Virus record (IMG/VR): IMGVR_UViG_3300034073_004278
Span: 1-39,582 of that record
DNA: 39,582 nucleotides
Origin: a virus
Strand: one strand, 5' to 3'
Position numbers and translations under genes: made by a program. Under the pieces are notes generated by a model that did no database searches, was not told where the DNA came from, and worked only from the letters and a program-made list of their open reading frames with translations. This document shows, one piece after another, positions 1 to 39,582 of this stretch; positions within the stretch are counted from its first letter, which is position 1, and every line of letters starts with the position of its first letter.

Positions 1-11
1 AGGACACACCC

Positions 12-1688
12 ATGTTCGCCTCCGCATCCCAATCCTCCGTTGATCAAATGTTCCAAGGCCTGCGAGACCGCCAGAAGATCGCCACCGGCGGCAGCATCGG
101 CGTGACCCGGCCGCAAGACAAGCGCACCTCCATCCGTGTCGGTGCACCGTTCGATCCGTTCATGAATGGCGTGCCGATGTCTGCCATCCCGCCGGGACAT
201 CCGGCGGCGCAGATCGCAGACGGCGGCCCCTACATCCCGCCGGGGCATCCTGCCGGGATGCTGCTCGGCGGTGGCAATGACACGGGTGGTCTGCCCACTG
301 ACGATCCCGCAGACCGCCCGCCGCGCCAGCGCATCGATGCACGGCCCAAGGCCGCGCGAATGATGGGCGGGCCATCGCTGCCCTTTGGCGGCTTTCGCGC
401 CCGGGGCGGACCGGTGCGGCCCGGCAAGGCGTATGTGGTCGGAGAGCAGGGGCCGGAGCTGTTTGTGCCTGGCGCGTCAGGCAGCATCGTGCCGAATGCC
501 GGCATGAGCCTGGCCGCGCCGCCGATGATCACGGGGGCTCCGCCGGGAGGAATGATTCCGCAGGTGGCAGGCATTCGCACCGCTGCCCAACACGGCCAAT
601 CGCTCGGGGAATACAACCAGTGGATGAAAGACCTCGTGCCAAAAGGCAGCACGAATTATCCACGTGTGCCTTTTGGACGGCCTGCAGGCCCGCCACCGCC
701 GGTTACAGGTGCTCCGCCGATGATCACAGGTGCTCCGCCGATGATCACAGGTGCTCCGCCGATGATCACAGGTGCTCCGCCGATGTCCGGCGGCGGTTCG
801 TTGTCTGATCGTGCCACGATGACCGATGGAGCCCGACGCACCGGTTCGCTGTCCGATCGTAAGGCCGTGCCTGTCGGCCGTGGCATGAGTCCGGAACGGC
901 GTCTGCAGATGTTCGCGCGGCGGGCCTGGACGCGGGGCGATGAGAAGACGGCAGCAGACATTGCGGCACAGCAGCAGCAGCAGAAATCCTATCAGGACTT
1001 TGCGCGGGAGCGCGATGCCGTGAACTTCAATCAAGGACTGTTCATGCATGGCATGAGCCAGCAGGCGCATGCGGCGCAGACTGAGCAGCAGCGGCAGGAG
1101 CGGTTTGCGATGTGGAACGCCGAGCAGGCCGCCCAGTCGGCCCGTGATGCACAGCAGTGGCAAAACCAGCAGACGTTGCATGAGATGGGAGTGAATGAGC
1201 AAACGGCGCGGGATGCCCGTCTTCGCGATCAGGCTCTCCAGGATGAGCAGCGGTCCCGTGAATTCGGTTTGCAGCCCGTGCGCGTGGCAGGAACGACCAC
1301 GCCTTATTTCCAAAACGCCAAGGGGAGCATCTTTACGGGCTCGCCTATTCCAACAGCGCCAGACCCTGCAATGATCAAACGCATGGAGTCCATGGGGATG
1401 AAACCGTCCGGTGCGAACAGTCAGGGAGATATGCAGTTTGCCCCGGCAAAGCCGTCCAAAGCGGAAACGCCGACCGGGATCCAGTATGAAAAGGATGCGG
1501 GTGGTAAAATCACTGGCGGCGTTTATCCGGTCTTGGACGAGCAAACAGGGACGTGGAGGCTGCAACGTCTGGATTTCAATGGAGATGGCAAAGTGTCAAA
1601 GGATGAAGCCGCTGCCGCCCAGGCTGCTGCCGTGTCTGGCGGCAAAAGTGGTTTCACCTGGAAGTCGCTAGTTCAACCCAAGCTTTGA
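12..1688 (+). CDS. Tail-type virion protein with tape-measure-like motif, Gln-rich helix and C-terminal EF-hand
   Basis: A 558-aa protein starting at ATG 12, eight bases after an AGGA. Residues about 131-155 carry a GGPVRPG...VGEQGPELFVPG stretch, a motif common near the C-terminus of phage tail tape-measure proteins. Next comes a Pro/Gly-rich part holding four APPMITG-type repeats and two GSLSDR motifs. A Gln/Ala/Arg-rich probable coiled coil follows (about residues 315-420). At residues 521-532 there is a complete 12-residue EF-hand loop (D521, N523, D525, S529, E532), so calcium binding is plausible. The gene ends 2 bases before the ATG of the giant virion protein. Known: the VGEQGPE motif occurs in tape-measure proteins. 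Inferred: a tail or internal virion protein. It is too short and Pro-rich to be an ordinary tape measure and could be a split C-terminal part of one. Confidence 0.6.
   Translation: MFASASQSSVDQMFQGLRDRQKIATGGSIGVTRPQDKRTSIRVGAPFDPFMNGVPMSAIPPGHPAAQIADGGPYIPPGHPAGMLLGGGNDTGGLPTDDPADRPPRQRIDARPKAARMMGGPSLPFGGFRARGGPVRPGKAYVVGEQGPELFVPGASGSIVPNAGMSLAAPPMITGAPPGGMIPQVAGIRTAAQHGQSLGEYNQWMKDLVPKGSTNYPRVPFGRPAGPPPPVTGAPPMITGAPPMITGAPPMITGAPPMSGGGSLSDRATMTDGARRTGSLSDRKAVPVGRGMSPERRLQMFARRAWTRGDEKTAADIAAQQQQQKSYQDFARERDAVNFNQGLFMHGMSQQAHAAQTEQQRQERFAMWNAEQAAQSARDAQQWQNQQTLHEMGVNEQTARDARLRDQALQDEQRSREFGLQPVRVAGTTTPYFQNAKGSIFTGSPIPTAPDPAMIKRMESMGMKPSGANSQGDMQFAPAKPSKAETPTGIQYEKDAGGKITGGVYPVLDEQTGTWRLQRLDFNGDGKVSKDEAAAAQAAAVSGGKSGFTWKSLVQPKL
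705..785 (+). repeat. 21-bp in-frame tandem repeat, about 3.9 copies
   Basis: Four consecutive copies of a 21-bp unit beginning acaggtgctccgccgatgat; the last is truncated. The unit encodes TGAPPMI, so copy-number change keeps frame and only lengthens the Pro-rich linker of the 558-aa tail protein. A diverged copy lies near 522-545. Confidence 0.9.
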
Positions 1689-1690
1689 TC

Positions 1691-4600
1691 ATGCTTTACG
1701 AAATCACCAGCCAGCAGACCGGCAAGACCTACTACATCGAGGGAGAGGGCACGCCCACGGAAGACGACATGGTGGCAGCAGGCCAGGCGCTCGATGCGGA
1801 GTCAGCGCGTCAAGCGGGCGTGGATCCGGCCGTCTTGGAGCAAGGTCCCGTGGGCACGTTCGTGAACACCGTGCGGAACATCGGGCCGGAGTTGGTGGAC
1901 ATGACGGTCGGAGGTGTGGCAAAGTTGAACGATGCCATTGGCCGCAGTCCGCTCGCGCCTCTTTCGCCCGTGGGCATGGCGAGTGAGGCGGTGCGGAGGA
2001 TGTCTGGAGCTGAGCAAAGCCCGCTGGGCACGCTGGCGGATGCCACGGGCGTGATCCGCGAGGAAGGCCAGCGCATGCGGCCGGTGAATCCCTTCAACGA
2101 GACGGCCCGGACCGTGGGCGGAGCGGTGAACCAGATCGGCGGCATGATCGCCACGGGCGGCCTCGCCACGGCGGCGGGCATGGCTCCTGCCACGGCCATG
2201 ACAGCGATTCCCGGAGCGATCGGTTTCGCCGCGGGCGCGGGCCAGGGCGTGGACACCGCTCAGGAAATGGGCATCACCGACCCAACCACGCAGGCCGCCA
2301 TGGGCGCGGCGTTTGGCGGGGTGGAGATGCTGACGGAACGCATCGGCGGCATTGGTGGCGATGTGGTGGACAAGTTCATTCGTCCTTCGTCCTTCGTGGG
2401 CAAAGCGGCCATGAACATCGCCAGCGAATCCGGCGAGGAGCTTCTGGCAGGCCGTGCGCAGGATGCGTTGACCGTGGCAGCGGGGCAGACGGTGGCCGAT
2501 CCGCAGCGGCCGGGCTTCACCCAGAACGGTTATCAGCTCCCCAGCCTCAACCCTCTGAATCCGGACACGCTGGCGCGGATGAAGCAGGAAGCCATCGGCG
2601 GCGCGGCCGGGGGCGTGATTTTCAGCGGGCTGCAAGGGCTCGCGAATCGTGGACAAGCGCAAACCAATGACAACCTACCATCGAGTGAAACGGCAGCGGC
2701 GGCTCAAGCGCCAGCAGGAAATCAATCGCCAGCTCCAGCTTCCCAAGGGGGTGCGGTGCCTGATGCGGGTGCTGCGGTGAATGCGCAGTTTCAGCAGCAG
2801 GCGCTGATCACGCCCGCGCCGATCGTGCCCGGCCTCGATGAGCATGTGAGCGATCTCACGGCGGAGGATGTGGCGGACTTGGAAGCTACGGCCGGCCAAA
2901 ACTTCTTCGCCGCCCGGACCTTTCCCACGGCGGCAGTGGCCGCGAATGCGGCGGCCGTGGCCCAGGGGCAGCAGTGGGGCGAGGCCTCCGCGCCGCTGAA
3001 ACGCATGCTGCAAACCGGCCAGGGCGCGGCACCGCCGCTGCCAGCGGGCACGGGACGCGGCGCGGGTGTGTTCTTCCAGCCGCCGCAATCCTCCATGCCC
3101 CAGGCAGCACCGGACAGCACGAGCCTGCTGGCACCGGCGTATGAGATGGCGGCACGTGGTCAAAGCACGGCCATGCTGCCGCTGGCCTCCGTGTTCGCCG
3201 CCGCGCGTCAGGCGGATCCCACACTGACCGCCGAGGCCTTCGCCGATCAGATCCGCCAAGCCTACGAAGCAAACCAAGTGATGCTGGAAGGGGCGAACAG
3301 CCAGCAGGAAATCGACAGAGCGGGCTTTGTCATCGGTGACACGCCCCTGGGCACGGTGGTGCGGATGGCGATGCCGGCGCGTGTGAGTCTTGACATGGCC
3401 AGCCAAAACGCTCAGGATGCGTTTTATGAAGAGCCCCTTGCCAGCGGAAGCTACAGCCTCGCCGACCGGCAGGATGCTACCACCGCCTACCGCCGAGGAC
3501 TCGGCGAGATTGCTCGAAGAGCAGCGAATCTGGGATCAACTGCACCGCGGGGAAATCCGGGAATTGCCGGACTGGTTGAAGCACCGGCTGGCGAACGGTT
3601 TGGTGTAGTCCCGCGCAACAACGGCGAGTTTCACCTGCAGGTGCCAGCCGACTTTGACGCGAACCTGTGGGCCGAGAGCAAGGGCAACGGCCGCCGCTAT
3701 GCGCAGCGGCTCAACGCGTTGCTGTTCGAAGAGCAGGTGCACATGGCGCAACTGGCCGCTCTCCGGACGCGATGGGAGAAGGCGGGCCGCCCGGGCAATT
3801 TCAACACCTTCATCACAGCGCAGGCAGCGGAGATCCTGCAAGACATGCAGCAGGCAGGCGCACGGGCCATGCCTGCCGAGCTGGCAGCCATGCAGCAGGC
3901 GCTGCACACGGCCTTCAAGCTCTACTTTGACGCGGAGTCAACGGCCACGCCTGAGATGCTGTGGCAGGCGCTGAATCAGCCGTGGATGCTGGAACAAATG
4001 GTGAGGGGAAGCAGCAGCAGCCTGCTGCTGGAATTCATGCGCCAGATGATCCAGATGCAACGCACCGGCGTGGTGTCTGAAACGGCCTCGCGCACCTGGC
4101 TGGACAAACTGAAGCAGTGGATCCGCGACGGGCTGGACGCCCTGAAACGCGCCTACCGCCTGGGCACTGCCGGAACGATGGGGGCGCATGTGCGCGACTT
4201 CATCGCCGAGACGGAAGCGCTGCTGAACGGCGATGCGAACGCGCTGCCCTTCATCCCCGACACGCTCGATGATGGCGCGGCCGGGCCGATCATCGGCGCG
4301 AGTGAGATGGGACCGCCCGAGATGCGGCAGACGCGATCACGTTTCGCTCGTCCCGATGAGCAGGAACAGTGGTATGAAACCCGCGCCGATGAAGAGGTGA
4401 AGTTTGAGGCGACGGGATGGCTGGACAGCCGCACGCTGGAGGCTGCGATTGACCAGCTCGGCAGCGCGGAGATGCCGCCGGGCATCACGAGCGAGGATGT
4501 GCGGCAGCAGGCGCTGGGCATGGCGATCCGCCGGGCGATGGTGCTGCTTGATCAGGGCGATGAATTCGCCCGCAGCCAGGCGCGTGTGCTGGCAAACCGG

Positions 4601-7600
4601 GCGGCGCGGCTGTATCAGGATGCAGGCCGTGAAGCGGCCCGCTCCATGCGCCAGCGTGCCGTGGTGAATCACGAGCTGATGCCGCATGCGCCGATCCTGG
4701 CGGCGGAGAAGCTGCTGATCGACCGTGCGGACCGTGTGATGGACAAACGCTTTGACGGCGGGGCCAAAGGCGGCGCGGCGAAGACGACGGAAACGGCGGC
4801 CACCGCAGGCGCGGAGGCGGGCGCGGAGCTGGGTTCCAAGCTCAATGGTGAGAAGCAACCGGACACGCCAGCGCAACGGCAGGCCCGGGAGAAGATCAAC
4901 CAGGCGCAACGCACCGCGCAGAACATCCTCGATGAGCTGTCCCGTCGCTACGCCGATCCGCCTGTGTATCAGCAGGGGCAGCGGCTGGTGAATGCCATGC
5001 GCGAACTCTACAAGGAACGCGTGCGCACCGGCATGGCTGAGGCTGAGTTTGTGCGGCGGGCGATGGAACTGGGCGCGGCGGAAGGCACGGCCGGCATCCT
5101 GTGGGAGGCGTCGAAGCTGGAGATCGCGGCCCGGGAAATGATCGCGGCGGAGAACGCACGGAAGCCTCTCGACCGGCTGTTGTCGCAGGACAGTCCGGCA
5201 CTGGCGAAGCTGCTCAACGAACTGCAAAAGAAAATGTTCCCAGGCATGAACTGGCAGACGATCTTCGAAGAGCTGCCCAGCCAGCAACGCGAGCGCCAGC
5301 GGGCGATCTACCAGCGTCTGCGCTCGGATGAACGTCTGCGCAGCCTGACACAGGGCGAGGCTTTGCAGCTCACCAACGAGCTCGACAAGGCGTGGCAGCG
5401 TGAGAGGCGGACAGTGTTCCTGCGTGCGATGAAGAAGGCGGGAGCCCTGGGAGCCAAAACACCCACGGACCGGCAGAAGGTCGAGAAGGCCTACCCCAAG
5501 CTGCTGCGGGCGATCAATCTGGGGCTGATGACCAGCGAGACCTTCCGCGAGGCGGTGGCACCGGAATACGGTCTGAAGATGATCACGCAAGCGCAGGCAG
5601 CAGGCCTGCGCACCCTGGCGGAGAAGGCTTACACGCAGCCTCCCGGCATCCTGCGGAACAAGCTGCTGGCGGATCTGCTGAGCAGCATCCAGAAGACCGT
5701 TGGCGTGTCCCGTATCGAGCTGCTGAACAGCTACTGGACGGCGGCGGTGCTGTCGGGATTGCGCACGCAGTTTGACACCTTCATGGCGGCGGCAAACGGC
5801 CTGGGCACGAACCTGATCCAGACCGGCCTGCTGGCGGGCCGTGGCAGACTGACGGCTGCCAAGGAAGTACATGCCGAGTGGTGGCGTGGGTTTGCCGAGG
5901 GCGTGAAGGAAAGCCTGCGCATCCTGGCCCAAGGCGATTACAGCTACACGAAGCGCTTCAACGAGGATCTGCAAAAGGCGCTGGAAGGGGACAGCCATTA
6001 CCGCCCGGTGCCGATCAGTGAGACGTATTTCAAAGAGCACACCTGGGGCCAGTGGCAGAAGTATCCCGCGGCGATCATGCTTTTCGTGGGGCGGGCGATG
6101 ACAGCCGCAGATCACATCAACAACACGGCCACCACACGCGGCGCCATGGCCGTGGCGCGGGCGCTGCATCCGGAGCTTTACGGGCAGGTGGGATTCACCA
6201 CGGCTGAACGTGAAGCGGCGATGCAACAGGCTTTGCACGAGACGACCGGCGGCAACACGATCGGCCTGACGAATGACGAAAAGGCCACGCTGCAAGCGCG
6301 GGCGCGGGAGATCCTCTTCAGCGGGTTGAACCCGGAGCACGCGGCCGATGCAAACGAGACAGGCAATGTGGCAGCGTATCAGAATGATCCGACCGGCGTG
6401 TTTGGCTGGCTCTACGATGTGCTCAAGAGCGGTCTGGGACGCGGAGCGGCCGCGCTTGGCGAAGTGGCGGAAGACGTCGAGGCGCGCAAACTCACGCGAG
6501 CCATGGCCGCATTGGTCGGAGGCGCTTTGTATGGCGTCACAGGCACGCGATTCATGCGCTTTGGGTTCAACTTCGGCGCAGATCTCACGCGCTACGTTCC
6601 GGGCACCTACCTGGCGGGCATGGCGGGATTCTATGGCCGCGAAGTGAGCCCGCAGCAGCGTGATTTGCTGCTGGGTAAGAACGTCGTCGGGCTGATGGTG
6701 GCGTCCACCGTGGCAGCGCTGTTTGCGGGCAAGGATGACGATGAGGACGGCTGGCACATGGAAGGCCCGTGGAACGAGCTGAGCCTGCAAGACAAGGCGG
6801 CGCGTCGCTCCGCCAAACTGGAGCCGCTGACGTTTTGGAAGCGGAATCAGGATGGCAGCGTTTCGAAGATTTACTTCAAGCAGTGGCCGACGATGGGCAT
6901 CCTGGCCGCTGTGGGCGGCGCGGAGGATGCGCGGCGCTTCCAACCCGAGAAATTCGCGCAACGCGGTCTGAGCGGGCATCTGGGGCACGGACTGGCGACT
7001 GGCCTAGTGCAGATCGAGAACGTGAGCGCGATGCGCAACCTGGGCGAACTCTTCGCAGGCAGCTTCACGCAGAATGCAGAGGATGTGTTCCTGGCCAAGG
7101 TGAGCAAGACGTCCGCCAACTACGTCGGTGGATTCGTGCCGCGTGTGCTGAAGGACATCGATGCATGGATCGATCCGCAGAACTACAAGCCGGAAGGCTG
7201 GATGCAGCAGGTGATCGCCGATCAACCCATCGTCCGCCGACTGGTGAACGATGGCCGCCCGCAGCTCTCGATCCTCGGCAAGCCGGTGGAACTGAACCGT
7301 GCGCCGTGGAGCCGCATGCTCGCCACCAACAAGGCCGATGTGGAAGAGCATCTGCTGGCCAAACTGATGGTGCGAGGCATCAATCTGCCGGGAGCCAGTG
7401 ACAAGATCATGGCTACTCGCAACGGTGAGCGGCAGACGCTCGAATCCATGGGCGGCGATGTAGCCTACCGCTACCAGAAGGCTGTGGGGGAAGGCTACGC
7501 CGAGCTGCTGCGCACGAACGGCCAGGAACTCCTCACGCTGCCGGCGGATCAGGCGCAGAAGTGGCTGAATCGAGCGGCGGACAGCATCAAGAGCCGGGCG

Positions 7601-7624
7601 ATGTTCAAGGCCATGCAGCCGTGA
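1691..7624 (+). CDS. Giant virion-associated (polyvalent / DNA-ejection-type) protein
   Basis: A 1977-1979 aa protein. I place the start at ATG 1691, because its first residues (MLYEITSQQTGKTYYIEG) match the short YEI-x-GKTY-x-IEG module that opens many phage internal virion proteins; a TTG at 1685 is also possible. Residues about 140-215 are rich in Gly/Ala and hydrophobic residues, which suggests membrane-active segments. Residues about 270-480 are low-complexity Ala/Gln/Pro linker. The rest is long, mostly helical and charged. A hydrophobic patch near residues 1655-1680 is followed by an acidic KDDDEDG cluster. I see no catalytic motif. Size, position at the end of the virion module and amphipathic character suggest a protein packaged in the particle and ejected with DNA, as for T7 gp16-like proteins, but homology is not established. 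Confidence 0.55.
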   Translation: MLYEITSQQTGKTYYIEGEGTPTEDDMVAAGQALDAESARQAGVDPAVLEQGPVGTFVNTVRNIGPELVDMTVGGVAKLNDAIGRSPLAPLSPVGMASEAVRRMSGAEQSPLGTLADATGVIREEGQRMRPVNPFNETARTVGGAVNQIGGMIATGGLATAAGMAPATAMTAIPGAIGFAAGAGQGVDTAQEMGITDPTTQAAMGAAFGGVEMLTERIGGIGGDVVDKFIRPSSFVGKAAMNIASESGEELLAGRAQDALTVAAGQTVADPQRPGFTQNGYQLPSLNPLNPDTLARMKQEAIGGAAGGVIFSGLQGLANRGQAQTNDNLPSSETAAAAQAPAGNQSPAPASQGGAVPDAGAAVNAQFQQQALITPAPIVPGLDEHVSDLTAEDVADLEATAGQNFFAARTFPTAAVAANAAAVAQGQQWGEASAPLKRMLQTGQGAAPPLPAGTGRGAGVFFQPPQSSMPQAAPDSTSLLAPAYEMAARGQSTAMLPLASVFAAARQADPTLTAEAFADQIRQAYEANQVMLEGANSQQEIDRAGFVIGDTPLGTVVRMAMPARVSLDMASQNAQDAFYEEPLASGSYSLADRQDATTAYRRGLGEIARRAANLGSTAPRGNPGIAGLVEAPAGERFGVVPRNNGEFHLQVPADFDANLWAESKGNGRRYAQRLNALLFEEQVHMAQLAALRTRWEKAGRPGNFNTFITAQAAEILQDMQQAGARAMPAELAAMQQALHTAFKLYFDAESTATPEMLWQALNQPWMLEQMVRGSSSSLLLEFMRQMIQMQRTGVVSETASRTWLDKLKQWIRDGLDALKRAYRLGTAGTMGAHVRDFIAETEALLNGDANALPFIPDTLDDGAAGPIIGASEMGPPEMRQTRSRFARPDEQEQWYETRADEEVKFEATGWLDSRTLEAAIDQLGSAEMPPGITSEDVRQQALGMAIRRAMVLLDQGDEFARSQARVLANRAARLYQDAGREAARSMRQRAVVNHELMPHAPILAAEKLLIDRADRVMDKRFDGGAKGGAAKTTETAATAGAEAGAELGSKLNGEKQPDTPAQRQAREKINQAQRTAQNILDELSRRYADPPVYQQGQRLVNAMRELYKERVRTGMAEAEFVRRAMELGAAEGTAGILWEASKLEIAAREMIAAENARKPLDRLLSQDSPALAKLLNELQKKMFPGMNWQTIFEELPSQQRERQRAIYQRLRSDERLRSLTQGEALQLTNELDKAWQRERRTVFLRAMKKAGALGAKTPTDRQKVEKAYPKLLRAINLGLMTSETFREAVAPEYGLKMITQAQAAGLRTLAEKAYTQPPGILRNKLLADLLSSIQKTVGVSRIELLNSYWTAAVLSGLRTQFDTFMAAANGLGTNLIQTGLLAGRGRLTAAKEVHAEWWRGFAEGVKESLRILAQGDYSYTKRFNEDLQKALEGDSHYRPVPISETYFKEHTWGQWQKYPAAIMLFVGRAMTAADHINNTATTRGAMAVARALHPELYGQVGFTTAEREAAMQQALHETTGGNTIGLTNDEKATLQARAREILFSGLNPEHAADANETGNVAAYQNDPTGVFGWLYDVLKSGLGRGAAALGEVAEDVEARKLTRAMAALVGGALYGVTGTRFMRFGFNFGADLTRYVPGTYLAGMAGFYGREVSPQQRDLLLGKNVVGLMVASTVAALFAGKDDDEDGWHMEGPWNELSLQDKAARRSAKLEPLTFWKRNQDGSVSKIYFKQWPTMGILAAVGGAEDARRFQPEKFAQRGLSGHLGHGLATGLVQIENVSAMRNLGELFAGSFTQNAEDVFLAKVSKTSANYVGGFVPRVLKDIDAWIDPQNYKPEGWMQQVIADQPIVRRLVNDGRPQLSILGKPVELNRAPWSRMLATNKADVEEHLLAKLMVRGINLPGASDKIMATRNGERQTLESMGGDVAYRYQKAVGEGYAELLRTNGQELLTLPADQAQKWLNRAADSIKSRAMFKAMQP

Positions 7625-7639
7625 CGCCTAGCCCGTTGA

Positions 7640-7659
7640 AGTGTCACTGGCAGTGTCAC
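7640..7659 (+). promoter_or_regulatory. Paired AGTGTCAC boxes, left of att core (candidate integrase arm site)
   Basis: Two exact AGTGTCAC boxes (7640-7647 and 7652-7659) are repeated with a 12-bp period, about 65 bp left of the tRNA-like core. An identical arrangement lies at 7897-7916 on the other side. Tandem arm-type sites flanking a core are typical of tyrosine-integrase attP regions; binding here is inferred. Confidence 0.5.
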
Positions 7660-7723
7660 AGGGTGGAGCCTGAAAAATGCAACTCATTGAATTTGAGATG
7701 ATTGAAGCCCGGCAAGCATGGGC

Positions 7724-7767
7724 TTGAAAATCCCCGTGTCGGCGGTTCGATTCCGTCCCGAGCCACC
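7724..7767 (+). other. attP: Attachment-site core: 3' half of a tRNA-Phe gene (candidate attP)
   Basis: The segment runs from a TTGAAAA anticodon loop (anticodon GAA) through TCCCC, the variable loop GTGTC, a full T-arm (GGCGG / TTCGATT / CCGTC) and the 3' acceptor strand CCGAGCC with discriminator A and CC. It closely resembles the 3' half of bacterial tRNA-Phe. There is no D-arm or 5' acceptor strand upstream, so it is not a complete tRNA. A 6-bp inverted repeat (AAGCCC...GGGCTT, 7705-7725) overlaps its left edge. Phage structural genes lie left and the integrase gene right, so this is phage-core-phage, the arrangement of attP rather than attL or attR. Confidence 0.75.
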
Positions 7768-7787
7768 TCTCAAAACGAGAGGTTTTC
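7765..7787 (+). terminator. Intrinsic terminator directly after the tRNA-Phe half-site
   Basis: A 7-bp stem ACCTCTC/GAGAGGT with loop AAAAC is followed by TTT. It begins at the last bases of the tRNA-like core. It would terminate transcription from the virion genes to the left, and after integration could serve as the terminator of the reconstituted host tRNA gene. Confidence 0.7.
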
Positions 7788-7896
7788 ACTGGGAAGCGGC
7801 TTGTTTCCCTAGCGTAGCGCATCGTTGGTGGTGTCGTGTCCAGTTTTTAAACCGCATTCCGATGGGGTATGGAATGGGTATATTTTGGACTTGCCG

Positions 7897-7916
7897 AGTG
7901 TCACACAGAGTGTCAC
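7897..7916 (+). promoter_or_regulatory. Paired AGTGTCAC boxes, right of att core
   Basis: AGTGTCAC at 7897-7904 and again at 7909-7916 has the same 12-bp period as the left pair. It lies just upstream of the integrase start at 7927, so a bound protein could also control integrase expression. Confidence 0.5.
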
Positions 7917-7926
7917 ACTCCCAAGC

Positions 7927-9273
7927 ATGAGCACAAAGACGTTTTGGGAGAACCGGGTGGTGCGTGTGATTCGCGGGGTGAAAGTGTCGTTTTACAAGCG
8001 CTGCACGGGCTCCACCTACACGATGGATTTCAAGTTCAACAAGTGCCGCGTGCGTGATGCGACCTATGAACCGACGGTGGCGGACGCGGAAGTGGTGGCG
8101 GAGCGGCGCATCAAGGCGATGCAGATGGAGCGCCAGGAGGCGGAGCTGCTGGAGATGGTGCAAGGCCTGAAGTCGGCGGCCACGGCCGGTGTGGTGAAGA
8201 AGGCGGCCCGCACGGTGATGCTGGACGAGCTGGGACGTGTGTATCTGGCGCACGTGCCGCCTGAGAGGCTGGCGGATTACAAGAAGAACTATGCGCGGCT
8301 GTGCGCGATCGCGACGCGGACGACGGGACTGCCGGTGGAGAAGATCGAGGTGACGGAGGCGACGTTTTCCCGGGCGAATCTGACCGCGTGGGTGCGGATG
8401 ACGCAGGAGCATTTCCGCCGCGGCTGGACGGTGCGTGGCGAGGAGCCGGAGGATGCGTGGCAACAACTGCGCGCGGAGCTGAAGAGCGGCCGGCTGGCAG
8501 CGGAGACCGCCTGGCCGAAGGTGGAGGGCGCGGAGCTGCTGAAGATCTTGCGCAAGGGTGTGTTCCCCGGGGTGGACAAGACGACGGTGATGGAGTGCAA
8601 CACGACGATCCAGACCTACCTGCGGTGTGCGAAGGCCGTGTTTGCCAACGGCAGGGAGTACCTGGTGGGCCTGGAACTGCCGGATCTGCGCGAGTTCCTG
8701 AGCTTCACGGTGGATGTGGCGGCACCTGAAGGGCACCGTGCGATCCCTGACGAGGTTCTGGCGCGACTCGTGGCCGACCTGCCACGGCTGGCACGCGAAG
8801 CGCCAAGGGTGTATGCTTTTTCACAAGTCCTCTCGTGGATGGCGGGTCGGCCGGGGATAGTAAAGAAATTGAGAGGCGATGCGTTACAATTGCTCACCGA
8901 CGGCACAGGAGTGATTACGCTCCCGGCTGCCAAGGGCGGCAATGAAGTAAGGATCGCGGTGGGAGCTGAATGCGTGCAGGCCGTGCTGGCGGTGCGCACG
9001 GCGGACAGCCTCATTGGCGCGCGCCATGAAACCGATGCAGCCAGGATTGATGAGGCGCATCGTGCATGGATGACAAACCATGGCGTAACGGGCACTCTGA
9101 AGAATTATCTGTTCCGCCATATGCGGCTGAACCAGATCCGGAATGTCTTTGATCCGCGCACAGCGGCGGAGGCTGGCGGGCACACAAGCGAAGCGATGGT
9201 CAACCGGAAATACACTCGGAATGAGAAGATCATCCCGCTGGTGGTGCCGGTGACGACGCTGAAGAGTGCGTGA
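7927..9273 (+). CDS. int: Tyrosine recombinase / phage integrase (divergent)
   Basis: A 448-aa protein catalysing site-specific integration. I chose ATG 7927 because in-frame sequence further upstream would have to start at a TTG and read through the AGTGTCAC boxes. The C-terminal catalytic domain shows R308 (in SWMAGRPG), R397-H398 (LFRHMR), G418-H419 (GGHTSEA) and the nucleophile Y429 (NRKYTR), in the order and spacing of tyrosine recombinases. The usual first His of the HxxR box is Tyr394 here. An N-terminal arm-binding part and a helical core-binding part (about residues 90-250) precede it. It stands beside the tRNA-Phe half-site and paired repeats, as expected for its own attachment region. 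Confidence 0.88.
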   Translation: MSTKTFWENRVVRVIRGVKVSFYKRCTGSTYTMDFKFNKCRVRDATYEPTVADAEVVAERRIKAMQMERQEAELLEMVQGLKSAATAGVVKKAARTVMLDELGRVYLAHVPPERLADYKKNYARLCAIATRTTGLPVEKIEVTEATFSRANLTAWVRMTQEHFRRGWTVRGEEPEDAWQQLRAELKSGRLAAETAWPKVEGAELLKILRKGVFPGVDKTTVMECNTTIQTYLRCAKAVFANGREYLVGLELPDLREFLSFTVDVAAPEGHRAIPDEVLARLVADLPRLAREAPRVYAFSQVLSWMAGRPGIVKKLRGDALQLLTDGTGVITLPAAKGGNEVRIAVGAECVQAVLAVRTADSLIGARHETDAARIDEAHRAWMTNHGVTGTLKNYLFRHMRLNQIRNVFDPRTAAEAGGHTSEAMVNRKYTRNEKIIPLVVPVTTLKSA

Positions 9274-9344
9274 TGAAGCGAAGGCGCGGGCAGCTGCTCA
9301 GAAGGTGCCTTGACGTCGTGGCGGGCCTGTGATGGAGTTAGGGG

Positions 9345-10289
9345 ATGAAGACGATTCTTACGTTCTTTCTATCGATGGCGGCATTGCTTGCCGCTGATGA
9401 GATCATCCCGGAACTCAGGCTGCAAAACGGCACTGCCTTCAAACAGGTGAAGGTGACGAAGAAAGACGCAGCGGAGATCCGCATCATGCACGCTGAAGGG
9501 TTTGCCACGGTGCGGTTGTCGGATCTCAGCCCGGAAGCGCTGGCGCTGTTCGGGGGCAAGATCGACAAACAGGCGGAGTCGATGGCTGATGCGGAGCGCG
9601 CACTAGCGCGGGCGAAGGCTTATTCACCCACGGTGCCAGTGCCGAGCGTCCCGACTGCTGCCCCAACGCAGACGGCCACGGCACCGCCTGTGGCCATCAG
9701 CGCGGAGGAGAACGCGGCGCGGGCGTGGGAATGGTATCAGTGGTGTGAGGCGAATCCGCAAGGCGATGCGCAGATCAATGCGCAGCAACGCGATGGTTTG
9801 CTGGCGCAGGCCACGCAGATCCTGCAAGCGTGGGAAGCTGCGCAGAATGCCGCTGCTGTGGCGGCACGATCAGGAAGTTTGAGCACGCGGCCTGCGGTTC
9901 CAGTTGGACGCAGCTATCACGATCCTGAACGCGTGGCGGAGCGTTTGGCGCGGCAGCAGATGCAAGGCGCGCAGGTCTCCACACTTGATCAATTCATTGC
10001 GCAGGCGATTCAGAACCGCCGCATGCTGGTGATCAGCTACGATGATGGCGTGAATGGGGCGCGGCTGATCGAGCCTTATTTGCTGGGTGTGACGACTGTG
10101 GGTAATCCTGCGCTCCAGGCGTGGTTTGTCTCCGGAGCCTCGGCCTCAGGCCAAGGGCCGGGCTGGCGGACGTTTCTGCTGGCGCAAATCACGAGCATTG
10201 AATTGGCGGATGAAACCTTCACGCCGCGCCGTGACTATGATGGCAGCGGCGGTGGCACGTTTCAGAGCTTCCAAAGGAGGGTGGAGTGA
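9345..10289 (+). CDS. Exported protein with C-terminal WYL-like domain
   Basis: A 314-aa protein. Residues 1-17 form a signal peptide (MKT, hydrophobic core, AALLAA before DE). Residues about 22-68 form a short strand-rich module (LQNGTAFKQVKV...IRIMHAEGFATVRLSDL) of a kind common in exported Verrucomicrobia proteins. An Ala/Gln-rich helical linker follows. Residues about 212-298 match the pattern of a WYL domain: AIQNRRMLVISYDDG, then RLIEPYLLG, AWFVSGASASG, GWRTFLLAQITSIE and FTPRRDY. WYL domains normally sit in cytoplasmic regulators and sense ligands or nucleic acid; an exported one is unusual. The gene sits between the integrase and the repressor, a usual place for lysogenic cargo. A GGAG and a GGGG precede the ATG. 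The WYL call is fairly sure; function is unknown. Confidence 0.7.
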   Translation: MKTILTFFLSMAALLAADEIIPELRLQNGTAFKQVKVTKKDAAEIRIMHAEGFATVRLSDLSPEALALFGGKIDKQAESMADAERALARAKAYSPTVPVPSVPTAAPTQTATAPPVAISAEENAARAWEWYQWCEANPQGDAQINAQQRDGLLAQATQILQAWEAAQNAAAVAARSGSLSTRPAVPVGRSYHDPERVAERLARQQMQGAQVSTLDQFIAQAIQNRRMLVISYDDGVNGARLIEPYLLGVTTVGNPALQAWFVSGASASGQGPGWRTFLLAQITSIELADETFTPRRDYDGSGGGTFQSFQRRVE

Positions 10290-10729
10290 TGAAGGCGTGG
10301 ATCACGCCTTCCATTTGTGCCCTTGTGGGAATTGTTCTTTGGGCGACGGAAGCAGAGCATCAAAAGCGTGTATCCGCTGATATTCCTGAGCGCTGGAGAG
10401 GTTCCTACGATTCACCGACGGCTTGGCAGCGAGAAGTAGACCGCCGTGTGCAAGTGAGTGTGGCGGGGCAGTTCATCAAAGTGCAGGAGACGAATTACGG
10501 CGAGGTTTTCCCGGCGAAGTTCCTGAAGGTCAAGTGTAGTGTAGACTACGCCGATTATGTGCTGGTGAAAATGCCGGATGAGAACACAGCCGTCCTACGA
10601 CGGCATCCGAGTGTGCCGGGTTTTTATGAGTTTGAGTTCACGGACATCGCCTTCATCGGTGAGACGCCAAACGGACAAGAATTGTATGAAAACCACGGAG
10701 TGGAACCCGTTCCACTGGAGAGGAAATAA
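10289..10729 (+). CDS. Small hypothetical protein with N-terminal membrane anchor
   Basis: A 146-aa protein starting at ATG 10289, one base overlapping the stop of the WYL gene, with a strong AGGAGG at 10275-10280 (GTG 10286 is an alternative start). Residues about 5-20 (ITPSICALVGIVLWAT) are a signal or anchor segment. The rest is soluble and strand-rich and unrecognised. Coupling to the WYL gene suggests the two work together outside the cytoplasm. Confidence 0.6.
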   Translation: MKAWITPSICALVGIVLWATEAEHQKRVSADIPERWRGSYDSPTAWQREVDRRVQVSVAGQFIKVQETNYGEVFPAKFLKVKCSVDYADYVLVKMPDENTAVLRRHPSVPGFYEFEFTDIAFIGETPNGQELYENHGVEPVPLERK

Positions 10730-10837
10730 AACAAGTGAGTTATTCCGTCTGAGCCCAGTGGCAGTCGCTCAATCAATGCCGGTGGTGAGATGACCACGGG
10801 CCGCTGATGATGTTGAGGGGAAGCTCGGGGTGATCGA

Positions 10838-11299
10838 TCAATCCTCGGTGCCGGTGCGGTCTGTGCGATAGGGGCGCGGAGGCTCGGCTACTTTGAGGCT
10901 GTTTGACTTGACCGTCGATGATTCGGAAAAGTGGGTGATGTTTGGAGCGCCTGGCGTTTGGGCGGCAGCCTCTGCGGCGGCATTGAGCTCGTGAATGGCC
11001 CACTGTTCCAAGGTTTGGTCTGAAGCGAGGGCGGCGGCGCTGTAGGCGCGGAAGGTGGGGAGATCGACCTCGACACTGAAGATCTGCGCTTGAGGGAGCA
11101 ACTGCAGCCGGCGTTGCGCCTCTGCGGCTTCGTCGTCTTGCATGAGGCGTTCGATGAGTTTGAGCTTCCCCTCTGGGATTTCTTTGGGAGACGAGAGCCA
11201 GTTATCGACCGTTCGTTTGTTGATGCCGATTTGGTCAGCCAGCCATTGACGCTCTCGATTGTATCTCTTGAGCCATGTTTTGATTTCTTCCTTCGACAT
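10838..11299 (-). CDS. HTH repressor-type regulator (CI position)
   Basis: A 153-aa leftward gene, ATG at 11299. Residues about 14-50 form a helix-turn-helix of XRE type (ERQWLADQIGINKRTVDNWL followed by PEGKLKLIERLM). The C-terminal half (about 65-110) is helical with no recognisable peptidase or dimerisation family. It is the only sizeable leftward gene of the window and faces the early rightward genes across a promoter region with repeated GTGCA boxes, the arrangement of a lambdoid immunity region. I infer that it represses the rightward early promoter and autoregulates. No RecA-cleavage Ser/Lys motif is evident, so induction may differ from lambda CI. Confidence 0.75.
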   Translation of the reverse strand: MSKEEIKTWLKRYNRERQWLADQIGINKRTVDNWLSSPKEIPEGKLKLIERLMQDDEAAEAQRRLQLLPQAQIFSVEVDLPTFRAYSAAALASDQTLEQWAIHELNAAAEAAAQTPGAPNITHFSESSTVKSNSLKVAEPPRPYRTDRTGTED

Positions 11300-11304
11300 G
11301 CGCC

Positions 11305-11402
11305 AAGGTGTATTCTAAGTGCACTTGTAGCAAGTATTTTCACAAAAAGTGCATTTCAGCATTGACGAATCGCACCCAAAGGTGCATTCTCGGTGCATTA
11401 TG
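11305..11402 (+). promoter_or_regulatory. Operator region with repeated GTGCA boxes
   Basis: Two copies of a 23-bp element, consensus AAGGTGYATTCTNNGTGCA plus YTWG, lie at 11305-11327 and 11379-11401, with a shorter box (AAAGTGCATTT) at 11345-11355. The first contains the palindrome AAGTGCACTT. The elements bracket the start of the leftward repressor (11299) and the start of the rightward gene (11400), so binding would control both directions. Confidence 0.65.
11362..11390 (+). promoter_or_regulatory. Rightward early promoter candidate
   Basis: TTGACG at 11362-11367, then 17 bp, then CATTCT at 11385-11390. The -10 lies inside the right operator element. Transcription would start about 11396-11398, only 2-4 bases before the ATG at 11400, so the first message would be leaderless or nearly so. 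Confidence 0.5.
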
Positions 11403-11615
11403 AGTGCGAACACACTTGCTTTGCCGCCGATTCCTTTGGCTGATCTGCCTGAGCGGACGAAGGATTTCATCATTGCCCTTTGCAATCAGGAGGGGTTGAC
11501 TCCTGAGCAGGCGATCAAAAGGACGCTGGATGCCTCCGCGATGCGAGCTGGCTTTCTGGCGCTGCCCCAAGCTCAACCGGAGGGCGCTGGCCAAGCGGCC
11601 GCGCTGGCGGCGTGA
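11400..11615 (+). CDS. First rightward early gene, Cro position, small protein
   Basis: A 71-aa protein. The ATG at 11400 is inside the right operator element. Residues about 17-50 (LPERTKDFIIALCNQEGLTPEQAIKRTLDASAMRAG) look like a compact helical DNA-binding or ribbon-helix-helix-type region, but no family is certain. The last 17 residues (LPQAQPEGAGQAAALAA) are encoded by a 65-bp DNA segment repeated at 11930-11994, so another reading frame ends in the same residues. Position suggests a Cro- or CII-like role; that is inference. Confidence 0.55.
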   Translation: MSANTLALPPIPLADLPERTKDFIIALCNQEGLTPEQAIKRTLDASAMRAGFLALPQAQPEGAGQAAALAA

Positions 11616-11626
11616 GTGCGGCTGTG
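11562..11626 (+). repeat. 65-bp perfect direct repeat, copy 1
   Basis: Identical over 65 bp to 11930-11994. It contains the last 17 codons and stop of the first early gene and the overlapping GTGA restart. Within it, 11584-11604 can fold into an all-GC hairpin (GCGC, one bulged T, GGCC, loop AAGC, GGCC, GCGC). A 20-bp part recurs at 12412-12431. Confidence 0.9.
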
Positions 11627-11983
11627 AGCGCGTCACACCTTGGGGTGTGCCAGCATCTCATCGAGAGCCTCCCCGAGGTGCGTGATCAACTCCTTCACCT
11701 CATCGGGATGAAGGGTGATGACGGTGTCGTGGCTGAGGGCGGGATTGCCGGGCTGGGAGATGCCGAGGCATTCGTCGTTGAGAATCTTCACGACGACGCC
11801 ACTGCGGGCGGGAATGTGCCATTCGCTCATGAGGTGAAACTTACGCTGAAGTTTGCCGGTGGCAAGCTGCGGGGCTTCAAAGCGACGGCACGGGTGCCTG
11901 AGGCTGAACCTTTCTTTGTGGCGGTGACACTGCCCCAAGCTCAACCGGAGGGCGCTGGCCAAGCGGCCGCGCTGGCGGCGTGA
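11612..11983 (+). CDS. Rightward early reading frame, at least its last third plausible
   Basis: A 123-codon frame opening at GTG 11612, which overlaps the TGA of the first early gene. Its first 70 codons are the exact antisense of the small leftward gene and look less protein-like. The last part, from GTG 11834 (VKLTLKFAGGKLRGFKATARV...), has regular strand pattern and ends with the same 17 residues as the first early gene. A shorter gene of about 50 aa at 11834-11983 is an alternative. Function unknown. Confidence 0.3.
   Translation: MSAAVSASHLGVCQHLIESLPEVRDQLLHLIGMKGDDGVVAEGGIAGLGDAEAFVVENLHDDATAGGNVPFAHEVKLTLKFAGGKLRGFKATARVPEAEPFFVAVTLPQAQPEGAGQAAALAA
11633..11830 (-). CDS. Small leftward protein between early genes
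   Basis: A 65-aa protein with ATG at 11830. The sequence reads like a compact alpha/beta protein: strands VVVKILN and GISQP, then DTVITLHPDEVKELITHL and an acidic helix. This pattern (I-QP, D-VI, P-V-LI-L) is familiar from small uncharacterised phage proteins. Third codon positions are almost all G or C, as in the clear genes of this phage, and more so than in the opposite frame. I therefore prefer it to the rightward frame covering the same bases. No clear Shine-Dalgarno is visible. Function unknown. Confidence 0.5.
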   Translation of the reverse strand: MSEWHIPARSGVVVKILNDECLGISQPGNPALSHDTVITLHPDEVKELITHLGEALDEMLAHPKV

Positions 11984-11994
11984 GTGCGGCTGTG
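11930..11994 (+). repeat. 65-bp perfect direct repeat, copy 2
   Basis: Second exact copy of the 11562-11626 segment, 368 bp downstream and in the same reading frame relative to the preceding gene. It again provides a C-terminal tail, a stop codon and a GTG restart. The GC hairpin is at 11952-11972. Confidence 0.9.
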
Positions 11995-12456
11995 CGCCTT
12001 CTATCGATCTCGCTGGATGTGGCGATGGTCGCGCCCTTGGGGAGCACGGAAACGGAGCTGGTGACGGGCCTGTGCGCGCTGCTGCGGACGCTGGCGGACG
12101 ATCCGCAGCGTGTGCAACGCGAGATGCGCGCCCTGTTGATGCCTAGCGAGTTTTCCACTCCTCCTTCGCCTCCAGTTTCTCTGCCTGCTGGCGCAGGTCT
12201 GTCGGGCTCGTGTGGTGGAACATACGACCCGCAAGCTGCACGGCAGGCGGAGAATTGCGAGTCGCGTGTGCGGTTTGGCTGTCTGGTGGGGCAGGCACGG
12301 CTGTGTCTGAACCTGGTTCGTCATCGGTGTGTGCGTGGAAGCAACGCGCAATTCTATTTGGACACGGCCCGCCGGCTGGGTGCCGATGCCCGGCGTTTGT
12401 GGACACGCTTGCAAGCTCAACCGGAGGGCGCGCCGCAAGGTGCGAAGGCGGCGTGA
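11980..12456 (+). CDS. Hypothetical early protein
   Basis: A 158-aa protein starting at GTG 11980, which overlaps the preceding stop (GTGA). The N-terminal 45 residues (LSISLDVAMVAPLGSTETELVTGLCALL) and the C-terminal 65 (VRFGCLVGQARLCLNLV...FYLDTARRLGADARRLW) look genuinely coding. The Ser/Pro-rich middle lies opposite a possible small leftward gene. The end LQAQPEGAPQGAKAA is a diverged version of the tail encoded by the 65-bp repeat. Unrecognised. Confidence 0.45.
   Translation: MSAAVRLLSISLDVAMVAPLGSTETELVTGLCALLRTLADDPQRVQREMRALLMPSEFSTPPSPPVSLPAGAGLSGSCGGTYDPQAARQAENCESRVRFGCLVGQARLCLNLVRHRCVRGSNAQFYLDTARRLGADARRLWTRLQAQPEGAPQGAKAA
12143..12223 (-). CDS. Possible 26-aa leftward micro-protein
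   Basis: MFHHTSPTDLRQQAEKLEAK and six more residues form a well-defined amphipathic helix with high GC at third codon positions, encoded opposite the low-complexity middle of the rightward 158-aa gene. It would be the second small leftward gene lying among the rightward early genes. There is no visible ribosome-binding site, so this is tentative. Confidence 0.28.
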   Translation of the reverse strand: MFHHTSPTDLRQQAEKLEAKEEWKTR

Positions 12457-12638
12457 TCGTGCTGGCGGATGCTCCCGCCTTGGCCGGCATGGTGCTGGGC
12501 TTGGTGGCGTTTGGATTGCTGCTGGGTGCCTGCGTGCTGATCCGCCGTGTGGTGGATCGGCTGGAGTCGGGTCCAGCTGAGGATTTCGAGCTGGGCAATC
12601 TACCAGAGCCACCCGCAAAGCCGGAGGGCGAGTCATGA
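12453..12638 (+). CDS. Small single-span membrane protein
   Basis: A 61-aa protein starting at GTG 12453 (overlapping the previous stop; GTG 12459 possible). Residues about 10-32 (ALAGMVLGLVAFGLLLGACVLI) form one transmembrane helix followed by RR, then a cytoplasmic acidic/Pro tail ending PEGES. Topology suggests N-out. The tail codons contain the GGAGGG that serves as ribosome-binding site for the next gene. Function unknown. Confidence 0.55.
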   Translation: MIVLADAPALAGMVLGLVAFGLLLGACVLIRRVVDRLESGPAEDFELGNLPEPPAKPEGES

Positions 12639-13003
12639 GCGGGTTGGCTGAAGCCTTTGGCGAGGAGCTGAAGCGCACGCTGCAGCAGCAACGGGGCGTG
12701 ATCGAGTTCGCACGCGTTGCGTTGCCCGGACTGGTGGAGGTGTGCGGAGCGAAGACTGGCCAGAGCTACAAGGTTCGCGCTTTGCTTTATTCCGCCTGGA
12801 ATGGCAAGCCGACGAGTCTCCTGGATCTGACCGGCCTGGACTGGGCCATCAAGAAGGACCTGCTGACGGTGCTTCTGGCCTTTGGCTGTGAGCCTGGCGG
12901 CGGCACGCCTGGATTCTTCTATGACGCGATCACGGAGGCCTTCCAGGCAGCCGGATTGCTGGAGTGGTTCACCGCTGAAGGTGACTCCCAAAACGACGAC
13001 TGA
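12635..13003 (+). CDS. Hypothetical early protein
   Basis: A 122-aa protein at ATG 12635, seven bases after GGAGGG and overlapping the previous stop. It is predicted helical (AFGEELKRTLQQQRGVIEFARV, TSLLDLTGLDWAIKKDLLTVLL, FYDAITEAFQAAGLLEWF). It is followed directly by a strong intrinsic terminator, so it may end an early transcript. No family recognised. Confidence 0.6.
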   Translation: MSGLAEAFGEELKRTLQQQRGVIEFARVALPGLVEVCGAKTGQSYKVRALLYSAWNGKPTSLLDLTGLDWAIKKDLLTVLLAFGCEPGGGTPGFFYDAITEAFQAAGLLEWFTAEGDSQNDD

Positions 13004-13007
13004 CACA

Positions 13008-13049
13008 CGGCCCGCACTGCCAACCAGCAGCGCGGGCCGCTCTTTTTTT
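13008..13049 (+). terminator. Strong intrinsic terminator
   Basis: The stem CGGCCCGC/GCGGGCCG (13008-13015 with 13032-13039) continues inward with CTGC/GCAG around a CAACCA loop and is followed by seven T (13043-13049). It lies 4 bases after one stop and 6 bases before the next start codon, so downstream genes need antitermination, readthrough or their own promoter. Confidence 0.8.
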
Positions 13050-13054
13050 CGCGC

Positions 13055-13291
13055 ATGAACACGATGGATGCACCGACGCAACCAATGGCGGCAGCTTGCC
13101 CGAAGTGCGGCACGCAGCTCGCTCTGCCCTACATCTCTCCGGAGACGCTTTACTTTGAGCTGCATGATCACCCGGCGCCGCGCTGTGTGTTGATGGGGCA
13201 GACGAATGTGGCGTTTGCGCACCGGAATGCGATCTACGCGATGCCGGTGGATGACTGGCAGCACTTCAACCGCCTGCGGGAGGCCGCATGA
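13055..13291 (+). CDS. Small CPxCG zinc-ribbon-like protein
   Basis: A 78-aa protein with CPKCGTQLALP near residues 15-25, half of a zinc ribbon; a further Cys (HPAPRCVLMG) and several His could complete a site. It starts directly behind the 13008-13049 terminator with a T-rich leader and no Shine-Dalgarno. Its stop overlaps the ATG of the next gene. Function unknown. Confidence 0.5.
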   Translation: MNTMDAPTQPMAAACPKCGTQLALPYISPETLYFELHDHPAPRCVLMGQTNVAFAHRNAIYAMPVDDWQHFNRLREAA

Positions 13292-13419
13292 TGATGTCCG
13301 GCCCCGCTTTCTTTTTTTGCTGGCTTCTGGGCGTGGTCGTGTGCCTGGCGCTGATCTGGCTCGCAGTGCGCATGCAAACGCGTCTGGCGCGGTTTCTGGA
13401 GCATCCGGGCCGCCGCTGA
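13288..13419 (+). CDS. 43-aa single-span membrane protein
   Basis: ATG 13288 overlaps the preceding TGA; ATG 13291 and 13294 follow in frame. Residues about 8-28 (FFFCWLLGVVVCLALIWLAV) form a transmembrane helix, followed by a basic tail (RMQTRLARFLEHPGRR). Size and topology resemble small phage membrane proteins such as superinfection or host-takeover factors, but no specific function can be given. Confidence 0.5.
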   Translation: MMMSGPAFFFCWLLGVVVCLALIWLAVRMQTRLARFLEHPGRR

Positions 13420-13437
13420 TCCGGCCCCTTTCTTTTT
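13407..13437 (+). terminator. Intrinsic terminator beside a start codon
   Basis: The stem GGGCCG/CGGCCC (13407-13412 with 13422-13427), 9-base loop, is followed by CTTTCTTTTT. It overlaps the stop of the 43-aa gene and ends 4 bases before the ATG at 13442. Confidence 0.6.
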
Positions 13438-13441
13438 CGTT

Positions 13442-13837
13442 ATGGCACGCCGCAAAGTCGCCGAACATGCGCCTACTGCCCAGGATCTGCTGCGCAGTGG
13501 CGTGTGGAGTGTGGATCAAGTCGCAGTCCTGCTCGACACGCCCGAGTGCATCGTCGAACGCTGGTGTCGGCTGAAGATGATCCCCGGTGTCCAGTGGCGC
13601 GATGGGCGCTGGCACATTCCCGGCCCCGGCCTTTTCTTTTTCTGCGGAGGGCAGATCGAGCCGAGGTATTCGCCTGAAACTGCGGCAGCGATGTTGTGCA
13701 TTGAGGAAAGCACCGTGCGGAGTTGGCTGAAGCATGGTCGCCTGCGAAAGGCCAAGTGGGGCGTCGCCAAGGCGGCTGCGGTGCGCATCACGGAGAGTGA
13801 GCTGAAGAGGTTTCTCAATGGGAAAGAGGAAGAATAA
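13442..13837 (+). CDS. Double helix-turn-helix / excisionase-like DNA-binding protein
   Basis: A 131-aa protein with two similar winged-helix/HTH_17-type modules. The first is at about residues 15-50 (WSVDQVAVLLDTPECIVERWCRLKMIPGVQWRDGRWHIP). The second is at about 78-125 (YSPETAAAMLCIEESTVRSWLKHGRLRKAKW...VRITESELKRFL). This pattern is known from excisionases and MerR-like small regulators. Two modules in tandem would suit binding to paired 12-bp-spaced boxes, but that is speculation. The gene overlaps the next one by 20 bases. It could be the excisionase, although it is far from the integrase. Confidence 0.6.
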   Translation: MARRKVAEHAPTAQDLLRSGVWSVDQVAVLLDTPECIVERWCRLKMIPGVQWRDGRWHIPGPGLFFFCGGQIEPRYSPETAAAMLCIEESTVRSWLKHGRLRKAKWGVAKAAAVRITESELKRFLNGKEEE

Positions 13838-14546
13838 ACTCGAATCGGCATTGGCCGATCTGGAACAGCAGGGACTGCTCTTGGACATTCCGGAGCACCC
13901 TGTTGAGAAGGAGGCACGCGAAACGAAGCAATGCACGGGCGCGCTCCTGTTGAAGCGCGACATCGACACCTACTCGGCGATCGTGCGAGCGCTGGCTGCG
14001 AACAAACCCATCCGCTGGATCAAGCGCACCTTTGGAGTCGGCACACAGACTGTGTATGCCATCCAGCAGCGCGAGGCCACAAAAGTAGGAACACTGAAGG
14101 AACGCATTGCTGACTGGTGTTTCATGGGAGCGCTTGCTGGCGCGTCTCGCTTTGCCGAGGTGGTAGCGGATTGTGATGACCCTGTCGCGGTCGCACTGGC
14201 GACAGCGAAGATGGGCGAATTCGGCAACCTCATGCGAGGGCAAGCCACGCAGATCGTCGCGACCGTCAACGTCAACGTGGATGCGAAGGCCGCTGGCGAG
14301 GATCTCATGCGAAAGGCTCAGGCAATGGGTTTGCAGGCGGGGGAAAATCTCCCACTGGCGGCCGATTCCGGCCGCCTGGCGATCCCAGGGGATTCCAAAG
14401 CCCCTGTCACCATGGCGCAAACCATTGAAAATGAAGGGTTTTCGCTGTCGTGTGACACCGGGTGTGACACTGGCCGCGATTCTGACGGCCAGATTTCCGA
14501 TGGGGGAGGGGGGGGTGCGACCCCAACTCCTGTACGACCCCTCTAA
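13818..14546 (+). CDS. HTH-containing phage early protein
   Basis: A 242-aa protein. Residues about 45-85 contain a helix-turn-helix (YSAIVRALAANKPIRWIKRTFGVGTQTVYAI). Residues about 95-150 form a helical region ending in MRGQATQIV and a VNVNVD strand. This order matches a common uncharacterised phage family in which an HTH is followed by a region containing a GQ/PT motif. The C-terminal 90 residues are low complexity. They include CDTGCDTG, encoded by an inverted pair of the GTGTCAC boxes (14452-14471), and a Gly run encoded by an 8-G tract near 14507-14517. DNA binding is likely; role unknown. Confidence 0.55.
   Translation: MGKRKNKLESALADLEQQGLLLDIPEHPVEKEARETKQCTGALLLKRDIDTYSAIVRALAANKPIRWIKRTFGVGTQTVYAIQQREATKVGTLKERIADWCFMGALAGASRFAEVVADCDDPVAVALATAKMGEFGNLMRGQATQIVATVNVNVDAKAAGEDLMRKAQAMGLQAGENLPLAADSGRLAIPGDSKAPVTMAQTIENEGFSLSCDTGCDTGRDSDGQISDGGGGGATPTPVRPL
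14452..14471 (-). other. Third AGTGTCAC box pair, inverted, inside a gene
   Basis: On the minus strand this reads AGTGTCAC, four bases, GGTGTCAC. It has the same 12-bp period as the two pairs beside the attachment core, 6.5 kb away and in opposite orientation. It lies within the HTH protein gene. Confidence 0.4.
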
Positions 14547-14568
14547 TCCATTTTGGAAACAGATTTTT

Positions 14569-14943
14569 ATGTCGATTAGGGCTGAGTCCAGAGTCCAGGC
14601 TGAAACCGTCTTTGCCGATTTCACGGCACGTCATCAGCCGCAAAAAAAAGAGGGGGGGGCGGAGCGCGTGATCGCCGTCGGCGCGGCACCGGTTGGTCTA
14701 TGGCGAAAATTCCTGCTTGGGCGCGAGGTCGCCAGTGGCGCGATCTGCACTGTGCTCCTCACGCGACACGGCGTGAACGCTGAACAATTCAGCCCCGGCC
14801 AGATTCTCCAATGCGAGCCAGGCGGCGCGGCGGATTTCGAGTTTCACGGCGTGGCACCACCCCTGCCACACGCACCCCCTTCGGCGCAATCAGCGCCAAG
14901 AGCGTCGGCACGCGCTCCTTCGTGCCACACACAACACACCTGA
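14569..14943 (+). CDS. Hypothetical protein with slippage-prone A8/G8 tract
   Basis: A 124-aa protein from ATG 14569, preceded by a T-rich leader. The middle (ERVIAVGAAPVGLWRKFLLG, ICTVLLTRHGVNAEQFSPGQILQCEPGG) looks like a folded strand-rich domain; the ends are low complexity. Codons for QKKEGGAE are built from eight A and then eight G, so frame slippage early in the gene is possible. Function unknown. Confidence 0.45.
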   Translation: MSIRAESRVQAETVFADFTARHQPQKKEGGAERVIAVGAAPVGLWRKFLLGREVASGAICTVLLTRHGVNAEQFSPGQILQCEPGGAADFEFHGVAPPLPHAPPSAQSAPRASARAPSCHTQHT

Positions 14944-14950
14944 CATCATT

Positions 14951-15442
14951 ATGGGAAAACAACTCATCATCATCGGCGCGGCTGGCACGTTCAGCCTTGA
15001 CCGAATCCACGAAATTGCCGCGGCTCTCAACCGCGCCGGGCTGCAGATCCATCACGCAAGCGTCCGCTACAACGGCGAAACCCACTTCACCCACGGCACG
15101 CAAGCCGAACTCGAAGAGTCTCTTCGAGAAAACTGCGTGAAGCTGGAGATCGCGCCAACTGCGGCCGCGCTGCCCGAGGGCACGCAACCGCCTGAGGGCA
15201 TCACGCTCGAAGTGGTGAATAACAACGTGCTCGAAACGATCAAGATTTTGAGGCGCTTCGAGAGCTACGAAAAAAAGAGCGACAAAGACAAGGCTCCGAA
15301 GGGCGGAAAAAAAGGGGACGCGGAGGTGAAGTCTGAAATCGGCCTGCAACCTCAGGAGCCCAGCACGCCCGAAAAAGAAGAGGCCCCTCCGCCCTCCGAA
15401 GGCGCTCCGACTGCCGAACCCCCAGCCCCCAGCGAAGGCTGA
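14951..15442 (+). CDS. Hypothetical protein with acidic/Pro-rich tail
   Basis: A 163-aa protein. Residues 1-70 look like an alpha/beta fold (KQLIIIGAAGTFSLDRIHEIAAAL, VRYNGETHFTHG). Residues about 105-163 are charged and Pro/Glu-rich and probably disordered. No family recognised. A GC-rich hairpin follows its stop. Confidence 0.55.
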   Translation: MGKQLIIIGAAGTFSLDRIHEIAAALNRAGLQIHHASVRYNGETHFTHGTQAELEESLRENCVKLEIAPTAAALPEGTQPPEGITLEVVNNNVLETIKILRRFESYEKKSDKDKAPKGGKKGDAEVKSEIGLQPQEPSTPEKEEAPPPSEGAPTAEPPAPSEG

Positions 15443-15455
15443 TTCACCCGCCGAT

Positions 15456-15480
15456 CCGGCGCGGTGACGAGCCGCGCCGG
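15456..15480 (+). other. 9-bp perfect GC hairpin between genes
   Basis: CCGGCGCGG (15456-15464), loop TGACGAG, CCGCGCCGG (15472-15480). An alternative longer pairing uses TTCACCCG (15443-15450) with CGGGTGAA (15478-15485). There is no T-run, so it is not a standard intrinsic terminator. It may be an mRNA stability or regulatory element. Confidence 0.5.
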
Positions 15481-15502
15481 GTGAAGGCATCACACCACCG
15501 AC

Positions 15503-15814
15503 ATGAACGCACTCACTCCACGCACCGTAAACGCGGCCATTCCCTCTCCTGGCGAAGCCTGTCTCTCTGAGACTCAAATCGAACTGGGTCGCCTGCGCGA
15601 CAACATCGAAGGACTTGACTACACGGTCAGTACTTTGCTGGAACGTCTGCAACCCATCACGCGTCAGGTGCAGCCACAGACGACCATCGAAGGCGGCGTT
15701 GACAAACCCGTCACGCCCGAATCCCAACTCGGAATCGAGATCGCCAAGGCGGCAGACATGATCGCCAGCATCACGATGCGCCTCCGAGAACGCAATTGCC
15801 TCCTCGCGATCTGA
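15503..15814 (+). CDS. Hypothetical small helical protein
   Basis: A 103-aa protein, mostly helical with a possible coiled coil (ETQIELGRLRDNIEGLDYTVSTLLERLQPI, then KAADMIASITMRLRERNCLL). Unrecognised. Its stop is 6 bases before the large RNA hairpin at 15820. Confidence 0.5.
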   Translation: MNALTPRTVNAAIPSPGEACLSETQIELGRLRDNIEGLDYTVSTLLERLQPITRQVQPQTTIEGGVDKPVTPESQLGIEIAKAADMIASITMRLRERNCLLAI

Positions 15815-15819
15815 ACCCT

Positions 15820-15889
15820 TTGCCCGTCCCGGTGTTTTGCTCCGCTGTTCAGTGGGATGAAGCAAGTAGAGCAGACACCGGGCGGGCAA
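15820..15889 (+). ncRNA. Large imperfect RNA hairpin (about 20-bp stem) filling the intergenic space
   Basis: TTGCCCG (15820-15826) pairs with CGGGCAA (15883-15889). After one bulged T, CCCGGTGT (15828-15835) pairs with ACACCGGG (15875-15882). After a small internal loop, TGCTC (15838-15842) pairs with GAGCA (15869-15873). The apical loop is 26 nt. There is no T-run. The element takes up nearly the whole gap before the exonuclease ATG at 15904, so it would form in the leader of that message or be released as a small RNA. Confidence 0.5.
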
Positions 15890-15903
15890 TCCACGCCACC
15901 ACC

Positions 15904-16647
15904 ATGCACGACTTCATCGTCACTGACACCGAAACGGGCGGTTTCTACCCGCATCTGAATGCCCTGTTGTCCATCGGAGCCGTGTGCTCGTGGGACGCGA
16001 GCCTCACTTTCGAGGCTTACATCACTGTCGAAAGCCAGCCCGGAAAGACGGTCACTGAAGAAGCCGCCAAAAAGAACGGCTACTCACGCGAGGCCTGGGA
16101 ACTGCTGAAGGCCCGGCCGCTTCACGAGGTCATCACCGAATACCTGCAGTGGCTCGATGCGCGAAAAAAGGAGCGGGCCGCGCCGATCGTGTGTCACAAC
16201 CTTGCGTTCGACAAACCTTTCCTCGCCGAGGCCGCGCGGCTTTGGGACATTGAGATGCCGCACCGGAATGACTGGCGCTGCTCGCAGGTGAAATTCGGCG
16301 AGCTGATGGATCAAGGCGTGATCGAAAAAGGCTCATCCTCACTCGACCGGCTGCGTGAACTCAGCGGCTACGCGCCGGAGCGCCACGAGCATCACAACGC
16401 GCTGCAGGACTGCATCATCACCGCGCACGGCTACCGCTGGCTTTTTGCAAAAGCGAAGACAGCCGAGGCCACGGTGAAGCATCTCTACGACCTCGCCTGT
16501 CAGGATCGGCGCGCACTGGAACGGATCATCTGTGAAACGGCCGATTACCTCAATGCCGTGTCCGGTTGGGATGAAGCGGCACGCATTGCCCGGATCGTCA
16601 GCGAAGCCGCCGCCAAAATCAAAAAGGAGGGCCGGAGCGATGGGTAA
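15904..16647 (+). CDS. DnaQ-like 3'-5' exonuclease (DEDDh)
   Basis: A 247-aa protein started at ATG 15904, since residues upstream in frame lie in the hairpin. Exo I is D8-x-E10 (TDTETGG). Exo II is H98-N-x3-F-D103 (CHNLAFDKPF). Exo III is H164-N-A-x2-D169 (HHNALQDC). Together these give the five residues of a DEDDh two-metal nuclease. The fold covers about residues 1-185; the last 60 residues are a helical extension without recognised function. It may proofread phage replication or degrade nucleic acid as part of host takeover. It overlaps the next gene by 8 bases. Confidence 0.85.
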   Translation: MHDFIVTDTETGGFYPHLNALLSIGAVCSWDASLTFEAYITVESQPGKTVTEEAAKKNGYSREAWELLKARPLHEVITEYLQWLDARKKERAAPIVCHNLAFDKPFLAEAARLWDIEMPHRNDWRCSQVKFGELMDQGVIEKGSSSLDRLRELSGYAPERHEHHNALQDCIITAHGYRWLFAKAKTAEATVKHLYDLACQDRRALERIICETADYLNAVSGWDEAARIARIVSEAAAKIKKEGRSDG

Positions 16648-17626
16648 GGACACAAACATCGAGTGGTGCGATTCGACGATTAATGGCACCTCCGGCTGTG
16701 ACGGCTGCGAGCTGTGGAATTGGAAGCATCGCACCTGCTATGCCGGGAACCTGCAGACGCGGCGATTGTCGAAGTCGCTCCCGTCCCTCTACAGCGCCGA
16801 CTTCTCGGAGGTGCGGATGATCCCGGGCCGCTATGCCCAGGCCGCTTCGTGGTCGGATCTTCGCGGCATGGAGCGTCCAGACAAGCCCTGGCTCAATGGC
16901 ATGCCGCGCTGCATCTTCGTCGGTGACTTGGGCGACACGTTCAGCCGTGCCGTGACAGATGACTACCTCACCCGCGAGCTGCTTGGAGCCATCACGAGCA
17001 AGCAAGGGCGGAGGCATTTCTGGATGCTGCTCACGAAGCGGCCCAAACGACTGGCGGAGCTCTCCGAAAAGTGGGGAGGCCTCCCGCGCAACGTCATGGC
17101 GATGACCACGGTCACCAACCAAACCTTCGCCAACATCCGAATCCGGGAGCTTCTGGACGTCCGCTGCTACTGGCGTGGTCTGTCCATCGAACCGATGCTT
17201 GGCCCCGTCGATCTGCAGGCCATGCCTTTGGATCTCGACAACCAACTGTTCCGATACTGGCCGCTCACTGGCGCCCACATCGCCGATGGCTACAACGAGC
17301 CGCGAGTACTTCCCGGATCAGCGATCATTCACTGGGTCATCTGCGGCGGCGAGAGCGGCACGAATGCCCGGCCGATGCATCCCGACTGGGCGCGTTCGTT
17401 ACGCGATCAATGCAGCGCCGCTGGCGTGCCGTTCTTCTTCAAGCAGTGGGGGAACTATGCCCCTTGCCCGATTGGCGATGGTCCCGACCTCGTGACTGAT
17501 GCCGTGTTTAAAAAAGGTCCCGGCCACGACGGCCAAGTCTGGAACATCGGCAAAACGAAGGCGGGCCGCCTGCTCGATGGGCGCGAGTGGAACGAATTCC
17601 CGCACATCGGAGGTGCCGCATCATGA
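16640..17626 (+). CDS. Phage Gp37/Gp68-family protein (DUF5131), probable metal/Fe-S protein
   Basis: A 328-aa protein from ATG 16640. It has an N-terminal NIEWCDSTINGTSGCDGC then TCYAGN cysteine cluster. Further blocks are CIFVGDLGDTF, FWMLLTKRP, VTNQTFANIR, LSIEPMLGPVDL and a C-terminal VICGGESGTNARPMHPDW...GVPFFFKQWG. This order of blocks is characteristic of the phage Gp37/Gp68 family. The Cys pattern suggests an Fe-S or zinc site and a possible radical-enzyme fold. The biochemical role of the family is unknown to me. It sits between the exonuclease and the methyltransferase, in a nucleic-acid-modifying neighbourhood. Confidence 0.85.
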   Translation: MGKDTNIEWCDSTINGTSGCDGCELWNWKHRTCYAGNLQTRRLSKSLPSLYSADFSEVRMIPGRYAQAASWSDLRGMERPDKPWLNGMPRCIFVGDLGDTFSRAVTDDYLTRELLGAITSKQGRRHFWMLLTKRPKRLAELSEKWGGLPRNVMAMTTVTNQTFANIRIRELLDVRCYWRGLSIEPMLGPVDLQAMPLDLDNQLFRYWPLTGAHIADGYNEPRVLPGSAIIHWVICGGESGTNARPMHPDWARSLRDQCSAAGVPFFFKQWGNYAPCPIGDGPDLVTDAVFKKGPGHDGQVWNIGKTKAGRLLDGREWNEFPHIGGAAS

Positions 17627-17859
17627 AGAACATCGTTCATCGTGGCATCACGTGGCGTGATTTCCCTGGCAACTGCGAGGACAACAAACGCTTTGCCTTC
17701 GCGCTCTTCAAGCGAGGACGGCATGAGTACAACCAGCACTGCGGCGATCTTGAAGGCGAGGCCTTGAAGAGCAGACTGCACGAAGTCGCCAAAAACAAAT
17801 CGCTGCGCTGGCGGAGCCTGAACGCACGCACCTGGGGGCATGGGAGCTTCACCACCTGA
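17623..17859 (+). CDS. Small basic hypothetical protein
   Basis: A 78-aa protein with ATG 17623 overlapping the preceding TGA. It is rich in Arg, Lys, His and aromatic residues (GITWRDFPGNCEDNKRFAFALF), which suggests nucleic-acid contact. It lies 6 bases before the methyltransferase, so co-expression is likely. Unrecognised. Confidence 0.55.
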   Translation: MKNIVHRGITWRDFPGNCEDNKRFAFALFKRGRHEYNQHCGDLEGEALKSRLHEVAKNKSLRWRSLNARTWGHGSFTT

Positions 17860-17865
17860 CTATTC

Positions 17866-19911
17866 ATGCACGAACTCATCGCAGACAACTTTGCGGGCGG
17901 CGGCGGCGGCAGCACCGGCATCGAATGGGGCCTTGGCCGTCCCGTGGACATCGCGATCAATCACTGCCGATACGCGCTCGGCATGCACCGCATCAACCAT
18001 CCGTTCACCGAGCACTACGAAACCGACGTGTTCGACGTGGACCCAGGCACCGTCACAGCGGGCCGCCGCGTTGGACTCGCTCACTTCTCACCGGACTGCA
18101 CGCACCACAGCAAGGCCAAAGGTGGCAAGCCGGTGTCGAAGCGGATTCGCGGCCTTGTGCTCGTGATGCTGCGCTGGGCACAGATCGGCACTCGCGTGAT
18201 GACGATGGAAAACGTCGAGGAGATCCAGCAGTGGGGGCCGTTGGTGCAGATGATCAAGAACGGGAAGCCCGGCTGGTATCCCGATCCGCAGCACAAGGGC
18301 CGCACCTGGAAGGCCTTCGTGGACTGCATGACGACTGGCATTGCGCCCGATCATCCCGACCTTCCCGACTTCTTGGAAGTGCTCGCTGGCACCGTGACGA
18401 AAGCCGAGCTGGTGAAGGGCTTTGGCTACGCCTTCGACTGCCGCGAGATTCGCGGCTACGCGCACGGGGCACCGACGATCCGCAACCGGCTCTTCGCCGT
18501 GTTCCGCAACGATGGCAAACCGATCGTGTGGCCAGCCCCGACGCATGCCGATCCAAAGGCCGCGCCAAATCTGCAGCGCTGGCGCACGATTGCCGAATGC
18601 CTCGACTGGTCGCTGCCCTGCCATTCGATCTTCCTGAGCAAGGCCCAGGCTCGAAAGGTGCGCTGCAAACGGCCGCTGGCAAAGGCCACGCTCCGCCGTG
18701 TGGCAAAGGGCGTGGATCTCTACGTGTTGAAATCGGAGGAGCCGTTCCTTGTCTCTCTCACGCATCAAGGCGGGGATCGAGTGGAGCCGATGAGTACACC
18801 GATTCACACCATCACGGGAGCGCATCGAGGCGAAAAGGCGCTGGTCTGTCCGACGATGGCCGCGCCGTTTGTCACCGAGCACGCGAACGCATCAACGCAG
18901 AGAAACTTCCCCGCCGACGAACCGGCCCGCACCGTTTGTGCGCAAGTGAAAGGCGGTCACTTCGCGCTCGTGTCGGGCACGTTGGTGCAGACTGGCTACG
19001 GCGAGCGTGAAGGACAGGAACCCCGCGCCCTCGATCCGCAGGCCCCGCTGGGGACTGTTGTCGCTGGCGGTGGCAAGCATGCCCTGGCCGCGTGCAATCT
19101 GGTGAAGATGCGCGGCGACAACATCGGCAGCGGCGTGGAGGAACCGTTGCACACGATCAGTGCCGGCGGATCGCACCACGGTTTGATTGCGGCCAGTGTG
19201 ATTCGCCACTTCGGCCAGAGCATCGGACAGCAGGCAGATGCGCCAGCGCCGACTGTGGTTGCAGGTGGACAAGGAAAGACGGGCGTTGTCGCCGCCTACC
19301 TGGCCCAGCACAACGGCGGTTTCTGCGATGTGCCGGGCCATGAGGCACGCGAGCCCATCAGCACGATCAGCAGCCGCGGCTCCCAGCAGCAACTTGTCGC
19401 CGCGAGTGTCGCGGCCTACTACGGCACGGAGAGCGATGGACAGGCACCGACAGAGCCCGCGCGCACGGTCACTGCCAAGGCGCGCATGGGCTTGGTGCAG
19501 AGCAGCCTCGCGGCCTCACTCACACCGGCACAGCTCGCAGGCGCCCGCCGTGTGGCGAAGTTCTTGCGTGCGCATGGCGTCGAGTTCGAGGGCGAGTTCG
19601 CCACCGTCGCAGGCTGTGTGATCGTGGACATCGGCATGCGCATGCTCACCCCGCGCGAGTTGTTCAGGGCGCAAGGCTTTGGCGATGACTACGTGATCGA
19701 TCGGGCGTGGATCGTCGATCCGAAGACGGGAGAGACGCGCGAAAAGCTGCTGACGAAAGAGCAGCAGATCCGCATGTGCGGGAATTCGGTCTGCCCGCCC
19801 GTGATGGCCGCCCTCGTGAGAGCCAACGTGCCCGAGCTGATCAACCCGAAGCCGCCGCCAAAGTGGCGTCCCACGCTCGAACTGATGAAGCAAGCCAGAC
19901 TTGTCGCATGA
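17866..19911 (+). CDS. DNA cytosine-5 methyltransferase with tandem-repeat recognition region
   Basis: A 681-aa protein that would transfer methyl from SAM to cytosine C5 in DNA. Motif I is NFAGGGGGSTGIEWG near residue 8. Motif IV is SPDC78THHS, with the catalytic Cys preceded by Asp instead of the usual Pro. Motif VI is MENVEE (E115-N116-V117). A PTIRNRLFAVF (QxRxR-type) block lies near 201-211. Motifs IX/X are LTPRELFRAQGF and QQIRMCGNSVCPPVMAAL in the last 90 residues. Between about 290 and 550, where the target-recognition domain belongs, lie about seven degenerate repeats (EP-x2-TI/V-x-AGG-x2-H-x-L-V/I-A, then a hydrophobic strand and G). No cognate endonuclease is visible, so protection of phage DNA or epigenetic control is more likely than restriction-modification. 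Confidence 0.88.
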   Translation: MHELIADNFAGGGGGSTGIEWGLGRPVDIAINHCRYALGMHRINHPFTEHYETDVFDVDPGTVTAGRRVGLAHFSPDCTHHSKAKGGKPVSKRIRGLVLVMLRWAQIGTRVMTMENVEEIQQWGPLVQMIKNGKPGWYPDPQHKGRTWKAFVDCMTTGIAPDHPDLPDFLEVLAGTVTKAELVKGFGYAFDCREIRGYAHGAPTIRNRLFAVFRNDGKPIVWPAPTHADPKAAPNLQRWRTIAECLDWSLPCHSIFLSKAQARKVRCKRPLAKATLRRVAKGVDLYVLKSEEPFLVSLTHQGGDRVEPMSTPIHTITGAHRGEKALVCPTMAAPFVTEHANASTQRNFPADEPARTVCAQVKGGHFALVSGTLVQTGYGEREGQEPRALDPQAPLGTVVAGGGKHALAACNLVKMRGDNIGSGVEEPLHTISAGGSHHGLIAASVIRHFGQSIGQQADAPAPTVVAGGQGKTGVVAAYLAQHNGGFCDVPGHEAREPISTISSRGSQQQLVAASVAAYYGTESDGQAPTEPARTVTAKARMGLVQSSLAASLTPAQLAGARRVAKFLRAHGVEFEGEFATVAGCVIVDIGMRMLTPRELFRAQGFGDDYVIDRAWIVDPKTGETREKLLTKEQQIRMCGNSVCPPVMAALVRANVPELINPKPPPKWRPTLELMKQARLVA

Positions 19912-20129
19912 ACCGAAACCGAGTGAGAGATGCCCTGGCAAGACTGCATGCGTTGCTGCCAGTGGCCGATATTGAGCCGCATGAACGCGTGGAACTGACG
20001 CTGCATTTGATGGCAATGACGTCGCAAATCAATCGCGGGCCTGTGCTGGCTCTGCCCTGGCGTGTGACCGTAGCCGCAGACCGGAAATGCCTGGCCGCGC
20101 ATGATGACACCTTTTTACCCCATGAGTGA
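19908..20129 (+). CDS. Small hypothetical protein
   Basis: A 73-aa protein whose ATG at 19908 overlaps the methyltransferase stop. The N-terminal half is helical (VRDALARLHALLPVADIEPHERVELTLHLMAM). No recognised family. Tight coupling suggests expression with the methyltransferase. Confidence 0.5.
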   Translation: MNRNRVRDALARLHALLPVADIEPHERVELTLHLMAMTSQINRGPVLALPWRVTVAADRKCLAAHDDTFLPHE

Positions 20130-20397
20130 ATCCACTGAAACCAAACCGATGCCACCCGCTGCCGCTGTGCAGGTGCTGCGGTATCGTCCCAACGCACAAA
20201 CCGGCGTGCTGGAGCCGTGGCCTGTCGCCACCATTGAGATCGACCAGGCCGGGAAAATCGTGTTTCGCGGTGATGCTGGCAAGGCCTACGAGCCGCTGCT
20301 GCGAGCCGCGCGAAAAGCGGGCATGCGACTGGCGGATCAAAGCATCCGTGAAGCGTTGCTGGAGGCCCGGTCACTGAAAACCGATGCGGATTTGTGA
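20122..20397 (+). CDS. Small hypothetical protein
   Basis: A 91-aa protein from ATG 20122, overlapping the previous gene (ATG 20101 or 20104 possible). It has a strand-rich start (VQVLRYRPNAQTGVLEPWPVATIEI) and a helical C-terminus (AYEPLLRAARKAGMRLADQSIREALLEA). Unrecognised; GC usage fits neighbours. Confidence 0.5.
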   Translation: MSESTETKPMPPAAAVQVLRYRPNAQTGVLEPWPVATIEIDQAGKIVFRGDAGKAYEPLLRAARKAGMRLADQSIREALLEARSLKTDADL

Positions 20398-20400
20398 GCC

Positions 20401-20580
20401 ATGAAAAGTGCTCGATCCGCCATTAAACCCGGGGACCCATTCATGGCGCACTCGGACGGCGAGAAGATCCAAATCACGCAAGTCACCCGCGATTTCATCC
20501 ACTGGATCAACCCAGTCACCGGCAGCCACGGCCGGATGCTGAAAGCCTATTTCCTGAACTATTTCACCCCTGTTTCCTGA
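20401..20580 (+). CDS. 59-aa hypothetical protein
   Basis: ATG 20401 to TGA 20580, 3 bases after the previous stop and 3 before the next ATG, so it fills the gap exactly. Strand pattern and aromatic residues (DGEKIQITQVTRDFIHWI, then MLKAYFLNYF) suggest a small beta barrel-like fold. Function unknown. Confidence 0.5.
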   Translation: MKSARSAIKPGDPFMAHSDGEKIQITQVTRDFIHWINPVTGSHGRMLKAYFLNYFTPVS

Positions 20581-20583
20581 TTC

Positions 20584-21696
20584 ATGAACGATGCCCGATT
20601 GTCAACGGCGCTGCCAGCGCACCCCAAAATGAAACGACTGCAGCACCGGCTCAAAGCCGAGGGTGCCTGGGGATGGGTCAAACTGATTCTCTGGACTCGG
20701 GACAACCGCAGCAGCGGCGATTTGTCCGGCTTGAGTGACGAGGACATTGAGCTGGCGGTGGACTGGCCAGGGGAGGCCGGGCTGCTGGTGGCGACTTTGG
20801 CGGATCTGGCGCTGCTGGACGGTCCTCAATTTGGCCGGCTGATTCACGATTGGAAGGAGCATCAACCCTGGTCAACCGGTGAGCAAATGCGGCGGGAGAG
20901 CTCGAAATGGAGTGCGATGGTCAAGCATCACGGCTTCGAAGGCGCCAAGCGGATGATGCCTGATTACTACAAAACGCACAAAGAACGGTGCGAACGGTCT
21001 GCGAAACGCAGCGGAAATCCTGCGAACGCAGGACAATCGCAGGAAAACGCAGGGAAAACGACTGCTCCGTCTCCGTCTCCGTCTCCGTCTCCGTCTCCGT
21101 CTCCGTCTCCGTCTCCGTCTCCGTCTCCGTCTCCGATTCCTTCATCCCAGAATGGCCCGGACAAGCCGGGCGGCACACCTGCTGTCGCAGAATCCTCCAT
21201 GGCTGAGCCCGATCCCGGCGCTCCGAGTCCGGATGCCGCTGCATCGAAGATCCTGCTCCCGGCGAAAAAAAAGAAGGGGGGCGCGGCAGGCGTGCCCAAG
21301 CCACGAGAGCGCAATCCGCTGTTTGACGTGCTGGTGGCGATTGAGGGCTGCGATCCGCAGCAGGTGACAAAGCCGCTGGCAGGCCGGGTGGCAAAGGCGC
21401 TGGCGACAATCCGCGACGTGTCGCCGGATGTGACGGTGGCGGAGATCAAGCGCCGGGCCGCCGTATATGCCGCCGAGTGGCCGCGTGCGACGCTCACTGC
21501 AATGGCGCTGGCAACCCACTGGGGGAGGATGGGGGGTGCGAAAAAAGAAGGGGGCGGCCCTCAGGTCGAAACGGCGGCGCCAGCCGGATTTGAACGAGCT
21601 TGTGAAGCGCTTTACGGCGATGTCACGCCGTGGGCGATGCTGGGGGTGGGGCAGCAGTCTGAAATCCGCGAGTGGTTGAAGGAGGAAGCAGCATGA
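20584..21696 (+). CDS. Phage replication organiser-type protein (winged-helix N-terminus)
   Basis: A 370-aa protein. Residues 1-95 (HPKMKRLQHRL...WGWVKLILWTRDNRSSGDLSGLSDEDIELAVDW...LIHDWKEHQPW) match the N-terminal domain often found in phage proteins encoded just before a DnaB helicase. An uninterrupted Ser-Pro linker follows at about 162-184, then Lys-rich and Pro/Ala stretches. Residues about 240-320 (NPLFDVLVAIEGCDPQQV...GRVAKALATIRDVSPDVTVAEI...TAMALATHWGRM) are the second conserved block of the same replication proteins. The likely role is origin recognition and helicase loading. The last codons overlap the helicase start. Confidence 0.7.
   Translation: MNDARLSTALPAHPKMKRLQHRLKAEGAWGWVKLILWTRDNRSSGDLSGLSDEDIELAVDWPGEAGLLVATLADLALLDGPQFGRLIHDWKEHQPWSTGEQMRRESSKWSAMVKHHGFEGAKRMMPDYYKTHKERCERSAKRSGNPANAGQSQENAGKTTAPSPSPSPSPSPSPSPSPSPSPSPIPSSQNGPDKPGGTPAVAESSMAEPDPGAPSPDAAASKILLPAKKKKGGAAGVPKPRERNPLFDVLVAIEGCDPQQVTKPLAGRVAKALATIRDVSPDVTVAEIKRRAAVYAAEWPRATLTAMALATHWGRMGGAKKEGGGPQVETAAPAGFERACEALYGDVTPWAMLGVGQQSEIREWLKEEAA
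21066..21135 (+). repeat. Hexanucleotide microsatellite (TCCGTC)11 plus partial unit
   Basis: Eleven perfect hexamers plus four bases, encoding alternating Pro-Ser. Because the unit is 6 bp, copy-number change keeps frame and only alters linker length of the replication organiser protein. Confidence 0.95.
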
Positions 21697-23276
21697 AGGA
21701 CAAAACTCCAGGAGCAGAAGATTTGCTGGGCAGCCTGGCCAAAACGGCCCTGCCTGCTACGGATGAAGCGGAAAAGGGAGTGTTGTCCTGCCTGCTGCAG
21801 GAGCCTGGCGAGCGAGTGGTGGAGACGCGCATCACGCTGCCTCCGGAGGCATTTTACCACCCGGCCAACCGGACAATTTACGAGTTGTTGAACGAAGTCG
21901 TGAGCAAGGGACTGCCGATTGATCCAGTGGCGATCACGCACCTGCTGCGAGACCGTGGGTTGCTCGATGGCGTTGGTGGGGCCTCGGCCATCAGTGAGCT
22001 GTTCGCTTTTGTTCCCATCGCCGCCCACTACCCGTTTTACGTGAAACAGGTGCGTGAAAAGTGGCTGCTGCGAGAAATGATTCACGCCAATGCGCTCGGC
22101 ATTCATGAGGCGCAGATGCATGCCAGTGAACTGGAGGCCGAAAGTGTGGGCAGCCTTTTGAGCCGGAATGAATCAAGGTCGTTTCAGGTGCTGGACATGT
22201 TCCAAGGCCAGGGACAAGGCAATCACATCGCAGATTCACGGGCTGCTTTGGTGGAATGGCAGGAGAAGTTTCAGCAGATCTGCGACAACCGCGGCAAGAT
22301 TTTGGGAGTGCAAACCGGCTGGGTCGATGTCGATCGCACGTTTCATGGTTTGAACCCGGACGGTGAGGGTGATCTGTTCCTGATTGGTGGTTTCCCCGGG
22401 ATGGGCAAGACGGGTTGCGGTGTCAGTCTGCTGGAGAACATCGCGGTGGATGGTCAGATTCCATGTGGTGTGTTTCCGTTGGAAATGGGCAAGGTGGGCT
22501 GGCTGCATCGTCTGGTCCTGGGACGTGCGGGCGTGGACATCAGTGTGAGTCGCAATGGTCATCTGCCCAAAGATTCGATTGGAGCAATCGGACGTGCGAC
22601 AAAAGAAATCGATGCCGCGCCCATCTTCTGGGACAATTCCGCGTTCTGCGACTGCGACAATTTGCGCGCGCGTGTGACGATGATGGTGCGCAGGCATGGC
22701 TTGAAAGTGGTGTTCATCGACCACTTTGGCCAGTTGCGGGCGTCCACCAAAGAGGGAAAGGCCGACAAATTGCGCGGACAAATCGAGATCATGGAGACAC
22801 TGCACGAACTGCGGCGCACGCTGGGAATCACCATCGTCCTGTTTGTGCAGTTGACCAAGGAGGGGCGCGAAAAACAGAGCCGCAACCGTCCGCCAGATAA
22901 TGGCGATGTGAAAGGCGCGGGAGAAATGATCGAGTATCCGACCATGATCGGCTTCATTCACCGGCCGTCTGTTGTCAGGCCATGGGGCGCTCTGGCGGAG
23001 GATGAAAAGGATCGCTGGCAGGAGGTGACCAACATGTTCCGCCGGGATTTCCCTGAAGCCTGGCATGACGGGCGTGGCCTGCCGGCTGAAATGTATGTGT
23101 GCCAGAAGGACTACGAAGAGCACGCGAGGTTCATCATCACCAAGAATCGCAATGGAGCTACCTGCGATGATATCTGTCTGCGCTACCGACTCAATCTGCA
23201 ACGCTTCAGCGGGCGCACGCTGAAGCTGTATTCCAACAATCCCAAATTCCGTCAGGTGACCCTGCCGGGTTTTTAA
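21693..23276 (+). CDS. dnaB: Replicative DNA helicase, DnaB-like
   Basis: A 527-aa protein from ATG 21693, overlapping the preceding stop. The N-terminal DnaB domain (residues about 20-115) contains EKGVLSCLLQEPGERVVE, EAFYHPANRTIYELL and GLPIDPVAITHLLRDRG. The RecA-like domain has Walker A GFPGMGKTG (about 231-239) and Walker B VVFIDHFGQL (about 340-349). It also has the FVQLTKEGREK and KGAGEMIEYPTMIGFIHR blocks of the DnaB C-terminal family. It is hexameric in known relatives and unwinds DNA 5'-3' at the fork. Flanked by the organiser protein and an SSB-tail protein, it forms the replication module. Confidence 0.92.
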   Translation: MKDKTPGAEDLLGSLAKTALPATDEAEKGVLSCLLQEPGERVVETRITLPPEAFYHPANRTIYELLNEVVSKGLPIDPVAITHLLRDRGLLDGVGGASAISELFAFVPIAAHYPFYVKQVREKWLLREMIHANALGIHEAQMHASELEAESVGSLLSRNESRSFQVLDMFQGQGQGNHIADSRAALVEWQEKFQQICDNRGKILGVQTGWVDVDRTFHGLNPDGEGDLFLIGGFPGMGKTGCGVSLLENIAVDGQIPCGVFPLEMGKVGWLHRLVLGRAGVDISVSRNGHLPKDSIGAIGRATKEIDAAPIFWDNSAFCDCDNLRARVTMMVRRHGLKVVFIDHFGQLRASTKEGKADKLRGQIEIMETLHELRRTLGITIVLFVQLTKEGREKQSRNRPPDNGDVKGAGEMIEYPTMIGFIHRPSVVRPWGALAEDEKDRWQEVTNMFRRDFPEAWHDGRGLPAEMYVCQKDYEEHARFIITKNRNGATCDDICLRYRLNLQRFSGRTLKLYSNNPKFRQVTLPGF

Positions 23277-23306
23277 ACCACCCCAAACACCATAACGACA
23301 CACGCC

Positions 23307-23720
23307 ATGCCCAACAAACTCAACGCCTACATCGATCTTGCCAAGCTCCAGGGAGCGCATCGGATGAAACTCAAGGGGAAAGGAGGAGAGATGAAGGACT
23401 GCATTGTGATTGTGCTGGAGCAGGCACGGGCAAAGCCTTCGGAAAGGAATCCGGAGCGCGTGAACCTGTCGCTGTCTCTGGTGCCGAATCGCGATGGCAA
23501 AGACGATTTTGGACAGACGCATTGGATCTGCGAGCCGACGACCAAGGATGAACGCGAAAGCGCCAACCCGCCGAAGTTTCCGATTTTGGGAAATGCGCGT
23601 GAGTTTGACGATGCATCCCAAGGCAAAGCGGCTGCGGCTCGCACGGCCACGCCAGCACGTGCAGCGGAGCAAGGCGACTCCATGACGGACGGCCTGGAAG
23701 ATGATGACATTCCATTTTGA
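23307..23720 (+). CDS. Protein with SSB-type acidic C-terminal tail
   Basis: A 137-aa protein. The last eight residues are LEDDDIPF, the acidic tip by which bacterial single-stranded-DNA-binding proteins recruit partners, preceded by an Ala-rich disordered linker from about residue 105. Residues 1-95 (KDCIVIVLEQARAK, VNLSLSLVPNRDGKDDFGQTHW) are strand-rich and could be a diverged OB fold, but the canonical SSB start is absent. It lies 30 bp after the helicase. Best reading: a phage SSB or SSB-mimic that binds host SSB partners. Confidence 0.65.
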   Translation: MPNKLNAYIDLAKLQGAHRMKLKGKGGEMKDCIVIVLEQARAKPSERNPERVNLSLSLVPNRDGKDDFGQTHWICEPTTKDERESANPPKFPILGNAREFDDASQGKAAAARTATPARAAEQGDSMTDGLEDDDIPF

Positions 23721-23724
23721 GCCC

Positions 23725-24132
23725 ATGCCGATGAAAACACCAACACCTTACGGGCATGCGCTTTGGGCGCATCTGCATGATGAGCATGGGCTCACGCTGA
23801 CAGCCGATGAGCTGCATCAAATCCTCGAGGCGGCGCGGCGGGTGATGTTCCCGGCCAAACTGTCCACACGGCTGCATATCGACCAGATCGGCGCGATGCT
23901 GGAGGAGGCGCTGGAGCAAGCTGCGCGCCGTAAGCAACGCGTGAAACGACGGCTGGCGGATCTGCGGGGAGATTTTGGTTCGACCCCCGTGCGCGGGCCA
24001 TGGAATCCCGGCCGTCCCGGCGTGAAGTGGCATTTGTGGCAGCAATCGCGCCTCAGGCATCGGGAGGCCACGCGGCGCGTCTTGGCGCTCATCTGGGCCA
24101 TCGACAACCTCACGCGCTGGCGGCATGAATGA
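23725..24132 (+). CDS. Basic helical hypothetical protein
   Basis: A 135-aa protein starting at ATG 23725 (ATG 23731 and ATG 23701 are alternatives). Helical, with an acidic first half (LTADELHQILEAARRVM, QIGAMLEEALEQAARRK) and a strongly basic second half with GPWNPGRPGVKWHLW. Probably nucleic-acid related because of charge and position. Unrecognised. Confidence 0.5.
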   Translation: MPMKTPTPYGHALWAHLHDEHGLTLTADELHQILEAARRVMFPAKLSTRLHIDQIGAMLEEALEQAARRKQRVKRRLADLRGDFGSTPVRGPWNPGRPGVKWHLWQQSRLRHREATRRVLALIWAIDNLTRWRHE

Positions 24133-24307
24133 CAGACAGCAAATCCAAGCCTTTGCCGATGATCTTGACCGTCTGGTGGATCGCTACCGTGACGAGTGGG
24201 AAATCAGCATGGCGGGCGTGATCGGAGCGCTGGAGTTCAAGCAGTTCACACTGATGCAGGAAGCCCAGCGCCAGGCCGAAGACGAGGAGGATACCACGAA
24301 TGAATGA
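24125..24307 (+). CDS. Small acidic protein before the terminase
   Basis: A 60-aa helical acidic protein (ALEFKQFTLMQEAQRQAEDEEDTTNE) overlapping both neighbours. An AGGAGG in its last codons (24285-24290) serves the terminase start. The slot directly before the large terminase is usual for a small terminase, but this is very short and has no HTH, so that role is only a possibility. Confidence 0.5.
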   Translation: MNDRQQIQAFADDLDRLVDRYRDEWEISMAGVIGALEFKQFTLMQEAQRQAEDEEDTTNE

Positions 24308-26423
24308 ACTCGAAAAACTGTTGACGCAGCATGGACTGCAGCGGGCTCTGGAGCTGCATCCGCGTGTGCCGGTGCTGGACGTGGCCACGGTGGAGCGCTG
24401 CTTGCAGCAGCGGGACGAGCAGGCCTGTCTGCTGCCCGCCGCGGCGGACGGGCTCTTGAAGCTGGCGCGTGAACGGCTGTGCGGCCTGTTGCTGGACGAG
24501 GCGTTTGTGGAGGCGGGCTGTGATCGTGCGTTGGAGCCGCATGCGCGGCTGGAGCTGCAACCCATCCCGCTGCTGTGGGGACTGGCGCAGCGGGGCGAGA
24601 TGGCGAGCGTGCTGAACTGGGCGCGGCAGCGGCATCAGGAGATCGAGCTTGAGGAACAGGACCGGTTTCGTTATGGATGGCGCGGCGATCCGCGAAAGTC
24701 GCGACAACTGGGAGGCGGTTGGAAACGCGCGATAGACGCGATCAACGCGGTGAAGAAAGTGAACCCACGCTACATTCCCAAGATCCTGTGCATGGGTGGG
24801 AATGGCTCGAGCAAATCGGAGTTCGGTGCGTGGTGGGCCATCAATCTGATGGTGGAAAAACCGGGCACACAAGTGGCGGTGCTTTGCCCCTCGCAGACGC
24901 AGGCGCGCAAGGTGCTGATGTCGCGCATGTTCGACAATCTGCCGAAGGAGTGGAGGCCGGCCGAGACAGGCAAGGTGAAAAGCGGCATAACGGGCAACAT
25001 CTCCTACACGCGCAAGATGGGGTTCACCGAGAACATGTTCATCCTGCCGAACGGTTCCCGCTGCACGTTCTACTTTTATCTCGAAGGAGATGTGGCTAGC
25101 ATCGAAGGTGACCAGCTCGACTTGGTGCTGGCGGATGAAGAGGTGCCGGTGGAATGGCTGGAGGCGGTGGAATACCGTCTCGCCCGCACCGGTGGCACCT
25201 TGATCGCCATGTTCACGCCGATCTCCGGCTACATCCCGGCGGTGCGCTGGTTCCGAGGCAAGGCGCGTCTGATCGAGGAAGCCCGGGCGCCGCTGTTGAA
25301 AACGCTCGTGACGATAGAGCGCAACGAGCGGGGCGAGTTGCAGGAGACGCGCAGCGAGGTGCCCGCTTGGTTTGATGGTCCGGCTGGAGCGCGCGAGGAG
25401 CCGGTGATGATGCCGCTGGCCGAATACGGCGATGATCCAACCAAGCGCATTGTTTATTTCTGGACGCAGGACTGCTGTTATCCCGCAGGCGGTTACGAAA
25501 CGCTGGTGGAGCTGATGAAGAACAAGCGTGCCGGATTGAACGAAGTCAAAACACGTGCGTATGGCTGGCCTGCCACCGTGCGCGATGCGCGCTTTCCGAT
25601 CCTCAGCGAGCGTGCGCATGCGATTCATCCCGATCGTGCGGCGGCGGGCGAGGTGCCTCAGGAATGCTCATGGTATCACTGCCTTGATCCGGCGAACGCA
25701 CGCAATCACGTGATGCAGTGGTATGCAAAGACGCGTGACGGGCGGGAGATCCTGGTGCGCGAGTGGCCGCAGCAGGACGATTACATTCCCGCAGTCGGCA
25801 TGCCGGGACCGTGGGCGGTGGATTCGAAGAAGGGCAAGGCGATGGATGGCGTGCCGGGACCGGCGCAGGAATCGTGGGGACTGACCACGGAGCAATACGT
25901 GGAGGAAATCAAACGCATCGAAATCGAGCTGGCGCGGGTGTATGAGAAGCGCACCGACGGCCAGCCAATCACCGTGACTCGGCGGATCATGGATTCGCGC
26001 GGAGGCGACACCGTGGTGCATGGACGCACCTACTTCACAGAGTTCGCCCGCTGCGGCATGCGCTTTACGGATGCCAGCGGCAAGGCGCTGAATGCGCGCA
26101 GTGACAATCCCGACGCAGTGGCCGGGGTGAGCCTCATCACCGATGCGCTGGGCTACGACACGCAGAAACCGCTGGGACCGTCCAATCGTCCGCGGCTGAT
26201 GATTGTTTATGCGCCAGCCAACATCGAAACGGGTGAAACTGTGCCGCATGGTTGCGCAAACTCATGGGATGCCTTGCAGAACTGGACCGGGGCCGATGGT
26301 CTGAAAGGGGCGCGCAAGGACTGGATCGATCTGTTCCATTACGCCCAACGCGCCGTAATGCGGTTCATTGACCATGCGGCCCGTGCAGCGGCGCACGTCT
26401 CCGGGCAATGGGGCGGGTATTGA
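24300..26423 (+). CDS. terL: Terminase large subunit
   Basis: A 707-aa protein, ATG 24300, nine bases after AGGAGG. It is the packaging motor ATPase and nuclease. Residues 1-135 are a Leu/Arg/Glu-rich helical extension without recognised family. The ATPase has Walker A GGNGSSKSE (about 165-174) and Walker B LDLVLADEE (about 274-282). The nuclease part contains YHCLDPAN near 460 and RRIMDSRGGDT near 560, with further acidic residues to 620. Total length exceeds many large terminases because of the N-terminal extension. It is followed by portal and head genes in the usual order. Confidence 0.85.
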   Translation: MNELEKLLTQHGLQRALELHPRVPVLDVATVERCLQQRDEQACLLPAAADGLLKLARERLCGLLLDEAFVEAGCDRALEPHARLELQPIPLLWGLAQRGEMASVLNWARQRHQEIELEEQDRFRYGWRGDPRKSRQLGGGWKRAIDAINAVKKVNPRYIPKILCMGGNGSSKSEFGAWWAINLMVEKPGTQVAVLCPSQTQARKVLMSRMFDNLPKEWRPAETGKVKSGITGNISYTRKMGFTENMFILPNGSRCTFYFYLEGDVASIEGDQLDLVLADEEVPVEWLEAVEYRLARTGGTLIAMFTPISGYIPAVRWFRGKARLIEEARAPLLKTLVTIERNERGELQETRSEVPAWFDGPAGAREEPVMMPLAEYGDDPTKRIVYFWTQDCCYPAGGYETLVELMKNKRAGLNEVKTRAYGWPATVRDARFPILSERAHAIHPDRAAAGEVPQECSWYHCLDPANARNHVMQWYAKTRDGREILVREWPQQDDYIPAVGMPGPWAVDSKKGKAMDGVPGPAQESWGLTTEQYVEEIKRIEIELARVYEKRTDGQPITVTRRIMDSRGGDTVVHGRTYFTEFARCGMRFTDASGKALNARSDNPDAVAGVSLITDALGYDTQKPLGPSNRPRLMIVYAPANIETGETVPHGCANSWDALQNWTGADGLKGARKDWIDLFHYAQRAVMRFIDHAARAAAHVSGQWGGY

Positions 26424-26449
26424 AACAAATACCACAACGACAACCAACA

Positions 26450-26803
26450 ATGATGAAACTCAAACGACGAATTCTTTTCCTCACGATGCACGGTGTGCGT
26501 CTGGCTTTGCGACTGTATGGCTGGCGCACGTGTGCGCGGACGGATGGCTTCAAGGCCGATCCGCAGCGGCCATTCTGGCGACTGGCAGGCGAAAAACTAA
26601 AAATCGCTCACGCCAAAGGCGTGCACATCGAGACGGCGGATTTTGCCGGGGCGGTGAATCTCGCGATTCAGGAGATCATGGCGCATGTTGCGACCAAGCA
26701 CGCGACAACCCATCTCACGGAGGCGGACATCCGTCCGCTGCTGCAGAAGATGCAGCAGGAAAAGATGTCCAGCGCCCGGAACAACGAAAAAACCAAAACA
26801 TGA
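26450..26803 (+). CDS. Small basic hypothetical protein
   Basis: A 117-aa protein at ATG 26450 (ATG 26453 next). It has a basic, hydrophobic N-terminus (KLKRRILFLTMHGVRLALRLYGW) and helical remainder. It is coupled by overlap with the following gene. Unrecognised; lies between terminase and portal. Confidence 0.5.
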   Translation: MMKLKRRILFLTMHGVRLALRLYGWRTCARTDGFKADPQRPFWRLAGEKLKIAHAKGVHIETADFAGAVNLAIQEIMAHVATKHATTHLTEADIRPLLQKMQQEKMSSARNNEKTKT

Positions 26804-27543
26804 AAACGAAACGAAGCCCACGAAAGCCGCCCACGGATGCGGATCTGGATCAAGCCCTCCGAGATTTGCAGGATTGGACCAAACGCGCCTCGATCAAAGC
26901 GGAAATCCCGAAAGCGGAAGAGCTCGACGATGTAACAGGTGATCTGGCTCGCCAGTTTGCCGGCCTGCTGCGGAGCCATGAAGCCAGCGGAATCATGCAA
27001 CAAATCGAACCGCTGCTGTCCATCTTGCGACGCGCGAAGTCGATTGCCGGAATGGAGGCCGCCAGCTTGGTGCAAAGCATCACTGCCGTGTTCTCCCAGG
27101 CGGTTCTTGATGCGCGAAGCGTGAGTGCCGACGCCAAACGCCACCGAGAATCACTTTCCAATTTCGCAGACCGTGAAATGGAGGAAATCAAAACAGCGAT
27201 CAATGCAGCGCGTGAAGAAATTGCAGCCGTGGTCAAGGATTTCAAACAACGGGCCGACGATCTCGAGAGCGCGCGGTGTGCCGCCCGTTCGATCAAGACG
27301 GTGCTGGGAGAAATGCGCGGTCACGCCAAGGAGCTGCGCAAGGTGATTCTCAGGCAGATTGAAAAACGCGAATACGAAGCCGCCTGCGAAAACCTGAAGG
27401 CCCTGTTTGCATTCTACGACGTGAATCTGAGTCGGCGCTTTGATGCACCGGGTGAGGTGATGTTTGGAAGTAATCTGGTCATCGACGCCGACGACAACAT
27501 CATACTCAACGGGGTGAAACTGGGCGTGCACGGCCAGATTTGA
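26800..27543 (+). CDS. Coiled-coil hypothetical protein in the head module
   Basis: A 247-aa protein with ATG 26800 overlapping the preceding stop. Residues about 60-210 are long helices with coiled-coil character (DREMEEIKTAINAAREEIAA, DFKQRADDLESARCAA, RKVILRQIEKREYEAACENL). The last 40 residues are strands (MFGSNLVIDADDNIILNGVKLG). Unknown function; possibly an assembly chaperone. Confidence 0.55.
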   Translation: MKTKRSPRKPPTDADLDQALRDLQDWTKRASIKAEIPKAEELDDVTGDLARQFAGLLRSHEASGIMQQIEPLLSILRRAKSIAGMEAASLVQSITAVFSQAVLDARSVSADAKRHRESLSNFADREMEEIKTAINAAREEIAAVVKDFKQRADDLESARCAARSIKTVLGEMRGHAKELRKVILRQIEKREYEAACENLKALFAFYDVNLSRRFDAPGEVMFGSNLVIDADDNIILNGVKLGVHGQI

Positions 27544-27615
27544 CAAAGCCCAAAACCCTGCCACCCTCGGGCTCGAAGGGAATGGTGAAGGGTGATCTCA
27601 CGAAAGGATCACACG

Positions 27616-29931
27616 ATGGCGCAAGGCCGACTGCCGGAACAGACCAACCCTGCCAAGCCGCTGGACGGCTGGAGCGTCAGTGACGTGATCGCGGAGATGC
27701 AGGCGGCAATGAACGATGCCGGCACGTTTCTCGCGGCGATGGACAAGGCGGAGAAAACGCGCCTCTGCGACCGGCCGGGCAAAAACGGCACGGGCCGCAA
27801 GGCGGACACGGCCAAGGAAAACGCCAAGCCCTGGCATGGCGCGGCGGATCATGACGTGTTCCTGACGCACTGGCTGATCAAGCTGCGCACAGCGATGCGC
27901 CTGGCCGCCTTGCGGCGTGGATCGTTCAGCGTGCGGGCGATGGAAGGCACCGATGCGCGCAAGGCGCAACTGCTGCGGCTGGTGATGCTTTACTACATGC
28001 AGGGCGCGATGGGGACCATGATCCCGGTGCACGGCTGTCGCGCGGGCGCGTGGAGTGATCGCTACGGGCACAGCCTGCTTTATGTCACCTGGAAGCGGGA
28101 ACGTGCCGTGGAAACGCGCACGGTGACCAAGGCGCAACTGGTGGAACTGGCGATGCAGTCGAACCTGCAGGAAGCTGGCGCGGCCGGGGCCTCGCCGGAA
28201 GCGATGCAAATCATCGCCCAGGTGAGCGAGGCGGATTTTGAGGCGCGGGTGATGAGCAAGAGTGAGGAAGGCGCCGTTGCGCAATTGCTGCTGCAATTGG
28301 ATCCGGGTCTGCGGCAACGCGGCGCGGAGGGCAGGAAGGAAGCCTTGCGCGTGGTGCGTGCCATGCGGGCAGGCGAGGACACAGTGACCTACGTCACCAG
28401 CATCACGCTGGCGGACCATCCGGTGTGGGAATCGCTCATTCCGTTCGTGGATGTGTTCTATCCCGCCGAGACCGTGTTTGAGGACAACCTCGACAGCGCG
28501 CGATGGATCGCACGGACCAAGTGGCTGAGTGTGCAGCAGATCCGCGAGCAGGCGGCGATTCACGGCTGGAATCAGCAGTGGGTGCTGCAAGTCATCACCA
28601 AACGCGGGCGGCAGCAGATCTTCAACACGAGGACGCGCGGCTGGGTCATGGGCGGCGCCGGAGTGGGATGGAGTGTCAACGGCGGCCGTGCCAATGGCGA
28701 AAGCGAGCGCAACCTGATCCAGATCCTCGAAGTGTGGGACCGCAGCACCACGCCGGATGGATTGCGCGGCACCTACCACACCGTGATGCATGCCGATGTG
28801 CCGGGCCTGGTGGCGAAACGCGAGCTGCTGCCGCATTGGAGTGGCAAGTATCCCTTCGTCCCTGTCACGCATGAGATGGATGAACGCATGCTGCTGGCGA
28901 ATCGCGGCGTGCCGCATTTCACGCAGACGCCGCAGCAGGCCATCGAGGCGCAATGGAACAGCCGCACCGACGCGGCCAGCCTGAGCACGGTGCCGCCGTG
29001 GACGGGGCCGCCCGAACTGCGCGGCACACGAATCCAGCCCGGCGGCTTCGTCGAAGCGTGGCGCACGGGCGAGGTGGAGGCGTTCAAGCTGCCGCCGCCG
29101 GACAACCGCAGTGTCGAAGTGGAGCGCACCATTCGCGGCTTTGTGAACCAGCTTTACGGCGTGCCAAGCAACGACGTGCCGGACAGTGTGAGCATGCTGA
29201 TGGGGCAGAGTGACATGGACTGGTTCCTGATGCCGATTTCGCAGGCGCTGCAACTCACGGCCAAGCTGGTGCAGCAGTTCATGCCGACGCTCACAGGCGC
29301 TCGCATCACCGGCACGGACATCGTGTTCAACGCCAGCCCGGATGAAGTGCGGGGCTCGTTTGACTTCCTGATGAAGTTCGACGTGCGGGCGCTGGATGTC
29401 GAGTGGACGAAGGAGCTGCTGACCTTTGTGAAAGATCTCCTGGTGCCATTGGCACGTCCGGGCCAGCTCAACACCAAGCCGCTGCTGGAGTTCGGGTTCA
29501 GTGTGCTCGATCCATCGCTGTCCGCCGAATCCATCATGCCGGATGACATGGCCGCACAGAACACGACCTCCAAGGGCAAGGGCATGATGGACAGCATCTT
29601 CTCCGGCGGTGATGGGAACGAACCCGCGCCGAACGGCGAGGACTATGCCGGAATCGCCAAGACGATGATGGATGAGTTCACGAAATCGCCTGCCCGCCAG
29701 CGCATGTTCCAGACGGTGCCGCAGTATCGCGCCGTGTTCCTGGCGCGGGTGCGGCAGTTGATCGACCTGGACAAGCAATACGGCGAGAATGCGCAGATCG
29801 GACGGCAGCAGGGCGCGAGTCCGTTGCAACCGCCGAGTGAGATCGAGCAATTCCTGGAGCAACTGGAAGCCGAGGCCGAGCAGGCCGACGCGATGATGCA
29901 ACAAATGCAGCCACAACCTCAATCCCCATGA
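27616..29931 (+). CDS. Portal protein
   Basis: A 771-aa protein from ATG 27616, with AAAGGA about 10 bases upstream; a start at 27592 is less likely. Portal proteins form the dodecameric DNA gate of the head. Supporting blocks are the membrane-of-head style region FLTHWLIKLRTAMRLAALRRG, VDVFYPAETVFEDNLDSARW (wing domain), and a long C-terminal helical clip/stem region (FNASPDEVRGSFDFLMKFDV...KELLTFVKDLL). The last 60 residues are a Gln/Glu-rich coiled tail. Position between terminase and scaffold/capsid genes fits. Confidence 0.8.
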   Translation: MAQGRLPEQTNPAKPLDGWSVSDVIAEMQAAMNDAGTFLAAMDKAEKTRLCDRPGKNGTGRKADTAKENAKPWHGAADHDVFLTHWLIKLRTAMRLAALRRGSFSVRAMEGTDARKAQLLRLVMLYYMQGAMGTMIPVHGCRAGAWSDRYGHSLLYVTWKRERAVETRTVTKAQLVELAMQSNLQEAGAAGASPEAMQIIAQVSEADFEARVMSKSEEGAVAQLLLQLDPGLRQRGAEGRKEALRVVRAMRAGEDTVTYVTSITLADHPVWESLIPFVDVFYPAETVFEDNLDSARWIARTKWLSVQQIREQAAIHGWNQQWVLQVITKRGRQQIFNTRTRGWVMGGAGVGWSVNGGRANGESERNLIQILEVWDRSTTPDGLRGTYHTVMHADVPGLVAKRELLPHWSGKYPFVPVTHEMDERMLLANRGVPHFTQTPQQAIEAQWNSRTDAASLSTVPPWTGPPELRGTRIQPGGFVEAWRTGEVEAFKLPPPDNRSVEVERTIRGFVNQLYGVPSNDVPDSVSMLMGQSDMDWFLMPISQALQLTAKLVQQFMPTLTGARITGTDIVFNASPDEVRGSFDFLMKFDVRALDVEWTKELLTFVKDLLVPLARPGQLNTKPLLEFGFSVLDPSLSAESIMPDDMAAQNTTSKGKGMMDSIFSGGDGNEPAPNGEDYAGIAKTMMDEFTKSPARQRMFQTVPQYRAVFLARVRQLIDLDKQYGENAQIGRQQGASPLQPPSEIEQFLEQLEAEAEQADAMMQQMQPQPQSP

Positions 29932-30236
29932 TCGAACCCGTCATCAATCCTCCGGTCATCTTGTTTCCCGCCCACGGCTGCGAAGGCCTGGGCATGATCA
30001 GTGAGAAGCAAGCTCAGAAACTGCTGGCGGAAAATCGCGACGCGATCCGCAGTCATTGGAACCATGCCGGTGTCAAAGCCATCGTCTCATTGATCGAGCA
30101 GCGCGGCTGCCGCCTGCAACGGGAAGCCATCAGCCCCGGCGCGGGAGCGCATCAGCAGGGCCAGGCCTTTGCCATGAACGAACTGATCACGGTGCTGCAT
30201 GGCATCCTGCTCAGCCAGGAATCTCCCGGCGGATAG
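29928..30236 (+). CDS. Small hypothetical protein after the portal
   Basis: A 102-aa protein, ATG overlapping the portal stop. It has a hydrophobic start (VINPPVILFPAHGCEGLGM) and a helical rest. It is followed by a strong terminator, so it ends a packaging transcript. Unrecognised. Confidence 0.55.
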   Translation: MIEPVINPPVILFPAHGCEGLGMISEKQAQKLLAENRDAIRSHWNHAGVKAIVSLIEQRGCRLQREAISPGAGAHQQGQAFAMNELITVLHGILLSQESPGG

Positions 30237-30273
30237 TCTGCCGCCATGCGCTGCTGTTGGTTGCGCGGGAGAG

Positions 30274-30306
30274 GCCCCATGAGTCGGCGGACTCATGGGG
30301 CTTTTT
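30274..30306 (+). terminator. Strong intrinsic terminator between packaging and capsid genes
   Basis: A 12-bp perfect stem GCCCCATGAGTC/GACTCATGGGGC with loop GGCG is followed by TTTTT. It separates the terminase-portal transcript from the capsid genes. The 100 bp that follow, up to 30408, hold no gene and may carry the late promoter; a 7-bp inverted repeat GGGGGAT...ATCCCCC lies at 30314-30350. Confidence 0.9.
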
Positions 30307-30407
30307 GGCGTTTGGGGGATCGTGTCCCATGCATGCCCGATGTATCCCCCTTCGAAACACGAATCTGGTTTTTGCGGGAAATGCGGCGTGGTGATGAACT
30401 AGCGTGC

Positions 30408-31625
30408 ATGAGCGCCGCCGCCGCCCCTGCCTCCATGACACCGCCCGCACAGACGGGCGCTGAGCCGCCATCCACGCCCACGTCGGCCCCTGCCGCCGTT
30501 GAACTGACGGCGAGACAGAAAGCCCGGCTGCAAAACATGCCCTCGGATGTGCGCAAGGTCATCGAGGAACGCAAGCTCGCCGCCGCTGAAACGACTCCGC
30601 CCGCCGTGGGAGAGCTGCCAGGGAAGCCGCCCGCTGCTCAAGAAAAGCCGCCTGCAGCGGCCGACGAAGGCGGCGAGGCTCTGCCAGCGGGCGCGATTGA
30701 TTTTGGCCCTGCCAGCCAGGGGAAGCCTGGCAGCGGCAGCGATGCGGAAATGCCCGAGGGTGATGTCGTGATCGAAGGCCTCAACCCTGAAGCGGCGAAG
30801 AAGCTGAAGGAGCTGAATCACAAAACGCAGACCTTCCGCAAGCGCACCCAGGAGGCGGAGAAAACCGCGAAAGAGGCCAGCGACAAGCTCACCGCCGCCG
30901 AGACACGGTTGCAACAACTGGAGGCGGAACTCGCGAGTCGCGGCACCGGCCGGTCCGGTGCCAACATGTTTGCCAAGGTCACCGCAGAGAAGGACCTGGC
31001 GCAGTGGGAAACGTATGCGAACTCCGGTTTGCGCAAACTGCAGCGCGCGATGCTCAACGGTGAAGAGGATCGCGAATTCACCTTCCCTGACGGCACGAAG
31101 CGTGACCTCGGGGCCGATGATCTCGATTATTTCACGACGATGCTCGATCACGTGGAAGAGCAGCGCGAGGCCCTCACCAAGGGCAAGGCCAGCAGCGAGA
31201 AAGCGGCGGATCTGATTGCCCGCATGTCCAAGGTGGAAGGCTTCGAGAAGCACCACAAGGCCGCGCAAGCGGCGGACTTCGATCACGACCGCCCGGCGCT
31301 GGCGGCGAAGCTGGCAATCGCCGAGCTGGCGCTCAGCGGCGACTACATCCTGGTGCCGCGCGGCACGAAGATTTCGGAGAAGGCATCCGCAGCGAAGAGT
31401 GCGGACACATCCCCGTCGGAGATGGCTCCACCATCCGGCTCGAAGACACCGAAAACTCCGCCTGCGGAGATCGCCAGCACCATGCCGGCGGCGACACGCG
31501 GGACGGACTGGGACGGCCTCCTGAGCGCGGCGAAAGCGCGCGCGGCGAAGGGGGACAGGTCAGCGGTGCTCGAAATGCTGTCCATCAAGCGCCAGCGGCG
31601 CTTGGAGCAGCAGCAGGCGGCATGA
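30408..31625 (+). CDS. Scaffold-position protein with coiled coil
   Basis: A 405-aa protein from ATG 30408, chosen because in-frame codons upstream would run through the terminator. The N-terminal 120 residues are Ala/Pro-rich. Residues about 125-185 form a strong coiled coil (LKELNHKTQTFRKRTQEAEK and on), followed by helices (EKDLAQWETYANSGLRKLQR). The C-terminus is basic (SIKRQRRLEQQQ). Length, composition and position directly before the capsid gene are typical of scaffolding proteins. No protease motif is seen. Confidence 0.6.
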   Translation: MSAAAAPASMTPPAQTGAEPPSTPTSAPAAVELTARQKARLQNMPSDVRKVIEERKLAAAETTPPAVGELPGKPPAAQEKPPAAADEGGEALPAGAIDFGPASQGKPGSGSDAEMPEGDVVIEGLNPEAAKKLKELNHKTQTFRKRTQEAEKTAKEASDKLTAAETRLQQLEAELASRGTGRSGANMFAKVTAEKDLAQWETYANSGLRKLQRAMLNGEEDREFTFPDGTKRDLGADDLDYFTTMLDHVEEQREALTKGKASSEKAADLIARMSKVEGFEKHHKAAQAADFDHDRPALAAKLAIAELALSGDYILVPRGTKISEKASAAKSADTSPSEMAPPSGSKTPKTPPAEIASTMPAATRGTDWDGLLSAAKARAAKGDRSAVLEMLSIKRQRRLEQQQAA

Positions 31626-31691
31626 CAGCCTTAACCCTGAATCCGAAAACCGGCCGCCTCAACAGGACGGCCACAACTCTCTTCTTTGCTC

Positions 31692-33050
31692 ATGAAAAAG
31701 CTCATCCTTGGCATGACGTTCCTTGTGACGTTTCTGCTCCTGCTGCGCGGCCAGTTTTACGGCGCGTGGCTTTGTCTGTTTGTCGGCTCCGCCTCCTCCA
31801 TCCAGTGGAGCGAGGTGCGGGATTACTGCCAGCGCACCGGGCGCATGGCGTTCTGCGCGCCCACAGCCGTGGCCACGCTGCCCGTGTCGCATGAGGACCT
31901 CAGCGACGAGCTGGCGGTGCTGAACGCGGCGGGCACGCTCTTCACCTCCACCTGCCGGGTGGGGAAAAAGGCGGAGAACTCCGAGTTCAAATACTCCATG
32001 GACCAGCATAAGCCCGGCTCCCTGGGGGGCGTGGCTGAAGGCACGGCGGTGAACCGCAGCACGGTGACGAACCGGCTGGAGGACATGCGCAAACACACCG
32101 GTGTCGTGCAGGAATACCGTCAGGACTGGGGTGTGACGAAGCGCACCACGGTCACGATGAGTGTCCCGGGTGTGGCTGACGAAGTGGTCAACAGCGAGGC
32201 CAAGGCCATGACGACGCTGAAGGAGTGTCTCGAAAAGACGCACCTCAGCCAGCAGAATGCCTGGGTGGATGGCACCACCTTCATGGGCTGGGGCGTGTCC
32301 CGCACCATTGACAGCGGTGCGCAGCCGAACCTGCCGGTGGACTCGCTCTATCGTCCCGCCGCCGCCCAGGTCGTCGCCAAGACGGCCGTGTCGGACATCG
32401 CGGAATCGGACCTGATGACCATGCTGCAGAAGCTGGCCGAAGGGAAGAACGGCAACGGTGTGGACGTGAACGCGTTCTGCACCTTTGACTTCGCCACGCG
32501 CTTTGATCACTTCTTCAAAGAGCACAGCACCGCTGGCAGCACAGTGTCCGTGCGTTCGTTCAATTTCGACGGCGAGAAGGAAATCTTCAAGCAAAGCGTC
32601 AGCGGCTACGCCACGCGCTTTGGCATGGTGAAGATCATCCCGACGCTGATGCTCAACGCCACGCGTGCCAATGGCTCGCTGGCAGGCGCCAGCACCACGA
32701 ACACCGATGCCACCATCACGGTGACCAGCACGGCGGGCTTGCAGCCCTACATGCGCGTCTATGGCACCGGCATTCCGGCCGGGGCCTACATCACCGAAAT
32801 CACCGATGCCACGCACTTCGAAATCTCTGCCGCCGCCACGGCGACCGGCACGCCGACTCTGCGCCTGGGGGAATGGGACCACAGCCTGTTCCTCGACATG
32901 GAGTATCTGGAGATGAAGATGAACCAGGTGCCGACCACCTGGGACCTGTCTCCGGACGGCAGCGGCCAGGCCGGTTATGTCGATGCGTTCACCGCGCTGG
33001 CAAACCTGCTGCCCAAAGTTCACGGCAAGTTCAACACGAGCGCTGCCTGA
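31692..33050 (+). CDS. Major capsid protein (HK97-type, SU10-like) with hydrophobic N-terminus
   Basis: A 452-aa protein. From about residue 52 the sequence (MAFCAPTAVATLPVSHEDLS, then NAAGTLFTSTCRVGKKAENSE, then VAEGTAVNRSTVTNR, RKHTGVVQEYRQDWGVT, EVVNSEAKAMTTLKECLEKT) follows the block order of the DUF5309/SU10-type capsid family. Residues about 335-392 (NTDATITVTSTAGLQPYMRV, TGIPAGAYITEITDATHF) are an inserted Ig-like or decoration domain. Residues 1-51 hold two hydrophobic segments (LILGMTFLVTFLLLL and FYGAWLCLFVGSA), unusual for a capsid protein. ATG 31846 (residue 52) is an alternative start that would remove them. Neither start has a strong Shine-Dalgarno. Confidence 0.75.
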   Translation: MKKLILGMTFLVTFLLLLRGQFYGAWLCLFVGSASSIQWSEVRDYCQRTGRMAFCAPTAVATLPVSHEDLSDELAVLNAAGTLFTSTCRVGKKAENSEFKYSMDQHKPGSLGGVAEGTAVNRSTVTNRLEDMRKHTGVVQEYRQDWGVTKRTTVTMSVPGVADEVVNSEAKAMTTLKECLEKTHLSQQNAWVDGTTFMGWGVSRTIDSGAQPNLPVDSLYRPAAAQVVAKTAVSDIAESDLMTMLQKLAEGKNGNGVDVNAFCTFDFATRFDHFFKEHSTAGSTVSVRSFNFDGEKEIFKQSVSGYATRFGMVKIIPTLMLNATRANGSLAGASTTNTDATITVTSTAGLQPYMRVYGTGIPAGAYITEITDATHFEISAAATATGTPTLRLGEWDHSLFLDMEYLEMKMNQVPTTWDLSPDGSGQAGYVDAFTALANLLPKVHGKFNTSAA

Positions 33051-33177
33051 TCCCTTTGACCGCCCGGCGGGTGTTGGATTTTGGAACCCTTCACCCTTCA
33101 CCAGGCCCTTCCCCCGCCGGGCCGGTCATTTCCCAAACCTGAAGCGGACAAAAGTGTCCGCGCTCCCCAAGCAAGCC

Positions 33178-33696
33178 ATGTGGACACCCGACATCGCCCC
33201 TGTGTTCAGCTTCGAGCGTCACGCCCGCAAGCATGGGCTGCAACGTGCGCGGGAGAGGTGGCGTCAGTTGGAAGAGAAGAACCGTGCGGCGGAGCATCGT
33301 GCGCACCTGCATGAACTGGAGATGGCGCGGCAGGCGGAGAAATCCGGGCCGCACATCATCAATGAAAACCTCGGGGGAACAATCCAGTATCAGATCTCCG
33401 CCCACACCTACTGGCAGCTGCATCGCTCCAGCCTGCATGAACGCGGGGCCGTGGGTGGCGAGCTCCTCAATGACGAGGATTACATGCGCTTCTTTTTGAA
33501 GCGGAATCCCGAGTGCGCCCGCAAAAGCATTTCCGGCAAGATCCAGCGGGGCTGGACGCCGCATGACTTCGCCCTGGAGAAGGCGGCAGCGGAGGGCAAA
33601 GTGGCCAAGCGGGTGCCGATCATGAGCGCGATGGCACGGATCGAAGCCGCCGCGCAGGAAGGCAAAGCTCAACACGGAGGGCTGCATCTGTCATGA
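33178..33696 (+). CDS. Basic hypothetical protein after the capsid gene
   Basis: A 172-aa protein from ATG 33178, rich in Arg, His, Glu and helical (RHARKHGLQRARERWRQLEE). A middle part, SGPHIINENLGGTIQYQISA, looks strand-rich. Its stop overlaps the next start. The 127-bp gap before it (33051-33177) holds no gene; a CCCGGCGG/CCGCCGGG inverted repeat with a long loop is the only structure seen there. Confidence 0.55.
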   Translation: MWTPDIAPVFSFERHARKHGLQRARERWRQLEEKNRAAEHRAHLHELEMARQAEKSGPHIINENLGGTIQYQISAHTYWQLHRSSLHERGAVGGELLNDEDYMRFFLKRNPECARKSISGKIQRGWTPHDFALEKAAAEGKVAKRVPIMSAMARIEAAAQEGKAQHGGLHLS

Positions 33697-34394
33697 GCCG
33701 TGCCGCCCGCAGTTTTCAGAGCGTGTTCGACGATCTCGCCGTGGCCTTGAATTTCACGCCTGCCGAGGTGGCCGCCAAGCCCACGTTGCAGGCGAAGCTG
33801 CTGGCGGTGTTTCAGCGGGCCTACACGCGTGGTTACAACAAGTATCTGTCGGAGGACGCGTGGACAGGCAGCGAGGAAACGCCGGTGAACCGTGTGATCG
33901 ACTATGGCGAGATCGCCGATGCGCGGCGGTTTGAAGTGTGGAGCGCGGATCCGCGTGACCCGGCGAACAACGCGCATGAGGTGCGGTTCTGCACCGGCAG
34001 CACAGGCATCACCCTGTTTGCCGACTTTGACAGCGTCTTTGTGCTGAGCATGCCCAAGGCGCCGCGATTCACCACGACCGCATGGTTGACTGCCACGACG
34101 TATGCGGTGGGCCAGCGGGTGCTGCACACCGACGGGCATGTCTATGTGTGTCTCACGGGCCACACCAGCGGCACCTTTGCCACCGATCTGGCCGAGGCGA
34201 AATGGGCCGTGGTGCCGGTGCTCGATGCGCTGGCAGACTTCACCGTCGCGTTTGCACGCGGCACTTACATCCTGGAAAACGGCCAGGCGGAAACCGGAGG
34301 GGCGGCACGCAATGACGCGCTGAACGAGCTGGAAACGCTGGCCATGAACGAATCCTGCCGCGCCGCCTCCGCCGCGTGGCGTCCCCGCGGCTAA
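33693..34394 (+). CDS. Head-tail connector-type protein with carbohydrate-binding-like insert
   Basis: A 233-aa protein. The N-terminus (FQSVFDDLAVALNFTPAEV, QRAYTRGYNKYLSEDAW) is helical, as in neck or connector subunits. Residues about 128-170 (WLTATTYAVGQRVLHTDGHV, CLTGHTSGTFATDLAEAKW) match the pattern of a short CBM5/12-like or ChiC-type module often found in virion proteins. The C-terminal helix resembles the start. The role is inferred from position. Confidence 0.5.
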   Translation: MSRAARSFQSVFDDLAVALNFTPAEVAAKPTLQAKLLAVFQRAYTRGYNKYLSEDAWTGSEETPVNRVIDYGEIADARRFEVWSADPRDPANNAHEVRFCTGSTGITLFADFDSVFVLSMPKAPRFTTTAWLTATTYAVGQRVLHTDGHVYVCLTGHTSGTFATDLAEAKWAVVPVLDALADFTVAFARGTYILENGQAETGGAARNDALNELETLAMNESCRAASAAWRPRG

Positions 34395-34407
34395 CCCACC
34401 CACCCTT

Positions 34408-35007
34408 ATGTGCGACCTCGACTCCAACCGCTTCAGCGCCAACCGCACCGATGTGACGTCGGTGCTCCCCACCACGGCCCCGCAACAGGGCGACATGGAG
34501 GTGGAACTGCTTGGCAAAATCACCGCGTTGCTGAACGGCAGCGGTGCCAAGATCGGCGGGAACACCAAGACGGTGGATGTGACGTTCGTGCTGGACACGA
34601 GCATCTACGCCAGCGGCGATGTGCTTTCGGATCGTGTGGCGATCGCGGCGTGCATGCGGGTGAACGACGGCACGGGTGTGCTCTCCGGCTTCACGCTGCA
34701 CGATGAAGATGACCAGGGCATCGAGCTCGATGTCGTGTTTCTGTCCGCCGACGTGGCTGTGGGCACGATCAACAACGGGCCGAGCATCACGGATGCCAAT
34801 GCGCGCAACATCCTGGGCATCGTCAACGTGGCGGCCGATGACTGGATCGACCTCGGCGGAGTGCGAATCGCCACGAAGCTCAATGTGAACCTACCGGTGA
34901 AACCAGCCACAGGCACCGATGACATCTATGTGGCGCTCATCACGCGCGGCACGCCAACACACACCGCCAGCGGCCTTCGTGGTCGCTTCCACTTCTTCCA
35001 GGATTGA
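34408..35007 (+). CDS. Probable decoration or fibre-type virion protein
   Basis: A 199-aa strand-rich protein (VDVTFVLDTSIYASGDVLSD, FTLHDEDDQGIELDVVFLSA, ILGIVNVAADDWIDLGGV). The motif order (LDTS-x-Y-x-SGDVL, DDQG, DLVF, ILG-x-V, DLGG) recurs in uncharacterised virion proteins encoded next to capsid genes. It would be a surface or neck protein; no enzymatic motif. Confidence 0.55.
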   Translation: MCDLDSNRFSANRTDVTSVLPTTAPQQGDMEVELLGKITALLNGSGAKIGGNTKTVDVTFVLDTSIYASGDVLSDRVAIAACMRVNDGTGVLSGFTLHDEDDQGIELDVVFLSADVAVGTINNGPSITDANARNILGIVNVAADDWIDLGGVRIATKLNVNLPVKPATGTDDIYVALITRGTPTHTASGLRGRFHFFQD

Positions 35008-35015
35008 ATCACGCC

Positions 35016-35738
35016 ATGCCGAATCCTGTCCAGCTTTCACGAGTGATCCGCCCGGCCGGTGCGCTGGCGCGGACGGCGGAACCGTGGACGCTGGCGGCGC
35101 TGAATCCTCACGAGTGGATTGATTTCTCGCAACTCGCGTTGAGCGATGGAGCGTCCATCGCGTCCGTGCCGGACCTGATGGGCAACACTGGCGGCTACTC
35201 GCAAGGCACTACAGCGTCCAAGCCAACCTTTGTCGCCAATGGCATCGGAGGCCGTGGAGCCGCGCAAAGCGACGGTGTGGACGATGGCATGACAGGTTCG
35301 ACCATCGGCGCGTGGTCGGAATGGACGGCTATTTTTGTCTATCGGCCGCTCACAATCACGGATTACGGCGTGGTCTGGGCTCCTGACAATTACAATCCGG
35401 ATGCCAGCTACACTCTGATTCAGCAGCAGACCGGACCAAACAGGCTGAACGTCAACACGGCCGGCAGTTTGAGCCATTCCGTTGACACCGATTACGCGGT
35501 CATCGTCACGGGCTCCGCTGCAGCGCTCAATCTCTATGACGACAAAGGCAACACCGCATCGGCTGCGATAGATCGCAGCAAGGGAAGTGGCGTTTCCAGT
35601 TTGTTCCGGCGCGGCGACGGTTATTACAGCAACATTCGCTTTGGTGAGGGCGCATTGCTGAACCGCATCATCACCGCCGACGAACGCGCCGCAGTCTTCG
35701 CGGCGCTGGCAACCAAATGGGGGACCAGCATGCCATGA
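35016..35738 (+). CDS. Tail-associated protein with lectin-like (LamG/ConA) fold
   Basis: A 240-aa protein from ATG 35016. It opens with PHEWIDFSQLALSDGASIAS, VPDLMGNTGGYSQ and GRGAAQSDGVDDGM, the usual entry of phage lectin-like domains. It ends with FGEGALLNRIITADERAAVF-AALATKWG, the usual end. Such domains often bind sugars on the host surface or decorate fibres. A Thr/Ser-rich strand core lies between. Its stop overlaps the next gene. Confidence 0.65.
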   Translation: MPNPVQLSRVIRPAGALARTAEPWTLAALNPHEWIDFSQLALSDGASIASVPDLMGNTGGYSQGTTASKPTFVANGIGGRGAAQSDGVDDGMTGSTIGAWSEWTAIFVYRPLTITDYGVVWAPDNYNPDASYTLIQQQTGPNRLNVNTAGSLSHSVDTDYAVIVTGSAAALNLYDDKGNTASAAIDRSKGSGVSSLFRRGDGYYSNIRFGEGALLNRIITADERAAVFAALATKWGTSMP

Positions 35739-36061
35739 CCACGCGCGTGCTAGTCATCATCGAAAGCACGAGCCTGGCCGAGGCGCGCGAACTGCTGAAG
35801 CTGCCCCCGTTCAGCCAGACCGCAGAGCAAGCGGCGGAGTGTTTCGTCCCGGCAGGATCTGCGACCGGAGATGCACCCGCCACGCATCACTGGCTCTCTG
35901 CGGAGATGAGCCCGGACGCCTGGGCGGCATGCCAGCAACTGTGTGCGGGGCGTCCCTGGGCGGAATGCCACGCCTACGACTTCCAGGCCGCGCCAGACTT
36001 CCCCCGGACCAAGCTGTCGGCGTTGGGCCTGCAACCTCTCACTCCGACGCCGTTGCCATGA
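35735..36061 (+). CDS. Hypothetical small protein
   Basis: A 108-aa protein, ATG 35735 overlapping the previous stop. It begins with a strand (TTRVLVIIESTSLAEARELLKL) and has several Cys and Trp residues (WAACQQLCAGRPWAECHAYDF). Unrecognised; directly before the lysis genes. Confidence 0.5.
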   Translation: MTTRVLVIIESTSLAEARELLKLPPFSQTAEQAAECFVPAGSATGDAPATHHWLSAEMSPDAWAACQQLCAGRPWAECHAYDFQAAPDFPRTKLSALGLQPLTPTPLP

Positions 36062-36297
36062 TCCTCGCTGAAATCCCCGCCAACCTTTGGGAACAGATCG
36101 CCGGCGCGGGCGTGCCAGCGCTGCTGATGGCGATTGCCGTGGCCTGGCTGCAGAAGAGCAATCGCGAGCTCGTGATGGAGCTGAACCGGGAACGCAGCGA
36201 GCGCATCGACGGCCTGGAGAAGCATGTCGAGGACTGCGACACCGACCGGAAAGAACTGCGCAACCTGCTGCTGCGCCATCTGGGGCAGTCCGAATGA
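36058..36297 (+). CDS. Membrane-anchored coiled-coil protein (spanin- or holin-like)
   Basis: A 79-aa protein with ATG overlapping the previous TGA. A hydrophobic segment lies at about residues 12-31 (IAGAGVPALLMAIAVAWLQK), followed by a charged coiled coil to the end (ELNRERSERIDGLEKHVEDC). This is the topology of an inner-membrane spanin (Rz) or of XhlA-type holin accessory proteins. It lies at the start of the lysis cassette. No Pro-rich outer spanin follows in another frame, but a lipobox occurs in the next gene. Confidence 0.55.
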   Translation: MILAEIPANLWEQIAGAGVPALLMAIAVAWLQKSNRELVMELNRERSERIDGLEKHVEDCDTDRKELRNLLLRHLGQSE

Positions 36298-36338
36298 TTC
36301 ACCGGCCACAAGGCCATCACCCAAACCACAACAACGCC

Positions 36339-36872
36339 ATGAAGAACAAAGCCATCGAGATCGTCGCATTCATCCTTGGCCTGCTGACTGCCGTCGCAGG
36401 CATCCTCACTCTGCCCACTGTCGCCATGCTGCCCAAGGAATGGCAGCCATACATCGGCGTTTGCCTGGCCCTGGTGGTCGTCGGCAAAAACGGAGCCTAT
36501 GTCATCTTGGACTTCGCCGATGATGGCCAGCTCAACAAGAGCTACAAGATTCCGGCTGCCGTGAAGCTGCTGCTTCTCTGCGGGCTGGCGCTCTGCCTAG
36601 TCGCGTGCGGCACCAACGGCGCGGGACAGAAGACTTTCGTGGGCCTCACCAAAGCGGACTGGGCTGTCGTGACAAAGGATGCCGGCATGGCGGCGGGCAA
36701 GGCGGCGCTGTCGGCAGGCATGGCCTCCTACGGCACGCGCAAGCTCACGAGTGCCAAGGATGTGATCGACGTCGAGCCATCAGCCGATGTGCCAGCCGTG
36801 CAGACCACGACACAGCCGGAAGGCGAGACGGCAGGCGGCTGGTTTTCCACTCTCATCAACCTTTTCCAGTAA
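36339..36872 (+). CDS. Holin-like membrane protein with an internal lipoprotein signal
   Basis: A 177-aa protein. Hydrophobic helices lie at about 7-30 (IEIVAFILGLLTAVAGILTL) and 38-58 (YIGVCLALVVVGKNGAYVIL). A third segment at 75-89 is followed by C90. This third segment, GTG-KLLLLCGLALCLVAC-GTNG, has the exact form of a lipoprotein signal with lipobox LVAC, and an in-frame GTG at 36561 could start it separately. The C-terminal 85 residues are soluble (AGKAALSAGMASYGTRKLTS, acidic Pro/Thr tail). The full protein could be a holin; the internal start would give a lipoprotein such as an outer spanin. The endolysin follows directly. Confidence 0.6.
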   Translation: MKNKAIEIVAFILGLLTAVAGILTLPTVAMLPKEWQPYIGVCLALVVVGKNGAYVILDFADDGQLNKSYKIPAAVKLLLLCGLALCLVACGTNGAGQKTFVGLTKADWAVVTKDAGMAAGKAALSAGMASYGTRKLTSAKDVIDVEPSADVPAVQTTTQPEGETAGGWFSTLINLFQ

Positions 36873-36876
36873 GGCC

Positions 36877-37389
36877 ATGAAGCTCGCTGAAGCCGTCATT
36901 GTCCATGCGCGTGCCGAGATCGGCGTGCAAGAATCGCCGCGCGGCTCCAACCGGGGGCCGCGCGTCGATGAGTATCAGCGGGCCACGTGGCTGCACATGC
37001 GCGACTGGGGGCCGTGGTGCGCATCGTTCGTGTGCTGGGTGATTCGCGAGGCCATGCGCGAAGGCGAGTCGCTCGGCATCAAATACACCTTCAAGCGTCC
37101 GCAGACGGCCAAGGCCTTTGATTTCCAAGGCTGGAGCCTGAAGCAGGACAAGTCCACCAGCACGAAGCTCAACCCGGGCAGGGACATCCTCCCGGGAGAC
37201 ATTGTGATCTTCACGTTCAGCCACATTGGTTTTGCCACCAGCGCCCCCGACAAGAACGGCCGCTTTGAAACCATCGAAGGCAACACGAATGACGAGGGCT
37301 CGCGTGAAGGCTACGAAGTCGCCGCGCGCAAAGGCGATCAGGCGCGCCACATCGGCACCGTGCGCTGCCGCATCCGCTTCACCGTATGA
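36877..37389 (+). CDS. Endolysin, CHAP-type peptidoglycan amidase/peptidase
   Basis: A 170-aa protein, ATG 36877, 5 bases after the holin-like gene. Catalytic Cys48 lies in DWGPWCASFVCWV and His116 in FTFSHIGFAT, with E134-G-N136 in TIEGNTNDEG as third polar site; PGDIVIF precedes the His. This is the NlpC/P60-CHAP pattern. There is no signal peptide, so it would need a holin for release. Single catalytic domain, no cell-wall-binding domain. Confidence 0.85.
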   Translation: MKLAEAVIVHARAEIGVQESPRGSNRGPRVDEYQRATWLHMRDWGPWCASFVCWVIREAMREGESLGIKYTFKRPQTAKAFDFQGWSLKQDKSTSTKLNPGRDILPGDIVIFTFSHIGFATSAPDKNGRFETIEGNTNDEGSREGYEVAARKGDQARHIGTVRCRIRFTV

Positions 37390-37395
37390 CCGCCC

Positions 37396-37641
37396 GTGTC
37401 CTCACTCCCTGTGAACGCTTTTCCATCGAGTCCGCCCGGACCATCGAGGCGGCTGTGCATGGAGTGCCTGCTGCGGGGCCGCAACACACCGGCCACGTGG
37501 CAACGGACTCGCAAACGCACGTTGCGCGTGTGCGACGAGCACAAGGGCTATTACGAGCGGCTCGATTGGTGCGTCGCCAATCCTGTCGTGAAGCTGCCAC
37601 GCGCGCCGCATCCACCCCCACCTCCATTTGAACCCCTCTGA
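37396..37641 (+). CDS. Small zinc-finger-like protein
   Basis: An 81-aa frame from GTG 37396 (ATG 37459 would give 60 aa). CMECL near residue 21 and RVCDEHKGYYERLDWC near 46-61 could form a Cys2-Cys/His zinc site. The tail is Pro-rich (PHPPPPPFEPL). Coding usage clearly favours this frame in its second half. Another frame from ATG 37386 overlaps the first half and is less likely. Function unknown. Confidence 0.4.
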   Translation: MSSLPVNAFPSSPPGPSRRLCMECLLRGRNTPATWQRTRKRTLRVCDEHKGYYERLDWCVANPVVKLPRAPHPPPPPFEPL

Positions 37642-37644
37642 ACC

Positions 37645-38148
37645 ATGGCGAATCACATCCACCTCTACCTGATCCGTGCCAACGGCGCCGTGATCCCATT
37701 CTACAACTGCTCGGCAGCTCCCACGGTGGTGGATCTGACGATCCAGAGCGGCGACTACCGCAATGAATTCCAGCTGGATGCACTGCAAAGTGACCTGGCC
37801 GTGCTCATCGACAATGGCGAGGGGACCAATGTCCTGCACAACATCTCGCCCCTGAAGGGGGGATATCGCCTGAAGAAGGACACCAATTTCACCGCGGCTT
37901 ATGGCAGCAGCGGGAACACGAACACCAGGCAGCTCGTAGAAATGTCCGACCTCGAACCGCTCATGCCGGACAGCATGCAGGGCGCGGATCTGCGTCAGAG
38001 TCCGCTGCAGGTGACGCATTGGAAATTCACCGTGAAGTTCGGCTCCACGACCATGGAGATCCCGGCGCAGATCGTGGAGGGCGATGCCATCGCGCCCGCG
38101 CCGCCCCTGGGCATGACGGACGATGACGCGCCCGAAGTCGCCACCTGA
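37645..38148 (+). CDS. Virion protein of unknown role
   Basis: A 167-aa protein, strand-rich (HIHLYLIRANGAVIPFYNCS, VVDLTIQSGDYRNEFQLDAL), with an acidic tail (TDDDAPEVAT). It lies 3 bases after the preceding gene and 6 before the next, in the tail part of the virion cluster. Unrecognised. Confidence 0.5.
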   Translation: MANHIHLYLIRANGAVIPFYNCSAAPTVVDLTIQSGDYRNEFQLDALQSDLAVLIDNGEGTNVLHNISPLKGGYRLKKDTNFTAAYGSSGNTNTRQLVEMSDLEPLMPDSMQGADLRQSPLQVTHWKFTVKFGSTTMEIPAQIVEGDAIAPAPPLGMTDDDAPEVAT

Positions 38149-38154
38149 TCGATC

Positions 38155-38982
38155 ATGGACACCCTGGAGCCATCGCTGTTCAAGCCCATCGCCAGCCTCA
38201 TCCCTGGCGAGGTGGGATTCGTGTTTCGTGTGCCGGATTCGGTGATCGGCACGTTCGCCATGCCGGTGCCGTTCGTCACCACCTACGCGGATTTTGAGGG
38301 GCCGAACAAACTCAAGCTGGGCGAGTATCACTGGGCGGAAATGATCTTCACCCACAACGAGACGGGTCCGGGTGAGTACATGAGCTTTTACTTTCATGAG
38401 GACCGGCGTCAGCGCTTTGGCACCAAAGTCGGCACCCTGAGTTATCCCGACAACCGGCCGCACACGTGGCCCAATGTCATGGTGCACCTGAGTGCGGTCG
38501 AAGATCCCACGCAACCGTTGACGCTGGAAGTCGGGGGCGAAGTGGTGGAGGTGCCGCGCCTGTTCGAGCGCCTCTACAAGATCCCCGAGTCCACCCTGAG
38601 CACTGACATCGACGTCGAGGTGTTCGTCAGCAACAAGCCGTTCCCCCGCCAGATGGTGAAGACAGACATCCCGGTGCCAGGTGAGGTGAGATGGCGTGAC
38701 CGGAACATCTCCGGCGAGCTCGTGTGCCTGCATCCTTACCTCGAATTCGCCGAGACGCAGACAGGCGGCACGCGGCTGAGCGGCTGGGGGACCACACGCA
38801 GCAAGAGCCCGATGGGCAGCAGCACCAAACGAGTTTACAAGCCCACGCTGCACACGACGTGGAAGCCACACGTGCACCGCGCAGACCCACGGCTGGATGA
38901 GGAAACCGGCCTGTGGATGCTGACACGTGAGCTCGTGCTGGTGCCGCAGGGCTTCGCAGCCATCAAGGATTTGTCCCGCTAA
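38155..38982 (+). CDS. Tail-module protein of unknown role
   Basis: A 275-aa beta-rich protein (GEVGFVFRVPDSVIGTFAMP, FEGPNKLKLGEYHWAEMIFT, LTLEVGGEVVEVPRLFERLY). No catalytic motif. Similar size and composition to baseplate or tail-tube-associated proteins, but no family can be assigned. Confidence 0.5.
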   Translation: MDTLEPSLFKPIASLIPGEVGFVFRVPDSVIGTFAMPVPFVTTYADFEGPNKLKLGEYHWAEMIFTHNETGPGEYMSFYFHEDRRQRFGTKVGTLSYPDNRPHTWPNVMVHLSAVEDPTQPLTLEVGGEVVEVPRLFERLYKIPESTLSTDIDVEVFVSNKPFPRQMVKTDIPVPGEVRWRDRNISGELVCLHPYLEFAETQTGGTRLSGWGTTRSKSPMGSSTKRVYKPTLHTTWKPHVHRADPRLDEETGLWMLTRELVLVPQGFAAIKDLSR

Positions 38983-39137
38983 TGCATCCCTTCGCCCGCA
39001 TCACGTTCAGCCAGCCGCGCCCACGGGTGGAGGCGACGGGCATGCATGCGCTAGTGACCCGTGACGGCACGCTAGTGCTCACCCAGAAGCGCCAGGGGAA
39101 CGTCACAAATGAGGAATGGAGGTATCAAAGACGATGA
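38982..39137 (+). CDS. 51-aa hypothetical protein
   Basis: ATG 38982 overlaps the preceding TAA by one base; TGA 39135-39137 overlaps the next ATG. Basic, strand-like (ITFSQPRPRVEATGMHALVT, then RDGTLVLTQKRQGN). The pattern of exact overlap on both sides supports a real gene. Confidence 0.5.
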   Translation: MHPFARITFSQPRPRVEATGMHALVTRDGTLVLTQKRQGNVTNEEWRYQRR

Positions 39138-39582
39138 GCCGCCTCCTGCCTCGACTCCTCGCCGTCACGGTGCGCACGCCCAAATACCAGGCGCTCTCAC
39201 TGCAGGCGGTGAAGCGTGTGGAACTGCACCTCGGCCTGCCTGTGCAGGTGATCGAGTGCGATGATGCCAAGGCCTTTGCCATGAAGCTGCGCCTGGACCG
39301 GCTCTGCCCTGCCACGCGGATCCTGTTCTTTGACGCCGACTGGTGGCCGCTGCGGAATCTCGACTTCAGCGGCTACAGCGGCGGGAGCTGGCTGGCGGTG
39401 CATGATGCGGGGGTGTTTCATCCGGCCGCATTTTGCATGCCGGACAGCGCCACGATGGGCATCCCGCGCGAGTGGTATTTCAACAGCGGATTCTTTGTGT
39501 TCGACAACACGGACAGCCGCCACCGGCGTGCCTTCCAGGCCGCGCGCGACATCGAGCATTCCATCTTCACGGGGGAGCGCGC
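39134..39582 (+). CDS. GT-A (GT8-like) glycosyltransferase, truncated at window end
   Basis: The first 149 codons of a gene with no stop before the window end. The N-terminal strand (RLLAVTVRTPKYQALSLQAV) is followed by a DAKAFAMKLRLDRL helix. The metal/nucleotide-sugar-binding D67-A-D69 lies in ILFFDADWWPL. A YFNSGFFVFDNTDS block follows near 114-127. This order is that of GT8 enzymes such as glycogenin and lipopolysaccharide glucosyltransferases. Such an enzyme would use a UDP-sugar to glycosylate a virion protein, DNA or host surface sugar. It is unusual among tail genes. Confidence 0.7.
   Translation, partial: MSRLLPRLLAVTVRTPKYQALSLQAVKRVELHLGLPVQVIECDDAKAFAMKLRLDRLCPATRILFFDADWWPLRNLDFSGYSGGSWLAVHDAGVFHPAAFCMPDSATMGIPREWYFNSGFFVFDNTDSRHRRAFQAARDIEHSIFTGER

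Follow-up and report, generated by a model that had tools for sequence, protein, structure and literature searches.

Research on DNA-damage and anti-phage regulation has treated WYL domains as sensors inside the cell, and to our knowledge every WYL protein described to date is cytoplasmic. Does a phage carry one that acts outside the cytoplasm? This question is raised by a pair of plus-strand genes in a 39,582-base virus record (the whole stretch of DNA that was analysed, here called the window), whose phage genes include those for a DNA methyltransferase, a DnaB-like helicase, the terminase large subunit, and virion and tail proteins. The original prediction had read the pair as an apparently secreted WYL-domain protein coupled to a membrane-anchored partner. 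The upstream gene (9345..10289, 314 aa, ATG start), supported by its ORF, profile matches, a structural model and homologues, very probably encodes an exported WYL protein.

The Pfam WYL profile (PF13280) matched the protein at 18.5 bits in a plain hmmscan, under the cut-off of 21.8, and at 22.5 bits, above this cut-off, in a frame-based search that included neighbours. A homologue encoded in the Verrucomicrobiota genome L226 scored 23.7 bits against the same cut-off, and the profile was matched by 15 of 17 family members at E ≤ 0.01. When plasmids were searched by tblastn, stand-alone WYL proteins were found that aligned with residues 211–298, the best match (E 3e-7) being to an annotated WYL protein. 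An AlphaFold2 model was generated from 28 relatives, a mixed alignment of N-terminal domain and WYL relatives having been left out of modelling as it was misaligned. Confidence (pLDDT) was mostly 93–98 from about residue 221 on and low for the N-terminal domain and the flanking linkers. Foldseek comparison of the model with the PDB gave the WYL activator DriD as best match (E 4e-4), and with VIA-align places 1–14 were all taken by WYL regulators (DriD, PafBC, BrxR and CapW; Z 9.3–11.5), Sm and Hfq proteins ranking after them at Z of about 8.5 and below. The fit to DriD (Z 11.5, rmsd 2.2–3.1 over 87–90 residues) is that of an Sm-like SH3 barrel. Where the fold search succeeded, querying the PDB by sequence with the family profile gave nothing useful. 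As modelled, the C-terminal module is a genuine WYL fold; it spans residues ~208–314 (9966..10286) and shares 50% identity with L226. The WYL-like domain predicted at residues about 212–298 is thus confirmed by profile and model with a somewhat greater extent, and the structural match to WYL structures that had been called for was obtained at Z values of up to 11.5.

The N-terminus of the protein (residues 1–17, 9345..9395; MKTILTFFLSMAALLAA, followed by DE) resembles a signal peptide, with a hydrophobic core in which an 11-residue window has a mean Kyte-Doolittle value of 2.32 and an n-region with a single positive residue. An in-frame TAG is located two codons 5′ of the ATG at 9345, which rules out a longer cytoplasmic start of the kind that might have undermined the original prediction, and since there is no longer in-frame start the hydrophobic segment is not internal to a bigger protein. 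The signal test used was a home-made hydrophobicity and charge heuristic; 5% of shuffles of the WYL protein also passed, so the test on the phage protein alone is weak, and its positive outcome for 15 of 72 neighbouring genes likewise marks it as crude. No AXA cleavage site was found in the phage protein by this heuristic. In the chromosomal L226 homologue a similar segment occupies the corresponding position, and there too the N-terminal domain that comes next opens with PELR. What had been described as a clear signal peptide was therefore recovered as a signal-like N-terminus by the heuristic, and the same was seen in all 16 short chromosomal relatives.

Searches of viral and genome collections with short exact peptide patterns from the WYL protein or its partner gave no relative, and for this reason a 16S signature was used to reach Verrucomicrobiota genomes, 388 of which were searched with the phage protein; a second search covered 150 genomes of one family. 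A WYL-motif DNA pattern matched only stand-alone viral WYL genes, which lack signals, and two matches to a Phe/Tyr-requiring variant of this pattern were both due to chance. The nearest WYL relatives mostly measure 131–152 aa, with a Tat-like (MNRRGFLRA...) or Sec-like signal directly ahead of the WYL module. The signal test was passed by 16/16 short Verrucomicrobiota chromosomal relatives, with start codons picked by eye, and by 0/11 short viral or chromosomal stand-alone cytoplasmic controls. Tat-like RR motifs and AXA sites are present in several relatives, and the Pfam TAT_signal profile matched one of the short proteins (E 0.003). Among pairwise changes between relatives, the third-codon-position share was 0.44 in the signal region (p 0.006), with no bias 5′ of the starts (0.37, p 0.15), indicating that the signals are translated. 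In a tree of the WYL modules those of the phage and L226 proteins pair up (100/98); this pair lies at a greater distance from the short exported proteins than from cytoplasmic copies in Verrucomicrobiota, and export may therefore have arisen more than once, a single origin being also compatible with the tree. Judged by these predicted signals, the exported WYL protein is a recurrent Verrucomicrobiota protein type and is not peculiar to the phage; since chromosomes in this phylum encode similar exported proteins, the use of the WYL fold appears to be genuine.

The regions between signal and WYL module also have counterparts in exported proteins. The N-terminal domain (residues 18–75, 9396..9569) is common to other exported Verrucomicrobiota proteins, with 45–53% identity to those in L226, L228 and L229 and 31–42% to seven others. 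A Pfam scan of this domain gave no family above cut-off, and a short Arfaptin match obtained when the PDB was searched with its profile (E 0.017) was judged to be chance. The same domain heads exported papain-like peptidases, so identified from sequence motifs, of an Opitutaceae-like family (L188-L191, L194, L196 and L153). A helical linker module (residues 122–209, 9708..9971), modelled as helices, is 44% identical to the exported Verrucomicrobiaceae protein L230, including the motif RPAVPVGRS.xDPxRxAExLARQQ. Some exported proteins of the Verrucomicrobiaceae family share the N-terminal domain only and others linker 122–209 only, a nearly identical RPAVPVGRS stretch included, and from this scattering of modules over exported host-family proteins the phage WYL gene is, by homology, a mosaic of exported-protein modules from Verrucomicrobiaceae. 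The L226 homologue (369 aa), from a genome of the family containing Verrucomicrobium sp. BvORR034, shares with the phage protein the N-terminal domain (48% identity), WYL (50–51% identity), a signal of similar kind and an integrase nearby, at about 2 kb; its gene adjoins a Gp49-like toxin gene and an HTH antitoxin-like gene. It differs in that WYL stands before the helical module rather than after it, in an extra C-terminal domain and in lacking a partner gene.

The pair had been placed between an integrase and a repressor, and both flanking genes were found by profile or homology. Upstream, a tyrosine recombinase-type integrase gene (7825..9273, plus strand) gave weak matches to Pfam Phage_integrase (E 0.011) and a PHROG integrase (E 0.024), and its product is 48% identical over 86 aa to that of the integrase-position gene of a related phage (L010). 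It is preceded by a 3′ fragment of a tRNA-Ser(UGA) gene (7723..7767, plus strand), probably the attP core, which matches tRNA 3′ ends in 22 of 388 Verrucomicrobiota genomes (≤3 mismatches; best 44/45), the reversed pattern matching in none; ARAGORN detected no whole tRNA at this site. Within a comparison confined to Verrucomicrobiota genomes, this tRNA-Ser remnant supports a host from that phylum. Convergent to the pair is a repressor-like HTH gene (10838..11299, minus strand) with weak matches to PHROG transcriptional regulators (best E 4e-4); its N-terminal part matches, at 48%, a repressor with an S24 peptidase from Verrucomicrobiota genome L176. In L176, at 3192-6001, a weak restriction-endonuclease-like gene and then a cytoplasmic stand-alone WYL gene come after this repressor homologue, an arrangement that could represent a prophage or a defence locus.

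The related phage has a terminase 69% identical to that in the window and no WYL gene, and its interval between integrase and HTH-like gene holds a DUF932 gene and others. The integrase–repressor interval is therefore read as a variable cargo slot, as judged from this one related phage, and absence of the WYL gene from the latter suggests that it is non-essential. The original proposal of lysogenic-conversion cargo thus gains support, from one relative, in the form of a variable slot in a temperate phage. No promoter-like site bearing on expression of the cargo from the prophage was found. A known defence system was considered and rejected, since PADLOC matches were limited to WYL models of a generic, CRISPR-associated kind and to the end of AbiEii. 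The two phages are alike in organisation with a different probable attachment gene, a tRNA-Leu-like 3′ fragment, read by eye, lying at about 90-145 of L010 before its integrase versus tRNA-Ser here.

The downstream gene encodes a protein of 146 aa (10289..10729) with an N-terminal hydrophobic segment. The ORF list starts it at GTG 10286; a more convincing start is ATG 10289, which has AAAGGAGG in front of it. At this ATG a one-base TGATG overlap with the upstream stop, as originally predicted, is combined with a strong Shine-Dalgarno sequence, and the partner is therefore taken to be translationally coupled. The hydrophobic segment covers about residues 4–20 (19-residue mean 1.59), and so the predicted membrane-anchored partner stands as regards the segment itself, with an anchor and a cleaved signal equally possible readings of it; the partner too is likely to end up in the membrane or the periplasm. 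No relatives of the partner were detected in Pfam, PHROG, pattern and sequence searches, weak matches being stop-ridden or out of frame and attributed to chance, and its fold prediction (pLDDT 36) was uninformative. Recurrence of the pair in other phages or Verrucomicrobia genomes, which the original prediction had proposed as a check, was not borne out, the pair being found nowhere else in the viral and genome collections searched. As the partner has no relatives, the pair is not demonstrable as a unit.

The explanation that we favour, and that as a whole appears reasonably probable, is of an exported mosaic WYL cargo protein with a coupled partner, its WYL domain being an extracytoplasmic binding or assembly module. 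The succession of signal peptide, N-terminal domain, helical linker and C-terminal Sm-like WYL module would place the last of these outside the cytoplasm. Such a gene would have been put together from host exported-protein modules and would be carried by the temperate phage in the variable integrase–repressor slot as lysogenic cargo, with the second gene co-translated to give a product with its own N-terminal export or anchor segment. Outside the cytoplasm the WYL module might serve to bind or assemble a small ligand, an envelope component or a protein, and together with the partner it might alter the envelope of the lysogen so as, for instance, to keep out other phages, a guess made from position. 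Position and fold are the sole basis of this functional reading, and an envelope or superinfection role for the protein is put forward tentatively. That exported WYL proteins act as envelope receptors in phages and their Verrucomicrobiota hosts, sensing or capturing a ligand, with the partner here passing on a signal or blocking superinfecting phages, is rather unlikely.

The phage could also have picked up an exported host WYL protein by chance, in which case it would have a housekeeping envelope role, would not be conversion cargo and would not act jointly with the product of the downstream gene. Every module is present in host exported proteins, on chromosomes the relatives stand alone, in differing gene contexts and with no common partner, and the pair is unique to this phage in our searches, all of which would fit such an origin. 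The gene nevertheless sits in the integrase–repressor slot, a position typical of cargo, its closest homologue is itself near an integrase and the toxin and antitoxin-like genes of L226, and the TGATG overlap is accompanied by a strong Shine-Dalgarno sequence; chance acquisition is thus possible but on the unlikely side.

The original prediction had introduced WYL domains as known cytoplasmic sensor domains. The WYL regulators PafBC and DriD bind ssDNA (PMC11804915), and as the model is closest to DriD an extracytoplasmic nucleic-acid or nucleotide sensor might be envisaged, with nucleic acid from outside the cell or the DNA of an infecting phage bound by the WYL module and the signal passed on through the partner. 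The groove of PafB contains residues R181, R204, R208, R211, R214 and Y196, and of these R211 and R214 are needed for ssDNA binding by PafBC (PMC11804915). When groove residues were aligned by sequence via PafB and a canonical Verrucomicrobiota HTH-WYL protein (L160), R181 and R208 were found to be kept in the phage protein as R240 and R275, and Y196 was replaced by F261, but R211 and R214 correspond to L278 and Q281, and R204 is without an equivalent. The module is also slightly acidic (8 K+R versus 10 D+E). With groove arginines missing from an acidic module, nucleic-acid or ssDNA sensing is not predicted, and such a sensor is very improbable; the residues that mark nucleic-acid sensing in WYL regulators are mostly missing. 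Scarcely probable at all is a cytoplasmic WYL protein whose module stays inside, with an N-terminal anchor tethering the protein to the inner membrane, for while WYL proteins known to us are cytoplasmic and the segment, with no AXA site by the heuristic, could be an uncleaved anchor, Lys2 before it and Asp18-Glu19 after it favour an N-in, C-out orientation (positive-inside rule), several relatives have Tat-like RR motifs and AXA sites, and the N-terminal domain occurs with papain-like peptidases and other signal-peptide proteins.

The exported mosaic protein favoured here can be set against known WYL architectures. Like the HTH-WYL-WCX regulators BrxR, CapW, PafBC and DriD it has the WYL fold, and Y232 (the conserved Tyr) and, in the WRxF motif, R275/F277 match conserved WYL residues; unlike them it is exported and lacks the groove arginines R204/R211/R214. 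Neither HTH nor WCX was found in it, Pfam detecting WYL alone and the N-terminus matching exported proteins rather than HTH; the protein ends about 15 residues past the barrel, which leaves no WCX domain. Short stand-alone WYL proteins of about 98 aa from plasmids and viruses, such as Aliarcobacter WP_263515104.1, agree with it in the barrel and in the order of motifs (Y, R..EP, G, G.S.S, GW[RK].F, R.Y) but have no signal peptide or extra domain, whereas the phage protein is predicted to be exported and multi-domain. The short signal-plus-WYL proteins (L141-L150 and L181-L187) are exported like the phage protein, and for most of them WYL is 37–48% identical; they lack the N-terminal domain and mostly have AWQ or GWQ where the phage protein has AWF. 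Some stand-alone WYL genes adjoin ATPase or recombinase genes, and those on plasmids (L003, L005 and L006) were seen beside AAA ATPase or recombinase genes, haloarchaea included; WYL has been reported as limited to bacteria (PMC6789036).

Surveyed WYL proteins are regulators, enzymes and stand-alone domains (PMC4012209, PMC6789036, PMC9122588, PMC9122589, PMC9122601). No report of an exported WYL protein was found in the openly searchable literature, in agreement with the original suggestion of a new use of the fold, and the exported WYL protein is apparently a real and undescribed one. If so, a recurrent exported form without HTH, WCX or the usual groove arginines would represent a fold with another job in the envelope, and the simple proteins of about 100 residues plus signal offer material for finding a WYL ligand. 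As a phage gene, it would be a sign of a type of lysogenic cargo not yet described, in a phylum that has received little study.

Two further features of the window were observed. An ORF of 1,979 aa (1685-7624) before the integrase gave no PHROGs match at E 0.01 and a weak, chance-level match to Pfam. Beyond the repressor-like gene, a 73-nt direct repeat (11557-11629 and 11925-11997; 96% identical, 368 nt apart) crosses the junctions of successive small ORFs, with the result that two different proteins have the same C-terminal tail, LPQAQPEGAGQAAALAA.
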